Origin: Chrysochromulina parva
Lineage: Eukaryota > Haptophyta > Prymnesiales > Chrysochromulinaceae
NCBI GenBank assembly: GCA_002887195.1
Contig: PJAB01000003.1
Location: 17,833-81,832 of the forward strand
Direction of reading: 5' to 3'
DNA length: 64,000 bases
The position numbers and the translations under genes are program-made. The notes beneath the pieces were generated by a model, which did no database searches, was not told the DNA's origin, and saw only the letters and a list, made by a program, of their open reading frames with translations. This document shows, in pieces, positions 1-64,000 of this stretch (position 1 is the stretch's first letter; each line of letters begins with the position of its first letter).

Positions 1-1
1 G

Positions 2-256
2 CTCGCCGGGTGCGAACCACGCTTGCGCCTTGGCTCCGCCGCGAACAATAAGGTCGACGGTGACCAGCCGGCCGTGACCGACAACGGCAACTACGTCGTC
101 GACCTCTTCTTCAAACAGCCGATCGCCGACCCCGTCGAGGCGGCCCGCCAGCTCAAGGATGTCGTCGGCGTCGTCGACCACGGCCTCTTCTGCAGCATGG
201 CGGCCGAGGCCATCGTCGCCGGTCCCGCTGGCGTGTACGTGCTCACGCCCGAGTGA
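2..256 (+). CDS. rpiA: Ribose-5-phosphate isomerase A, C-terminal end (partial at window edge)
   Basis: The reading frame is open from base 2 to the TGA at 254-256 and enters from outside the window, so only the last 84 residues are seen. They contain the conserved RpiA tail: a VTDNGNY motif, then FFKQPIADP, then VVDHGLF and a hydrophobic AAEAIVAG strand. In the family this is the C-terminal part of the fold that interconverts ribose 5-phosphate and ribulose 5-phosphate in the pentose phosphate and Calvin cycles. Without the N-terminus I cannot tell whether this copy is cytosolic or plastid-targeted. The next gene starts 178 bases downstream on the same strand. Confidence 0.88.
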   Translation, partial: LAGCEPRLRLGSAANNKVDGDQPAVTDNGNYVVDLFFKQPIADPVEAARQLKDVVGVVDHGLFCSMAAEAIVAGPAGVYVLTPE

Positions 257-434
257 CATAGTGACCGGGAGGCGGTCTGGCGAGAGCAATATTAGGGTGG
301 GCCGTCATCGGTTGCGCAGCGCCGCAGTCAAATTGTGTGGTTCGTTTCTTAACGCGTACCCGGTAAGTTGAAGTGTGAACAAGAGTTTCGTGGCGACGAG
401 ACGCCTGCGTTGAGTCAGTGTTGGGTCGCACAAA

Positions 435-1991
435 ATGTCGGCGTCGTCAAGCGCAGAAGCGGCGACGGGACCCTTATTGCGCTACTTTTCAGGCCTGACG
501 CGCGCGGCCCTCGATCGCCTGTACGCCGACGGTTGGACGTGCCAAGGGCTTCTACGCGCGCTGCCAAGCATGGCTCGCCTGTACGTGTTGCGCCTCGCAT
601 GTGCACAAGAAGACGTTCCTGTGGCCGTTGTGGATGCATGGAAGCGCGCGGACAGCAGCACAGCCACCTTGAGGCACGCCCAAGCGTTAATGGTGCTCGA
701 GCGGTTGAGCCTCATCGAGAAATCGTTGGCACCTGGCGGCGGCACTAGCTGGCGATTGCACCGTGGGTTTGCCAAGCAACTGCTCGACAGTCTGTGCATT
801 GGCGGTGTTCTCGACGCGGAGAGTGAGCGCGACGTCGGCTCGGCGGCCCTAAGCAGTGGCAGTAGTGGCGCGCCCGTGCTCGGCCAGCTCGAGCGCCACG
901 CGCACTCCACGTGGGAGCGCGTGCTGCAAGCGATCATAGCTCCTCCGGACGACGACATCGAGCTGACCATGCAGTGCGATGGCGCAACGATGCAGGAGCT
1001 GCTTATAGAGGCGGACCTGCTGGGCTACGCGCCCAACGACGGCGGCACGGACGTCGATGATAACGGCGCGTTGCCGGCGCGGTTCACGATGAGCCGGCAA
1101 GCGCGTCGATACCTGCTGCTGCCGACTCATGCGCAGGTGTGGATGCTGGTGCGCGCCTACATGAAGCTGTCGGAGAAGGGGACGCCTGGGACGCAGCACG
1201 GCGTGCTCTGCTTCCTCATGCGGCTCGGGCTGCTGCGCCTCGGCCGCGCGTACCGCATGGACGATGCAGCTCTCGACGAGGCACAACGCGCCACTCTAGC
1301 CGACATGGCGCTCTTCGGCCTCATCTACCGGCCAGAGGAGACGCCTGAGTTGTATTACGCGACGCCCCTATGCCAGTACCTGCTCTCCACGTCTGCGGGC
1401 GCCGGCGCTGCGGCAGCGAGCTCCGAAACGGATCGCGCAGGCGCGGCCAACGGCAACGGCGCAATCGCGAGCGGTGCGGGCAGCGGCGGCGAGGGCGGCG
1501 GCGGCTTCCTGGTTCTTGAGACCAACTTCCGTGTGTACGCGTACACGGGCTCGACACTGTGGGCGCGCGTTCTCGAGGGTTTCACCCGACTCGAGTACGT
1601 GCTCCCCAATTTGGTCATCGGCTCTCTCACGCGCGACTCCATCCACGCCGCGGTCGACGCGGGGGTGAGCGCCGCAGAGATCATCCAGTTCCTCGCACGC
1701 AACGCGCACCCGCGCATGGCGAAGCAGACGCCTGTGCTGCCCGAGACGGTCGTCAACCAGATCGAGCTTTGGGTCAAAGAGAAGCAGCGCGTGCAATATG
1801 CCAAGGCGCGGCTATATCAGCACTTCAGCTCCCAGGCTGAATTTCTCGAGGCGGAGGCGTACGCAAACGACATCAAGGTCCTGATTTGGTCGAAACACGC
1901 ACCCGAGGGAAGGCAGTGCTTGCTCGCTGTGAGGGCGGATGCGCACGACGCGATGAAGCGCTTCTTGAAGGCGCGCACGCAAAACGGCTGA
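435..1991 (+). CDS. TFB2: TFIIH core subunit Tfb2/p52 (GTF2H4)
   Basis: A 518-residue single-exon protein starting at the first in-frame ATG after the upstream gene. The family core is clear: an N-terminal segment with ALDRLYADGWTCQGLLRAL and a LPSMARLYVLRL helix (residues about 20-55), a central LETNFRVYAYTGS block (about 360) followed by LEYVLPNLVIGSLTRDS (about 385), and an LPETVVNQIELWV helix. The C-terminal 75 residues match the part that binds p8/Tfb5. Tfb2 anchors and stimulates the XPB helicase in TFIIH, in transcription initiation and nucleotide excision repair. Human p52 is about 462 residues; the extra length here is mostly a Gly/Ala-rich linker at about 320-355. Confidence 0.9.
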   Translation: MSASSSAEAATGPLLRYFSGLTRAALDRLYADGWTCQGLLRALPSMARLYVLRLACAQEDVPVAVVDAWKRADSSTATLRHAQALMVLERLSLIEKSLAPGGGTSWRLHRGFAKQLLDSLCIGGVLDAESERDVGSAALSSGSSGAPVLGQLERHAHSTWERVLQAIIAPPDDDIELTMQCDGATMQELLIEADLLGYAPNDGGTDVDDNGALPARFTMSRQARRYLLLPTHAQVWMLVRAYMKLSEKGTPGTQHGVLCFLMRLGLLRLGRAYRMDDAALDEAQRATLADMALFGLIYRPEETPELYYATPLCQYLLSTSAGAGAAAASSETDRAGAANGNGAIASGAGSGGEGGGGFLVLETNFRVYAYTGSTLWARVLEGFTRLEYVLPNLVIGSLTRDSIHAAVDAGVSAAEIIQFLARNAHPRMAKQTPVLPETVVNQIELWVKEKQRVQYAKARLYQHFSSQAEFLEAEAYANDIKVLIWSKHAPEGRQCLLAVRADAHDAMKRFLKARTQNG

Positions 1992-2176
1992 GCCGCGCGG
2001 GCGGGTGACCGTTCCTCGTCGCGTACAAGTAGTCGACCCCACATCTCTTTCAAAACGGAGCACCATTACATGTCTCATCGACGGAATGATCTTGTTAGGA
2101 TGTTTGCGGGCTATGATCTTCGCGAATCTAACTTGTCGGTCGTGACGAGGAAAGATTCGTGGCACTTTCTGAGATA

Positions 2177-3397
2177 ATGCACACGACCCACTTGGCAGCT
2201 GCTGGCTGGGCCTCTGCGCAGAGCTTGCCCGTTCGTCTCGGCGTGTCACGCCGTTCGTCTCGTCGGGCAGATCCGGCCACTCTCATGATCGACCCGGGCT
2301 CCTTTGCCGTCGCGGCCGAGCAAAAGTCTGCAGTTGCAAAGCTCATGGAGGGCCTGAGAAAGGAGTACGACAGCTTCTTTCAGCCGCTGCTGCCCGAGTT
2401 TTACAACCCGGAAGTCTCATTTGCAGACCCGCTCATATCCTTCACCGGCCTCGAGAAGTACAAGAACAATGTAGACATGCTAGCCGGCAAGACGCCCCTG
2501 GGCAAGGCGTGCTTCACCGACTGCGGGCTTGCGATGCATGGCATCAAGGAGACGCCGACGGGCCTGCAGACGCGCTGGACGCTGCAGTTCCGCTTCAAGC
2601 TGCTGCCATGGGCGCCGCTCGCCCAGTTCACGGGCGTGAGCCAATACACGCTCGACGCCAACAAGCGCGTGCTCGCGCAGCAGGACTATTGGGACAGCAT
2701 CAACCTTCAGAAAGGCGGGGCGTACGCGGCTGTCTCGAAATTGGACGCGCTCAAAGACTTTGTGGGACAGCTGCAGCCGAGCGGTTCGGGCGCCAGGCAG
2801 GCATCGGACAAGGAGCTGCCCTACGTGCTGCTGCGCCGCGCAAAGGACTACGAGGTCCGCCGCTATCCGCAGCACGTGGCCGTCACCACCAACTATTACC
2901 GGCGAATCGACGCATTCGGGACTCTCGGTGCGTACACCAACGGCGCGAATGAGCAGGAGAAGGCGCTGAAGGCCTACGTGCCGTCGCTCATGAGCGTGCA
3001 GCAGGACTCGCGCACGCTCGCGCAGATCACCGACGACGCGCTCGACCTCAAACCAAGCGAGAAACCGAAGGTGATGCGATGGCCCATGGCTGTCCCCGCG
3101 ATGCGTGAGCCTGCGCCGCCGCAGCCGACGGAACGGCTCATGGGCGCGTGCGAGCTCGAGCTCGTGCCCTCGCGTGTGGTTGCGTGCTACAAGTTCTCGG
3201 ACCCGACGACCGAACCGATCGTCCGGGGCTACCATGCGCTGCTCGCTAAGCGGCTGCGCGAGGACGGTCTCAAGCCCTCCGACGGCGTGCCGGAGGAGCA
3301 GTTCCGGCTCGCCCAATTCGATGCGCTCAACTCCTTCGGGGCACGCCGCTCAGAGGTTTGGATCGACCTCGAGGAGCACCCGTGGGTAGAGCAGTGA
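2177..3397 (+). CDS. DUF2358 plus SOUL heme-binding family protein
   Basis: A 406-residue protein with two modules. Residues about 54-196 form a DUF2358 (NTF2/SnoaL-like) domain, with the typical YNPEVSFADPLISFTGL and a Trp-rich QQDYWDSINLQ end. Residues about 214-405 are a SOUL/HBP-type domain, with YEVRRYP near its start and a paired strand pattern to the C-terminus. SOUL proteins bind tetrapyrroles; in plants and algae, DUF2358-SOUL fusions are mostly plastid proteins. The N-terminus is rich in Ser, Arg and Ala and short on acidic residues, so it could be a transit peptide, but no clear signal peptide precedes it. I chose the ATG at 2177; a GTG six codons upstream is unlikely in a eukaryote. 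The ligand is not shown by the sequence. Confidence 0.8.
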   Translation: MHTTHLAAAGWASAQSLPVRLGVSRRSSRRADPATLMIDPGSFAVAAEQKSAVAKLMEGLRKEYDSFFQPLLPEFYNPEVSFADPLISFTGLEKYKNNVDMLAGKTPLGKACFTDCGLAMHGIKETPTGLQTRWTLQFRFKLLPWAPLAQFTGVSQYTLDANKRVLAQQDYWDSINLQKGGAYAAVSKLDALKDFVGQLQPSGSGARQASDKELPYVLLRRAKDYEVRRYPQHVAVTTNYYRRIDAFGTLGAYTNGANEQEKALKAYVPSLMSVQQDSRTLAQITDDALDLKPSEKPKVMRWPMAVPAMREPAPPQPTERLMGACELELVPSRVVACYKFSDPTTEPIVRGYHALLAKRLREDGLKPSDGVPEEQFRLAQFDALNSFGARRSEVWIDLEEHPWVEQ

Positions 3398-4070
3398 GAG
3401 GCACAGCCACGCACTGCCCGCAACACGCAGCGCCGCACGAAATTCGTTCACCGAGGCAGCCGGAAGCGACCCGCGGGTGTCCCACGTGTGTCTGAGTTCT
3501 GATTCAAGGACGAATCGTTACGATAATATGAAATACATGAAACTCTCAATTCAATCCGATCATTCGTCGGCGAGCTGCGGGAGCTCGCATTCCCCGCTAC
3601 GACGTTATGGCTTATGCGGATTTGCACGGATCGTGCGCGCTTTCGTGGACCGGCACGTGGCGGCAGCGCGGGGAGCGGCACTCTCGAATCATGTATCTCG
3701 ATTTTTGATTATAACGTAGAATTGTGCGTTACTTTGGTGGTGATTGATGCTCATCGACCGACCGCAAGCTGAAACTCATCGCTCTGCAAGACCGCTGAAC
3801 GTTCCACTATGGCATGCAATAATTTCATAATACCGTACGGAGCCGCTACATCGCATGTTAAGCAAGTGGGTCTGACGCTCTACGCTCTACGGCTATAAAG
3901 CCGCAAACCCAGGAATAGTCTATGGAGCGCCAACGCGGATGCACGGCACCACATCACCGCACGCACCCGCAGGGCACGTGCGCGGGAACTTAGTGGGCTT
4001 GCGCATGCTCCAATAGTGGCTGCCTTGCAGCATGCATTAGTGGCTGCTGTGCAAGAGAGCTAATGCTGAA
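3398..4070. other. Intergenic region, no gene seen
   Basis: This 673-base convergent gap lies between the 3' ends of the SOUL gene and the Cys-rich gene. It is more AT-rich than the flanking genes and has no ORF with recognisable protein features. A short perfect hairpin with a TATA-like loop sits at 3890-3903 (arms CGGCT/AGCCG), and an imperfect tandem duplication lies at 4004-4055. I saw no tRNA or snRNA signature. Confidence 0.6.
4004..4055. repeat. Imperfect tandem duplication (27 + 25 bp)
   Basis: Two adjacent copies, 4004-4030 and 4031-4055, each begin CATGC, share the core TAGTGGCTGC and end in a GTGCAAG/TTGCAG-like tail. They lie just past the stop codon of the minus-strand Cys-rich gene, so they are probably in its 3' UTR. 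No function is evident. Confidence 0.55.
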
Positions 4071-4556
4071 TTAGCACTTACCGCAGCCACATCCCGCCCC
4101 GTGCGAGGCACACGACGCGCAGCCACAGTTGACCGTGTGGGCTTTCTCGTGGGAGCTCTTGTGGCCGTCGCGGTGCAGTGGGCAATCGCAGGGTCGCGCA
4201 TGGGAGCCTGTACAGCCAGTGCAATCGCAGCTCCGTGCATGAGACGCCGAGGCGAAAGCAAACGCGGCGGTGGCGCCGATGAGCATGCGCCGTGAGACGC
4301 ACTGCATGGCCGGCTTGCTGGTTCGCACGATCGGCTCGTTCGCGCACACAGCTGGCGTTTTGTAGCGCAAGGCCGGAATGGCCAAGGCCTGTGAGAGAGA
4401 CCACAGCCACAAGAGTTTCAGCGAAGGCAGTGATGAAACAGGGTGAATAGAGCGGTGGCAATCGAGAAGATCTAGGTGATAGGCACTCACCGCGGCCGGT
4501 GCGATGAACGCGATCAGGAAGAGCAGCGCAGTGATCAGCGCATGGTAGTTCATCAT
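4071..4556 (-). CDS. Cys-rich, metallothionein-like protein with signal, transit and thylakoid-lumen targeting
   Basis: Two exons, 4556-4491 and 4388-4071, joined over a 102-nt intron (4389-4490, GTGAGT...CACAG). The intron is a multiple of three and has no stop, so the unspliced frame is also open. The spliced product is 127 residues: a signal peptide with hydrophobic core LITALLFLIAFIAPAA, a transit-like stretch, then a twin-Arg thylakoid transfer segment (SRRMLIGATAAFAFASASHA). The predicted mature part is about 55 residues with 11 Cys, mostly as CxC and CxxC pairs (CDC, CDC, CGC, CGC), and several His. This looks like a metal-binding protein in the thylakoid lumen. No named family is recognised; metal binding and location are inferred from composition and targeting. 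Start: first of two adjacent ATGs; the second is at 4553. Confidence 0.7.
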   Translation of the reverse strand: MMNYHALITALLFLIAFIAPAAVSAYHLDLLDCHRSIHPVSSLPSLKLLWLWSLSQALAIPALRYKTPAVCANEPIVRTSKPAMQCVSRRMLIGATAAFAFASASHARSCDCTGCTGSHARPCDCPLHRDGHKSSHEKAHTVNCGCASCASHGAGCGCGKC

Positions 4557-4708
4557 CAGAGTCTGCAATAGATCTCCGAGAGCCGAGCGCGTTCGGAAAA
4601 GCTTTCACACCGCTTCGAAAACAGTGTGACGAATTCCTAATGTTTCCCCTAAGTGACTCGTTCATGCAAATACAGGTCGTAAGAGCCGCCCGGGGTGCCG
4701 GATAGAGC

Positions 4709-7700
4709 TCAGCTCGGCTTCGTGTACGTGGCGAGCATCCGGCGGTTGCTCGTGAGGGTCACCGAATTGGCCGACGCCCACTCGATCCTCAGCGCGGCGG
4801 CGTCGTCGGCGGTGTCGGCGTGAGCGAACTCATCGACGGTCGTCGTGTGTAGGCACGAGCCATGCAGCCCAATGAAGCCAAAGAAGCCTTGCGAGCCCGC
4901 GAGCCACCAGCGAAGCGTGCGCTCCTCGATCGAGACGGAGGCGACGAGGTCGCCAGCGGCCGAGAAGGCGAGGCACGTGACGGCATGCTCGTGCCCCTGC
5001 AGGATGCGCCACTTGGTCGCGGTGCGCATGTCATAAAGGATGACGACGCCCTCGATCGTCCCGACTGCGAGCCGCTGCGTGCCCTGATGAAAGGCCATCA
5101 TCGGGTAGCGCTTGACGAGCTCGCGCAGCGCGGTAGTGCTTGCGACGAGGCACCCCTCGCGCAAGGAGGGCACCGACGGGTCGAGCGGGCGGAGGACGGC
5201 CGCGACCACCGTCGGCAGCTCGGCCTCGAGAGAGACACCGCGCGCCTTGACGAGCGAGATGAGCGCGTTCACCGCCGACCGCCGCACATGGGCTGGGTGG
5301 CTCATGAAGGCCGCATGTTCACCCATGGCGCGGCAAAAGGCGCGCGGCTCCGAGGAGCCCACCGCAAGCAACGCCGCTTGAAACCGGTTGGGCGCGGCAG
5401 GCGAGGCGAGCGGCGGCGCGGCGTCCTTGGCGGTCGCGGCGGGCGGGCTCGGCGGCAGATTGGAGGTGGCGGCCGAGAGGAGGAAGAGCGTGCGGATGAG
5501 CGTCGGCGGGTCGGCGACGTGCGCCTTCCAAATAGGGTAGCCCTTGCCAAGCAGCTCGGCAGCGGCGGTGCGGTGGAGCTCGGACGGGTGATCAAGCAGC
5601 GCGGTGAGCTGGTTGACCACGATCGTCGAGAGCTCCGCGTCGAGTGGCGTGAAGAAGCGCGAAGCGAGCACCGCGAGCACGAGGACCGAAACGCCCTGTG
5701 GCGAGCTGAGGTCCTCGGCCACGACACGCACTTCCTTAGACCCGGCGGCGGCGGCGGTGCTCGCGCGACGCGCCGGCTCCGCGAGCCGCAGCACGCGCGG
5801 CGCCCACGCTGCCACAAGCTGCTGCCGCACCTCGGGCTTCATCCGGTGCAGGGTGCCCTCCATGAGCGCGCGAGCTGCTTGCTGCACCTCCTCGACAGGG
5901 TCGACGTAGTGGCTCGCGAGCAGCGAGAGCGAGGGCGCGCAAAAGAGTGGCAGTTTCTCGGGCAGCACCACCGAAAAGTGCGTCACGAGCGAGGAGCATG
6001 CGTTTCGTACGTCGTCGTACCCCGGGCACATCATGAGCGTGTTTGCGAGCGTGACCGCCGCGATCGAGTGCAGCGCCGTCAGGTGCGATGAGCACTGCCA
6101 CCGATGGTGGCGGGTATACGCGCATGGCGTGAGGAAGGAGAAGTTGCCCCCGTGGCCCCGCACACCGAAGGTCACCTGGGGCACGGGCGGCCGCAGCCCG
6201 ATGACGTCGCTGCACTCGGCGTCGAAGGCCGGGTCCACGCCCCAGCAGGTCATGTAGGACAGGGCCGACTGGCACGCGACTACGTCCGAGGGGCGCGGGC
6301 CCCGGCTCTTCACAGCCTCCAAGGTCGCACGTTTGCCATGGTCGCTCTCCGCGAGCAGCTTCGACAATGGCTGAACCGTCGCCGAGGGCGCAGCGCTATC
6401 GACCTCGCCAGGCTTGCTGCTGGAGGCATCGGCGCTACTCGGCACTAGGCCCTCGTCCTTGGAGATCGACTCGAGCAGTGGCTCGAGGTTTTCGGGCAGC
6501 GTGAAGGGGGTGGCCTCGGCGGTGGCGACCGCGCCGTGGTGAGCACCCGCGCCGGCGGCCGCAGCAGCGCCCTCCTTCTGTTCTTGAGCGGCCAGCCCTC
6601 GGGGCTGCGTGCTGCGTGCCTCACGGCGCACCTCGAGCTCCTTCGCGTCCTCCCCGTCGAGGGCTGTGAAGATCTCGCTTGTGAACATCTCGCGGCTCTG
6701 GCGGCGCGGCGCGCGAGGTGAGGGCCCCAGCTGATAGGAGCGCTCACGCTCAATCGCCGAGCGCTTGGCCTCGAGCGCGAGTCGCTTGACATTGAAGAGA
6801 AGGGCATGCAGCGGCGCGTTCGTGCCGCCGAGGCCGATGCGCACATTCTCAAGCACGCGGTTGGAGGAGGTGGAGCGCAGCTCACGCGAGATTGCGAGCT
6901 CCGGCACGCTCTGCGAGAGAGGCGCGAGGGCCATCGCTTCGAGGTGAGGCCGAGCTTCGGGCCCGCGTAGCACCCGAGCCAGCCGCCCCGCCTGCAGCTG
7001 CCAGATGTACACAGTCGAACCCATCGCCACGTCCGCTCCTGTCCCACAGAGTCCATCGCCGCTGCCGCACCACCCAAGGGCGCACCGAACGCTGAGCATC
7101 CCTTCGGCGGGTCGCCACTGCAGCTCCCGAATCGGCTCCAGGTGGCCGTTGAGCAAGCCGACGCAGCGCACACGATCGGCGTCAGCATGCCGCCAGCCCG
7201 CGTCGCTGCCGCGCAGCGCAGCAGGCACCAGCGGCACCAACGGCATCTCGGAGACGTCGTAAATGGAGATGGCGCCGTCAGTGCCCACGGCGAGCACCCA
7301 CCTCTCCATGTGCAGGGGCACCCCTGGCGGCGGCTGCAGCAGCGTGGTGATGGGGCCCGAGTGCTCCTTGAAGCGGCGGAGCGGCTGCAACCGGTGCAGC
7401 GACCAAATGACGACCTCACCGAGCGAAGAGGCCGATGCGAAGAAGAGACATGCTGTCGGGATGCCGGACTGTGGATTGCCGGACGCTTCTCCAGACTCCA
7501 CGGCGGCATCCCCATCGCCTCTGCTCTCATTGACGTCGGCGATGCCGTCGGTGAGGGGCGCCGTGGCGGGCGCCGTGGCAGGGGCGAAGGCGCTCCTCGC
7601 GGCCGACGAGGCGCCGAGCTTGAGTGGAAGGATGGCACTCACCCGCGACGGGTGCGCCGCTCGTCGGCCCTCGGGTACGCCACCGCCAGGCAGTCGCAAC

Positions 7701-9490
7701 CGGCCAATCGAGCCATCCGTGTAGCCGAGCAGCAGCTGCACCGGCACCCCATCCTGAGCCACCAGAGCCGAGGCGCTCACCGAGGGCTCGCCCGGAGGCA
7801 CCGGCGCCCAGCCGCGCGTCAAGGGCGCGTAGCCGAGGCGGGTGAGCGGCGCCGCCGAGGCCACCACCGCTGACGCCGCCCTGGGCGAGAGCAGATCGGC
7901 CACGTAGATGTGCATCGTGCCGGCACTGTCAGCGATGGCGATGGCATGGGCGAGGGGCGATGCCTTCGGCGCTATCGAGGCCAGCCAAGGAGCAAGCACT
8001 GCCGCCGCGCAGCGCAGGAGAGCGTTGCTGTTGCTGTTCCCCTCGGCTGCCTCCTCTGCTGCCTCCTCGACTGCGGCGAGCTTCGCCTTCTCGGCGGCGG
8101 CCGCCGCCTCTTGGGCCGCCTCGATGACAGCGCGCGGCACGATCACGTGCTCGGCACCCACTGGGGCATCGGCCGGCTCCTCCAGAAAGGCTGGCACCGC
8201 GAAGAGGGTGGGCGGGACCAAAGCGGACCAGGCGACGACGGCCCAACTATCCGTGCTGCCTGCGCCGCCTGCACCTGCGCCGCCGCCGCCGCCATGCACG
8301 AGCCTAGCGCCAGCCCAACCTTCTTCGGCACGTGAGATCGACGCAGGCAGCACAAGGATCACCCGCGGCGGCGGGACAGACGGCCGCTCCCATAAGGCCG
8401 CGGGCATCGCATAGAGCCAGAGCGTTCCATGGGGGTCGAGGAGGAGGACGAGAGAGCCGTCCGCACTCAGCTGCACGAACCGCTGCGCGCTCAGCGGCAG
8501 TGGAGGGTCGGGCACACTCATTACTCCCTCGACACGCGCGCCGTTCTCGCCGCCCTCCTCCTCAACCATGTCGCTCTCGGCAGCCGTTCGGTACGTGAGG
8601 GTCTGGCGCTGTTTGAACTCTTCGTCAAACGGATTCGCCTCGGCTGCCTTCTTGGCCAGCAGCGCCTTGGTCGAGGCCGCCTTCGCCGCCTCCGTCTCGC
8701 GTCGGCGCCGCTCCAGGACGCTGCGTAAATAGGCCAGCTGCTGCGCCTCCTCGTCGACCGCATGCTGCATCGGCTTCGCTTTCAGCAGCTCGGCACGAGG
8801 CGGCAGCAGCGTGCAGCGCGTCGGCGGCGCGGCGACCCCGACGTTGCCGTTGGGGTGCACGAGCAGCTGCCAGCTGCGCACGCCACCAGAGGCGTCGAGG
8901 CACACGAGGCGCGCGTGCTGCTCTGCGCCGCCTGGTGTCGCGGCGACCGCCATGCACCAGTCGTCCAACGGTGAGAGCACGCAGCGTACGGTCATCGTGG
9001 ATAGCTGTACTATGCTCAGCGCCTGGCTCTCGCCGCCGATGACCGCATGCTTGAGCCCGGGCAGCATGGCCCCAACGGTCGCACTGGGCAGCAACGACGT
9101 GGGCGAGGACGAGAGGCACCTTCCGTCCATGGGGTCCCACACATTGAGCAGCCCGCCATGGCAGAGTGAGCAGAGCGCGTCCAAGCGCTCAAAGAGGCAC
9201 GAAGCGACCCACATGACCGGCGCAGAGTGCCCAAGGAGCATGACACGAGGCGAGAGGCGCAGGGATGCCGCGGCGGCATGCTCTTCGTCGTCATCGTCTC
9301 CCGGCCCGTCTTCAACACCCCAGAGGCAGACCTGGCCTGTGCTCGAGCCACTGACCAGGGCCGCACGCGGCAGCGACGTCACGCAGATGCAAGTGACGTC
9401 GTGGCGCGGCGGTGCGGGCCAAGCGGCGATCGGCACGAGCAGTGACAGCTGTGGCTCCGCAGCGGCAGGCGGCTTGGGCTCGCGTCTCAT
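4709..9490 (-). CDS. WDR7: WDR7/rabconnectin-3 beta-like WD40 protein
   Basis: A 1,593-residue single-exon protein. N-terminal WD40 repeats begin at residue about 28 (HDVTCICVTSLPRAALVSGS) and more follow. A central block near residue 780 has the WDR7 pattern of GHLEPIRELQW followed by VYIWQLQAGRLARVLRGPEA. A long helical, HEAT-like region occupies about 1150-1420. The last 110 residues are another pair of blades ending in strands of the WDR7 type (LQGHEHAVTCLAFSAAGDLV). In animals WDR7 pairs with DMXL1/2 to assemble and activate the V-ATPase and so acidify vesicles. Length matches human WDR7 (about 1,490). Low-complexity Ala/Glu/Gly linkers between blades account for the excess. It is transcribed away from the selenoprotein O gene, from a 242-base shared upstream region. 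Confidence 0.8.
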   Translation of the reverse strand: MRREPKPPAAAEPQLSLLVPIAAWPAPPRHDVTCICVTSLPRAALVSGSSTGQVCLWGVEDGPGDDDDEEHAAAASLRLSPRVMLLGHSAPVMWVASCLFERLDALCSLCHGGLLNVWDPMDGRCLSSSPTSLLPSATVGAMLPGLKHAVIGGESQALSIVQLSTMTVRCVLSPLDDWCMAVAATPGGAEQHARLVCLDASGGVRSWQLLVHPNGNVGVAAPPTRCTLLPPRAELLKAKPMQHAVDEEAQQLAYLRSVLERRRRETEAAKAASTKALLAKKAAEANPFDEEFKQRQTLTYRTAAESDMVEEEGGENGARVEGVMSVPDPPLPLSAQRFVQLSADGSLVLLLDPHGTLWLYAMPAALWERPSVPPPRVILVLPASISRAEEGWAGARLVHGGGGGAGAGGAGSTDSWAVVAWSALVPPTLFAVPAFLEEPADAPVGAEHVIVPRAVIEAAQEAAAAAEKAKLAAVEEAAEEAAEGNSNSNALLRCAAAVLAPWLASIAPKASPLAHAIAIADSAGTMHIYVADLLSPRAASAVVASAAPLTRLGYAPLTRGWAPVPPGEPSVSASALVAQDGVPVQLLLGYTDGSIGRLRLPGGGVPEGRRAAHPSRVSAILPLKLGASSAARSAFAPATAPATAPLTDGIADVNESRGDGDAAVESGEASGNPQSGIPTACLFFASASSLGEVVIWSLHRLQPLRRFKEHSGPITTLLQPPPGVPLHMERWVLAVGTDGAISIYDVSEMPLVPLVPAALRGSDAGWRHADADRVRCVGLLNGHLEPIRELQWRPAEGMLSVRCALGWCGSGDGLCGTGADVAMGSTVYIWQLQAGRLARVLRGPEARPHLEAMALAPLSQSVPELAISRELRSTSSNRVLENVRIGLGGTNAPLHALLFNVKRLALEAKRSAIERERSYQLGPSPRAPRRQSREMFTSEIFTALDGEDAKELEVRREARSTQPRGLAAQEQKEGAAAAAGAGAHHGAVATAEATPFTLPENLEPLLESISKDEGLVPSSADASSSKPGEVDSAAPSATVQPLSKLLAESDHGKRATLEAVKSRGPRPSDVVACQSALSYMTCWGVDPAFDAECSDVIGLRPPVPQVTFGVRGHGGNFSFLTPCAYTRHHRWQCSSHLTALHSIAAVTLANTLMMCPGYDDVRNACSSLVTHFSVVLPEKLPLFCAPSLSLLASHYVDPVEEVQQAARALMEGTLHRMKPEVRQQLVAAWAPRVLRLAEPARRASTAAAAGSKEVRVVAEDLSSPQGVSVLVLAVLASRFFTPLDAELSTIVVNQLTALLDHPSELHRTAAAELLGKGYPIWKAHVADPPTLIRTLFLLSAATSNLPPSPPAATAKDAAPPLASPAAPNRFQAALLAVGSSEPRAFCRAMGEHAAFMSHPAHVRRSAVNALISLVKARGVSLEAELPTVVAAVLRPLDPSVPSLREGCLVASTTALRELVKRYPMMAFHQGTQRLAVGTIEGVVILYDMRTATKWRILQGHEHAVTCLAFSAAGDLVASVSIEERTLRWWLAGSQGFFGFIGLHGSCLHTTTVDEFAHADTADDAAALRIEWASANSVTLTSNRRMLATYTKPS

Positions 9491-9732
9491 AGTCGTCCGA
9501 TGCCGATGCCTTGCTCGGTCCCGACATTGCTGCGGAATTCAGGTGTGAACGCAAATAGAACATCTCCCGTTGCAGTGTGAAGTGAGACGCGTCGGCAGAA
9601 GGCCGGCGGGGCACATCGGGGCACATTTCCTTCGTGGAATAACTTTTCTTTAGGACCCGCTCGCGGGAACGCCATGTGGTTGTGAGGAGTCGCTTTTCGC
9701 ACTGGGCTCCGGCCCGAGGAGACGGGAGTGTT
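9491..9732. promoter_or_regulatory. Shared divergent upstream region (WDR7-like / selenoprotein O)
   Basis: 242 bases separate the two divergent start codons, so both promoters must fit here. No canonical TATA box is seen. An ATG at 9674 lies upstream of the selenoprotein O start and is out of frame with it. The region is called regulatory from position only. Confidence 0.5.
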
Positions 9733-11778
9733 ATGCCCTACTGGGCCGAGCGTTATTTGGCCAAGCGTCTCCTCATCCTTCTCATAGTGCAGCTCTCCGT
9801 TACCTTCGACCTCGGCAGTCTCGGCGAACGCATTGATAACGAGTACATCCGCTCTCTCGAGGCTGATCCAGAGCAGGCGGCGCATGCGCCGAACCACTCG
9901 CCGCGCGAGGTCAGCAGCGGCCACTTCGTGCTCGTGCGACCAACGCCACTCAACAAGCCGAGGCTGGTGACTTACAGTCCAGAGGTGTGCACCACACTGC
10001 TCGGGCTAGATGAGAGTGAGTGCCGCTCCAAGCTCTTTGTGAAGCTCTTCTCGGGCGGAGACGTCGAGGACGAGATTCCTGGCTTCAATCAGCAGTGGGC
10101 CACGCCATATGCACTGTCAATCTACGGCCAAGAGATTAAGCCTGACGGCGCCGGCCCGCGCGGCTACGGATATGGTGATGGCCGCGCGATCTCCATTGGC
10201 GAGGTGCGTATCGAGGGCGTGGGCACCGACGATGAGGAGGAGTGCCCGGCGTGGGCTCATGCTGGCGAGTGCGCCAAAAATTCCGAATCTATGCTCGCCT
10301 CCTGCCGGAAGAGCTGCAATGTCAGCACCGGCAGCACGCCTTGGGAGTTGCAGCTCAAGGGCAGCGGGAAGACGCCCTTTTGCCGCGGCTCGGACGGCCG
10401 TGCAGTGCTTCGATCGAGCCTGCGCGAATTCGTGGCGTCGGAGACCATGGCCGCGCTAGGTGTGCCGACGACCCGAGCGCTCTCGCTCGTCGTATCGGCG
10501 GACGAGCGCGTGCAGCGGGCCTGGTACACGAACAAATCTGCGGCGATCGCCATCGGGGCGATCAAGCGGGACAAGCACGGCGGTGACGTGGTGCGCGCGG
10601 AGCGGGTGGCCATCACCACCCGCGTCGCGCGGTCCTTTCTACGCGTCGGCCAGTTTGAGCTCTACGGACGGCGCGCGAGCCGACGCGAACCAGATGGGCT
10701 GAGGCAGCTCGAGCAGCTCGCTCGACACGCCCTTCGGCGCGAGTACCCTGAAGTCTTGGGACCAGCGACGTGTACCCGCGCGGCGGGCACGCCGCTGCAA
10801 GTGCTGCTGCTGGAAATGGCCCGTAAGGCGAGCGCCCGGTTCGCACGCCTGTCGGCGGACTGGATCCGCGTGGGATACACGCAGAGCAAGTGAGTGCTAA
10901 TGACCTCTGATGACCTCTGAAGACCTCTGATGACCTCTGATGGCCTTTGATGGCCTCTGATGACCTCTCCTCTCCCATGGCCCCACAGCTTCAACGCTGA
11001 CAACTGCTTGGTGGGCGGCGTCACCCTCGACTATGGCCCGTTTGGCTTCATCGAGCGCTATGATCCAGCATGGGGCATGTGGGTAGGCTCTGGCGACCAC
11101 TTCTCCTTCATGAACCAGCCGAGAGCGGCAGGCAGGAACCTTCAAATGTTCCTACGGAGCCTCGAGCCGCTCGTCGACGCGGAGGGCATTGCCGAGCTTC
11201 GGTATATCGTCCAGCGTAGTTACGAGGCCGACATGGAGAGGGCGCTGGGCGAGATGTGGGCCAGCAAGCTCGGCCTGCCGCCCCATGCCCGTGCGCGTGC
11301 CACGCGGCTGTGGCGCGCCCTCGCTGTGCTGATGCAAGAGACGACGACGGATTGGACGATCTTTTGGCGTCAGCTCGCTCAGGTGGCTGACGCCGCGGCC
11401 GAAGGCGTCCGCGACGAGGCGACTCACCTCACGCTGCTGGCGCCCGCCTTTTACACGCCGCCCGCCGACCAAGATTCCGCGAGCCGTTGGATGGATTGGC
11501 TGCGCGACTGGTGGAGTGAGCTCGACGTCGAGGATGGCCGGAAGGGCGCGGGCGCGCGCATGCGCCTCGCCAACCCCAAGTTTGTGCCGCGTGAGTGGAT
11601 GCTCGTCGAGGCGTACACCGCCGCTGAGAAGGACGACTACGGGCCGTTGCGGACGCTCCTCGCGCTGCTGGGCGCCCCCTACGAGGAGCATCCGGAGCTG
11701 AGCGAGCGCTTCTACCATCGAGCGCCGGTAGGCGTCGAGTGGCAGGGCGGCATCGGTTTCATGAGCTGATCCTCGTAA
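9733..11778 (+). CDS. SELENOO: Selenoprotein O (SelO/YdiU pseudokinase AMPylase) with UGA-selenocysteine and inserted ShK-like domain
   Basis: Exons 9733-10889 and 10989-11778, intron 10890-10988 (GTGAGT...CCACAG), phase 2. Splicing restores the conserved active-site block: Asn-Ala-Asp-Asn (residues 388-391) then DYGPFGF (Asp400), with the ten-residue Asp-to-Asp spacing of the family, plus the ATP-site Lys in WELQLKG (about 207). The frame meets TGA at 11767-11769 and continues Ser-Ser-TAA. The family tail is S-(C/U)-S-S, so the TGA is read as selenocysteine (residue 646 of 648); the 3' UTR holds a SECIS. Residues 171-195 insert an ShKT-like Cys module (C..WA..GEC..N...ML..C..SC). A hydrophobic N-terminus (RLLILLIVQL) suggests a signal peptide or anchor. 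SelO AMPylates redox proteins, usually in mitochondria; the secretory-type features make this copy unusual. The CxxU cysteine is absent (Phe instead). Confidence 0.88.
10901..10970 (+). repeat. 10-bp minisatellite inside the selenoprotein O intron
   Basis: Seven head-to-tail copies of a 10-mer, consensus TGACCTCTGA, fill 70 of the 99 intron bases. Copies differ by one to three bases (AGACCTCTGA, TGGCCTTTGA, TGGCCTCTGA, and a last copy ending CTCC). The splice donor lies 11 bases before the array and the acceptor 18 bases after it. Because 10 is not a multiple of three, the array could not be coding. Confidence 0.9.
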
Positions 11779-11830
11779 GGTGCGAACTCCACTCACGGAG
11801 CGCGCATCCCGAGAGCCCCACAAGCCGGTG

Positions 11831-11926
11831 GGAGCGAGACGACATGACGCGACGCCCGGAAATACCGACGACACTTTGACGAGTTATATGTCACCGTCGA
11901 CCGGGCGATTGCTGAGACGCCGCTCC
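11831..11926 (+). promoter_or_regulatory. SECIS element (type 2) in the selenoprotein O 3' UTR
   Basis: Read by hand as RNA. Helix 1: 11831-11836 pairs with 11921-11926 (GGAGCG/CGCTCC). Core quartet: ATGAC at 11844-11848 opposite TGAG at 11913-11916, giving the tandem G.A pairs. Helix 2: 11 pairs, 11849-11859 with 11901-11912, with one bulged A (11908) and one G-U. Directly after helix 2 on the 5' side come the conserved unpaired adenines, AAA at 11860-11862. Helix 3: 11866-11870 with 11895-11899, which can extend with 11871-11873/11889-11891, making this a type 2 SECIS. It starts 62 nt after the UGA codon, a workable distance. SECIS elements recruit SBP2 and eEFSec to recode UGA as selenocysteine. 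Confidence 0.82.
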
Positions 11927-12378
11927 GGCCTGCGCAGCTAACAACCGGCCGCCCACACGGTCGACCCACACACGGTCGACCAACATTTCTCCCACACGGG
12001 TAGGCCTCTCCGCCAAGGGTAACCGACTGGGTGAACCAAGCGACTCCGACACCAATCTATTGAGCTCTATTTTCAGGAAAGAGAGGGGCGCTGTGAAGGC
12101 CTGGCTGTGTTTGGCAAATCCTTTGACTATGTTTTCTTGAATTTGCATGCAACGACGTGTTGTTTGAGCTGCTATTTTTGCAATCTATTTTCAGCTCACC
12201 CGTTCTCGAACTCCACACGACCAAGTCCAACGGTGCTCGACGCGGCAGACATGGCGCACGCCTTTCCTTTGCCCAACCCGCCATCCGCATGCACCGCCGA
12301 GTATCCGAGCTCTCTTACTCACACGCCGCTGCCCCCTGTTCGGCTTGCACAGGCTATCCTTTCCACTCCTTCCAAGAC
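11927..12378. other. Rest of 3' UTR and upstream region of the SLOG/SLATT gene
   Basis: About 450 bases with no supported gene. A 12-base direct repeat (CACACGGTCGAC) occurs near 11955 and 11971, followed by a CACACGGG remnant. A second in-frame ATG for the next gene lies at 12289, so part of this stretch could be coding if that start is used. Confidence 0.5.
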
Positions 12379-15300
12379 ATGTCAGGAGAGGACTCGCGCC
12401 GAGTCTCGATGGTAAAAGAGGATGCGAAGGCTGCTCCCGAGGCTGCTCCCTTGGCTGCGCAGGTGGAGTATGGCGAGAATAGCGCGCCAATGAGCGAGAA
12501 CGCCAAGCGCTTCGCGCCTATCAAGGCCCGGCTGCTCTCCGAGCTGCGCGCCAACCCGCTCGACTTTGAGAACCCGCCGACCGAGGCTGCAAAAGAGAAG
12601 CCCCATCCATTTCGCTGGGTGCCGGAGCACGACCCGGCGCGTCCCGACGATGAAAATATCAAGGGCCAGAACAGCGTCTGGATGTTGAACCAGATCCAGA
12701 AGTGGGAGTTGGAGCTGCCAGCGATGAGTATCGTCGTCCAAGGTGGACAAAACCACCCGATGATGCTCATCCAGCAGTCTGGGTTGCGAGAACAGCGCGC
12801 GGACTTCCTCAAGTCGCGTCCACGCATCAACGACACGTATTTTGATGGCAACCGCGACCCTGTCGAGGGGTGGATGGCCGCAGTCAAGGCGTGGCGATTG
12901 CCGGCCTTTTACGTGGGCGCCAACTACCAGATGCCGGAATTCACCTTCAAACCATCTCACACTCTTTTCATCGACGCGTCTTTGCAGGCACAGGACGACG
13001 CCGATCTCATCGGCCGGGAGGACCGAGTGAACAACGAGTGGATAATGGACGCGGTCACGCACCAGCCGCTCTGCAAGCAGTCAGCCGTCAAGGGGCGTGA
13101 CGGCATCTTCTTCTGGAATCTGAATGTGGTGGCCGCTGTCACGCCTCTCGGCGTCATGCCCCCGCAGACGCAGTTTGTAGGAAATCTGCGCGAGAACTAC
13201 GATGTATGGTTTGGCGGCATGAAGTCTCAGTCGGCCGTGCTCATCGAGAACAACCCGATGATGTCGTCGCTCCTCGCCGGCGGCTCGCGCTTCCTCGTCG
13301 GCGTGACTCGCCCCAAGAACATCAAGCGCTGGGGGAGGATGGGTAAGCAGATTCTCGATCTAGAGGAGCGCAAGAAGCACGCTCTTTCCTCTGCAGTGCT
13401 TTCCAAGGGTGAGGTGCGCCTCGAGATTGTTAACGCGCGCCTCAACAAGCTCGGCCTCGCGCGTCTTGCCGCGTTCATGCCGTCCGCGAGTCAAGGCGAC
13501 GCCCTCGTCCTGCTCAAGTCCTTCATCCCGGGTGACAATCCACCCGAGCACACCTCGGAGGTATTCCCAATGAAGGCTGGCTTCGTCAAGTTCAAGGGGC
13601 GCTCGGCCCAGTCGATCGACCGGCGCTTTATCACCGATGGGCGCCCGTTCGAGCGCGCCGAGCTCAACGATATCCTCGAGGACCAAGACCCACAACGCTC
13701 TCAAGTGAGAGTCAAGCTCTGCCTCGCTGCCAAGAATGGGAGCGAGATGCGCGGCGAGGGCGGTCAGCTAAGGGGCTTACTCGGCGAGTTCAAGGTGTCG
13801 CTCAAGGAACTGGTGCGCGATGGCACCGCGGACAGCCACGGCTCGTTCTCTGTACAGGGCGAGGTCGAACTGATGGGAGCCGAGAAGGAGCCTGAGCCCG
13901 AGCCTGTGCCGCGCAAGCTCGTCAAGCCGAGTCGAGAGAACACTCGACAGTCGATGGTATCGAATCCTCGCGGCAGCCGGCGTATGAGCTTTGGCTACCC
14001 CAGCCCCCGCGTGATGCCTTCGTTCAAAACGCAACTGTCTGCGAGGATCGACGATGCGAAAGAAGAGGCGAGTTCTGAGGAGGAGGTGGAGGAGGCGGAG
14101 GAGATGGACGTGGACGAGCCGCAGGTTGCTCTCGGTACGCTGATGTTTCGCGTCGCGATCAATCCGCCCGAGCCGCCACCCAAAGCACCCCCCTCAAGCG
14201 TTGCTCGAGTCCGAACCACAAATGGGGTTTCTAAGGAAGCAGCGACGCCGAGCAACGTAGTTAAAGGCGCGTCCTCACCTGACATGGACGAGATGGATGA
14301 CGAGGATAAGGGCGACGACTTATCGGGCATGATGGCCGGGTCCTTGCGGGAGCTGCGGATTTTGGTGCCGGGTGAGGGCATGGTGCCTGTGGTACACGGA
14401 GACTTCTTATCGAAGGCGCCAGCGACGAGCACGCCAGGCACCGACGCGGCAAGAGCACCGATACCGGCGGACTCCTACTTGCCTCGCAACACCGCGTGGA
14501 TGTCGCCCGGTTTGTACGACGGGTCCACGCAGCGACCGATGATTCCGCCACCGAGGATGCCGCCGCCGATGATGATGCAGCCGCCGATGATGATGCAGCC
14601 GCCGCCGATGATGCAGCCGTCGCCGATGATGCAGCCGCCGATGATGATGCAGCCGCCGCCGATGATGCAGCCGTCGCCGATGATGCAGCCGCCGCCGATG
14701 ATGCAGCCGTCGCCGATGACGCAGCTGCCGCCGATGATGCAGTCCATGATGCCACCGGCGATTATTCCACCGCCAGTGGGTACAGGAGGGATGACACTGC
14801 CGCTGTCGGCTGCACCCTCGCCCATGCTCCAGCCGCCTCCGTACGAAGTCGCCGGAGACTGGGCACGTTCGGAGGCGGCGAGGTCTCCCGTCGAGTTTGC
14901 GCGGTTGTCGCCGCGCCCCCAGAGCCTGCGCGCGCCTGCTGCTCTGTTGCCTGACAGGCTCGGTGCTGGCGCGATCTCGCCGCAGTACAAGGAGCCGCCG
15001 CCACTACCGCCTGACTTAGCAAGCACGGCTCGTTCCACACAGCTGATCGACCGACTTGCTATGTCCGACTCGGGAGGGCCTGCCTCAAGCAGCGGACCCG
15101 CCAGCCCGCCGCCCAGCCCGCCCGAGGACGCCAGAGTACAGCTCGAGCCCGCCGACGCGGGCGACGAGCCCAAGCCGCCGCCCCAAAGCAGCAGTCCGCC
15201 GTCGCCGTCGCAGTCGCCGTCCAACCGGCCCTCGCATGCACCCTCAGTTGCGCCCTCGGAGGCCGACCCTGACACGGAACATCAGCAGCTCGCGGAGCAG

Positions 15301-18300
15301 CAGCTCGAGAAGCCCAAGGGCAAGAAGCAGCGCAGCCGCAAGGAGAGCAGGGATGGTGATCTACCCCTCACCTCGAAACAGAAGAAGTTGGTGGCCGCTA
15401 AACTCGGGTTCTTTTCGGAAGCGCTTCACAGATTGCCGAGGACAATGAAAGACACCTTGCGGTACACCTTCGCTTACTGGATCAAATGGCACCACGTCGA
15501 GACGATCGCCGATCAGCTGCTCTTATTTGGTGACTTGCGCAACATGCCCGCGCTCATACGAAACCACCGCCTTGGCGCGATCGTCGACGGCGAGTTCCGC
15601 GCCACGGAATTCGACCCACGCGAAGCCGGCGACAGGTGGTGCTTGCTCGTCGTCACGAACGACGGGAGCTTCTCCAACTATAGCATCGGCTACTCGTCTC
15701 GCGACCTGACAGGGGCACCCAGTACGGCGCGCAACGCGGATCCCGAGAGCGGCGAGGTGGTGACAAACGTGCGCACCGAGTTCGCAAGCACCGTCCAGAT
15801 CCGCCGGCTGGTCACGACGACCCGAGGCGCGGGCCTCATTGCGCAAGCGTGGATCTGGCCACGAGATCTCGAGGAGGAGGAGATCATGGAGCTGTGGGTG
15901 GCCACCAAAGACCGCTACCTCGACAAGGAGCCCGTCCCCACCGACGAGATGATCCCTAAACAGCCCGCGCCGAACCGCGGCAGAGACCCTCCGCTGCCCT
16001 GGGACTCTCCCGACCCGATCATTGATAAGGACAATGCTGCGATGCTCGACATCCCGCTCGTGTCGAAGATCCTCTTCCAGCGGCTGAAGAACGTCTTCAC
16101 TGTCCTAGTCGACTATGCTAACTATTCGGACTCATTCCTGGTCATCGACCGCATCCACAACCCGTCGGCGACGGCCGAGCTACTCCTCGAGGTCGCGCTA
16201 CGTGCCAACGGCTCCAACTCAACCGTGCTCGTGATGGACGCGCGTGCGCGCCTCGAAACTGCCAACGTGATGTTGCAGCAGCTCATCGACTGCGGCTTTC
16301 TCGTCGATCAGGAGGAGAAGTACAAGCCGCGGCCGCGCGGGCTTGACAAGGTACAGGTGGAGGAGCAGCGCCTCACCGAGTTCAAGCTCACCTCGACCGA
16401 CTACGCCTCCCCCAGGTGCGACCTGCGCCGGCTCGTGACGCCTGCGGGGCTCGCATGGCTGCGTGCGTCCCAGGCCGAGCTCGCAGGGACCATCGAGCTC
16501 ATTAACAGCCACAGCCGACACCTGGACATGTGCAGGCTGGTGACGAATATCTTCTCAGACTTTCAGTGCTCGGATGACCTGCGGCCCGATGGCCGACCGC
16601 GGCTCGACCGCATTTGGAAGGTCTTCTACAACGCGCAGCTCTTTGCGAGCGGGACGCACTACATCGTCTTTGACGACGTTGAGGTGAAGGGTAAGCGTGT
16701 GATCGACACCCTTGGCACCCTCGGTACAATCTACCTCAATGGTAGCACGGAAGTGCACAAGAAGATTATCGACTGCGTGCAGGCCGGCTCGCCGATACTC
16801 CTGCTCGAGTCGACGGGCGGCGTGACGCAGGCCTTCAGCCACGCGGTCAAAGCGGTCAAGATGATGAAGTCCAAATGGCCCCTCGACTTTGTGTTGCGGC
16901 TCGTCACCGAGTACAAGCAGCGCGTGGCCACGAACCAGCGCAAGGACAAGCTGCCAACCTCAGCGCGCCCTTACGCGCTCGACAACGTCCACCTGCTCGA
17001 CAAGGAGCTTGTGCGTATGGACCTGATCCTCTCGTCCGGCGAGTACCAGGAGCCGTGGATGCGCAACTTCGGGCTGCCCGAGGTGATGCTGCTCTTCGAG
17101 ACGTGGCAACGCTCGCCCGACTTTCTGCTCAAGTCAATCGTCTCCGCGGACGTGATGCGCTTTTCTGCAGAGGCGCTGCTTGACCTGTTCACTGCGTGCT
17201 TCTCGGGTGGCGCGGGTGGCATACCGGAGCTCGGCCTGGGCAATGCGGAAACCAAGGTGGTGGCTACTGCGTGGAACCGCCACCTCATTCTCTTCAACAA
17301 TTCGTGCATGTACTGCAAGCGATCTTGGACGATGCAGTTCGTGCTCTACTTTTTATCGCAATTCACCGTGCTGCTCTCGATCATCACGTCCAGTTACGCC
17401 TCGCTGCAGTCCAACGAGTTTCTTAGCTTCTTGATGCAAGGGCTCCCCATCACGGTGGCGCTGCTTGGCACCATCTCGACCCGTCTGCGGCAGCCCCAAA
17501 AGTACTCTGTGTCCCGTATGGCAAGCATGGAAATCGTCTCCGAGATCTACAAGTACCGCACGCGCTCGTTGGAGTATGATGGCCTCGCACTCGCGGCGGC
17601 CCTCAAGGCTGCGCAAGAGGGACCTGCCGACGCGAAGAAGAAAAAGGGCGAGGAGGGGCTCGCCATGCCCATCCCCGCCAAGGAGAAGAACAAGCTGGCT
17701 CGCAAAGTTTTCGTGGAACGCGTTCAGGCGATCTACTCGCACAGCTTGACCTCAGAGATGAGCAAGGGCACCTCAGCCTCGCACAAGACAAATGGAATGG
17801 ATCCGTCACAGCTCGTCGTCGATGCGGACGAGGAGGGGCAGGGGAGCATCATGAACCAGCTGCAGCAGCACGTGTGCAACAAGCTCTACTTCATCACTGT
17901 GCGCGAGTGGGCGCTTACTGCCGAGGAAGTGAAGAGGAAGGCGTACGCTGTTGAAGAAAGGAGAGGAAGCCGTTTGAGAGATGCCAGACGCAAAGCTTCC
18001 AATAAGCTCTCCCTGCTTACCGCCGTAGTGATCACTGTGCTCATTGCCGCCGTCCGGTTCGTGTTTGCTATTGGGCGCGGTGCTGCACTGCTATGCTCGC
18101 CGAGCCGCATGAACAAGTTCGTTAAGCAGCAACGCGCTACCAACGGGAATTCGGCTGCGGAGGCGCGGGAATCGAGCGAGACGCGCACAAGCCTCGAGAT
18201 GCGGCTCATCCGTGATCTCAAGGCCCGTGGGGATCGGCTCCGAGGTATCGTCACCGAAGTATCTTCAGCAATGACGGGATTGCCGGTGAAAGAGGAGGAG

Positions 18301-18924
18301 ATGCCCGAGCAGGTAGCGGGCGGGCGCACCGAGCGGCTCGACACCTCGTTCATCGAAGCCGAAGAGGGGGGCAGCGGCGGCGGCGGCGGCGGCGGTGGCG
18401 GCCGAGCCTCCGATGATGGCGGCGGCGAACGGCTTCCCAAGATTCGCGATGATCTGATGACCGCTATGTCAATCGACGACTACATGATGTACAGAGCGCG
18501 TCCGATTTGCACCTACATGATGCGCACGGCACCCTGGCGCGCCTTTGAGCTGCAATGCCTCGAAATCTTCACGTTCATCTTTCAGTCGTCGGGCGCCGTC
18601 CTGGTTAGCATCGGTCCCATCTACGTGCCCTACGTGGCGCTGACTATCGGAGTTGCGAGCGTAGCCAAGTCGTTCATCGAGTTTTCGCGCCTCAACCAGC
18701 AGGTGGAGGCTTACAATTCCGCACAGCGCAACATACATAACATGATCAACGCGTGGGATGGCATGACGCGTACCCAGCGGCGCACACGCAAGACCATCAC
18801 ACAGGTTGTCCAGACCGTCGAGACAGCTCTACTTACTGTCACCACCGGTATGACCGATTCGACTCCTGGACAGGCCTTTGCAATGGGAAGCGAAGAAGAG
18901 GGCGAGGCCGAGGGCGCGGCTTAA
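12379..18924 (+). CDS. Giant SLOG (TRPM-type) / SLATT-like multi-pass membrane protein
   Basis: A 2,181-residue single-exon protein. Near residue 107 an ELPAMSIVVQGG strand resembles the start of the TRPM N-terminal SLOG (LSDAT) domain. Residues about 1180-1640 contain what looks like its second half: YIVFDDVEVKGKRVID, then a loop, then SPILLLESTGGVTQAFS, the nucleotide-loop glycine signature. Two membrane helices follow (about 1654-1704), then RMASMEIVSEIYKYRTRSLEY, the Arg/Tyr-rich helix of SLATT (DUF4231) domains. One more membrane segment (about 1877-1905) and a second SLATT-like 2-TM unit (about 2064-2130) end the protein. Between are a C2-like beta region (about 350-500) and a Met/Pro repeat (about 720-800). 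SLOG domains bind NAD- or nucleotide-derived ligands; SLATT units are membrane effectors. No channel pore was seen. Start: first ATG giving a Ser/Glu-rich N-terminus; 12289 is the alternative. Confidence 0.6.
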   Translation: MSGEDSRRVSMVKEDAKAAPEAAPLAAQVEYGENSAPMSENAKRFAPIKARLLSELRANPLDFENPPTEAAKEKPHPFRWVPEHDPARPDDENIKGQNSVWMLNQIQKWELELPAMSIVVQGGQNHPMMLIQQSGLREQRADFLKSRPRINDTYFDGNRDPVEGWMAAVKAWRLPAFYVGANYQMPEFTFKPSHTLFIDASLQAQDDADLIGREDRVNNEWIMDAVTHQPLCKQSAVKGRDGIFFWNLNVVAAVTPLGVMPPQTQFVGNLRENYDVWFGGMKSQSAVLIENNPMMSSLLAGGSRFLVGVTRPKNIKRWGRMGKQILDLEERKKHALSSAVLSKGEVRLEIVNARLNKLGLARLAAFMPSASQGDALVLLKSFIPGDNPPEHTSEVFPMKAGFVKFKGRSAQSIDRRFITDGRPFERAELNDILEDQDPQRSQVRVKLCLAAKNGSEMRGEGGQLRGLLGEFKVSLKELVRDGTADSHGSFSVQGEVELMGAEKEPEPEPVPRKLVKPSRENTRQSMVSNPRGSRRMSFGYPSPRVMPSFKTQLSARIDDAKEEASSEEEVEEAEEMDVDEPQVALGTLMFRVAINPPEPPPKAPPSSVARVRTTNGVSKEAATPSNVVKGASSPDMDEMDDEDKGDDLSGMMAGSLRELRILVPGEGMVPVVHGDFLSKAPATSTPGTDAARAPIPADSYLPRNTAWMSPGLYDGSTQRPMIPPPRMPPPMMMQPPMMMQPPPMMQPSPMMQPPMMMQPPPMMQPSPMMQPPPMMQPSPMTQLPPMMQSMMPPAIIPPPVGTGGMTLPLSAAPSPMLQPPPYEVAGDWARSEAARSPVEFARLSPRPQSLRAPAALLPDRLGAGAISPQYKEPPPLPPDLASTARSTQLIDRLAMSDSGGPASSSGPASPPPSPPEDARVQLEPADAGDEPKPPPQSSSPPSPSQSPSNRPSHAPSVAPSEADPDTEHQQLAEQQLEKPKGKKQRSRKESRDGDLPLTSKQKKLVAAKLGFFSEALHRLPRTMKDTLRYTFAYWIKWHHVETIADQLLLFGDLRNMPALIRNHRLGAIVDGEFRATEFDPREAGDRWCLLVVTNDGSFSNYSIGYSSRDLTGAPSTARNADPESGEVVTNVRTEFASTVQIRRLVTTTRGAGLIAQAWIWPRDLEEEEIMELWVATKDRYLDKEPVPTDEMIPKQPAPNRGRDPPLPWDSPDPIIDKDNAAMLDIPLVSKILFQRLKNVFTVLVDYANYSDSFLVIDRIHNPSATAELLLEVALRANGSNSTVLVMDARARLETANVMLQQLIDCGFLVDQEEKYKPRPRGLDKVQVEEQRLTEFKLTSTDYASPRCDLRRLVTPAGLAWLRASQAELAGTIELINSHSRHLDMCRLVTNIFSDFQCSDDLRPDGRPRLDRIWKVFYNAQLFASGTHYIVFDDVEVKGKRVIDTLGTLGTIYLNGSTEVHKKIIDCVQAGSPILLLESTGGVTQAFSHAVKAVKMMKSKWPLDFVLRLVTEYKQRVATNQRKDKLPTSARPYALDNVHLLDKELVRMDLILSSGEYQEPWMRNFGLPEVMLLFETWQRSPDFLLKSIVSADVMRFSAEALLDLFTACFSGGAGGIPELGLGNAETKVVATAWNRHLILFNNSCMYCKRSWTMQFVLYFLSQFTVLLSIITSSYASLQSNEFLSFLMQGLPITVALLGTISTRLRQPQKYSVSRMASMEIVSEIYKYRTRSLEYDGLALAAALKAAQEGPADAKKKKGEEGLAMPIPAKEKNKLARKVFVERVQAIYSHSLTSEMSKGTSASHKTNGMDPSQLVVDADEEGQGSIMNQLQQHVCNKLYFITVREWALTAEEVKRKAYAVEERRGSRLRDARRKASNKLSLLTAVVITVLIAAVRFVFAIGRGAALLCSPSRMNKFVKQQRATNGNSAAEARESSETRTSLEMRLIRDLKARGDRLRGIVTEVSSAMTGLPVKEEEMPEQVAGGRTERLDTSFIEAEEGGSGGGGGGGGGRASDDGGGERLPKIRDDLMTAMSIDDYMMYRARPICTYMMRTAPWRAFELQCLEIFTFIFQSSGAVLVSIGPIYVPYVALTIGVASVAKSFIEFSRLNQQVEAYNSAQRNIHNMINAWDGMTRTQRRTRKTITQVVQTVETALLTVTTGMTDSTPGQAFAMGSEEEGEAEGAA
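14541..14765 (+). repeat. Coding minisatellite, Met/Pro/Gln repeat
   Basis: Within the SLOG/SLATT gene, an array of near-identical units built on CCGATGATGCAGCCG encodes PPMMQ, PSPMMQ and PPMMMQ repeats about a dozen times. It is in frame throughout and sits in a disordered linker between the C2-like region and the second SLOG-like part. Such arrays change length easily by slippage. Confidence 0.85.
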
Positions 18925-19370
18925 GGCCAACACCAGAGACGGTGTGCCGTATAACGAGAGCACTGATATACACGATATACAATCAAGAAGCGCACAATCC
19001 GCATGGAAGGCGAAAATAAAGACGGCGCGAGCGCGCGCGTCCACATTGGCCTTAGAATGTAAGCGGTAATTATAGTATCTCTTGTCCACTGACAGTCTCT
19101 CATTTTGGACCAACCATTTTGACGGCCGTTTCGGTAAATTTGCATAAAATTTGCATGCACAGATTCTAAACAGGTTCGTTCATTTCTTATCGGTTCATGA
19201 TCCGAAGTTCCGTCTGTTTATTTTGAGCTCAAGAAGCACACAGCACAGCGGGCCTGGCAGCGCTCGTGCGGTATCCGCATCAAGAGGCGTCCAAGGAGGG
19301 CCAAGCGTCGCGGCTCCGGCCGTCGCCAGCCGTCTCTCCACCCGTCTCCACCCAATATCGTACCATATCG
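18925..19370. other. Intergenic region, no gene seen
   Basis: 446 bases between two plus-strand genes, markedly AT-richer than the flanks. It includes a doubled ATTTGCAT (near 19138 and 19149) and a repeated GATATACA near 18965. No ORF in it looks coding. It probably holds a 3' UTR, a promoter and a 5' UTR. Confidence 0.55.
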
Positions 19371-22300
19371 ATGCCGCAAGCGCTCGGCGGCAGCGAACAC
19401 GTATACTCACTTTATGGACGCCTCACACCACCATTGGGAGCTGAACGAATCGAAATCGCCTCTCGAGCTTCAGGCGCTCTTTCGACACCGTATCGTATGG
19501 CACTGCCATTGCCAGGTACCTCACAATCGCATCGAGTACCTGCTCACCGCACGGCGCCAACACCGCCTGTGGCCGGCCGCTCAGCGCCGCCCGCACCTCG
19601 AGCCAGAGCGCTACACGAGACCCCAGCATTGTCCACCCATCGTGAGGCTCCGATGCACACCGCGCTGCCGGGCTCAATCCACTTTCTAAGAGAAGGCCAG
19701 GCGTCTCGCCGCCTGGAGAAGTTGATGGCACACCGTGCATCGCGCATCCTGAACGAGCAGCAGTTGCCAAGCTCGTCCTCCGGGAAGCAAGCGCGCGTCC
19801 TGTTGCTCATCGAGACCTGCTGCTCGAGCTCGACGAGAAAGAGCCAACTGTCGCTGCCGGAGCACGACACGGCCAAGTATAATGCCTACCTCGAGCGACT
19901 GCGCGCAGACTTGAGCGGCTCGGTGGTCTCGCCGCACACGAGCGAGCACAGTATCGAGGTGCTGGTGCAGGCCACCGCTCCAGCCGACTCTTCAGTCGAC
20001 TCCGTCGGCTCATATGCCATCGGCAGCCGCCTAGGCGCCTTTGAGGTCTACTTGTGCGGAGGCGACTCTTGGGATGTGGAGACGGCACCGCAGTGCACAT
20101 GTATGCACTCGAAACTCGAAACGCGTCGCTGGCCTAACCCCAAGTTGATCGAACGCCGCTGCCACGCGGTCCTCGATCTCGTCTTCAATCGGTGGAAGGC
20201 GGACGAGGATCTGAGCGGCCTGTTGCCACACCTTTTGGCCCCCACCGTGGTCGATGCGACGGAGCTGCGGGCGGCAAGGGATGAATTTTGGGGGCGCGCG
20301 GCCCCCAGCTTGCTCGAGCAAGTGCAGCAGCGGCTCGAAGTCATCGAGGAGGCAGATGCGACTCTCATTGAAGCCATGAATCCAGGCTACTCGCCAGAGG
20401 CCATCAAAGTCCTGTGCATCGCCGTGGAGGAACAGCGGGAGAGCGCGAGCCCAAGCTTACATGCGCAGGCCGAAGTTACGCTCTTGCAGTGGCTGACATC
20501 CGACGCGGACAATCGCGCACTGCGAGATGCTCCGAATGATCGAGCGGCGCTGCAGGCCGTGCTAGCGGAGCATTCGGCCCATGCAAGCGCTGACGTGCTG
20601 GCCGAGGCTCGTGGCCGGATGGAGGCAATCGTCCAAGCGGATGCGCGGCTGCTGATCAAGATGGAGGCGGCTGACGTCAAGGCACTGTACACGGCCATCG
20701 AGCAGTTTGGCGATCGAGCTAGCCCTGGAGTGACTTCGGACGCTTGGGCAACTGTCCATCGTCTAGTAGCCGAGGCGGACGCAGCGCTCAAAGAGGAGAT
20801 GGGCAAGGTGGATGATGCCGCAACGGCGCACCACCTCTGCGAAAAGTACCGCAACAGCGCCTCGGACGATGTGATGGCACAGATGCTTGGCTTGAGTGAG
20901 AGGTTCGACGCAGCAGACGCGGCGCTGCGAGTGGCAATTCAAGCGGGTGAGGTGGATGGACTCAAACGAGCATTGCGAGTGCACCTGCTCGCCGCAAGCC
21001 GTAAGCTCGTCGACATCTCTGTTTCGCTGCTCGCGAAGCTTGAGGCAGACTTTGGATTGCGCTCCGCCCCGGCTGATCAGCAGACGCTGCGCACTGCCAT
21101 CGAAATGCACGCTGCCGCAGCGAGCAAAGAAATGCTGGACAATGCAAAGGAGCGTTTACTTGCCATTCAAGTGGCCGACGCCGCCCTTGAGCAGGCGGGC
21201 ATGCCACAGGCATGCCCTGCCCAGAGCATCTCGTTGCTTCGCCAGGCCATCCCAGAGCACGGCGAGCAAGCAAGCCCGGCTTTATTGCAGCACGCAGTGG
21301 CGAAGCTTGCGCAACTCGAGGCTGCTGCCGATGCCGCGCTGCGAAAGGCGGCGGCGCCTGTCAAGGAGGCCACGGAGCTCGCCTTCATTTTGGACGCTCA
21401 TCGGAAAGGCCCGACCCAACCGGCGCTCAAGGAGGTGGCGGAGCGGCTGCGCTCTCTTGAGGCATCCGACTCGTCGTTATATGAGGCGATGGAGCGCGAT
21501 CCAGATGTGGTCAGTCGCCGATTCTACGAGGACACTCTGCGCGACCTCCAAGAGATCATTGCGAGGCATCAGCCATCAGCGAGCCCCAGCGTGCTGCTCC
21601 TCGCGGAGGAAGTGCTCCGCCAGTGGTTCGAGAAGTTTACTTCGAACTGTGCCTTGCAGGACGCGCCGCGGGCAGATCGAGCAGCACTAGATGCTGCTAT
21701 TGGTACTCACGGGTCAACAGCCTCCGCGGAGGTGGTGTGCGCGGCGCTTGAGCGCTTGCGTAAGCTCGACATAGCAGATCGTGCAATTATAGAGGCTCTC
21801 AAGGGGCCAAAGGAAGGCGACGTCAAACGGATCCGCAAGGCCATCGCAGATCACCGCGACGAGGCTAGTGAATCTGTGGTGGTGGAGGCCGCGAGTGTGC
21901 AGGCGCAGCTCGAGGCCGAGGCTGATCGCGAGCTTCAGATCGAGATGTCTCCGGAGGCCATCTTCGAGGTGCATGAGGCGCATGCGGTACTCTGCCGCTA
22001 CGCTGGCCGCGCCTCGCTCACGCTGATGGAGCACTTAACGGAGAAGTGGAAGCAAGCTGACGCCGTAAACGCGAAGCTGCAGGCGGCCGTATACGACTGC
22101 TCTATCGACCGCATCTCGCCTAAGGAGCTGCTCAATGTCATGGAGCACAGTCGACCGTACGCCACACCGAGCTTCATGAAAGCCGCGGAGGCTACGTACG
22201 CGCCCAAACTCGAGCTACTCACCCTCGAAGCCGATAACGCCCTGTGCACCGCCTCCAAGGATGACCTCCGGCACGTCTTTGAAACGGTCGAGGCGTATGC

Positions 22301-24185
22301 GTCTGAGCTGTCACTTGCGGTCGCGCGTGCCGCGATTCGGGTGCTCGATGCAAGTAGCAGGGGCTTGCAGGCAATCGCCTCTCTCACCCAGCCGCCTCAG
22401 CACGTGAGGATGGCGAACGCTGTGCGCAAGATGGCCAGCGTCCTGGCACGCAAATCTCGAAGAATGGCGCATGTGATGCGCTCCATGGGTACTCTAATGG
22501 GTACTCGGTCCATGCCAAAGAAGACGGCCGTGAAGGACGGCCCGGTGGAATGGGTCCCCGAATGGGTCACAACGGGGCGTGAACAAGCTGCTGAAAAAAT
22601 TGCTGCTGAAAAAGCTGCTGAAAAACGGGGAATCGCCGCCGCCATTGCTGGCGCCGCTGGCGCCGCTGTCGGCACTGTTGCTGCAAGTGCCGCAAGTCCC
22701 GCAAGTGCCGCTGTGCCTGCTGCTACTGCTGCTTTCGATGCAACTGCCCTCGGTGCGCGCTTTGAACCGAAGGTCGCGATCGTCGCAAAGATCGTCGCAC
22801 TCGAAGTCGCCACAGCCAAGCTTAATGTCGCGCTTCATCTCCTCACGGAGGCGGTGTCGAGGCATCGCACCAGGCCACGCCAGCCGCACGAGTCACCACA
22901 CGGGTCTCGTCAGCATACGTCAGAATACGCCAGCCGCACGTATGTGGCAGTGGAGGCTGTCACGGAGGAAGGCACTGCAACACTAAAGGCATGCGAACGG
23001 AAGCTTCTCAGGCTGACGTCCTCCTCTTACAATTGGCTCCTCGTTCCGTTGGGGCTAGCCAAGCCGCATCGAGCTTACGGCTGTGGAGTGGGCTTTGCCA
23101 TCTGGGACAGCACGAGGGTCTCGCGGCTGCCGCTCCACAAGGAATATTGGCTCGAAGCGGTCTTCAAGGACTGGGCGGCTCTTGCCTTTTCGGCGAAGCC
23201 ACGCCCGGGATTTGGAGCTCAACACATCCTACCAGCGGCATCGACATGGCAGTCCGTGCGAATGCTCAGGCGCCAACTGCGCGCGCTCGAGCAACCCCAA
23301 GATCCTGTCAAGCGGCAGCACTACGTCTGGAACTGGGAGCTTTCCGCAATTGAGCGGGAGCATCACCAGCATGTGAAGCTGCCGGCGGGCTGGCAAGCTG
23401 TGTGGTACGAAGAGTACAACCGCTTTTGGTACGCAAGTGAGGACGGACGGCAGACGTGGGAGGTGCCGACGGATTCAGGGTTGGCCCCGGCCATCCCACA
23501 ACTGGAGCCTTTGCCTGCTGGGTGGCACGAGATGTACGATCCCGCAAGTGGCCAACCATTCTATGTGAACGAGACGGCCCCAGACCAGGCGACTTGGGTG
23601 CGGCCGACGAAGCAGCAGGTGTGGCTGTTCAGCCTCATGAAAGCTTGGCACGGCGCAGCGAAGCGAAAGAAGCAAGGCAGGAAGCAGGCCGAGAAGCTGC
23701 AAGCAGCAAAGGTTGCCCTACCCATTGGTTGGACGGAGAATTATGACAAGAAGTCGAAACGGTGGTACTTTACGTCGGAAGACGGAGCTGTGTCGTGGGA
23801 ACGGCCGACCATCGACGTAACAATCGACGAAGAACTCCAAGCCCAACAAGCCGAGGAAGAGTCCAAGAAAACGGCAAAAGAGGCACAGAAGGAGGCACAA
23901 GAAAAGGCATGTGCGCTGAAGGAGGCTCGTGAGAAGGCGGTGAAGGAAGCGCTGGCGGCGTTCGAAGTGCAGGAGAAGGCCCGATTGGAAGCCGCGGCTC
24001 AAGCTGCTGCTCAAGCTGCTGCGGCATCTGCGGTTGCCGCAGCTGAAGCGGCCGCAGCAAACGCCAAGGCAGAAGCGGAGGCTGAAGCTGCCAAAGAGGC
24101 GAAGAAGAGAGCAATCTGGAAATTCAAGCCCGAGCTGAATGCAATGGAAAATGTGAGCACAGATTTTGAGTCGAACCCAGTGTAA
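19371..24185 (+). CDS. Helical-repeat protein with three WW domains and a coiled-coil tail
   Basis: A 1,604-residue protein. The first 140 residues are Pro/Ser/Arg-rich. Residues about 300-1000 are a solenoid of roughly 35-65-residue helical repeats, with the recurring pattern A-L-x-x-A-I-x-x-H-x-x-x-A-S-x-x-V and a following L-x-x-I-x-x-A-D. Three WW domains follow (about 1337-1365, 1384-1416 and 1448-1480), each with the two spaced Trp and final Pro (LPAGWQ...TWEVP, LPAGWH...TWVRP, LPIGWT...SWERP). A Lys/Glu/Ala coiled coil ends the protein. WW domains bind Pro-rich ligands, so a scaffold role is likely; no named family is recognised. The TAA stop at 24183 may be intronic: a good donor (GTGAGC at 24153) and acceptor (TTTGCAG ending 24290) would splice this gene in frame into the EF-hand ORF. 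Confidence 0.7.
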   Translation: MPQALGGSEHVYSLYGRLTPPLGAERIEIASRASGALSTPYRMALPLPGTSQSHRVPAHRTAPTPPVAGRSAPPAPRARALHETPALSTHREAPMHTALPGSIHFLREGQASRRLEKLMAHRASRILNEQQLPSSSSGKQARVLLLIETCCSSSTRKSQLSLPEHDTAKYNAYLERLRADLSGSVVSPHTSEHSIEVLVQATAPADSSVDSVGSYAIGSRLGAFEVYLCGGDSWDVETAPQCTCMHSKLETRRWPNPKLIERRCHAVLDLVFNRWKADEDLSGLLPHLLAPTVVDATELRAARDEFWGRAAPSLLEQVQQRLEVIEEADATLIEAMNPGYSPEAIKVLCIAVEEQRESASPSLHAQAEVTLLQWLTSDADNRALRDAPNDRAALQAVLAEHSAHASADVLAEARGRMEAIVQADARLLIKMEAADVKALYTAIEQFGDRASPGVTSDAWATVHRLVAEADAALKEEMGKVDDAATAHHLCEKYRNSASDDVMAQMLGLSERFDAADAALRVAIQAGEVDGLKRALRVHLLAASRKLVDISVSLLAKLEADFGLRSAPADQQTLRTAIEMHAAAASKEMLDNAKERLLAIQVADAALEQAGMPQACPAQSISLLRQAIPEHGEQASPALLQHAVAKLAQLEAAADAALRKAAAPVKEATELAFILDAHRKGPTQPALKEVAERLRSLEASDSSLYEAMERDPDVVSRRFYEDTLRDLQEIIARHQPSASPSVLLLAEEVLRQWFEKFTSNCALQDAPRADRAALDAAIGTHGSTASAEVVCAALERLRKLDIADRAIIEALKGPKEGDVKRIRKAIADHRDEASESVVVEAASVQAQLEAEADRELQIEMSPEAIFEVHEAHAVLCRYAGRASLTLMEHLTEKWKQADAVNAKLQAAVYDCSIDRISPKELLNVMEHSRPYATPSFMKAAEATYAPKLELLTLEADNALCTASKDDLRHVFETVEAYASELSLAVARAAIRVLDASSRGLQAIASLTQPPQHVRMANAVRKMASVLARKSRRMAHVMRSMGTLMGTRSMPKKTAVKDGPVEWVPEWVTTGREQAAEKIAAEKAAEKRGIAAAIAGAAGAAVGTVAASAASPASAAVPAATAAFDATALGARFEPKVAIVAKIVALEVATAKLNVALHLLTEAVSRHRTRPRQPHESPHGSRQHTSEYASRTYVAVEAVTEEGTATLKACERKLLRLTSSSYNWLLVPLGLAKPHRAYGCGVGFAIWDSTRVSRLPLHKEYWLEAVFKDWAALAFSAKPRPGFGAQHILPAASTWQSVRMLRRQLRALEQPQDPVKRQHYVWNWELSAIEREHHQHVKLPAGWQAVWYEEYNRFWYASEDGRQTWEVPTDSGLAPAIPQLEPLPAGWHEMYDPASGQPFYVNETAPDQATWVRPTKQQVWLFSLMKAWHGAAKRKKQGRKQAEKLQAAKVALPIGWTENYDKKSKRWYFTSEDGAVSWERPTIDVTIDEELQAQQAEEESKKTAKEAQKEAQEKACALKEAREKAVKEALAAFEVQEKARLEAAAQAAAQAAAASAVAAAEAAAANAKAEAEAEAAKEAKKRAIWKFKPELNAMENVSTDFESNPV

Positions 24186-24290
24186 ACCCAGTGCCATACG
24201 AGCTATTGGGGGCGCCTCGCCTCCCCCTGTGCACATGCGGCGTCGCTCTATAGCTGACACCTGGTGATTGCGATTCCCGGTACTTTGCAG

Positions 24291-25445
24291 ATGTTAGATT
24301 GGATCGACTTCAAAGCGGCCAAGGGCGAGCGTGCGGACACGCGCGAGCTCTTCAAGTGCTGGGACTACAACAACGACGGAAAGGTGAGTAAGAAGGAGTT
24401 TTTCGTCGCACTCCCCGCCATGGGCTTTGAGCTGTCGACCAAAGCCATGGAAGATTTGTTCGAGGCATTGGACCAAGATAGCTCTGGGCTTGGCAATGGA
24501 GAGCTCGTTTTCTCTGAGCTTGACAAGAGGTTGCGTCGCGTCAGGCAGAAGAGTCCCTCGCGGAAAAGTCCCACGAGTCCCCCTCCTCACCGACTCAACG
24601 AGCATGGCGTCGAGCAAGCTACGGTGGAAGAGGCGGGTCCAGGGTCGGGGCCAGGGCATACGATCGGGAGAGATCCGAAGCCAGGGCGTTCGTACGGCGG
24701 CGGCTATCATACGGCGGAGAGGGCACAGGCCAGGGCACAGCATGGCGGCGAGAGGTCTGAAGGCTTCACACAGTTGCTAAAATTGATGCGTCAGAATGGC
24801 GATTTGGTGGTCTCCAAATTCAAGGTCTGGGACAAGAATAGCAACGGCACACTCTCCAAGCCGGAGTTCAAGGAAGCCATAACTCGATTCATCAACCTGG
24901 TCCACAAGACGCCCAGCGAATTCTTGAGAAATCTGAAAAGCCCTCAGGACATGGACGAGCTGTTTGATTTTTTTGACGAGGACACATCCTTTAGCATCTC
25001 AATCGATGAGTTCAAAGCAAAACTCGAGAAGAAGAAGAAGAAGAGCGTGGATGCTGCACAGGTGACGGCGCAGGCGTCAGCCAAGGAGGCGCCGAAGGTT
25101 GAGCTGAAGGTGCTCTGCGAAGAAGAGTTGGCGTTGGAGGAGCTTCGCAAGGAATGCGAGGCCACCGAGCGCAACGCGGAGCAGGTGCTGCGCACGACGG
25201 GACGTGGATCGGAACTTCAAGCGGCAAACGCGCAGCTGAATCTCATCAAGCAGCGCTACCTCAACGCCGCTGCAAGCTGGGATGCAAAGGAGAAGCTCCG
25301 GGCCTTGCAGGCCGAGGCGCCCATCACAACTGCGAAGGTTAACTCTCGACGTGATGATCAGGACTTGCTGATTGAAGAGGACGTTCCGACCGAGGACATT
25401 ACGATGGAAGGCCGTTCGTGGTCGCCTCCAAACTACGACTTTTAG
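24291..25445 (+). CDS. EF-hand protein with four Ca-binding-type loops (possible last exon of the WW-domain gene)
   Basis: 384 residues from the ATG at 24291. Two EF-hand pairs are seen. The first pair has a canonical loop (DYNNDGKVSKKEF, residues about 23-35) and a weaker one (DQDSSGLGNGELVF). The second pair has DKNSNGTLSKPEF and a degenerate DEDTSFSISIDEF. A Ser/Pro/Gly-rich linker separates the pairs, and a Lys-rich coiled coil follows. The first EF-hand starts almost at residue 1, and the ATG directly follows a polypyrimidine-CAG acceptor. Both facts suggest this is an exon rather than a separate gene: removing 24153-24290 (138 nt) fuses it in frame to the WW-domain protein, giving one Ca-responsive scaffold. 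As a separate gene it would have only 105 bases of upstream space. Confidence 0.7.
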   Translation: MLDWIDFKAAKGERADTRELFKCWDYNNDGKVSKKEFFVALPAMGFELSTKAMEDLFEALDQDSSGLGNGELVFSELDKRLRRVRQKSPSRKSPTSPPPHRLNEHGVEQATVEEAGPGSGPGHTIGRDPKPGRSYGGGYHTAERAQARAQHGGERSEGFTQLLKLMRQNGDLVVSKFKVWDKNSNGTLSKPEFKEAITRFINLVHKTPSEFLRNLKSPQDMDELFDFFDEDTSFSISIDEFKAKLEKKKKKSVDAAQVTAQASAKEAPKVELKVLCEEELALEELRKECEATERNAEQVLRTTGRGSELQAANAQLNLIKQRYLNAAASWDAKEKLRALQAEAPITTAKVNSRRDDQDLLIEEDVPTEDITMEGRSWSPPNYDF

Positions 25446-26098
25446 CGGTTTATGCATTATGGGTCGATGACTACAATACATATCATGTTGCAACAGCAGG
25501 AGCACAAGGAGCTCACAAGGAAATTACAACATATCAACAAGGATTCATATCACAAGATCGAGAAAATGCAACTTACAAGGAACTTCAACGAGAGTTGCTG
25601 CCGCGTGCCGGGGGGTCGCCGGGGGTGCTCGACCTCGAGCCAGTGGCTGGGGTGTGGACTTTGCATGTACAACCCAACTGTTATTCGATTCACGATTACG
25701 TCGACTTAACGTCAACGCGGGTCGCGCAACGCACACCGCACCAGCCCGCGGGAGCGTGGCTGCGCGTAGCGGAGCGGCGCAGTGGCTGCCCCCGCGTCTA
25801 CCCCTGATCCCCCGCGCCGCGCGTGTGTTTCTCAATCTCATGGCGACCGTCTCTAAAACGTAAAAGATATTCGGAACACGGGGATTTGTGCATTTAATTT
25901 ACATGCAGAGTTGAGACGCAAATTACGTGTTGCAGCTGCGCCGTTTCAGTCTCACTCCGTCCTCGTCCGGAACGATAGAGATGTACGTTCTACGTACTCC
26001 GTAATGTTCGTTTGCTTAATATTCTTCGTCTCATACCGTTTGACAGACAGTACAGCTTAGGATGGGGAAAAGTTACAGCGGCGCCGGCGGGCGCATGA
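25446..26098. other. Convergent intergenic region, no gene seen
   Basis: 653 bases between the 3' ends of the EF-hand and REV1 genes. The first 150 bases carry four scattered ACAAGGA motifs; the rest includes a GC-rich part and then an AT-rich part. Short ORFs here have no protein-like features. Confidence 0.55.
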
Positions 26099-28051
26099 TC
26101 ACTTTTGGCATTGCTGCTCCACGCGATCGCACGCCCCGAGCCACGCAGTCACCCGCTCTGGATCCAGCCCTGAGGTGAGGTCCGAGTCATGCGCCGCGAA
26201 CATGAGACTCGATAGGCCCAGGTCGCGCCCGAACTGAATGAGCATCTGAGCTCCTTCATCCGCCACCTCTTCACAGCCATCTGCGGCAGCCCAGTTGAGT
26301 TCGTTGCAGAGCCCAGCCAGCAGCAGCTGTGCCGCTTCGCTCCCGTTACACGCGCCACGGGCACCCGTCGGCAGCATGGCAGTCGCATATGCCAATCTCA
26401 GCGTCTCTTTCATTGCAGCCAAAGCCATCTGAAGCTCGGACTCACTCGCCTTGCCGAGCCTGCGCGTCGGTGGTTCAGCGGTTTGAGGCTCGTCAGTCCG
26501 CACGCGCTTGCTTGGGCGAATACCGCCCGTCTCCTTGGTCATCCTTGCCATCATCTGCCCCAAATCACCGCTGCGGGGTTTGCTTGCGGGTGCCTCGGCT
26601 GGTGCCTTGCCGCTCACGCCCTTGTACCATGCCGGGACCTTCTCTGGCGAGAACTTAGTGGCTGGCGGCGCGGCGGCAACGCGAGCCGGCAGCGCTCGGC
26701 TGCTTCCACTGCCGCCTCCAGCGCCAGAGCCTGCCGCCGCGCTGCTGAGCGTGCCAACGGACACGCCCATGCCCCGTAGCTTGCTCGGCTCGATGCTCAC
26801 CTCGCGGAGCATCTTGGTAACTTCCCGGGCAATCAGTGCCTTGTCGTTGGTAGCGGAGGGCAGTGTGATGGAGCGCGAGATGTGGTCACACATCCCGTGG
26901 CCCATCGACCCTTTTCGTGGGCCTGTGGACTCGGCGCCCTCCATGGCGCGCCACAGCTTGAGTGTAAGGTGCTTGCCGCGATACCCGTGCGCAGCGAGCC
27001 TCGAGCCCACCTCCTCACCCAGCTGCCGGCCAAACGATTCCGCCTCCTCGGCGGTGGCAAAGCGCACGCCCCAGCTCGACTGCGCGCCAATCGACTTGCG
27101 AGTTGGCCGGGCTTCCCACTGTCGGTTGTCGGTGGCGTCGGCGTATCCGCGTAGCGTGGCGCTCACTTTGGGGCCTAGGGCGTCACGAATGCGGCCGGCA
27201 TCGGCCGCGCGCAACTCGCCACACGTTCTCACGCCGATCGCCTCGAGCTTCTGCGCAATGTGATAGCCAACGCCAGGAAGCTCTCTCACAGACTCGTCCG
27301 TGAGCAGCGTGCGCCCTTCGGCGACGGAGTGCAGCGCGTGGAGGCCGTCGGGCTTGGCACGCTTGGTGGCAACGCGGGCGAGCAGTCGGTTGGGGCCGAT
27401 GCCGATGCTGGCGACGCAGCCCGTCTGGGTACGGATGGTCTCACGCAGGTTGGCCGCGGTGGCTTCGGGGCTTCCAAGTGCGGACAAGTCGGCATAGCAC
27501 TCGTCGACTGACACGCCCATCACATGCGGCGTGACGGCGAAGACGGCGCGATACATGACCTCCGCAATCTCCTCGTAGCGTTCGAACTCGTATGGCATCG
27601 TGATAAGTGACGGACAGAGCTCTTTCGCTTGACTGCCCCACATGCCGTTGCGCACACCAAAGGCCCGCGCTGCGTAGTTGGCAGACGCGATCTCGGCATT
27701 GCCATCGGACCATGCGACAGCGACCGGAAGGCCCTCGAGTTCCGGCCGTCCCGCTACGGCGACCGAGGCAAAGAAGCAGTCCATGTCGATGTGCGCAATC
27801 ACCCGAGTGCACCCCGGTGCCAACTGAACCAGTGGCGGCGGCGGCGGCATTGTCTCAAGAATGCGTTGGTAGCGATCCTTCCAGCTGCCAATGTAGTGTA
27901 GGCGTGAAGCGCCCATGAACTCCGAGATGAAGCTGTCATTCTCTCGCGACGTGCGGTGCGGCCCCTGAAGCTGCGGCATACCGCGGCGTGCCTCCGTAGC
28001 CACGCGCCGGGCGGCTGCGAGGCGCGAGGCGCTGAAGGTGGCCTCGGCCAT
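26099..28051 (-). CDS. REV1: REV1-type Y-family DNA polymerase lacking a BRCT domain
   Basis: A 650-residue single-exon protein. Residues about 36-65 match the REV1-specific N-digit (NDSFISEFMGASRLHYIGSW), which ties it to REV1 rather than eta, kappa or iota. The catalytic palm follows: HIDMDCFFASV (about 86) and SVDECYADLS (about 180) carry the metal-binding Asp and Asp-Glu. Then come a helix-hairpin-helix (LPGVGYHIAQKLEAIGV) and a little-finger domain (GKHLTLKLW). REV1 inserts dCMP opposite abasic sites and scaffolds translesion synthesis. Human REV1 begins with a BRCT domain; only 35 residues precede the N-digit here, and no BRCT is seen upstream. The last 110 residues are helical and could be a divergent polymerase-binding C-terminal domain, but I cannot match it. 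Confidence 0.87.
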   Translation of the reverse strand: MAEATFSASRLAAARRVATEARRGMPQLQGPHRTSRENDSFISEFMGASRLHYIGSWKDRYQRILETMPPPPPLVQLAPGCTRVIAHIDMDCFFASVAVAGRPELEGLPVAVAWSDGNAEIASANYAARAFGVRNGMWGSQAKELCPSLITMPYEFERYEEIAEVMYRAVFAVTPHVMGVSVDECYADLSALGSPEATAANLRETIRTQTGCVASIGIGPNRLLARVATKRAKPDGLHALHSVAEGRTLLTDESVRELPGVGYHIAQKLEAIGVRTCGELRAADAGRIRDALGPKVSATLRGYADATDNRQWEARPTRKSIGAQSSWGVRFATAEEAESFGRQLGEEVGSRLAAHGYRGKHLTLKLWRAMEGAESTGPRKGSMGHGMCDHISRSITLPSATNDKALIAREVTKMLREVSIEPSKLRGMGVSVGTLSSAAAGSGAGGGSGSSRALPARVAAAPPATKFSPEKVPAWYKGVSGKAPAEAPASKPRSGDLGQMMARMTKETGGIRPSKRVRTDEPQTAEPPTRRLGKASESELQMALAAMKETLRLAYATAMLPTGARGACNGSEAAQLLLAGLCNELNWAAADGCEEVADEGAQMLIQFGRDLGLSSLMFAAHDSDLTSGLDPERVTAWLGACDRVEQQCQK

Positions 28052-28431
28052 GAAGGTGGTCGGCCTCAGCCACGAAAGCCCTCCAAGGAGGAAGCTTCGG
28101 CAATGCTGTTCACGCGCGTCGTCGTAAGCGCCTCGTCACGCGGCAGGCACATGTCCCAGGTGTCAGTCTTCCTGTTCCGTGCGTACGCTCGTATTGAAAC
28201 GCGATGAATCGAACCATTTTTACGGATCTCCCTCCGCACTCCACCAATCAAAGTACACTTAAGGTACCAGAGCATCACCACATTCGCGCAACGACATCGC
28301 CCACGTCGCCTATCGGCTCGCCCCAAGCCGCCAACGAATCGTCACAATGCACCAACATTCATGCATCGCTCTAGGCCTCCACGGCCGCCGCGCACACCCC
28401 TCCCCTGCCCACGAAAACGAGAGCTCCTCGC
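28052..28431. other. Intergenic region between myosin 3' end and REV1 5' end
   Basis: 380 bases. A minus-strand ORF at 28066-28326 was checked as a possible upstream REV1 exon but has no BRCT features. The stretch most likely holds the REV1 promoter, though for minus-strand transcription it lies upstream of REV1 and downstream of nothing else, with the myosin stop codon at its left edge. Confidence 0.5.
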
Positions 28432-31400
28432 TCATCGCTTCGCCGCCTTAGCAGCAAGTACGAGCCCCGAGACCACCGCAAGGCTGCTGGCGGCCACAAG
28501 GCCTCCGAGGAAGGCACTCACAGCCGACAGCTTCTCTTCCTCGAGTCTCCGCTGGCGCATCGGGCTCGGCAGAACCGAAGCGTTGCCATCCAACGTGGAT
28601 GGCTGCTCGGTCGGCGGCGCACGGCGCGCGTTGGCAGGTTGCCCGGCCGCGATGACCGTCTTGCCCGTTGGCGAGAGAAGGTCGATAGGGCCCGTGACGG
28701 GCGTCACCTGCAGCCGATCTAGGCCCTTTGCCAACACATGGTTCGCTGCTTCGAGGAGAGCCTCGTCCGAGTCCACCACGATTCGATCGCCGTCATCGTC
28801 CGTGTACACGATGCCGCGCAGATCGTCGACGTGACCTTCGAGCTTGGCGGCGAGCGCGGCTTGGAGTGGTGACCACCCATCGGCGGGCGTGCAGTGCACC
28901 CGGTAGAAATGACCTTGCTCGTCCTGCAGCTTGATGAGGAGCATGCCCACGCGCCTCGACTTGGGACTCTCAAACGACGCGGCCCGGACGATGCGGCGCG
29001 GCAGGGCGGCGAGCGGCCGAGCGGCCACTCGGCCATCGGGCGATTTGAGTGGCGAGCGGCCGCAGACCATCGAGATCGAGTCCTCGGGCCGGATGTGCAT
29101 GCTGTCGTAATCCCCCTCCCTCTCGCGCCGTCCCCACTTGACAGGGCTGCCGAAGGCACCGAGGCTGCCGATGACCGAGCCCTCATCGTCCTCGGTCGCG
29201 ACCACCGAGCCTGGTGGGCGGTGGGCGGCGGAGCTTTCATCGAGCGCGGCCGCGGCGCCCCAGAACGCGTGCAGCTGCTGCGCGTCAGCTGAGCGCTCGA
29301 CGTGAGCGACACTCGCCTGCACCAGCTGGAGCACGTCGAGGAGGCACGTGGGTTGCTGCGTGCTTGGATCGAGGAGCAACACATGGCTACAACGTTCCGC
29401 CTGCAGCGAGTGGAGCGCATCGATGACCGAGCAATCCGCTGAAGTGATGAATGGCCCCTCGCCCGTGCACACGCTGCTCACCGTCGCGGCACCGAGCACC
29501 ACAGCATCCAGCTGAGCGTCGCTGATCACCGAGGGCAGTAGGGTACGCGGCGTGAGCAGCTCGTACCGCACGCCGTCCGCGGCGACTGCGGCGGCGCAGC
29601 GCTCGACGAGCACGGCCGTAACGCCCGGCAGGCTCAAAGCGGTCGCCGCATCACGTACGGTCGCATGATATGGAATGACGGCCGGCGGTTGCACGGCGAG
29701 GCTACCCAGGCTAGGGGCGAGCAGCGAGCGAAGCGCCGGCGCCAGCACGTCGACGTTCGAAGCTCCAGCGCCGCGGCTCACCGCATCGAGCAGCGCCTCG
29801 CCCGCAGCCTGCGCCCGTTCGGCGAGCACGAGCACGTCAAAGAGGCAGCGCTTCATGTCGAGGAGCGCCGGCGCGCCGCCCGGCACATCCACCGGTAGGT
29901 GGCGGAAGCGGTGTGCTGTCATGAGAGTGAACGCATTCGCCGCTGGGTCGGACGTCGTCACTACGTGCGGATTGGCCGTCATGACGTCCGCAGCACGGCA
30001 CGTGCGAGGATCCAGCCCCACCGCGATCACCTTGCGAGCGATGTCAGTAGCCGTCAGGATCCCGTAGCGCATCACCGAAGACACGCCTCCAGCTGTTGAG
30101 TCGCGAGGCACGAGGAGCGCGTCGGCGCGACCGTCCAGCATGCGCTGCGCCGCGTCGACGATCGTGGTCGTGGTCTCGACGCACACGGCCTTGGGGGGCT
30201 GGAGCTGCCCGACCGTCCGCCCGATCGCTGGCGCTGGCGGGAGAGGCGCCGCCGCTGCGTTGGCGCCCGCAGCTGTGGCCGCCGACAGGCTGCCAGTGGG
30301 CAGCATGGAGAGCGGCAAGATCGCGGGGAGGCATGCTGTGGCTGTCTCCGCCGCCGGTTGCTCAGCATAAGCTTTCTCCGCAGCAGCATGTTCCACCTCC
30401 GCCCTGAAGGCCACCAGTTGTTCGGCCTCCGCCAGTCGTTCGGCTTCCGTCCTCTCCACCGCCAGTCGCTCTGCCTCCGCTGCAGCTGCTTCGGCCGCCA
30501 GCCGCATCGCCACCACCTTCTCCGCAGCCCGTCGCTTCGCCTCACGGGCCCAGAACTCAAACGCGCGCTGGCTCGTGCGTGCGCGGATGCGCTGCTCGCG
30601 CCCCGCGACCACAGCCCGACCGAGGCGCCACCCCGTCTGCAGGGTGCTTGCAGCGGCGCCCCGGGACCGTGCCATGTAGGCCCGTGCTGCCCGCTGCAAG
30701 GCGCGGCACATGGCGTGCTTGTACAAAATCGCCCACCGCTCGACCGAACGAGCGAGCGGCTGACGCAGGAAGACCTTGGTGTGCCCCACCTGCCACAGCG
30801 CCTGTGGCTGCCCGAGCGTGTACGCGAGCTCATCGGCCACCAAGCGCGACCTCTCAGCGAGCTCCTCCGCGCCCGCCTCGGTCGGGACATTCAGGGACGA
30901 CGAGCGCGGGTGACGGATGAGCGGGGTGAAGCGAAACAGGAAGTCGCGAATGGACAGCCGGTACGCGAACGACTCCTTGCGGATGCGCACAGCCTCCATC
31001 ATGCCCGCACAGCGCAGCTGCAGCGTGCACGAGGCCTCGTCGAGCACCCACGGCTTGCGCTCACTGTTGCTCTTGATGCACCGCACGTATGCACAAGAGT
31101 TCCTTGCGGGACGTTCCTCATAGGGCGCTGCATCCTGCAACGCGCCCGACTCCGGCGCGGCGATGGCCTCGATGAGCTCGTGCAGCTGCGTGCGGAACTG
31201 CTCGCCCACAGATTCCTGGCGCAGCTTCCCCTTGCGTTTGCGCGCGAACGACGGGCTCCGCCGAATGACGTGCTCGGCCGCAGCAGTCGTCGGGACGGCG
31301 GCCGCAGCCTCTGGGAAGCCGCCGAGGACGAGGTGCAGGTTGGCCTTCAGCCACGGGTTGGTTGCCTCGGCGAGGAGCTCCTGCACGTCGGGCCCGAGGC

Positions 31401-33180
31401 TCTCAAAATTCTTGCGCGAGAAGCCGCGCACGTCGTAGCACACCTCGCCAGCGTAGTGCACGAGGGCGAACGACGTGGCCGAATGCAGCTTGGGGCGCAC
31501 GTAGCTTGGGTGGCCCAGCTTTGAGGCGAAGGCGGTGTGGAGCTGCTGAAGCATCTGGGTGTCGGCCTCCTCGCCGCCCGTACGCCACGTGGCATCGTCG
31601 AGGCTCGCAAGAATCCCCGGAACGCCGCGGGGCCGCCCCTCGATGAGCTCGAGGGTCGGTTGGTTGTCCACCCATTCGATCTCCTTCCACTCGATTCCCT
31701 CGCGCAAGTACTCTTTCTGTTCGAGCTCGAAGATGTGCAAGTTGAAGAGGTGCTGCAGCTTCTCGTTTGCGTAGTTGATCAGGAGCTGCTCGAACGAGTT
31801 GGTGCCGAGCGACTCGAACCCGTAGATGTCGAGCACCGCCACGCAGCTCCGTCGTGGCTCGCTCGTCGGGGCGGTGCAGGGCTCGCCGCCGCCCCTGATG
31901 GTCGAATTGAGCTGCTCGACGAGCCACTCGAACACGCCGTTGTACAGCGCCCTCGCTAGGGCGTCACGAGAGTCGTGCGCCTGCTGGATGCTCTGCTCCT
32001 TGAGCACGACGTTCTGGTTGCGCACAGCCAGCCGGCGACGGCAGATGGCCGTTGAGAGAGCGGCGGGCGTCACGCCGAGCAGGGCGGCGAGTGTCGACGA
32101 GGCGTCCTCGTCGTTTGGTGCGCATCCTTCGCCGCTCACACTGGGGCTGCCTTGGCCGCTGGCAGCCGCCTTTTTGGTTGCAAAGGTGAGGTTACCCAGA
32201 TGGAGGACGGCGCTGAGGATCAGCCATAGCTGCTCGCGCGCCTCGGCAGCCACGCCGATGACATCGAGGCACGTCGAGGTGTTGCCAAAGGTGATGACGG
32301 CCGCGCTCACCTCGGCGCCCCCCCAGCCGCTCGGATCACTGGAAAGATAGGTCAGGTCCTTCGGCTCTTTCCACGGAAGTGCCTGCTGCAGCGCCGGTGG
32401 CAGCCGTGGACTGGCCGCGAGGAGCTGGTACAGGATGTGGAAGTTACGCTCGCCTCGCGGAGGCGTCGAGATGCGGGTTCGCTCAAGCAGGTAGTTTATG
32501 ATGCGTGCGCCGGCGATGCGCGAGCCACTGCCGCCGGCGAAGCTGATCTCGATGAGCTTCCCGAAGCGCGACGAGTTGTCGTTGCGCAGTGTGCGCGCGT
32601 TGCCGAAAGCCTCGAGCAGAGGGTTGGCCTGCAGCACACGCTCGCGCAGTATGGCGGCACGCGCATCGAGATCCACTAAATCGCCTGACGCAGCGACGAG
32701 ATACGTGAGGATGATCTTGGTCGCCTCCGTCTTGCCCGCACCACTCTCACCCGAGATGACGATGGTATGCCGCGTTCCAGCGGCTGCGCGCTCCATTGCT
32801 GCATGCGCGCTGGCAGCAGCCTCGTAAAGATGGGGTGGCAGAGGATCGGCGCCGCTCTCACTGCCCGTGGCGCGTGCGCGGTAGCGCTTCATGACGTCGG
32901 TACTATACAGGGTCGGCGACCAACAGTACGGGTTCAATGCGAGCGTGATCGTGCCCGCTCGTGTGTACACCCGGTTCTTCTCAGTGAAGCGCGAGGCGAG
33001 AGACGCAACGATGCTCTGTTCGGAGAGATCGTCGAGGTGCAAGAGATTGTCCGTGGAGAGTGGCGCGAGAGCCTCGCGAGTCGCCTTGCTGGCCGCCAGC
33101 GAACGGGCGAGCAGCACGGGAGAGTTTCTCTTCTCCATTCGATTCGTCTCCTCCATTTGAATTCGCGATTTCACACTCAT
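28432..33180 (-). CDS. Myosin motor fused to a CBS-CBS-PB1 tail with C-terminal membrane anchor
   Basis: A 1,582-residue single ORF. Motor: P-loop GESGAGKT (about 143-150), switch I NDNSSRFGK (about 205), switch II DIYGFE (about 452), then one or two IQ-like motifs (about 830-860, around ALQRAARAYMAR) and an Ala/Glu-rich helix that may be a short coiled coil. Tail: two CBS pairs (about 985-1330; for example VCVETTTTIVDAAQRMLDG and RFRHLPVDVPGGAPALLDM), a PB1 domain (about 1408-1495, with the acidic loop YTDDDGDRIVVDSDE), and a final hydrophobic helix (about 1550-1577) followed by KR. CBS pairs bind adenylates, PB1 mediates dimerisation, and CBS-CBS-PB1-TM proteins exist alone in plants and fungi. 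The fusion suggests a membrane-anchored, nucleotide-sensing motor. A second Met at residue 9 is an alternative start. Confidence 0.85.
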   Translation of the reverse strand: MSVKSRIQMEETNRMEKRNSPVLLARSLAASKATREALAPLSTDNLLHLDDLSEQSIVASLASRFTEKNRVYTRAGTITLALNPYCWSPTLYSTDVMKRYRARATGSESGADPLPPHLYEAAASAHAAMERAAAGTRHTIVISGESGAGKTEATKIILTYLVAASGDLVDLDARAAILRERVLQANPLLEAFGNARTLRNDNSSRFGKLIEISFAGGSGSRIAGARIINYLLERTRISTPPRGERNFHILYQLLAASPRLPPALQQALPWKEPKDLTYLSSDPSGWGGAEVSAAVITFGNTSTCLDVIGVAAEAREQLWLILSAVLHLGNLTFATKKAAASGQGSPSVSGEGCAPNDEDASSTLAALLGVTPAALSTAICRRRLAVRNQNVVLKEQSIQQAHDSRDALARALYNGVFEWLVEQLNSTIRGGGEPCTAPTSEPRRSCVAVLDIYGFESLGTNSFEQLLINYANEKLQHLFNLHIFELEQKEYLREGIEWKEIEWVDNQPTLELIEGRPRGVPGILASLDDATWRTGGEEADTQMLQQLHTAFASKLGHPSYVRPKLHSATSFALVHYAGEVCYDVRGFSRKNFESLGPDVQELLAEATNPWLKANLHLVLGGFPEAAAAVPTTAAAEHVIRRSPSFARKRKGKLRQESVGEQFRTQLHELIEAIAAPESGALQDAAPYEERPARNSCAYVRCIKSNSERKPWVLDEASCTLQLRCAGMMEAVRIRKESFAYRLSIRDFLFRFTPLIRHPRSSSLNVPTEAGAEELAERSRLVADELAYTLGQPQALWQVGHTKVFLRQPLARSVERWAILYKHAMCRALQRAARAYMARSRGAAASTLQTGWRLGRAVVAGREQRIRARTSQRAFEFWAREAKRRAAEKVVAMRLAAEAAAAEAERLAVERTEAERLAEAEQLVAFRAEVEHAAAEKAYAEQPAAETATACLPAILPLSMLPTGSLSAATAAGANAAAAPLPPAPAIGRTVGQLQPPKAVCVETTTTIVDAAQRMLDGRADALLVPRDSTAGGVSSVMRYGILTATDIARKVIAVGLDPRTCRAADVMTANPHVVTTSDPAANAFTLMTAHRFRHLPVDVPGGAPALLDMKRCLFDVLVLAERAQAAGEALLDAVSRGAGASNVDVLAPALRSLLAPSLGSLAVQPPAVIPYHATVRDAATALSLPGVTAVLVERCAAAVAADGVRYELLTPRTLLPSVISDAQLDAVVLGAATVSSVCTGEGPFITSADCSVIDALHSLQAERCSHVLLLDPSTQQPTCLLDVLQLVQASVAHVERSADAQQLHAFWGAAAALDESSAAHRPPGSVVATEDDEGSVIGSLGAFGSPVKWGRREREGDYDSMHIRPEDSISMVCGRSPLKSPDGRVAARPLAALPRRIVRAASFESPKSRRVGMLLIKLQDEQGHFYRVHCTPADGWSPLQAALAAKLEGHVDDLRGIVYTDDDGDRIVVDSDEALLEAANHVLAKGLDRLQVTPVTGPIDLLSPTGKTVIAAGQPANARRAPPTEQPSTLDGNASVLPSPMRQRRLEEEKLSAVSAFLGGLVAASSLAVVSGLVLAAKAAKR
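33163..33180 (-). promoter_or_regulatory. 18-nt element shared with the DCN1-like gene upstream region
   Basis: The 18 bases that form the first six codons of the myosin ORF (minus strand ATGAGTGTGAAATCGCGA) recur exactly at 48177-48194, also on the minus strand, 38 bases before the DCN1-like start codon. An 18-mer match is unlikely by chance in a window this size. It may be a core-promoter or leader element, in which case myosin translation may start at a later Met. Confidence 0.35.
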
Positions 33181-33300
33181 GCAAGAAACAAAGAGCCAAG
33201 ATTCGTCAAAATAGTTCTGATAGATGACAGAGCCTATGCTAGGAGAGGTACAAGTTCAGGAAGCGATTGAGAACAACTGAGTCCCGCCAGGAGGAGAATC

Positions 33301-35751
33301 CTACGACTCCGACTGGGCTGCCGCGCGTTTCGCCTGGTGTCTCTCGGCACGACGTGCCTTGCGCTCGGAGCGGTCCGCCTTGCGCTCGGCTTTGTCAAAG
33401 CCGAAGGCGCTGTACAGCCCATCGCTCATAAAGGCGCCCTTGTACTCGACCTTATCACGCACAGCGCACACAAAGAGCGTGTCAAGCGCGCACGAGAAGA
33501 CGAGTGCAAACGAGCTCGCGATCACGTAGGCCGCAAGGGCCGTGATGAGCGCGGGGTACATGGGCTCAGGGTTGCCGAGCCGCTCGAGGTGCGCGTGGCA
33601 AATCCACGTACAGAAGACGGTGATGCCGGCGGTCTGGATGAGCCCGAGTACCACGCGCACAAACGTGTTGAGCGCGAGCTGCGCGGGCTGTGAGGTGATG
33701 AGCCCGAACGTTTTGATGCACGCGCTGCAGAAGCTCGAGCCCTGGAGCGCCACGTAGATGTAGCAGTAGTTGGTGATGAACTTGAGCGACTTTTCGAAGC
33801 AGTACAGGCAGCACTTGACGCATTTGATGGCCAACATGAGCGCCGCGTTCGTCTCCTGCAGCTTTTTCGTCTGCCTGTCGACAAGCTCGAGCAGGATGCG
33901 CACGAGCTGCACGAGCGCGATGAGAAAGGAGCCAAAGAGGATCGTGCCCAGGTGGTAGCGCACCACGCGCGTGAGCGATTGAACAAGCGGCGCGCGCGAC
34001 CGCAGCTTGGCGTCGCGCCGGAAAAAGTACCAGTCGGAAAAGGCGCCCGAGAGCGTTGTCCATCCGATGTTCCGGACCGTCTCCATCGTCCACAGGATGC
34101 CGAAGAGGAAGTAGACGTACGCCCCGTTTTGGACCGATAGGTAGGAGCCCAAATCGATCGTGACCGGCAAGTCCTCGTTGATGACGAGCGCTTGGGAATA
34201 GGTCGAGTGCGCAGTCAGAGCGGAGCTCGTGGTGAAGTGGGCGAGCTCGAGGTGCGCCGTGCCAAGGAAGAGCAACCCGACCACCAAGTATATGAGCAGC
34301 GGGAGCTGTGCACCGAGCACTGCGAGCGGCAAGGCCATCGCAGCGGGCTGGTCCGCCAGCACGCCGCATGCCTCCTTGATGAGGGCGACAGCAATGCGGA
34401 TCTTCTTGCGCGCGAGACACATGGCGACCATGTAGAGGACAGCGACGGTCAGGGCGACCCACGCGCTGATCGTGTACAGCATCGGGTTCTCGGAGGCGGC
34501 GGCATTGCTTAGCTCATTGACTTCAGTGGGCACGAGCCTCACCAAGGCCCCAGCGGCCTGGTTCGCTTGCTCGGCTGTCGCGGCGAAGGCGGACGCGAGG
34601 GCGTTCGCCGTCGCACACTCGTCGGACGGGAAGCCGCTGCCGTTCACGTCGCCCGAGCCAAAATCCCCTCTCACGTCGCCACTGCTGGCGTTGACGCACC
34701 TACTGCCAAGCGTGCTGTTGATGCCACCAAGCTGGCTTCCAAGCTGGTCTAAGACGGCTGCGAGCTCGCCCGAGATGGCAAAGAGGTAGAACGCGAGTGC
34801 GAAGAGCGCAATGCCGATGCACACAATTGCCAAGTAAACGACCACGCCTGCCAAGAAGCGCAGCAGAAGCAGCCAAGCAAGGCCGAGGAAGACGGGTAAG
34901 CCTAGGCCATATCCGATGATCACGTCTCTTGCATCGAGGATCGCATCCACGAGGCGCTGGCCGGCGCCCATGTAGCTAGAGAGCTTATCCGTGAGCGGCG
35001 ACGGACGCATAGGTGCGAGTTGGTCCACTTCGACGTGCTGGTACTTGACCTCGCACCGAAACTGATCCGCCACAGAGTTGATCAGCCAGAGCGATGGGAA
35101 CCGTTCGTCGCATACCATCCACGGATTCGTCACGTTGTTGCACGGCGGGTAGACGCACTTGTCGGGATCGCGCGACGCTGCGGTGCCGCTGGTCGGTATG
35201 CATCTATTCATCACGGAGATCGTGGGCAGGACGGCGAAGTAAAACGCCGAGCCGCCCGCCTCAGTGTACTGCTCCACCGTACCGTAATCGTGCACCATGC
35301 ACCGGCTGGCGTCGCCGAAGCATACGGTAGGGTCGCGGACGGAAGGGCAAGACGCGACACACAGGCCGTAAAAGACCACCTTCCACGGCTGGACCGCAGC
35401 AACGTCGGCCTGCTCGAGCGCGTCCTGGTCCATCCGCGGATAGAAGGTTTTGGGCAGATGAGACATTCTGCCGCGGCCACACCGGTTACCGAGGTAGTCG
35501 GCTCCGAACATGATTGAATATGGGTCGCCGACCGTGCACGAGAGGTATGTGAGATAAGCCATTCCCAAGGCGAAGGCCACAAAGAGGATGAGGCAGCAAA
35601 AATCCGTGCAATGCCTCCGGCGCAGCGCCTTCGGAGCGTTTTCGGGCCCGATGTCCGTGTCTTCGGCCTTGTCACCCCCATCTTCAGGCGCGACCCGGCT
35701 CCGCGAGCCGTCGGCCGGCATTGGATGGCCGTTTGCTTCTGTACTCTTCAT
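33301..35751 (-). CDS. Choline transporter-like protein (SLC44/CTL family)
   Basis: An 816-residue multi-pass membrane protein. The N-terminal cytosolic segment leads into the family opening, RHCTDFCCLILFVAFALGMAY (TM1, about 52-72), followed by the large Cys-rich outer loop with ASCPSVRDP and several further Cys pairs. About nine more hydrophobic segments follow. The conserved C-terminal CTL core is present (GTILFGSFLIALVQLVRILL, then a Cys-rich KCVKCCLYCFEKSLKFI stretch with NCYIYVALQG, and a Ser/Cys pair). Family members move choline or ethanolamine across plasma, mitochondrial or endomembranes for phospholipid synthesis. The C-terminus is rich in Lys/Arg/Glu. It is divergent from the next gene, with 120 bases between start codons. 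Confidence 0.88.
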   Translation of the reverse strand: MKSTEANGHPMPADGSRSRVAPEDGGDKAEDTDIGPENAPKALRRRHCTDFCCLILFVAFALGMAYLTYLSCTVGDPYSIMFGADYLGNRCGRGRMSHLPKTFYPRMDQDALEQADVAAVQPWKVVFYGLCVASCPSVRDPTVCFGDASRCMVHDYGTVEQYTEAGGSAFYFAVLPTISVMNRCIPTSGTAASRDPDKCVYPPCNNVTNPWMVCDERFPSLWLINSVADQFRCEVKYQHVEVDQLAPMRPSPLTDKLSSYMGAGQRLVDAILDARDVIIGYGLGLPVFLGLAWLLLLRFLAGVVVYLAIVCIGIALFALAFYLFAISGELAAVLDQLGSQLGGINSTLGSRCVNASSGDVRGDFGSGDVNGSGFPSDECATANALASAFAATAEQANQAAGALVRLVPTEVNELSNAAASENPMLYTISAWVALTVAVLYMVAMCLARKKIRIAVALIKEACGVLADQPAAMALPLAVLGAQLPLLIYLVVGLLFLGTAHLELAHFTTSSALTAHSTYSQALVINEDLPVTIDLGSYLSVQNGAYVYFLFGILWTMETVRNIGWTTLSGAFSDWYFFRRDAKLRSRAPLVQSLTRVVRYHLGTILFGSFLIALVQLVRILLELVDRQTKKLQETNAALMLAIKCVKCCLYCFEKSLKFITNYCYIYVALQGSSFCSACIKTFGLITSQPAQLALNTFVRVVLGLIQTAGITVFCTWICHAHLERLGNPEPMYPALITALAAYVIASSFALVFSCALDTLFVCAVRDKVEYKGAFMSDGLYSAFGFDKAERKADRSERKARRAERHQAKRAAAQSES

Positions 35752-35871
35752 AATGAATACACTTCCCCCTAACGTTTGGAGCGAGATGACAACTTGGACA
35801 TCGAAACGGCCAGGCCGCTCTTATTTCCCACGTTTCTTACGACCTGCGAAGTTTCGGCACCCTTCTCTGTC

Positions 35872-36326
35872 ATGATGTCTCGTCTGATCTCGAGCTTGGT
35901 GGTGCTTCTCGCGGTGAGCGCATCGGCATTCACGCTCCCCGCGGCCACACGCAGCGCCACTACGCAGACGCGCACGACGACGCCCAAGGCCGTGTTGAAC
36001 GAATTTCCACTCACTCTGCTCGCTGAGATCGTCGATACCACTGGTGAGCGTGTCTACGGTGCCGTGGATGCGCCTGGGTGGGTGATTCCGGTCGGTGGTG
36101 CCCTGGCCATCGCGACGGCTCTGCTGCCTGTCCTGCTGGCACCAGGTGAGCAGGCGTTCCAGCGGCAGCAGGGTGATGAGAAGAAGGTGAAGAATGAGTT
36201 TGGCAACAACATTTTCAAGTGCGTGTGGCCTCGAACCCCGAAGCTCTGGCTTCCGCCCTGCCCTCTCCTCATAATCTGACCTATTGGTCGACCATCGAGT
36301 CGCGCCTGAACAGCAAGCGCAAGTGA
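35872..36326 (+). CDS. Plastid-targeted single-pass thylakoid-type protein with ASAF cleavage motif
   Basis: Two exons, 35872-36218 and 36314-36326, joined over a 95-nt intron (GTGCGT...AACAG), giving a 119-residue protein that ends NNIFNKRK. The N-terminus is a signal peptide (SRLISSLVVLLAVSASAF) with the ASAF motif, where Phe is the first residue after cleavage; this is the plastid signature of red-lineage complex algae. A Thr/Arg-rich transit stretch follows. The mature part has one membrane segment (WVIPVGGALAIATALLPVLL) flanked by conserved-looking polar tails. It resembles small thylakoid membrane proteins, but I cannot name a family. A second ATG at 35875 would shorten it by one residue. 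Confidence 0.72.
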
Positions 36327-36744
36327 AATGGCCCTCTCCCGGGTGCGACATTCGTATGCTCCCTCACGCTTGCCAGGCCCCTGCCCTGATCGCTGATGTG
36401 GAACATGGAAAAGGCGTCGCCACATACGCTGCGATCGTCCATGGTAGAATGGGTTGCATTTGGTGACCGGTCCCATACCTAGCGCTCGCAATGCCTCCAT
36501 CGGGTTGACCTGCCCCCACGAGATGCGCGTCTGCGCGTACAGTCTACACTCTACTGTGGTGTGTCAGCGGTTGGGCCAACGCCGGCGTAAATTCAGTGTA
36601 CTGAGGTTCCGGGCCGGCCGAGAGCAAAACACTGCAGAGGAAGGGAAAGAAATGCAAAAGATTCTTCTCAAAACTGTTTAGTGTGGGTATGAACCCTTAC
36701 TTTCACACTCGACGGTCCGCTGAAGGTGTCCGCGTGGCTTCAAC
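36327..36744. other. Intergenic region, no gene seen
   Basis: 418 bases between two plus-strand genes. No ORF here has protein-like composition. It should contain the GAR1 promoter and 5' UTR. Confidence 0.5.
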
Positions 36745-37534
36745 ATGGGCTTCGGAGGTGCGTGTGCGCCGAGCACGGGACGGAACGTCGGTTGCCCATG
36801 CGCTCGTACTCAGCTCTCTCGTGTGTTGTCTCACACACATCCCTTCGCAGGCCGTGGCAAAGGTGAAGGCAAAGGCGGCGGCAAAGGAAAAGGGGGTGGG
36901 GGCTTTTACTCTGAGGGACCTCCCGACTCGGTCGTCGAGATGGGCATCTTCCAGCACTCGTGCGAAGGCGACCTAGTTGTCAAATCAACGAACGATAAGG
37001 TGCGCTAGAGCTCCGGCGGCGCGGCTCTGGTGGTGCGTTTTGCAGCGGGCTGACCCCATGTACGGCAAACCCGGCGCGGCAGGTGCCATATTTCAACGCA
37101 CCGATCTATCTAGAAAACAAACGCGACGTGGGCAAGGTGAGCTCTCCTGCTCTCGCGAGTCCGCACTGCACGCGACGCGTAAGCAAATGGCTGTCTCATT
37201 GTGCCTTCCCCCGCAGGTCGATGAGATCTTTGGCACGATTCAGGAGCTGCTCTTCAGCGTCAAGCCCGCCACGGGCATGGAGGCGACCTCGTTCAAGGCG
37301 GGCGACAAGCTCTACATCAATCCTGAGAAACTGCTCCCTCTGCAGCGCTTCCTCCCGCAGCCCAAGGGCGCCGGCGGCGGTGGCGCTAAGGGCAAAGGCG
37401 GTGGCGGAAAGGGGATCGGAAAGGGGTTCGGAAAGGGCAAAGGCGGAAAGGGCAAAGGCGATGGCAAGGGCAAAGGCGGCAAGGGTGGCAAAGGCAGCCC
37501 AGGGAAGGGCAAGGGTGGCAAGGGCAAGGGATGA
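36745..37534 (+). CDS. GAR1: H/ACA snoRNP protein GAR1 (four exons, 13-nt first coding exon)
   Basis: Exons 36745-36757, 36851-36999, 37083-37136 and 37217-37534; introns of 93, 83 and 80 nt, all GT-AG (donors GTGCGT, GTGCGC and GTGAGC). Splicing gives 177 residues in the exact GAR1 order: a short Gly/Arg-rich start, [38 protein letters not shown], then [19 protein letters not shown] and [13 protein letters not shown], ending in a Gly/Lys-rich (GKGG) tail. GAR1 is a core protein of H/ACA particles, which guide rRNA pseudouridylation and telomerase RNA maturation. The first coding exon is only ATG plus ten bases (MGFG plus one base), so it is easily missed. The tail has GKG repeats rather than the usual RGG. 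Confidence 0.92.
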
Positions 37535-37777
37535 GTACGGCAGAGCGAGAGAGCGAGCCCCGGGGCCCGAGGATTCGCTCCTGGTCCATAGGGAGTTACC
37601 TGTACAATGGCGATGCGCGATGGAACTGGGAGCGAAAAACGTGCAACCTCAACACAGCACGACCACACCACGCACACCACCGGCCGATTGACGAAACAAT
37701 AACACGTGAACGTGAAGTGCGCGCATGAGCTCGCGCGATCACCGACACTTCAACGAAGAAACACTCATCGCTCGCTC

Positions 37778-38632
37778 ATGATCTCCTGCGTGCTGCTGGC
37801 GGTGACCGGCGCGCTCGTCGCGCCCTCGACGCGGGTCGTCAGCCGTGCTTCGTGCCCGAAGATGGCCGCCACTGGCGAGGAGCGCCTGCTGCTCGCCAAG
37901 TTTGGCATTCCAGCTGAGAGCCTTTTGACCACGCGTCGCTCAGCTCTTGGGCTTGGCCTTGCTGCTGCGGCAGCGGTGGGTTTCTCGGACGCCGCGGTGG
38001 CGGATGATGCCATGTTCAAGCTCCCCCCACTGCCGTATGCGTACGACGCGCTCGAGCCGCATATCGACGCGGCGACTATGAAGTTCCACCATGATTTCCA
38101 CCATCAGGCGTACGTCAACAACCTCAACAAGGCCATGGCGGGCAAGCCTGCCGCCTCGCTCGTCTCGCTGATGCCGGGCGCCAAGGCCGCGAAGCTCAAC
38201 AATGCCGGCGGCGGCCACTATAACCACTGCCTCCTCTGGAACACCATGAGCGCCAACGCTGGCGGCGAGCCCAAGGGCGTCCTTGCCGACAAGATGATGG
38301 CGGCCTTTGGCTCGTATGACAAGTTCAAGGAACAGTTCAGCGCGGCGGCTGCCGGCGTGTTTGGCTCGGGCTGGGCGTGGCTCGCCGTCGCCAAGGACGG
38401 CAGCGTCAAGATCGTGACGACGCCCAACCAGGACAACCCGCTGATGGAGGGCACTGGCCTCGAGGAGGGCCTCATCCCGATCATGGGCATCGACGTGTGG
38501 GAGCACGCCTACTACCTCAAGTACCAGAACCGCCGACCCGAGTACATCGCCGCGTTCTACAACGTCATCAACTGGAACAAGGTCGGTGAGTACTACGCGA
38601 TGGCTGCCAAGGGCCAGCCGGTCGAGTTCTAG
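37778..38632 (+). CDS. Mn-type superoxide dismutase with thylakoid-lumen targeting
   Basis: 284 residues from the first in-frame ATG. Targeting is tripartite: a short signal peptide ([15 protein letters not shown]), a transit stretch, then a twin-Arg segment [19 protein letters not shown] and an A-x-A-type site before [10 protein letters not shown]. The mature part (from about residue 77) is a complete Fe/Mn-SOD with the four ligand positions: His in [12 protein letters not shown], His in [10 protein letters not shown], Asp in [10 protein letters not shown] and the His after it. The GGHxNH and [17 protein letters not shown] signatures favour Mn over Fe. It should dismutate superoxide in the thylakoid lumen; metal use and location are inferred. 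The Met at 37778 is the only one giving a signal peptide; no in-frame ATG lies upstream. Confidence 0.88.
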
Positions 38633-39052
38633 ACCCAACGGCTCGCCTCGAAACGAAGGGGCGTGGGCGGTGCCACAGGTTCCTGCTAGCGCGGGTGCTG
38701 CTGCTGTTCAACACAATGCGCATGCTTTCCGGGGCCCCAAGCGCGGGGGCCGCTATCGCAGTGGTTGGAGGCATGGCCGAGTAGGGGTACGGTACGAGCC
38801 GAAGCTGGCCCCATCGGAAAGCTGCGCGGGTGGGAGCCTGGGAGTCAGAGTGGAAAACTGGGACCTGCTTGTGTCAGCACTTCGATCTTCGTTACATGTA
38901 CTTTGAACCTCTCGGGTGAGCGTACACTCGAAACCTCAGTCCTCTCTGCTCCGCCGTCCCTAGTGCAGTAGACAACGAGACAGGAGAGCGCTCGCGACAA
39001 CGCTTTTTCCGCCACCTCGTGTAGAGACGCCCGAGGCGCAAGTGTGGCACAC
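38633..39052. other. Intergenic region, no gene seen
   Basis: 420 bases between the SOD and CUL4 genes, both on the plus strand. No supported ORF, RNA gene or repeat. It must contain the CUL4 promoter. Confidence 0.5.
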
Positions 39053-41418
39053 ATGTCGCTCCCGGGCTCGTCCTTAGCCAATCGAGCAGGCACCAATCCG
39101 GTCACCAAGAAGCTCGTGATTAAGCCGCTCAAGTCCCGGCCTAAGCTGCCCGAAAATTTTGAGCGTGACACATGGGCGAGGCTGCAGGCAGCGGTGCAGG
39201 CGGTGCACGCCAAGTGCGCAGTGGGGCACAGTTTGGAGGAGCTCTACCGCGCCGTCGAAGACATGTGCTTGCAAAACCTGGCGGCCGTGGTCTACGACCG
39301 CCTGCGGGAGGAATGCGAGCAGCATGTGGCGTCACGCCTGGACATGCTCCTGGGGCAGACGCCCGATACGCTCGCGTTCCTGTCGCTGGTACAGGCCACC
39401 TGGGCAGACCACTGCGACCAAATGCTCACGCTGCGCTCCATCTTCCTCTATTTGGATCGCACGCACGTCATGCAGACGGCGAACAAGTCGCTCTGGGATA
39501 TGGGACTCACGATCTTTCGGTCGCACCTGGGTCGGCGGCCGGAGGTGGCGCGCAAAACGGTGCAGGGCCTCCTGACCCTCATCGAGCACGAGCGCACGGG
39601 GGATCAGGTGTGCGAGCGCATCCGCTGCCGTATCCGCGTGTCGCCCGCGAGCTTCTCCGCCCAGTCGCCACGTAGGCCCCGAATTCACCTGCCCTGACTT
39701 GGCCTGCGTGCGTGTCCCCGGCTGCTGCCAACGCGCAGGTGGAGCGTATGCTGCTGCACTCGCTGCTGCGCATGCTTCATGATTTGGGCATGTACGTTGA
39801 GCTCTTCGAGGTCCACTTCCTGCGCACGACGCGCGACTTTTACGTCGCCGAGGCGGCCACGCATCTGCATGTGATGGACGTACCCTCGTACCTACAGCAC
39901 GTGCGCTCGCGCCTCGCGCAGGAGGAGCAACGCGTGCTGCATTACCTGCACCTCTCGACACGCAAAGCGCTGCTGCAGACGGCGCTGCAGGAGCTGCTCG
40001 CCGCGCATGTGGACGCCATCATCGAGAAGGGCTTCACCACACTCATGGAGCAGAGTCGCATCGACGACCTCACGTGCATGTACAACCTGCTAGGGTTAGT
40101 CGACGCGCTGCCGCGGCTGCGCCAGGCCTTTGCGGCGTTCATCAAGCGCGTGGGCACTGCGATGGTGAGCGATGCGGAGCGCGAGCGCGGCCTCGTGCAG
40201 GAGCTGCTGCAGTTCAAGGAGAAGCTCGACCGCATCCTCTACGACGCCTTCAGCTCCAACGAGCAGTTCGGCCACTCCCTCAAGGAGGCCTTCGAATGCT
40301 TCATCAACGTGCGCCAGAACCGCGCCGCCGAGCTCGTCGCGCGCTTCCTCGACGGCAAGCTGCGCAGCGGCAATAAGGGTACCTCGGAAGAGGAGCTCGA
40401 GGAGGTGCTCGACAAGACGATGACCCTGTTCCGGTACATTGACGGCAAGGACATGTTCGAGGCCTTCTACAAGAAGGACTTGTCCAAGCGACTGCTGCTC
40501 GACAAGTCGGCCTCTGTGGACGCGGAGAAGTCGATGATCTCGAAGCTGAAGGCCGAGTGTGGCTCGGGCTTCACTGCCAAGCTCGAGGGCATGTTCAAGG
40601 ACATAGAGCTCTCGCGCGACGTGATGGCCTCCTTCAAGGAGTCACCGCAGGCGCGTATGCTCGAGTCAGGCCAGGAGGATAAGGACATCCAGCTCTCGGT
40701 GCACGTGCTCACGCAGGGGTACTGGCCTACGTACCCGCCTGTCGAGGTTTGCCTGCCCGAGGAGGTCCTGCGACTGCAGGGGGTCTTCAACGACTACTAC
40801 ACCAAAAAGCACAACGGCCGCCGGCTGCAGTGGCATCCGTATCTCGGCCACTGCACGCTTCTCGCCAACTTCCCTTTGGGGCGCAAAGAGCTTAACGTCT
40901 CGCTCAATCAAGCCATCGTGCTGCTGCTCTTCAACGACGACCTGGGAGCAGAGGGATCACTGGGATATAAGTCCATCCTCTCCGCGACGGGCATCGAGGA
41001 TAAGGAGCTCAAGCTGACCCTACAGTCGCTCGCTTGCGGCAAGCAGCGCGTGCTGCGCAAGGAACCCAAGGGGCGTGACGTGGAAGACGAGGACAGCTTC
41101 TTCTTCGAGGACACATTTAAGAACGCACTCTACCGCATCAAGATCAATTCGATCCAGATGCGCGAGAGCGAGCAGGAGAGTGAGCAGACCACGGAGCGCG
41201 TCTTCCAGGACCGGCAGTACCAAATCGATGCTGCCATCGTGCGCATCATGAAGGCGCGCAAGACGCTCACGCATGCGCTGCTCATGTCGGAGCTCTTCCA
41301 GCAACTCAAGTTCCCTCTGAAGCCACCCGACCTCAAGAAACGCATCGAGTCGCTCATTGACCGCGAGTACTTGGAGCGCGACCAAGGCTCTTCTTCAGTG
41401 TATCGGTATTTGGCGTGA
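39053..41418 (+). CDS. CUL4: Cullin-4 (CRL4 ubiquitin ligase scaffold)
   Basis: Exons 39053-39607 and 39739-41418, intron 39608-39738 (131 nt, GTGTGC...GCGCAG), giving 744 residues. The start KKLVIKPLKSRPKLP followed by ELYRAVEDMCLQNLA is the CUL4-type N-terminus that binds DDB1. Cullin repeats follow (LTLRSIFLYLDRTHVMQ; WDMGLTIFRSHL), then the cullin-homology domain (LFRYIDGKDMFEAFYKKDL). The C-terminus has the neddylation site: IVRIMKARKTLTH, acceptor Lys at about 689, and KKRIESLIDREYLERD. CUL4 joins DDB1-DCAF substrate receptors to the RBX1 RING for ubiquitination in DNA repair and replication control. Human CUL4A is 759 residues. Without splicing, the exon 1 frame ends within the intron and loses the conserved join. 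Confidence 0.93.
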
Positions 41419-41841
41419 GCCGGAGAGCGAGAGCGAGCGGGGGCTTCAGTGCCCTTGCTGGTAAACATACATGTATGGCGCGCGAGCTTCGAGGCCCAAC
41501 GCTCGTCTGTGATTGCACTTTTGGAGAGAGAGGCGACCGTGCTGGACCCAAAAATTCCCGGCTTGAAATAGGCTTGAAAGCCCAAGGTTCGCGCAGTGAA
41601 TTGGAGGACCCGATTGCCACGCGGATCGAACCAGAGCATCCCGGTTCCCGCAGCAACCTACGCGCTACGGCTACGCCGCCGCAACCGGGGCCGGCCAGAG
41701 AACGTTCCCGAATTGCCAAATCGAATTGCCCAAATGCCAAAGCCACGAATGACGAAAAGACGAAAGTCGAAACCACGAAACCGCAAACCCGGTCGCGAGC
41801 GCGCGTGTGAACGTTCACAGTCAGACACACGCCGACACGCA
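41419..41841. other. Intergenic region, no gene seen
   Basis: 423 bases. It is open in the frame of the next gene, but its translation is Arg/Pro-rich without ATG, so it is taken as upstream untranslated sequence. Confidence 0.5.
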
Positions 41842-43269
41842 ATGCCGACAGAGTTGCTCCCGTCGGCACTCAACAGAACATTATGCCCTTTGCTTCGAGG
41901 TGAGGTGCACTTTGACCTTTCAAAGGCAAACGCTCAGGCGGTGCGTGGTCTCGTGGTGGACGAAGAGGTTTGCCATGCCCAAGTCAATGTGCTTGGACTG
42001 GTGGCCAGCACCTTCGATCAGAGGAAGCCGAGCTATAAAGCACCTTGGGCCGAGAGTGCGCGCACACGCTTCCACAAGCTATGCTCAGTTCGCTTCGAGA
42101 GCAGCGCTCAGGGCTGCATGCACGCGCTTGCTGCATCTGCAAGTTGTGGTCCGCACGCCGAGTGCACGGGCGCTCGTGCATTCATGATTGATCTTGTGGA
42201 TGCAGACAACCATGCCGCATGGGGGCGCAGGTTTGACGCCGCATCCGACACGTTGCCGACACTCGAGCTCTTGAAGCAGAGGCATGCCGGTATGACCGTG
42301 CCTTCGATGGCAGCCCAGCCAGTTCGGATACCGCAGCAGAAAGTGTCACCAGCTGAGGAACGGCGACCGAACCCAGATGAGGATGCAACACGCAGGGCTT
42401 TGTTGGGCGAGGACGCGAGCTATCGGTACCAGGTTGACGGAACCGCCGAGATGGTGCCACCGCCAGTACCCATCGTGCCGGCTGCCAGCGCGCCTCCCTC
42501 ATTGCCACCAGTAGCCGACCGAGACGATGCGGTCGCGAACGATCAAAGGCATGGCTTTGAACGACCATTGGTCGCCTGCTCGGTACTGCTCGAAGATGCC
42601 ATCAAGCAGTCCACAGGAACGATGGAAGATTTCATTCTCATCCAGCGGCGCGGCAGCCCAACGGCCGCCACGGCGCTTCGCACGCTCTACTCGGCCATTG
42701 CAACGTGCACGAGCTCCTCCTCAGCGCCACCGAGCACGCTCGCCAAGTCGTGGTATCGCCTCGGCTTCCTGCTGAATCGGCACGGTGGGCTGGTGAAGGC
42801 GGCCAGCCTCGCCCTCGAGCACGCCATCACGCTCAATCCGGACACGGCCGGGCCGCCGAATGCCGAGTTGATGCTCCTGAAGCTCGCCGAGCTCGAATCC
42901 GAGCACGTCCGCAACGACGTGAAGGATTTGAAGCTGGAGATCAAGACGCACTACACCGAGGCGAGGCGGCTCAACCCGTCCCTTGCGAGTCACCTGTTCA
43001 CGAAGCAGTATGGAGAGAGCAGCTTCATGGAGGTGTTGGAGCGCATCGACGAGCGGCGGGCTGCCAGGGATGGTGTCGACGCTCGGGACCTTGCCAGGCA
43101 GATGCCCTCCGACCTCGAGCGCTGCGTCGAGGCGCAGTCGATGAGGGACGTGCATCGCCTGCGTGGTCGGCAAGGTGACGTGGACCGAGCTGATGCACTC
43201 GATCGGATCTTGCATGAGCTCGTTGCCAAAGGCACCAAAGTGCCGAAGGCGCCCTATGTACGCGATTGA
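41842..43269 (+). CDS. Protein of unknown function with a C-terminal TPR-like region
   Basis: 475 residues, starting at the first in-frame ATG (41842), which gives MPTELLPSALNRTLCPLLRG. The first 150 residues have spaced Cys and His that could be a small metal site, but no named motif fits. A Pro/Ala-rich linker covers about 190-240. Residues about 280-400 contain paired helices in TPR style (SWYRLGFLLNRHGGLVKAAS, ALEHAITLNPDTAGPPNAEL), and the C-terminus is charged and helical. I do not recognise the family. It is downstream of CUL4 and convergent with the next gene. Confidence 0.6.
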   Translation: MPTELLPSALNRTLCPLLRGEVHFDLSKANAQAVRGLVVDEEVCHAQVNVLGLVASTFDQRKPSYKAPWAESARTRFHKLCSVRFESSAQGCMHALAASASCGPHAECTGARAFMIDLVDADNHAAWGRRFDAASDTLPTLELLKQRHAGMTVPSMAAQPVRIPQQKVSPAEERRPNPDEDATRRALLGEDASYRYQVDGTAEMVPPPVPIVPAASAPPSLPPVADRDDAVANDQRHGFERPLVACSVLLEDAIKQSTGTMEDFILIQRRGSPTAATALRTLYSAIATCTSSSSAPPSTLAKSWYRLGFLLNRHGGLVKAASLALEHAITLNPDTAGPPNAELMLLKLAELESEHVRNDVKDLKLEIKTHYTEARRLNPSLASHLFTKQYGESSFMEVLERIDERRAARDGVDARDLARQMPSDLERCVEAQSMRDVHRLRGRQGDVDRADALDRILHELVAKGTKVPKAPYVRD

Positions 43270-43579
43270 ACGGATTCCGCGCGACCGGGTGGCCTTTCTA
43301 TACTTTCTTAGACACCTAGCACCTTGACCTTCGCGCCGTACGGTTCCATGGTTGCGTATTTGAGAATCAGAATGACTTTAAGAGCCGGTTCGAAGTAAGT
43401 AACTCACGCCTATCGGCAGCTTAAGAGCCGGCGGTTCGACGGGGGCGGCGGCAGCGGGCGGTATTGCTGGGCCTTTGAAAGTTTTCACACGTTGACAAAC
43501 ACTCCTCATTTGAACGACGTACATCGAACGAAAAAAACCCTTAAACCCGCTCTGAAGTGATCCGATGGGAGCTCAGAGC
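43270..43579. other. Convergent gap with a direct repeat
   Basis: 310 bases between two converging 3' ends. A direct repeat of TTAAGAGCCGG followed by TTCGA occurs near 43379 and 43421. No gene is seen. Confidence 0.5.
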
Positions 43580-45058
43580 TCACATGTTAAAGACCATGTT
43601 TTCCTCACGTGAAGTTGGGGCTCGTGGGCTGACAAAGGAGAGTGGACGCACATCGGGCGTCCTCGAAGCGCTGTGCGAGCGCCAATCGGGCGTCGCAGGC
43701 TGCAGCCGCGCGCCACCACCCGTGGTGGGTCGGGTGGGCGGCCCGCTGCTACGCTTCTGCAGCGCCGCCGAATTCGCGGACGCATGGGCGCAGCTGGCCG
43801 CAGCTGGCGGCCGCGGAGCTGAGCGCGGCGGCGGCGGCGGCGGCGGCCTCCGCGTCGACGAGCCGAGTCTGGTCTCGGGTGCTCCGATGGGCGCGGCCCC
43901 AAGGTCGGAGAGAGGCCGCAGGCCGACGTCGGCGACTGACACGCCGGTGCCTGCGCCATTGAGGTACCGCGTCATGAGCGCGGGTGAATCCGCTCTCGCG
44001 AGGGCCGACAGCGGTGTGAGCGACTGATCTGACGGCGCGAGTCTGGACAACGACTCGCCCGCCTGGCCGGGATCCACTGCCACGCGCGCATCCGCATCAG
44101 GCGGTGGCAGCACCGAGCTGGGCACAGGTGGCTCGGGCGGAGGCAGCGCCGTCGGACGTGTGGCGCGCGGCGGCTTGTCGCGCCCTGTCGGACGTGGCCG
44201 AGAGGGCGTCATCGCCGGCAACGGAGTCGTAGCCGCGGCTGTGTACGCTCCAGAGACGGCGTACGCGTTCGCATCGGGGCGAGATTGCGCAGGCAGGAAG
44301 TGCGGTAGCAGCACTCTGCCGCCAGGGCTGCGCACAGCGTCGCCATAGTAGTCCAGGTACATACGCGCTACGGCCACCTCGCGTGCCCAGAAGTGCATCG
44401 CTTCCTCCGTCTCGGCACCGAAGACGAGCTTGTCCGACTGGAACTGCTGGCGGCCCTCCGCGCTTAGCAAGCATGCCCACTGCCAGCGCGCCTCCACCGA
44501 ACACAGGCCGGTGTTGATGTGCACTTCGCCTTCAGCACGTGTCATGTCGATACACTTGAGGCCGATGGAGTGCTGCTGGACAATCTCGCGGAGCGTCCAG
44601 AACGAGCGCGAGACTCGCGTGTAGGTGAGGTGGCCGTCACCAACCATGAGTCGCACGGGCAGCCACCTCTTGCCGTGTCGCACCCAGCACTGCAGCTGCA
44701 GCGCCTGCTGCTTCTCGATGTGCACAAAAGGTGCCGTCTGCACGTGCACCGTGAGCGCAGTCGACGCGAGCTTGGCCGCGACGTCCTGGAAGAGTTTCGC
44801 CGCCTGCTGGCGGTGCTCATAGACCTCGGCGTCCAGCTCGTCCGCACGGGCTTGATGCTTCGCCGCCAACTGCTCCTTCTCTTCGCACGCCTTGGCCTCC
44901 TCCTGCCACTCCTCAAGCATTTCCATGACCTCGCTGTCAGCATCCTCTAGGTTGATGCGCAGCCGTTGCAGCGCGCGTCGCAGCCGGAGCGCGTCGCTCT
45001 CGTGCGTTGGACTGGTGATCTCATCGTGCGACGAGAACAAATCCAAACCAGAATCCAT
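43580..45058 (-). CDS. Coiled-coil plus PH-like domain protein with disordered tail
   Basis: 492 residues from the ATG at 45058. Residues about 22-100 form a heptad-rich coiled coil (RLRINLEDADSEVMEMLEEW). Residues about 112-225 look like a PH fold: QLQCWVRHGKRWLPVRLMVG, basic strands, a middle LVFGAETEEAMHFWAREVAV helix at the end with the usual Trp. PH domains bind phosphoinositides or proteins, so an endomembrane or cytoskeletal adaptor is plausible. The rest is Pro/Ser/Ala-rich and disordered. I cannot name an orthologue. Confidence 0.65.
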   Translation of the reverse strand: MDSGLDLFSSHDEITSPTHESDALRLRRALQRLRINLEDADSEVMEMLEEWQEEAKACEEKEQLAAKHQARADELDAEVYEHRQQAAKLFQDVAAKLASTALTVHVQTAPFVHIEKQQALQLQCWVRHGKRWLPVRLMVGDGHLTYTRVSRSFWTLREIVQQHSIGLKCIDMTRAEGEVHINTGLCSVEARWQWACLLSAEGRQQFQSDKLVFGAETEEAMHFWAREVAVARMYLDYYGDAVRSPGGRVLLPHFLPAQSRPDANAYAVSGAYTAAATTPLPAMTPSRPRPTGRDKPPRATRPTALPPPEPPVPSSVLPPPDADARVAVDPGQAGESLSRLAPSDQSLTPLSALARADSPALMTRYLNGAGTGVSVADVGLRPLSDLGAAPIGAPETRLGSSTRRPPPPPPPRSAPRPPAAASCAHASANSAALQKRSSGPPTRPTTGGGARLQPATPDWRSHSASRTPDVRPLSFVSPRAPTSREENMVFNM

Positions 45059-45189
45059 GGCGGCGACACCCCCCAAAATTTGCGTTTCGTCTCTCGGCCA
45101 TTGATAGTTGGGTCTTGAAACTTGTGGACACTCGGATCGCGTTTCAAGACCACGACGACGTACGGCTCCAGGTCACGGCCATACTACGG

Positions 45190-46893
45190 TCACATCGTGT
45201 CGGCGAGCACGATACTCTGCTGGTGCAAACGGCCCGTGCCAGCGGCTCCCTTTCCAACGAAGAAGCTCAGCACTTTGAACGAGGTGTTCTCGACCGCGCT
45301 CGTCAGAGATCGCGAGAGGGTGCGCACAGTGACGATGCAGCAGCTCGTCGTGTCGCCTGCACTGGCTGGAGCAGCGACTCTTCTGGTGAACACTCTGGTG
45401 CTGCTGCTCTTACTGCTGCTCAAGCTGCTGGGTTCGTCTGGTTTCATGGTTTGATTGCTGAGCCCGCGCCTCGTGGCTCCACCAGCCCTGCGGCCGCCTG
45501 TCAGGACTCGGCGCCGTACGCCCCGACCTTGCTTGAGCACAGAGCCGTTACCACCGAGAGCTACTGTAGGATGCAGCACCACGTTCTCAACGTGATGGAG
45601 CGATGTGCGATCGCGGCCGTTGACGCGCTTTGGCTTGCCGCTAGCGCCGCCCGAGAGAGCAGTACTCGTGCAGTGGCAGATGCCTGAACAGCTGAGCCGC
45701 GCCGGCCCGAATTCTCGTGAATACGTCTTGAGGTAACCAAGCTTGAAGGCCACCGCCCGGTCGAAGTCGCGTGGCTCCGGCCGCCAGCACAGGTCGAGAC
45801 GAGAGCCAGCCGCATCAGCTCGCAGCCCCGGTTTAGGATTGCCCGCGCTGCCCTCGATGACAAAGCGCCAGCCGTCCATGCGCAGAGCGTGCTTCAGCAT
45901 GTCATGCCCGCGGACGCACACGACGGTGCTCGAGAAGGCGTCATCCGCGTTGTGCTTGAAGTACGGATCTCGCAACGAGATGGGCATGAAGCCCATACCG
46001 CCCTCGGCTGGGTAGGACACGGCTTGATCGGGCGCGCCACCATCTTTAATCTGCAGGATGGATTCCTCGAAATAGTTGCTAACTAAGCGTGCGGCCACGA
46101 GCTGACCTGTGTCGGACGGGTGGATGCGATCGAGCATCAGATCGCGCATTCGAAGGCCTTCGGTCTCGTTGCGCTTTACGACCTCGAAGAGTGCACCTCG
46201 CATCGAGATGCTCGACACTCCCTCGTACCATCTGGCCATGGCCGTGGCGGCCTCTTCCACCGGCGCCGCGTACGGAAACTCCAAATCGGAGGCATCCACG
46301 TAGTTCTTGGTATAGTCGAAGCCACGCATCTTGTCTTTGGGCCAGAACTTGAACATGTGCAGCAGCACAATCGGAGGGCGTTGCGGATAGCGCAGCAAAC
46401 GGCGCAGCAGACGCTCGTACTCGCGCGGCTCGGGGGTGTTGACGCTGTACTCGACAAAGATGAGCTGCGCCGTTGACGGTACGTGGAAGCTGAGGCAGCC
46501 ATCGACATATGCTGGCGTCGAAGCGGGTACCGCGCCATTAACCCGTCGATGGTCGGGATGTGGGAAGGTTGCATTGAGCCATTGCAGAAATCGGCCGTGC
46601 CAGAGAAACATGCCCAGCCGGCGGTGTAGACCGAGCGTGCTGCCTGCTGAGATGCTGCCACCGACAACTGCGTACTCAAGGGGTTCGCCGGCGATGAGCC
46701 GTTTTAGTACGGAGTGCAATCGACCGCGGTCGCGATGAGTCACGGAGGCGGTCAATATGTCGCGGCTTAGCGCGGCCAACGCGCGGGGCGCTTCGAGTGT
46801 CCAGGCGGGTGGTATGATACCACTCCCTGCGCTTTGGATTAAAAAGATCAGGAAGCGCAGCATTGCAAATGGATTTCGAGGAGCTGGCAGCAT
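45190..46893 (-). CDS. SGNH/GDSL-type hydrolase with signal peptide
   Basis: 567 residues from the ATG at 46893. A hydrophobic N-terminus (MLRFLIFLIQSAGSGIIP) looks like a signal peptide or anchor. Block I is YAVVGGSISAGS, with nucleophile Ser80; block V is DRIHPSDTGQ at about 255, giving the Asp-x-x-His pair of the triad. The C-terminal half is less conserved: a Gly/Cys strand region (ARLSCSGICHCTSTALSG) and a Ser/Arg-rich low-complexity stretch before a final SFKVLSFFVG strand. Such enzymes hydrolyse acyl esters of lipids or sugars. The low-complexity stretch could hide an intron, but no convincing site pair was found. The substrate is unknown. Confidence 0.68.
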   Translation of the reverse strand: MLPAPRNPFAMLRFLIFLIQSAGSGIIPPAWTLEAPRALAALSRDILTASVTHRDRGRLHSVLKRLIAGEPLEYAVVGGSISAGSTLGLHRRLGMFLWHGRFLQWLNATFPHPDHRRVNGAVPASTPAYVDGCLSFHVPSTAQLIFVEYSVNTPEPREYERLLRRLLRYPQRPPIVLLHMFKFWPKDKMRGFDYTKNYVDASDLEFPYAAPVEEAATAMARWYEGVSSISMRGALFEVVKRNETEGLRMRDLMLDRIHPSDTGQLVAARLVSNYFEESILQIKDGGAPDQAVSYPAEGGMGFMPISLRDPYFKHNADDAFSSTVVCVRGHDMLKHALRMDGWRFVIEGSAGNPKPGLRADAAGSRLDLCWRPEPRDFDRAVAFKLGYLKTYSREFGPARLSCSGICHCTSTALSGGASGKPKRVNGRDRTSLHHVENVVLHPTVALGGNGSVLKQGRGVRRRVLTGGRRAGGATRRGLSNQTMKPDEPSSLSSSKSSSTRVFTRRVAAPASAGDTTSCCIVTVRTLSRSLTSAVENTSFKVLSFFVGKGAAGTGRLHQQSIVLADTM

Positions 46894-47358
46894 CGACCTT
46901 CAGTAATACTGTTACATACTCATAATCGGTTTCGGGGGAAAACTCGTTGCGAACTCGTTGCATGTGTGCAACCGAAACAGCACGTGGAGTGGGTTGATAG
47001 GGTATATAGCTATCCCCGTTTCCCAGCTACTTCCCAGCAGCGTTTGCCGTTTCATTCCGCGTTTCCGGTTTCACAGACCTCAGTTGACAGTTCGGAAGTC
47101 AGTTCGACGAAAAATCAATACATGTCTCATGTGTAACCGTGAATAGCTAAACAGCATCTATTCAGTATACACCCTCAGTCTACACCAGCCCGCTGCTCAC
47201 AACTGGCTCGACGAAGGCTCGACGCTGACTACCCTCGGGCAGCCCGAGAGATGCGCTCGCAATCTTTCAACGCGTATATACGTGGAGTCCGCCACTCGGC
47301 CTCTAGCGGATGTGGTTGGCAAGGGCGGCGCGCCTGTCACAGAGCGACCACCAACATT
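46894..47358. other. Intergenic region with TATA-like sequence
   Basis: 465 bases between the SGNH start and the last DCN1-like exon. A TATATA-type sequence lies near 47000, read on the minus strand about 110 bases before the SGNH ATG, in an AT-rich patch flanked by GGG/CCC. It could be the core promoter. Nothing else is seen. Confidence 0.4.
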
Positions 47359-48139
47359 TCACTTGGCCTCCTTCCCCCGGTACCACTCCACATAGTCATC
47401 GAGCAGAAGTGGCCAGGCGCCATCATCCTGCGACATGAAAGGGCGCGCGCGCGCGGCGTTCAGGTGTGAGTGGTGCGCTGGGCATGAGACAGTGCGCCGG
47501 CCGGCGAGGCGAAACACAGGAATGCTGGCGCACCTGGTAGTTGGAGCAGTCGGGCGCGATCTCGGTGCAAAAGTTGAGGATCATCGACCACTCGTCCGAG
47601 GAGACGCCGCGCTTCTTGGCCGTCTCGTGCTCCTGCAGGAACTCGCACATGTTCGGTATGTGCTTTGGGTATGTACTGCCATGAAGCAGTTGAAGCATGG
47701 CGACGGCGGAGTTGACGTCGATTACTTTCTTACGATCTTCGCGGCAGAATTTGTGCGTGTAGGCGTGCAGCGAGCGCAGCTGGTCCATGCTGCGCGAACT
47801 CCTCAGTGCCGAGTAGATTTCTGTAATCAGCTGTTTGAGGCTTTCGTACGATGTAGCTGCGCTGAGGCCCTGGGCGGCGCCGTGCTTCCACTCCTCACGC
47901 GAGAAGTAGCCCATCTGCTTGGCATCGAGCAGCCACGCCAGTACTAGCACAAGCACGTCGGATGGTTCAACACCAAGTGCTAAGCAAAGTTTCTCAACAC
48001 CGTCCGGACCGATGGAGCCGTCAGACTTATCCTCGTACTTGTCAAACTCGTCCTCAAACCAGGCAGATCGAGGCGCCTTCGTTGTCCCAGCGCTGGCCGA
48101 AGAGGAGGTAGGTTTTCTCCCGAACGCGCGCATCGACAT
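47359..48139 (-). CDS. DCN1-like cullin neddylation factor (DCUN1 family)
   Basis: Exons 48139-47534 and 47427-47359, intron 47428-47533 (106 nt, GTGCGC...GTCGCAG), giving 224 residues. Exon 2 supplies the family's final motif (DDGAWPLLLDDYVEWYR), which exon 1 alone lacks. The PONY domain spans residues about 25-224: FDKYEDKSDGSIGPDG opens it, and GYFSREEW and WSMILNFCTEIAPDCSNYQ follow. DCN1-like proteins act with the E2 UBC12 to attach NEDD8 to cullins. The UBA domain of yeast Dcn1 is absent, as in several DCUN1D paralogues. A CUL4 gene, a likely substrate, lies 6 kb away. Confidence 0.9.
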
Positions 48140-48274
48140 AAACTTCGAAGAATGCGGTCGGAAAAAGAGTTTCTCGTCGCGATTTCACACTCATTGATTC
48201 ACGCCGGCAACACACGCGGCTCGGGGTATTGATGTTCTCCACAGTGTGGGATTTCCTCATGATGGTCCCACAAC

Positions 48275-51200
48275 TCACAAGCTGGCCGCACATCGCAAGA
48301 GCGGGTCAGCGGCCAGGAGGCCGTCGTCGCCACCGCCGGTAGCGCAAGCGTGGTCCACTTTGCCAAACGATGCAGGATCGATTGGATCGAGTGGATCGAT
48401 TGGATCAGTCGCGCCGCCCCGAGCGCCGTCCGTTACAGCCGGCGCCTTACCCGAGATGGTCGACGTGCCCACCGCATCGCGGAGCACCGATGGGTCTGCC
48501 TCATCCTCCCACTCGTCGTCGCGACCAGTCTGTGGACGTGAGGAGCGCGATGCTGCTCCCGACGGTATTCTCGGCTGCCAAGAGCGCACAGAGCCGTCGG
48601 GTGCCAATGGTCGAGGGTCGGCCGGCACTTGGTCGTCTGTGCGGCGCCCGTGGTGAGCCTGAAAGTAGCTGCTTGACATCGTCTTCGGGTTGAAGTCAGT
48701 GCTCTCCTCTCCCAGCCGGACACGCGAGGAGGTGGGCGCCTCAGGCAGCCAGGAGCCCACGAGACTCGGGTCGAGCTTCGGGGGCGCGTCAACAGGTGCC
48801 ACTTGCTTGTCTCTGGACACTGCCGCGTAGTAATAGCTGCTGTCGAGACCGCCACGCGCGCCCCCCAGGCTGGCGCAGGTGTAGCTAATTGGTGGCGTCC
48901 GCTTGCCGTCCGCCGGCCCACCCGGCATTGCGTGCCGCTCCTTGCCCAAGTCGCGGAGATCCTTGTGCGTGACGCAGTCGTGGCCGCAGCGTGCACACAG
49001 GAAAAAGGAGGGATCGTTGTCCTGACGCACCTTGCCACGGCCGTGAAGGAGCACAGTGGTGCGGCCATGCTTTTGGATGTACGCGTTGCAGCTGCAGCCT
49101 TTGGCCTTGCAAGCGCCGCGCGGGATGCCGGTGATGTCTTCGTCGCCCACACCGCTGAACGTGGGTAGCTGGCTCGCGCGGATCGCGCGCTCGGTGCGTC
49201 GCGTGCACTCGGCGAGCACGCGCGCCTCCTTGTACGCCTCGAGCAAGATTGGGTCCCGAGGCGCAAACTCGAGCGCCTTGCACAGGCGCGCCGCCGCATC
49301 GGAGCCGCGCTCGAGCGACATGAGCGCCCGGGCCGCGCGAAGATAAGCCTTCGGCCACTCGGGTGCGAGCTCGATGGCCTTCTCCGCGTCCCGAAGGGAC
49401 TCCTCGTGCATGTGCAGCATCTCGTACGCGTACGAGCGGTTGGACCAGAGCTCCTTCATCTTAGGGCGCATCTCGATGGCGTCGTCGAGGTACTTGATGG
49501 CACGCCCCAGGTCCATGCCGCCCATGTGGTCGGTGGCCATTTGCTTCAGCAGTATCGCCTTGCGCTCGAGCTCGAGCTCCTGGGGACTCATCTTGGCCAC
49601 GCGCTGCGCCTCCTCCACGGCCTCCCAATCGAAATCTTCGGTGATGCGTCTGGCTGCATTCGCCGTCGCCGACTGCCGCTTCTCCTCGGATGCGAAGGAG
49701 CCCGAGATACCGGCGCCCGTGCCGTTCACGCCCTTCTTAGCCCACGAAACGCCCTTTGTGTTGCGTATCGCCGCCATGCGCGCACCAATGCTCGCCTTCT
49801 TTTGCCGCTCCCAGCCATCTTTGTCGGTCTCGGCAGCCAAGCCACTGATGCCGCCCATAGCAGCATCCTTTCCGTCAGATCCGCCCGTCGCATTCGTCGC
49901 GGCCGCTTCGGCGACCCCAGCCAGGTTGAGGGGTCGGAGTGCGATCACCTCGCCCTTCGGGAGCTGCACGTTGTACCGGCCTGTCTCACAATTGTACGAG
50001 GTGCAGACGCCGCGGCTGCCGTTTAGCGCCGGACGGGCGAGCAGGCCCTCAATGGTCACTGAACGGCCGACCAGCGACGGTGTGTCTGCCCGCGCGGATG
50101 CCTTCGTGGCCGGGAGCAGCGACGGCCGAGGCTTGGCGTCGCCGGAGTCGCACGGCGCGCACGAAAGCGGGCTACCCGCCGCGTCGGCAGGCAGACTGAC
50201 TGCGCCGACTGCAGATTGGCGGCGGAGGGCTGTAGAGCGCAATGCCTTCTCCTCGCCGACTACGCGAGTCTTTGGAAACGTGTGTGGCGCCTCTCCGTGG
50301 CCCATGGCAAGATATCCTTGAAGAAGTTCGGGCCGGGAGGCCATTGATATCACCTCGGCGACTCCCGCGTCTGCCTCCTCACCTTCGGCAACCTCGCCCT
50401 CGGCGGCGTCGCCCTCATCATGTACGGCACCCAGGGACGCACCCGTGGGGGCCGCCGACGGAGTAGCCGCGATGGCCGCGCGCTCGAGAAACTTGCTCCT
50501 CGCGGCTGCCCGCTCCGCTTGGCGCGCTAAAGCCTCGGCTTTCTCCTTCTCAAGTCGCTCGCCAGTCCCCTCGGGCCTGCTGAATTCCCGCCCGTTCTCG
50601 ACGTACGTCTCCATCTCGACCGCGCCGTCGAAGCTCGAATCGTACCTGTCGCCGGTCTGGCGCTGTTTGAGCAGCGTCTCGAATTCTGCCGCCTCGTGAG
50701 GCGCCATCTCGACAGTCGCGCGCTCGAGATCGCGCCTCAGATGGGGATTGTGTGGCTGCAGCAGGAGGGCCTCGTGCCAGTGGAACGCTGCCTCCTTCCA
50801 TTGCCCAAGCTGACCCTCGATCATGCCCAGGGAGATGAGGCCCTCGGTCCAGCCGGGGCGTTCGCGCACAACCTGCAACGCGTCGGGCAGTGCGAGATCG
50901 TACCGGCCCATCCCTATGTGCTCCTTCGCACGCTGGTGGACGAGGAATTGATCGTTTGGCGTGTGTGCGATCGCCATTGATAGTAGTTCGACGGCCTCCT
51001 CATGCATACCCCATTTGGAGTGGATCGCCGCGAGGTTGCGCAGCGCAAGGGATTTGTCAGCAGGCTCGGCAAATTTTTGGATGTCAGCGAGGACCGGCTG
51101 GCGCTCAGCAGAAAAGGCTGCCTTCTTGCGCTTCTGGGGCGCATGTCCTGCGCGGCGCCAGCCTCGGCAGAGCTCCTTTACAGCGAGCCACGCCTGCCGT

Positions 51201-53003
51201 AGGTCCTTGCTCGCCTCGGGCCCTAGGCGAGAGTCAGCCTTGCAGCCGAGCTGAAATGTGCGCATTGCGGCATCATAGTCGCACAGGCGCAGCTCAGACT
51301 GGCCGCGAAGCAGGTGGGCACGTCCCTCCTTACGCGCAAGCTCATTCTTCTGCTGGCGCGTCATCAGCTTGATGCCGAGCTCTTTAGGGTTTTCCCACGG
51401 CTTGATGTCGGGGTCGTGCTGAAGCCCGTACATGTAGCACGCCGTGGCAGCATCTTCAACGGCAAGTGCGAAGCGGTTCGATTGCGCGTGAGCAACTGAG
51501 CGCTCGCAGTAGAGCTCCGCATCGTCAACTGCAGCGAGTGGGGGCGGTGGGACAAGCGAGCAATCGTGTCCACAGTCAGCAAGGCAACGTCGCTAGCAGT
51601 GAGTTTGAGGCAGCGGTGGACGTGGCGGTAACGGTGGCGACAGCGAGCGCCAACGGCAAAGCGTAGCAGCAAAACGTACCCTTGCTTGTGATGAGCTTGT
51701 TAAGCTCGCGTATGGCTTGCTCGGGTCGGCCTAGCCGATTGCATTCCTGCGCGAGCGCGAGTCCAGACAGCGAGACAGCCCCAGCCTCTGGCACGGGCGG
51801 CGGTGTGTGTGCATGAGCTGTTAAGCGTGCTACCTCCGCCTGGAGATGCTTGGAGCTTGGATCGAGATCGAGGGCCCTCGAGTAAGCAGCGAGTGCGTCG
51901 TTTGCGCGCCCAAGCCCCTCGAGAGCGGCACCCAGGCGCCCATGCGCCTTGGAATAGCCGGGGTCGAGCTCGATGGCCTGGGTGGCATCCTCGAGACCCT
52001 GCTGAAATTCGCGCATGGCCAGCCACGCCGCCGCGCGGTTGGACAGCAACTTGACGTCCGTGGGGCGCCGGCGCAGCGCTTGGGACCATAGTTGCTGCGC
52101 CTCGTTGTAGTCACCAGCTTCGTAGGCCATCTTGCCCTGCGCTTGCAGCACGTCTGCGTCCGCCACCCGGCCCACACCATGCCAAGAAACCTCGCCCTGC
52201 AGTATCTTCGCTGCCAGCGGTGGCGTTGGTGGCGGCGGCGCGGCGGTGCCAGCTTCTGCTAAGAGCCGCAAAAGCCGCGAGAGCTCCATGCGCATCGCTA
52301 TCGAGTCGGGTGTTGCCTTGAGGCCACGCTCATAGGCTGCAATGGCCTCCTTTGGGCAGTTGAGAGCCGCTAGCGCTGCGCCGTGGCGCCCGTGCGCCTT
52401 GCCCCAATTTGGTCGCAGCTGCACGGCCTTGAGCGCATCATCGAGGGCATCGTCCGCTTGCCCAAGCAGTAGGTGCGCAGCCGAGCGATTCGAGAGCACC
52501 GTTGCGTCGTCAGCGCCGGGGGATCCGAGTGCCGCCGTGTACAGCGACACCGCCTCGGCGTAGCGCCCTTCTTTGAAGGCAGCGCTGCCGTCCGCTTGAA
52601 GGCGCTCTGCAGTCGGCCTAGGAGCTTCCAGAGTGGCCTCGTTCGCAATTGATGCACTAGGCAGAAGATCTAATGGAGCGCCTTCTAATGAAGAACTAAT
52701 AGGCAAAGGATCTAACCCAGCGCCCTTCTCTATCACCGGTGAGTTGGAGCGCACATCGCCAGGCGCACATAGAAGATCTGACGACGAAGCAGCGGAAGAT
52801 TCAGTAACGCAAGTGGCAGCTCCCCTGCATGAAGCGGAAGCCATCTCCACCATCGCCTGCTCGACCTTCTTACGCAAACCCATTTTAGAGAACCCAAGGC
52901 GCTTGAGCTCTTCTGTCAGCGCCGAACGATCGGTGCGAGCATATGCTGCCAACCTCTCGAGTGATCCACCGTGGCTGAGAAGGGCGGCGCTCAGTTCTTC
53001 CAT
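48275..53003 (-). CDS. Large TPR co-chaperone-like protein with SH3-like and FAM221-like Cys modules
   Basis: Two exons, 53003-51680 and 51528-48275, intron 51529-51679 (151 nt, GTACGT...CTGCAG). Splicing joins ...LNKLITSK and V-DDAELYCERSVAHAQ in frame, giving 1,525 residues. Sti1/Hop-type TPR blocks lie at about 128-250, 278-392, 480-650 and 1097-1210 (for example LSNRSAAHLLLGQADDALDD and RNLAAIHSKWGMHEEAVELL). At about 925-977 is a small SH3-like beta module (LNGSRGVCTSYNCETGRYNV). At about 1242-1297 a Cys/His cluster (CKAKGCSCN, then CARCGHDCVTH) resembles the FAM221 type zinc motif. The N-terminus has a short helical domain. It is probably a chaperone or ligase adaptor; there is no named orthologue. 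Start: first in-frame ATG (53003). Confidence 0.82.
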
Positions 53004-53772
53004 GCCATGTGCATCGGAGAGGCCCTGACCCCTGTCATCGGCCAAACATACAAGTAGGGCGCGAAACTTACTATTGTATCCTGTTGTGGTTCACGTTCAC
53101 GTAAGGTGCCATCTCGGCAAGACGCACGACCGCCCGTGGAGAGAGATTTGAAACTGACCAAGCTACCTACACATTGGCAGGACCCCCTGAATTGCGGTGG
53201 GGGAATTTGAAGGGGATGTCGGCGTGTGAGAGTATGGCTTTATGGCGGCATGCGACATGGGAAAATTGGACGGCATGCACGACACGGCGGGACACGGGCA
53301 TGGGAACTTGCTTGTTTTCCTCGTTGCTTGTCGGTCCCGTGGAGACGTTCCTAAGACGTTCCGAGGTGTAGGCCAGCACGGATGTGTTACCTCCGAGTCC
53401 CAGTGAGCCAGACGCCCGCTCCCAGTCCCCGACACGGGCCCGGTGGCTGCGTAACTTGTAATTGATTTCTTACGGTCACTTAACGGTTACTCACTTAGGG
53501 CCGGTGTTGGACCGGTGTAACTTGAAAATTTCGAGCACCGCCGAGCGTTGCTGAGGCACATGCTGTCGAGCGCCGCCGCTGGCCGCGCTGCGCACCGTGC
53601 AGAGGCCAGAGGCAGAGCGAGCAGCGTCCGAGCCACGCGTACGCGACAGAACACGTGACACGCGCGTACGCGACCGTGACATAGTTCAATCCCCGTCAAT
53701 CAGAGTCGGCGTCCTGACGTGTCCTACGCTGGTTATTTAGTTCTATAGTTGATGATAGAAGACGGCCCGAGA
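53004..53772. other. Intergenic region, no gene seen
   Basis: 769 bases between two minus-strand genes. It has a TPR-gene promoter on the left and the phosducin-like 3' end on the right. A spaced direct repeat of GCGTACGCGAC occurs near 53637 and 53664. A GTTCAATCC motif near 53684 is not part of a foldable tRNA. Confidence 0.5.
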
Positions 53773-54678
53773 TCAGACATCGTCCCCGACCTCGTCCTCC
53801 CGTTCCTCCTCGCCGTCGCCATATTGCTCGCCGTCGGTCGATAATCCCAGCTCGCGTAGCCGCTGCAGTGCCGTGGCGTCAGCCTCACGCATGGCGGAGC
53901 TTGCCGAAAGCCGCACGCCCATCCGGCGCAGCACGTCCTCGACGTGCTCCTCAGTGAGCGCAGCGCCGCAAGACGTGCCAACGCTACTTTCAGACCCGAG
54001 GAATTCGCGGGCTCGATAGACGATCAGGATCGGAAGGTCCTCGTCCTCGAGCGTCTTCTTGGCATCGTGCGCGCACACGCTAAGGAACTTGACCTGGTCG
54101 TACTCGGCGGCGATGGCCTCGAGCTTGAAGTGCAGGCGGACGCTCGCGGGCAAATAGTGCTCCATCAGGTGCACAACCACGAAGGTCTGGTCGCTACCCA
54201 CATTGTCCACGGCCGCCGGGTATTCGAGTGCATCGATAGCATCGACATGACCAAACGTCGGAAGGCACGCCGAAGCGGCCGCGGCTTTCTGCACCTGCTG
54301 GAGCCGCTGGATGCGATATCTCATGAACTCCACATCCTCCTCCTCGTCGTCTTCTTCGTCGACCGCAGCGGCATGGCTCACGGCAGCCTTGGTGCCGCCT
54401 CCAGCAAGGCGTCGGTTGGTCTCTTTTTGGCGAACCTTGTCGGCCTCTTGTTGCAGCGCGATCATCGCGTAGTGCTGCTGTGCGTCATTCATGACGCCCT
54501 TTGCACCCGTGGCCAAGCGGTGCGGCTTGATCACGCTCATGTTCGGATCATCGGATCGGAACATGGTCGATATGTTCCCGGTCTCGTCCTCGATACCATC
54601 CACAAACTTGCTGATCTCGCGTTCGAGCCTGTTGCTCGGCAGAAAGCCGTGGTCGGAAGCGAGGCCGTGACTGTCCAT
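53773..54678 (-). CDS. Phosducin-like protein (thioredoxin-fold co-chaperone)
   Basis: 301 residues from the ATG at 54678. The N-terminal helical domain is acidic (EEDDEEEDVEFMRYRIQRLQ), as in phosducin-like proteins. The C-terminal domain has the thioredoxin fold: FGHVDAIDALEYPAAVDN, then TFVVVHLMEHYLPASVRLHF, then a strand and the cis-Pro position in DLPILIVYRAREFLG. Family members bind CCT/TRiC or Gbetagamma to help fold beta-propeller proteins. The redox Cys pair is missing, as expected. Two Met residues follow the start closely and give no better match. Confidence 0.82.
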   Translation of the reverse strand: MDSHGLASDHGFLPSNRLEREISKFVDGIEDETGNISTMFRSDDPNMSVIKPHRLATGAKGVMNDAQQHYAMIALQQEADKVRQKETNRRLAGGGTKAAVSHAAAVDEEDDEEEDVEFMRYRIQRLQQVQKAAAASACLPTFGHVDAIDALEYPAAVDNVGSDQTFVVVHLMEHYLPASVRLHFKLEAIAAEYDQVKFLSVCAHDAKKTLEDEDLPILIVYRAREFLGSESSVGTSCGAALTEEHVEDVLRRMGVRLSASSAMREADATALQRLRELGLSTDGEQYGDGEEEREDEVGDDV

Positions 54679-54891
54679 CTTGGTGTTGGGTCAGGCATGA
54701 CAAAGATGCTGATTGGTGGACTCAGTTGCCTAAGTTGGCCGCCAATCAGCATCACGGCCGCATCTTATGCCGAACTTTCACGCACAGCTCCTGCAGCTAG
54801 CCACTATTCCTCTTGATTTTTCGGTTGAGTGTGTTTCGTCGCGCGACGCGTCCTTCTTGTCATCACAGTGCGCGCCGGCTAGGAAAGACAC

Positions 54892-55484
54892 ATGGCAGGC
54901 GACGCAGCGAAGAAGACGTTTGCGCAGAATCAGCGCTGGTTGAACAAGTATCTCCTGGTTCTTCTTGGCATCAACGTGCGCCTCGTCTCTCCCCCATGAA
55001 CGACTCATGCCATCTGCTGATCAGCACCACCATGTGTACACTCCCTTCCACGCAGGCGGCATACCTCGTGTTTCGCGTGTACTTCTTATGGAGTAGCTTC
55101 TCCGGCTGGCACATTGCTGGTCTGGCCTATACGTGGACCGTGTACGTCGTGTGCATGGGCCTCTTCTTCGCGTCGGCAAAGCCCAAGTATGATGAGAAGC
55201 AAACGGACAAGCTGGTCTATGGCGGCACAGCGCTTGATGAAAGCGGCGGCGTCCTCGAGTACACTTGGGACATGCTCTACGTGACCATGTTCTTGCAGCT
55301 CGCGACCGGCTTCGTCTCAGACTGGTGGTGGCTGGTGCACCTCATCCCGCCTAACGTGGCCTTCTACTTCTTGTGGATCAAAGTAATCTACCCATGGATA
55401 TCAAGACCCGACCCCGATCCCATAAACCCTATGATGCAGCAAGGTGTCAAAGGTCAGAAAGTTAAGTACGGCAAGGCAACCTGA
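54892..55484 (+). CDS. TMEM208: TMEM208/SND2-type ER membrane protein
   Basis: Exons 54892-54975 and 55056-55484, intron 54976-55055 (80 nt, GTGCGC...CGCAG), giving 170 residues. Exon 1 has KKTFAQNQRWLNKYLLVLLG, the start of the first membrane helix. Exon 2 continues AAYLVFRVYF and brings three more membrane segments (SGWHIAGLAYTWTVYVVCMG; DMLYVTMFLQLATGFVSDWW; LIPPNVAFYFLWIKVIYPW). The order and spacing match TMEM208, a part of the SND pathway that inserts membrane proteins into the ER. The C-terminus is Lys/Gln-rich. Without splicing the frame would lose the N-terminus. Confidence 0.86.
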
Positions 55485-56530
55485 ATCAGGCGTACGATCC
55501 TTGCGGCTGAAGTCAAAGGCAGTCTATGCTAGTGCAAGAGACACGTACAGCAAGCCCTACGTCGCTCAAATTACGTCGACCGGACGCGCTCTATGCTTCT
55601 CTACGCACGTTCGCATCACGCCCGGGACTCCGACACGAGTCTTCCAGTAATGTGGGAAGGAAGCGTACCGCACCGCGAAACAATGCTGTCAAAAAGAATC
55701 GGTCTGGATCGCGTCAACCAGCATTCTCGAGCGATGCGCGCTAGATTTATTACAGGCCGGCTCGCGTTTCACGACACGTCGGAGCGCGAGCGGTGTCGGG
55801 ATATCGGATCGATCACTGCCGGTAAGCTCGCGCGACCGGGAGTCCGCTGGACGAATCGCCCATGCAGCAATCATGCCAAACATACAATTACTCATAATAC
55901 ATTGATGCCGACATCTTCGCACGTTCGCACTATGTTAACGTAACGTCGCACCCGGGCGGGGGCCGCGAGACGCGGCCCGGCTGCCGGCACGATCGTCCAG
56001 AAAACCCCACAGAACCGCCTAACGACCCGCGGGACGCGGGAGGCGAACCGCGCGCGCGGGACCGCGATTCCGGACTGCGCCCCCGGGTGGCCGCGCACGA
56101 GGGTCGAGGCACCGTCCCCGCCGACGACCGAGCGCGAGCAAACCCCCGGCGGGACCAGCGCAAATTGAGATTCGCGCACCGGCAAGCAGTAGTGGTCTAC
56201 CCGCGGAGACGCGCCCGATGGCGCCCGATCGGCGATCGCGGTTTGAAAACCAAACGTTTCGTGTCTTCTCGACCGCACGAAACGAAGCGCTGAACCGCTT
56301 TCGTCGTCCGCCGTCGGAAAGAAAGTCCATTTGCCTCATTGCGGCATGTCATGCGCTCTGGGCCCAGACCAGGACCGAGGACCGGACAAAGCGCACTGAA
56401 TGCGCAGCGAGGCTGCGTGCCGCCCAACATAGAAGAAACTACTTCGCTGACGGCCACTGCACATCAATCGAGCTGCTGAATGGCGATCCCGGCTGTCCGT
56501 TTGCGTCTTCGTCGGCGAGTTCGCGACGAC
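55485..56530. other. Convergent intergenic region, largest gap in the window
   Basis: 1,046 bases between the TMEM208 and EamA 3' ends. Several overlapping short ORFs exist in both directions, but none has protein-like composition or recognisable motifs. A GC-rich block occupies about 55940-56130, and a small inverted repeat (GTTTG/CAAAC) lies near 56240. No RNA gene was found. Confidence 0.55.
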
Positions 56531-57616
56531 CTACGTTGCCGTCTGCCGTATGCCTGCGAGCACGTTGGCGCTAACAATAAGAGCGCCGCCAGCAATTTGC
56601 ACGAAGCCGATGCTGTCCTTGAGTACGATTGCCGAGAAGATGCACGCAAAGAGCGGTTCCATGGCGTACGCAAGGGCGGCCGTCGATGCGCGAATGCTAC
56701 GCTGCGCGTATGACATAGCCCACGTCGTCGCTCCTACGATCATCACGCCATTCCATGCAGCTGCGGTGAAAAGCCTGTGTATCGCGTTGGCGTTCGCATG
56801 ACGAAGCCATCGCGTCGAGTTGCCCCCCACCTCAAAGATGATGCAGGCTAGCAGCGCGACCAAGTCGAGAAACGCATTGGTTGCCACCTGTCCAGTTGCC
56901 TGTACCGTGGCATTCACCTCGCCATAAGCGCTCAGCCTCACTGTGTGCATCGCGTAGCTCATCGCAGCGCCGATCGAACAGGCAATGCCAAAGGCCGTGT
57001 CCTGATCATGGTCTGGCGGGGCATGGGCGCCGCGCGCCTCAAGCAAGTGTGGCACGATGGTGATCATTGCGATCCCTCCGAGCGCGAGTAGGCTGGGCAG
57101 CACACGAAAGAAGTGGCGGCCGAGCGGAGCGTCACACGACTCCATGCCTTCGAGCAACGGCACGACGACGACGGACGACTGGACGAGAATGGCGTTGGTC
57201 GTCGCCGATGTGCCCGTGAGCCCGATGAGCTGTAGAAGCTGCCCGAAGAAGAGGTAGACGCCGAGTTCACAACTGGCCATTGCGGCTCTGCGTGGCGCTT
57301 TGGCGCAATCCGCATCAGAATCAGGCACCGGGATGCACTGGCGGCGCTGAAGCGCTTCGAGCGCCCAAAGCAGTCCCAGCGCGGCCGTGCCAATAAAGTG
57401 GCTCACAAGGTTGGTGAGAATGACCGGTGGTGCATGCCGAGTATCGAGCAACATCTTCAGCGACGGCGTGAACGTGCCCCATAGAATGGGGACGCTCACG
57501 AGTGCTGTGTACGGTAACATCAGCCTGCGGTACGGTAGAGAGCCGGCGGACGATGCCACTGGGCTGGACGAGTCGAGGACCAGGACGGTCTCCTCATCTG
57601 ACATCGCGCCCGACAT
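56531..57616 (-). CDS. EamA-type (drug/metabolite) transporter
   Basis: 361 residues from the ATG at 57616. Ten hydrophobic helices in two five-helix halves fit the DMT superfamily: the first half begins with PYTALVSVPILWGTFTPSLK, and the second half has AFGIACSIGAAMSYAMHTVR and ends ALAYAMEPLFACIFSAIVLK, then GGALIVSANVLAG, the typical family close. Such proteins move amino acids, sugars-phosphates or other metabolites; the substrate cannot be read from the sequence. The first 30 residues are acidic and Ser-rich and probably cytosolic. It shares a 157-base divergent upstream region with the Nup54 gene. Confidence 0.82.
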   Translation of the reverse strand: MSGAMSDEETVLVLDSSSPVASSAGSLPYRRLMLPYTALVSVPILWGTFTPSLKMLLDTRHAPPVILTNLVSHFIGTAALGLLWALEALQRRQCIPVPDSDADCAKAPRRAAMASCELGVYLFFGQLLQLIGLTGTSATTNAILVQSSVVVVPLLEGMESCDAPLGRHFFRVLPSLLALGGIAMITIVPHLLEARGAHAPPDHDQDTAFGIACSIGAAMSYAMHTVRLSAYGEVNATVQATGQVATNAFLDLVALLACIIFEVGGNSTRWLRHANANAIHRLFTAAAWNGVMIVGATTWAMSYAQRSIRASTAALAYAMEPLFACIFSAIVLKDSIGFVQIAGGALIVSANVLAGIRQTAT

Positions 57617-57773
57617 GTTAGCATCGCGAACAGTTGTGTACTCGCGGCTCCAGGCACGAGTAAAACATTTGTGGCATTCCGCATTCCAGTTGTTGTTACA
57701 TGTATTGATGGCCGGATGTGGGGAAATCTTGAGTACGAGAAAGAGCGTCGTCAGTCAGCGCCGCCGCGGTCCC
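57617..57773. promoter_or_regulatory. Shared divergent upstream region (EamA / Nup54)
   Basis: 157 bases separate the two divergent start codons, so both promoters must be compact. No TATA box is clear. An in-frame ATG for the Nup54 side exists at 57709. Confidence 0.45.
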
Positions 57774-59174
57774 ATGGCAGGCACCTTCGGCGGCGGGGCA
57801 ACTCCGAGCCTCTTCGGAGGCGCGGCGACACCTTCTGGGGCCAACGCGTTTGCCCCCGACGTGAAGGGTACGAGCCTCTTCGGAGGTACGCCGGCGCCTA
57901 CCACCGGCCTCTTCGGAGGCGCGCCTGCTGCTGCTGGCGGCGGCCTCTTCGGAGGTGCGCCGGCTACTGCTGGTGGCGGCCTCTTCGGAGGCGCACCTGC
58001 GCCAGCCGCCGGCCTCTTCGGAGGCGCACCGGCTGCTGCTGGCGGCGGCCTCTTCGGAGGTGCGCCGGCTGCTGCTGGTGGCGGCCTCTTCGGAGGTGCG
58101 CCGGCTGCGGCTGGTGGCGGCCTCTTCGGAGGCGCACCGGCTGCTGCTGGCGGCGGCCTCTTCGGAGGCGCACCGGCTGCTGCTGGCGGTGGCCTCTTCG
58201 GAGGTGCGCCGGCTGCTGCTGGCGGCGGCCTCTTCGGAGGCGCACAAGCTGGCGGCGGCCTCTTCGGAGGCGCGCCTGCTGCTGCTCCCGGCGCGTTCGG
58301 CGCTTCAACTGGGAACCTCTTCGGCGCGGCGCCTGCAGCTGCGCCCATGCCGAGCGAGGGCTCGATGGATGGCCACATTTTTTGGCAGTGGCAGAAACAG
58401 ATGGAAAACGCCTGGAATTCCAAGGACAAGCAGAACTGTTCTTTCAAGTATATCTTCTTCGACTCGTGCGAAGATGCCGGCCCAGACAGCACGATGAAGG
58501 TGGATCCCCAAAAGCTGCACGAAAGGCGGAAAAAGGCCCGAGAGATGTCCGACAACGCGATGTGGGAGCGGGCAGACGCCCAAAACCGCGACCCTTCGCG
58601 GCTCGTCCCCGTGCAGGTCACGGGCTTCGAAGAGCTGCACGAGCGGCGCAGAAATCAGCTAAAGATGGCGAATGACATTGCGGAGTTCAACAAAAAGGCG
58701 CTCGCAATCATTCAGACCGTCAAGGATGAGCGCAGCTTGCAAATCGATCTCCGTTTCCGACACTACGTGGAGCGCCAGCAGATGCTGGCCCACCGCGTCC
58801 TGAAGCTCCATGCGGCCATCGAGCGCCAGCATATCAATCGCAACGAGCGCTACCGTCACGATGGTGGCTTAGAACCGCCGATCGAGATCAAGGAGGAAAA
58901 CGACATACGCCGGCTGTATGCACTTGAGCACGAGCTCAGGAGGCCCATCTCGCGCCTGCACGAGCTGAGCTCGCGTCTGGAGCAGGAGGCCGGCCGCGAC
59001 AGCCAGCTCGATGGCCTTCCGCCGGTCTCCCGCTTACATCTTGACAGCCTGCAGGAATGGCTCACGCGCCAGCAGGAGGCCGTGCGAGTCCTCATCGAGG
59101 TGAGTCTGCAGGATCTCAAAGATCTTGACGTCGTGCGCGAAATCGTGTGCGAGATGACTGGCCGTAACCCGTAA
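57774..59174 (+). CDS. NUP54: Nucleoporin Nup54 with GLFG-repeat N-terminus
   Basis: 466 residues from the ATG at 57774. Residues 1-190 are FG repeats of mixed LFGG and GLFGG type, mostly in a 12-residue unit (GGGLFGGAPAAA). Residues about 200-466 carry the Nup54 region: NRDPSRLVPVQVTGFEELHE at about 270, then helices for the Nup62-Nup58-Nup54 coiled-coil trimer of the central channel. The FG repeats form the permeability barrier of the nuclear pore. Human Nup54 is 507 residues. An upstream in-frame ATG at 57709 would add 21 residues without matching features. Confidence 0.86.
   Translation: MAGTFGGGATPSLFGGAATPSGANAFAPDVKGTSLFGGTPAPTTGLFGGAPAAAGGGLFGGAPATAGGGLFGGAPAPAAGLFGGAPAAAGGGLFGGAPAAAGGGLFGGAPAAAGGGLFGGAPAAAGGGLFGGAPAAAGGGLFGGAPAAAGGGLFGGAQAGGGLFGGAPAAAPGAFGASTGNLFGAAPAAAPMPSEGSMDGHIFWQWQKQMENAWNSKDKQNCSFKYIFFDSCEDAGPDSTMKVDPQKLHERRKKAREMSDNAMWERADAQNRDPSRLVPVQVTGFEELHERRRNQLKMANDIAEFNKKALAIIQTVKDERSLQIDLRFRHYVERQQMLAHRVLKLHAAIERQHINRNERYRHDGGLEPPIEIKEENDIRRLYALEHELRRPISRLHELSSRLEQEAGRDSQLDGLPPVSRLHLDSLQEWLTRQQEAVRVLIEVSLQDLKDLDVVREIVCEMTGRNP
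57895..58290 (+). repeat. 36-bp coding minisatellite encoding GLFGG repeats
   Basis: About ten tandem units with the core CCTCTTCGGAGG encode GGGLFGGAPAAA. Several units differ only at third codon positions, suggesting recent unequal exchange with selection on the amino acids. Two units are shortened, one ending QAGGG. Confidence 0.85.
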
Positions 59175-59551
59175 GCCCGAAACGGTGGAGTCTGTCGTCG
59201 GCTGGTTGTTGGTGTCCGGGGGCGCAGTGGCGCGACACCAACAAGGGTGCACGTACGCAAGGGGGGAGCTCGGGGTCCGGTCTCATATGATGTCCTCGTT
59301 TTGCGACAATAGCGAACAATAGAGCGGGCAATTATTCAATAGAGGTAACGGAGGTACACACGCCTTGGTACGCCGGATCTATTTCTAAAGACTAAACGCC
59401 ATCACCGCGCGCCCGCGGAGTAAGGTGCGCCATGAGGGTTCTAACGCCCCAGATTGTCGTGCAAGAGCGAAGAGTTCCTCAGAAGAACTTGAACTTGAAC
59501 TTGCGCTCTCGAAAACCTGCTATCGAAACATAGGCGCTTTGTTGAGCGTCC
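59175..59551. other. Intergenic region, no gene seen
   Basis: 377 bases between the Nup54 stop and the next plus-strand start. A few AT-rich stretches and no protein-like ORF. Confidence 0.5.
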
Positions 59552-62008
59552 ATGGCGCCGAGCTTGGAGAGCTTGTGGCGCGACGCTCAGCATGCGCATT
59601 TGGCCGGCGACATGGCGCGCGTGCAGCGCAGTCTGCGCGCGGCGATCGACATTGCGCCACAATTCGGCGACGCCTACTTTGAGCTTGCCAATACGCTGTC
59701 TGCTGGCGGTCGCACGCAGGAGGCGGTCTTGGGCTACCGCGCAGCATTGCGCACAGGCAACGTTGGAGACGTGCCGATGGCGCACAACAACCTTGGTAAC
59801 ACTCTTGCCGATCTCGGCGACTTGGAAGCGGCCACGCGCGAATACGAGCGCGGGCTGCGCTTGGCACCCACGTTCACTTACCTGCATAATGGGCTCGCAA
59901 ATGTCTTCACCTCGCAGTCGCGCAACGCCGAGGCGGCCGCAACGCTGGCGCGGGCGATACGTGTGCGGCCCACTGCGCATTACGCTTACTACAATCTCGG
60001 CAACGCCCTGCGGCGGATGCAGCGATTCCCCGAGGCCGAGGCAGCCTTCGTGTCTGCAATCAGAGCAGTCCCAGACGATGGACGCTACTCGCAAGGCCTT
60101 GGCCAGCTCTGCCACGAGACCAAACGTTTGAGCGAGGCGGTGGCCTTTTATGCAGCAGCAGAGGGCCAGCTTGCGAGCAAGGGCTGGGCGCGCTCCGCTC
60201 CGTTAGAGCGCGACCATGCCTCAGCTCTGCGCGAGGCGAAGCGGTTCGACGAGGCCGTGCACCGAGCCTTCGAAGCGCAGCGCCTCGAGCCGGATGGCGT
60301 CGCCGGTCTCTCCACGTTGACAACCGTGCTCAGGGATGCGATGCGGCTCGAGGAGGCCGCCGTCTACCACCAGCGTGAGGCGCTCGCCGACGTGCGCACT
60401 GCAGCCGCGACCGCGAACGAAGCTGATAAAGCGGCGGCCGTAACGGCCTTTGCCACCCAAGCGGCGCGTGCGCGCCATCGTATTATGAGACGCTTGGTGC
60501 TCTTCTGTCGGCCATCGTATTCGGGCGAGCGTTCAGATGTGCCGGGTAGTTGGGCGTGGGGTCCACGGGCCAAGGAGCGCGGCATTGGAGGCTCCGAAAG
60601 TGCCGTCATCTCAATCTCGCGCGAGCTCGCAGCCCTCGGCTGGGCTGTGGAGGTGTATGCCAACCCTCCGAGCGAGGACATTGGCGTCGACGACGCAGGC
60701 GTCCTCTGGCTTCCGTACTGGTCGTATGGCACCCTCGAGCCGCCAGGCCGTGGTATCAGTGCTCCCGTTCATGTGTTCATCGCCTGGCGCTTCGCGGAGG
60801 CCCTCGCACTTGGTGTAGGTCAAGGTGCGGAAGCGTGGCGTCGATACTTGTGGCTACACGACGAAGTACGGCCGGAAACCGTGCCTCGTGCAGCGCTGCC
60901 ACTCCTCGAGGGCGGCGGAATTTTCGTGCTCTCGTCCTTCCATCGCTCGCAGTTGCCCGAATACGCGCAGCGGCTTGCCCTGCTCACTGCAAACGGCCTC
61001 GACGCCTCGGCTCTGGCGGATGGGGCTAATGCAAATGACCGATTCATCTACGCATCGACCCCGAGTGCTGGCCTGCACCTTCTTCTCTCCATGTGGCCAC
61101 GCGTGCGCAGCGCTATCAAAACGGCCAGGCTCGACGTATACTACGGCTTCTGGCCGTACGCCATGTGGAACGACCAGCCTCACCTCATCAAGCTACGCAA
61201 GCTCATCGAGCCGCTGCTTGAGCAGCCAGGTGTTCATTACCATGGCATGCGCTCTGAGGTGGAGCTGGCAGCAGCCTACGCAGCGGCAGGCTTCTACGCG
61301 TACCCGACCGACAAGGCCGAGACGTCTGGCATCGCCCTCATGAAAGCGCAGGCGTGCGGGTGCGTGCCCGTCACCTCGGGGCAGCCCATTTCGGCGTTGC
61401 CGGAAACGTGCGGCGAATTCGATCTTGGGGCGACCGGCCGCTCTGGCTATATTGGCCAGGATCTGCAGTGGCAAGAGGACTTTTTGCGTGCGCTGCTCGC
61501 TGCTGCGCAGCGGCCTCCTTCTGAGCTGAATGCGTTTCGTGCGCGCATGAAGGTATCCGCCCGTCGTCGCTTCAGCTGGTCGTCGGTCGCAAAGCAGTGG
61601 ACGTCGTTCTTCAATCAGACGGCTGATGTGCAGACGAGTACTAATGACCAGCCTGCCTCAGTGCCACGGCGAACGCCGCTGCCATCGTCGCTGATCCTGT
61701 CGCCTCGGTCCACGTCACAGCCGTCCTGGTCGGCGCCGTCTCCAGTACCTGCAGGCCCTCCACCATCACCGCCACCATTGCCAACGAGCCGAACGCGCCG
61801 GAAGGGTTCAGGGCAAACGGTTTTCCTCGAGGTTGGCCTTGGTGGGCAGGCCGAGGAAGTCCTCGACGCACACCCTAGGGACGAGGCGGCGGCAACAGAA
61901 GCGGAGCGCACCGCGACGTTGCTGGAGCGGCTTCACGATCAGCGCGCCCGGCGCCTCCATCTCGAGCAGCGCGTCATTGACTTGTCTCAACACGCCGGCG
62001 ATATTTAA
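59552..62008 (+). CDS. TPR-repeat glycosyltransferase (GT4-like) fusion
   Basis: 818 residues from the ATG at 59552. Residues 1-290 are at least seven TPR units of the OGT type (YFELANTLSAGGRTQEAVLG; AHNNLGNTLADLGDLEAATR; YYNLGNALRRMQRFPEAEAA). Residues about 304-700 are a GT-B glycosyltransferase. GIGGSESAVISISRELAALG is the donor-domain start, and KAETSGIALMKAQACGCVPV at about 588 holds the E-x7-E-type nucleotide-sugar site. TPR plus GT4-like fusions are known in bacteria and algae. The last 130 residues are Pro/Ser/Arg-rich and may be run-on sequence or a mis-joined exon. The sugar and acceptor are unknown. Confidence 0.78.
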   Translation: MAPSLESLWRDAQHAHLAGDMARVQRSLRAAIDIAPQFGDAYFELANTLSAGGRTQEAVLGYRAALRTGNVGDVPMAHNNLGNTLADLGDLEAATREYERGLRLAPTFTYLHNGLANVFTSQSRNAEAAATLARAIRVRPTAHYAYYNLGNALRRMQRFPEAEAAFVSAIRAVPDDGRYSQGLGQLCHETKRLSEAVAFYAAAEGQLASKGWARSAPLERDHASALREAKRFDEAVHRAFEAQRLEPDGVAGLSTLTTVLRDAMRLEEAAVYHQREALADVRTAAATANEADKAAAVTAFATQAARARHRIMRRLVLFCRPSYSGERSDVPGSWAWGPRAKERGIGGSESAVISISRELAALGWAVEVYANPPSEDIGVDDAGVLWLPYWSYGTLEPPGRGISAPVHVFIAWRFAEALALGVGQGAEAWRRYLWLHDEVRPETVPRAALPLLEGGGIFVLSSFHRSQLPEYAQRLALLTANGLDASALADGANANDRFIYASTPSAGLHLLLSMWPRVRSAIKTARLDVYYGFWPYAMWNDQPHLIKLRKLIEPLLEQPGVHYHGMRSEVELAAAYAAAGFYAYPTDKAETSGIALMKAQACGCVPVTSGQPISALPETCGEFDLGATGRSGYIGQDLQWQEDFLRALLAAAQRPPSELNAFRARMKVSARRRFSWSSVAKQWTSFFNQTADVQTSTNDQPASVPRRTPLPSSLILSPRSTSQPSWSAPSPVPAGPPPSPPPLPTSRTRRKGSGQTVFLEVGLGGQAEEVLDAHPRDEAAATEAERTATLLERLHDQRARRLHLEQRVIDLSQHAGDI

Positions 62009-62388
62009 CCACGATTGTGGATTGAACCACACCTGAGAGCCGAGGGCCGATAGTCGCATTGAGTGTGCGGCCCCGGCGCTACCCCGGCGCCGCACGCGTG
62101 GCGGTTCGCTTACCGGCGCGCCGGCGGCCGGCCGGACCGAACCCGCGGATTTCGGCCGCGCGGGGCGAGGGACCCGCGGCGGCGTAGCGGCGGCGGCGGA
62201 CGGCGCTGAGACGGCGCGCGCCGGGCGGGGCGCGCCGTTGCGCGGACTCGTTAACGGACTCGGGGTCGTACAAATGCGTAACTGTCACACTCTTCTATAC
62301 AGTTTTCGTGTGAGGGCCGGCGAGTACGGAATTACGCCGCTCGCGCGACCGACGGCGGGTCGCGCCGCCGCCGGGTCGCCACACTCGT
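62009..62388. other. Convergent intergenic region, very GC-rich
   Basis: 380 bases between the glycosyltransferase stop and the PPR stop. 62080-62250 is almost entirely G and C with GGCGG runs. No gene is seen. Confidence 0.5.
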
Positions 62389-63450
62389 TCACGCAACCGG
62401 CCTGAAATAGAGCGATTGGGCGTGGCGTGGCGTCGACTGCTTCGCAAGCTCAGCAGCCAGAGCGCTTCCCAAATTTAGCTTTACGGCCTCGCGGTGCAGC
62501 CGATCAGCGTCGTCGAAGAGGTTAACGCTCGTAGCGGCAGCGATGGCAGTGGCATAGTAGTCAGCATCTGGCTCGAGCCCGGCTTGGCGCATCATGGCCA
62601 AGATCTTCCATGCTTGGTCCGGCTTCTGCGCCCACCATAGTGCACGCGTGGCCTTGGTATACGTGCGGACCTCGAGCTGTACGCAGCCTGCCGCCGAATC
62701 CGCAAGCAGTTGAGTCACACGCTGCGGGTCCAGCCAGTGCAGACTGATGAGCGCCTCATATGTTGTCGCGTCCCGTGGCACGCCCATGCGATGCATCTGC
62801 GCCACCAACTTGTCGGCGCGACGTACGCGTGCCTCGTCTGCCTCACCGCCTGCCCAGCTGGGGAGGTAGCCATGCAGCAGCGTGTTGAAGCTCACAGTGT
62901 CCGGAGCGCGGCTCGTTCCCACGGCTCTAGTCATTTCGTCGAGCAGCGCCTCAGCCTCCCTCAGTTCCCCTGCGCGCACGATGCCACCTAGCACCACGTT
63001 CCAATGGCTTACATCAGTTGTCACGCTCCCGCCACCGGGCTTGGGCGCCTCAGACTGGTTGAGCACGCTTCTCGCGCGACGCCAGTCGCCAGCGCGGGTG
63101 CAAACAATGAGCAGCTGCTGCAGCAGCGAACCATCTGGCCAAACGCCATCCACGGTCAGCGAGACCCAAGCGGCGAACGCACCCTGTGCATCGTTGCGTC
63201 GTAAGCACGGACTGAGCTTTTGCACCGCGACGTCATCATTATCCCATGTCGCGGCAGGGATCTGGCGTCTGCGTCGCTGGCGATCCGGAGCCTTCGTGCC
63301 TCGCGGCGTTCCTGCCTGCCGCGAGGACAAGCTGTCGCGAGTGGCGCGGTCCACAGCTGCCGAGCTCCCACTCGCCGGAAGCAGAGCCAATCGCTGCTGC
63401 AGAGCGGCCACGCGTGCGCCGAGCCTGAGAGGAAGGATGCCGCGTCGCAT
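62389..63450 (-). CDS. Pentatricopeptide repeat (PPR) protein
   Basis: 353 residues from the ATG at 63450. The N-terminal 70 residues are Arg/Ser-rich with few acidic residues and could be an organelle transit peptide. At least five PPR motifs follow from about residue 90, for example HWNVVLGGIVRAGELREAEA, VSFNTLLHGY, TTYEALISLHWLDPQRVTQL and TYTKATRALWWAQKPDQAWK. PPR proteins bind organellar RNA and act in processing, editing or translation. The target RNA cannot be read reliably from the repeats seen. Confidence 0.82.
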   Translation of the reverse strand: MRRGILPLRLGARVAALQQRLALLPASGSSAAVDRATRDSLSSRQAGTPRGTKAPDRQRRRRQIPAATWDNDDVAVQKLSPCLRRNDAQGAFAAWVSLTVDGVWPDGSLLQQLLIVCTRAGDWRRARSVLNQSEAPKPGGGSVTTDVSHWNVVLGGIVRAGELREAEALLDEMTRAVGTSRAPDTVSFNTLLHGYLPSWAGGEADEARVRRADKLVAQMHRMGVPRDATTYEALISLHWLDPQRVTQLLADSAAGCVQLEVRTYTKATRALWWAQKPDQAWKILAMMRQAGLEPDADYYATAIAAATSVNLFDDADRLHREAVKLNLGSALAAELAKQSTPRHAQSLYFRPVA

Positions 63451-64000
63451 TGTGTCCGATGATCACGAGAAAGTTGCGAAACTGAACAAGCGTGGTCTGA
63501 GTCCGAATCGAAGTCGCGGGTTTCGGACGACCTTGGTGACGACGTAGGTACAATATGGGCCCAGGGGGCGAGGGCTGGGGACCCGCTTTTCTTTTCGTCT
63601 CTCTATACAAAAACTTGCACCCGCACCCGGACAGCGGAAACCGCGGACGCCACCTACGGACGCCTCCCATGCAGCCGGGCGGATCGGCGGCGGGCGCAGG
63701 CCTGCGGCGCACGCCGCAGCCGCGCCGGCATCGGTGCGAGGCAGCAGCGTCTGTGGGTTACGCACACGCACCAGGCGGGGAGGCAACGATGGCGGGGCGC
63801 GGCGCGTGGAGACACGAAATGGCGGGGCGCGGCGCGTGGAGACAATCGCGCCATCGTCGCCTCCCCCGGTTCTGCTCGTGCGCCGTCACCCACATCGCCT
63901 TGCAATGCGCCGACGCTTCCTTTTGCTGCCGTCCCCGTCGGGGCGGCGTTGGAGACGCCGGCGACATCGAACCTGCATGCACCGACGCGCCCGATGGCGC
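63451..64000. other. Window end, PPR upstream region; no gene supported
   Basis: 550 bases. It should contain the PPR promoter. A 30-bp tandem duplication lies at about 63788-63845. Several short ORFs overlap here, and none has recognisable motifs; a gene could begin beyond the window. Confidence 0.5.
63788..63845. repeat. 30-bp tandem duplication
   Basis: Two adjacent copies of a GC-rich unit that begins ATGGCGGGGCGCGGCGCGTG and ends GAGACA are separated only by the bases ACGAA/CGAA. A recent duplication is the simplest reading. No function is evident. Confidence 0.75.

Follow-up and report, generated by a model that had tools for sequence, protein, structure and literature searches.

The window analysed here, the whole stretch of 64,000 nucleotides of one Chrysochromulina parva contig, carries a gene for selenoprotein O (SelO) whose in-frame UGA (11767–11769) is almost certainly decoded as selenocysteine (Sec) in the cell, judging from the sequence. 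This is supported by the Cys that relatives have at this position, by a SECIS element, by a second SelO that ends in FMS-UGA-SS, by the presence of tRNA-Sec and SepSecS, and by in-frame UGA codons in GPx and Rdx genes. The reading that we favour as a whole, a haptophyte Sec-containing SelO that is secretory, bears a lumenal ShK domain and carries out AMPylation, is fairly probable. The features concerned are the following.

9733–11778, plus strand: SelO gene, two exons, from ATG 9733 to TAA 11778
9733–10889, plus strand: exon 1, codons 1–385 and part of codon 386
9733–9807, plus strand: signal-like N-terminus MPYWAERYLAKRLLILLIVQLSVTF (own hydropathy heuristic; helix 3–19 in the P0001 model)
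10228–10320, plus strand: ShK-like insert, residues 166–196 (Pfam PF01549, 23.0 bits, cut-off 20.9)
10890–10988, plus strand: intron, GT–AG, 99 nt, mostly a 10-nt tandem repeat
10989–11778, plus strand: exon 2, with NADN, DYGPFGF and the C-terminal tail
11767–11769, plus strand: in-frame UGA, predicted Sec codon, residue 646 of 648, Cys in relatives
11776–11778, plus strand: TAA stop, after Ser-Ser
11831–11926, plus strand: predicted type II SECIS element including its lower helix (RNAfold, own scanner, shuffles)

The assignment to the SelO family is based on the PF02696 profile (206.2 bits, cut-off 22.8, E 1.1e-60) and on the active-site motifs, which are all present (GDGRA at 148, WELQLKG at 204, SNFNADN at 385 and LDYGPFGF at 399, also aligned to 6eac). 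The start Met at 9733 is the same as in P0001, which is 98% identical; a GTG at 9676, upstream of this ATG, also lies in the open frame. The intron contains 6.9 copies of ATGACCTCTG, according to a tandem-repeat scan of the window, and its removal restores QSNFNADNC, a stretch that is conserved among homologues. The gene lies near two long open frames, one of 2255 residues (12157–18924, plus strand) and one of 1593 residues (4709–9490, minus strand) which looks by eye like a WD-repeat protein. Elsewhere in the window (57905–58293), a 36-nt repeat occurs 11 times, and its unit, translated by eye, reads GLFGGAPAAAGG, like the GLFG repeats of nucleoporins.

The intron of the window SelO is without the exon copy found in the introns of the second SelO gene, on contig C520. 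A family of introner-like introns occurs genome-wide (for example at 1381–1458, 2309–2403 and 2667–2734 of locus L001, and at L023–L034); each opens by repeating the beginning of the exon that follows it, and continues with a CTGATTGCC-type satellite and finally CCTCATTGCATGCAG. If up to 3 mismatches are allowed, the pattern of their 3′ end is found 144 + 126 times in the genome, while the reversed control gives 0. The copied exon stretch is at least 17 nt long in 10 of the 12 exact-pattern loci that were fetched (17–60 nt, up to 3 mismatches), whereas the introners described earlier have target site duplications of 3–9 bp, according to passages of PMC9860276.

Positions 11758–11778 read TTC ATG AGC TGA TCC TCG TAA in the SelO frame, in the context ...GIGFMS-TGA, exactly as the preliminary description of this DNA had it (Phe-Met-Ser-TGA-Ser-Ser-TAA). 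The UGA stands where homologues hold Cys, as in eukaryotic selenoproteins, and UGA-TCC-TCG-TAA gives the ending of SelO, in which Ser-Ser comes after a Cys or Sec at the C-terminus. The family tail S-(Cys/Sec)-S-S claimed in that description is indeed common: Cys-Ser-Ser was found in 78 of 85 related loci (80 bacterial ones, the best 80 of at least 577 relatives, and 5 from viral contigs), while three have Phe-Cys-Gly near the end and in four the match stops short of the tail.

Among the 120 homologues listed, which are protein predictions only, 102 stop right before the Sec position, 7 end in CSS and 11 end otherwise. Most of these homologues end as would be expected if gene finders stop at the UGA, as far as predicted proteins alone can tell, and it is likely that the SelO tail is widely misannotated. 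The same 102 endings would also be expected if the UGA were a plain stop, followed by Ser-Ser-TAA and a hairpin by chance, a reading against which the Cys-Ser-Ser of relatives argues. It may also be that the UGA is read both ways according to selenium supply, one fraction of the product ending at Ser645 and another having Sec-Ser-Ser: in other selenoproteins, Sec insertion and termination at UGA compete, and the short form would keep the whole fold, since the UGA lies three codons from the end. Such dual reading is improbable, considering that relatives retain the Ser-Ser after the Sec/Cys site.

As in other eukaryotic selenoproteins, a SECIS element is found in the 3′ UTR, by our scanner and by shuffles, Rfam being silent. 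All the parts of the type 2 element that had been described for this site (ATGA/TGAG quartet, 11-pair helix, AAA, further helix, lower six-pair helix) could be located. The quartet strands are ATGA 11844–11847 and TGAG 11913–11916; between them lie an 11-pair helix with one bulged A, the unpaired AAA (11860–11862) and a two-step upper helix, and the lower six-pair helix, read from the sequence, pairs GGAGCG 11831–11836 with CGCTCC 11921–11926. The distance from TAA to the start of ATGA is 65 nt and not 62 nt as first given. The folding check suggested at the outset, RNAfold on 11779–11945, gives −62.8 kcal/mol, below all 200 shuffles (0/200 as low, z −2.91).

When both strands of the window were searched with our own scanner, it returned 8 candidates, and only that of SelO passed strict settings (ATGA, at least 10 pairs, E ≤ −18); under these settings 4 of 194,773 dinucleotide shuffles of 11779–11945 equalled it. 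When the scan was loosened and run over 350 nt, 6 of 1500 shuffles matched or beat it. On the contrary, an Rfam search gave no SECIS match at this locus, either at the gathering threshold or at E up to 10, which counts in favour of a plain stop. The SECIS consensus has A or U after GA, and the window element has G (TGAG); this G is usual in this genome, since 8 of 9 SECIS-like elements end in GAG.

The remainder of the genome (45.07 Mb in 2199 contigs were searched) supports the idea, already put forward in the preliminary description, that this organism uses Sec. It contains a tRNA-Sec (70.7 bits, cut-off 47, anticodon TCA), a SepSecS match (1.9e-124) and a PSTK candidate (50 bits, vs a cut-off of 382). 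One in-frame TGA is present in 8 of 11 GPx matches, in the context N-V/A-A-S/C-x-UGA-G in the seven frames that we read, and in all four Rdx matches, at the last place of CxxC/U. On C520, the second SelO has the tail FMS-TGA-SS-TAA and a SECIS-like element 106 nt further on.

SECIS-like elements occur within 350 nt of the stop in 9 of the 10 UGA genes scanned (2 SelO, 4 GPx and 4 Rdx, of 14 UGA genes seen), vs 5 of 364 control tiles of the window, a counted figure, with the SelO SECIS lying across the boundary of two tiles. The looser scanner used for this comparison was set after the 3′ ends of three GPx genes had been viewed by eye, and it gave no match at the tenth locus, L037. Between 1 and 24 of 1500 shuffles matched or beat the nine elements, the more modest ones (L013, C520 and L036) being equalled by 13 to 24. 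Three GPx loci whose gene end is unsettled (L007, L008 and L012) were left out, together with C1929; scanned separately, L012 has a SECIS-like match, and L007 and L008 have none in the stretch scanned.

The search for the machinery that had been proposed as a check was successful for tRNA-Sec, but eEFSec was not recognised in the genome among the matches to the TIGR00475 and PF21208 profiles (8 of the 21 TIGR00475 matches had loci). The C548 candidate is EF-Tu, the other TIGR00475 frames fetched read by eye as IF-2, GTPBP-like, LepA, TypA and eIF2-gamma, and the PF21208 match on C150 (25 bits, cut-off 27) was rejected too, its long frames being unlike eEFSec. SelD had no match in the genome either. 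Little weight should be given to these absences, because the genome may be incomplete and the genes intron-split.

SepSecS is 98% identical to one metagenome protein and up to 82% to others, 74% to Prymnesium parvum, 70% to Prymnesium sp. and 66% to Emiliania huxleyi, vs about 47–55% for animals among the matches listed. This kinship marks the organism as a haptophyte, and most likely as a prymnesiophyte. The protein (locus L006, on C2159) is prolonged at its C-terminus by a long stretch that matches NUDIX weakly (14.6 bits, cut-off 21.1), so that it is possibly a SepSecS–NUDIX fusion; some of its relatives are about as long, and PF00293 is found in P0125. We also note that GPx is expanded in this genome (L007–L014 and C1929, with 8 matches that have an in-frame TGA), and that L007 begins with a sequence resembling a plastid signal, including the ASGF motif of such signals.

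Considering the shuffles (4 of 194,773), the C520 paralogue with its identical tail and SECIS-like element, the Cys-tailed relatives and the other UGA genes of this genome, we reject the proposal that the UGA is a plain stop: this is highly improbable.

Where the protein resides is a separate question; neither its signal-like N-terminus nor its ShK insert figures in the preliminary description. The N-terminus of the window SelO reaches a hydropathy of 2.83 over 10 residues by our own heuristic. A quick tree, made from 122 rows and with SH-aLRT support only, puts the window SelO in a clade of 39 rows (99) that includes Prymnesium, one Polarella protein, Guillardia and Hanusia. According to our own patterns, from which the hydropathy and tail classes are derived, a strongly hydrophobic N-terminus is seen in 23 of these 39 rows vs 11 of 82 other rows; the 16 clade rows that fail the test include some with incomplete N-termini, most of a subgroup to which P0011, P0012, P0014 and P0035 belong, and P0030. 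The median sequon density is 3.36 per 1000 residues in the clade vs 1.68 outside. The window SelO is probably located in the secretory pathway.

An alternative is that the UGA encodes Sec but that the protein works in the mitochondrion, the plastid or the cytosol, the hydrophobic start being another targeting signal, such as a bipartite haptophyte plastid signal. Plastid signals, too, begin with a hydrophobic stretch. A mitochondrial SelO has been described for eukaryotes (passages of PMC12663964 and PMC8097203). On the contrary, the conserved part of SelO begins directly after the hydrophobic stretch (compare P0005, P0007 and P0009), which leaves no space for a transit peptide, the ShK domain and the denser sequons fit a lumenal protein, and it is the other SelO, that of C520, which has a mitochondrion-like N-terminus, arginine-rich and without acidic residues in the first 40 or so positions. 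We consider this alternative unlikely. The placement of the C520 SelO in the tree is unsure, owing to a long branch. From the two N-termini, this alga would have one mitochondrial and one secretory Sec-SelO.

ShK domains have six cysteines in three disulfides. The insert of the window SelO has four (171, 180, 191 and 195), while the corresponding stretches of P0030 and P0031 have six; two of the three disulfides could remain because, by the usual ShK pairing, the missing cysteines are partners. We call it ShK-like, in a four-Cys form. It does not reach the threshold of E 1e-3 used in the genome-wide ShK search, which returned 102 matches, of which many form arrays, and gave no match in 14 control genomes of prokaryotes. 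The insert is present too in P0001, a metagenome cluster of separate origin with 125 members, and an assembly artefact is rejected on this ground. Six rows of the tree bear ShK (the window, P0001, P0025, P0030, P0031 and P0084), all of them within the 39-row clade; the domain is absent from the other 82 rows and from the C520 SelO, and a profile search for further ShK-bearing SelO gave none new among the best 120. The insertions are at five different places in the SelO fold, the window and P0001 being counted once.

In the mechanism that we propose, tRNA-Sec would decode the UGA, directed by the type II SECIS of the 3′ UTR, to give a product of 648 residues ending in Phe-Met-Ser-Sec-Ser-Ser, which its N-terminus would direct into the secretory pathway. 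ShK would sit in the N-lobe of the pseudokinase, inserted in a loop that joins two strands, and would fold in the oxidising lumen, where SelO may AMPylate proteins of the lumen or of the cell exterior, its Sec tail acting as a redox switch. AMP transfer by this protein and the roles of Sec and ShK are inferred from sequence. Extending this to the clade, we put forward more tentatively that a mostly Sec-type SelO lineage of haptophytes, dinoflagellates and cryptophytes entered the secretory pathway and gained ShK five separate times at five surface sites, and would be a selenium-dependent family of lumenal or extracellular AMPylases with exchangeable targeting modules. If the mechanism proposed for the window SelO is right, AMPylation by SelO would extend beyond mitochondria and bacteria, and the secretory pathway of marine algae would contain an AMPylase that is not of the Fic family and depends on the supply of selenium.

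Compared with SelO/YdiU (PF02696), the pseudokinase AMPylase, the window protein adds a signal-like N-terminus and the ShK insert. SelO has a redox switch, Cys272–Cys476 (passages of PMC8097203), and a switch of this type would need a Cys in the activation segment, which the window SelO, unlike the SelO with that switch, is without. Such a Cys is present in 4 of 122 rows of the algal set; in the bacterial and viral-contig SelO (L045–L124 and L040–L044), it is present in 64 of the 76 classified, mostly right after DYGPFGF. We rejected the idea that Sec is linked to the loss of this Cys: seven Cys-tailed rows of the algal set lack it too, so that its absence follows the clade rather than Sec. 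Two other cysteines are common and may be considered as partners of the Sec: Cys217 is present in 29 of 39 clade rows and 77 of 82 others, Cys392 in 34 of 38 and 81 of 82; but the C520 SelO keeps Sec without either.

That few SelO have Sec, and that a secretory location is a prediction only, for some eukaryotes, is stated in passages of PMC3281104. Sec-SelO is already in print for Ostreococcus and a red alga (passages of PMC2375036). In these algal proteins and in those of stramenopiles, as in the window, Sec is near the C-terminus, and the SECIS of the O. tauri SelO is also of type II (passages of PMC2375036 and PMC3281104); ShK, on the contrary, has 0 occurrences in the passages of PMC3281104. 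The Emiliania huxleyi set of 96 selenoproteins includes a ShKT–SELENOM fusion, likewise a ShK-type domain on a haptophyte selenoprotein, but of the SELENOM family and not SelO; the passages of PMC7539508 contain no ShK-SelO. Beyond this fusion, we found no report of SelO joined with ShK in a literature search that most subscription journals lay outside, and the search for a secretory SelO turned up only work on FICD. This AMPylase of the ER lumen parallels the proposed place of the window SelO, AMP transfer in the secretory lumen (passages of PMC8097203), but it has the unrelated Fic fold and lies outside the sequence evidence for the window protein. A Sec-containing SelO in an alga is thus already known, while the ShK-bearing, apparently secretory form is new.
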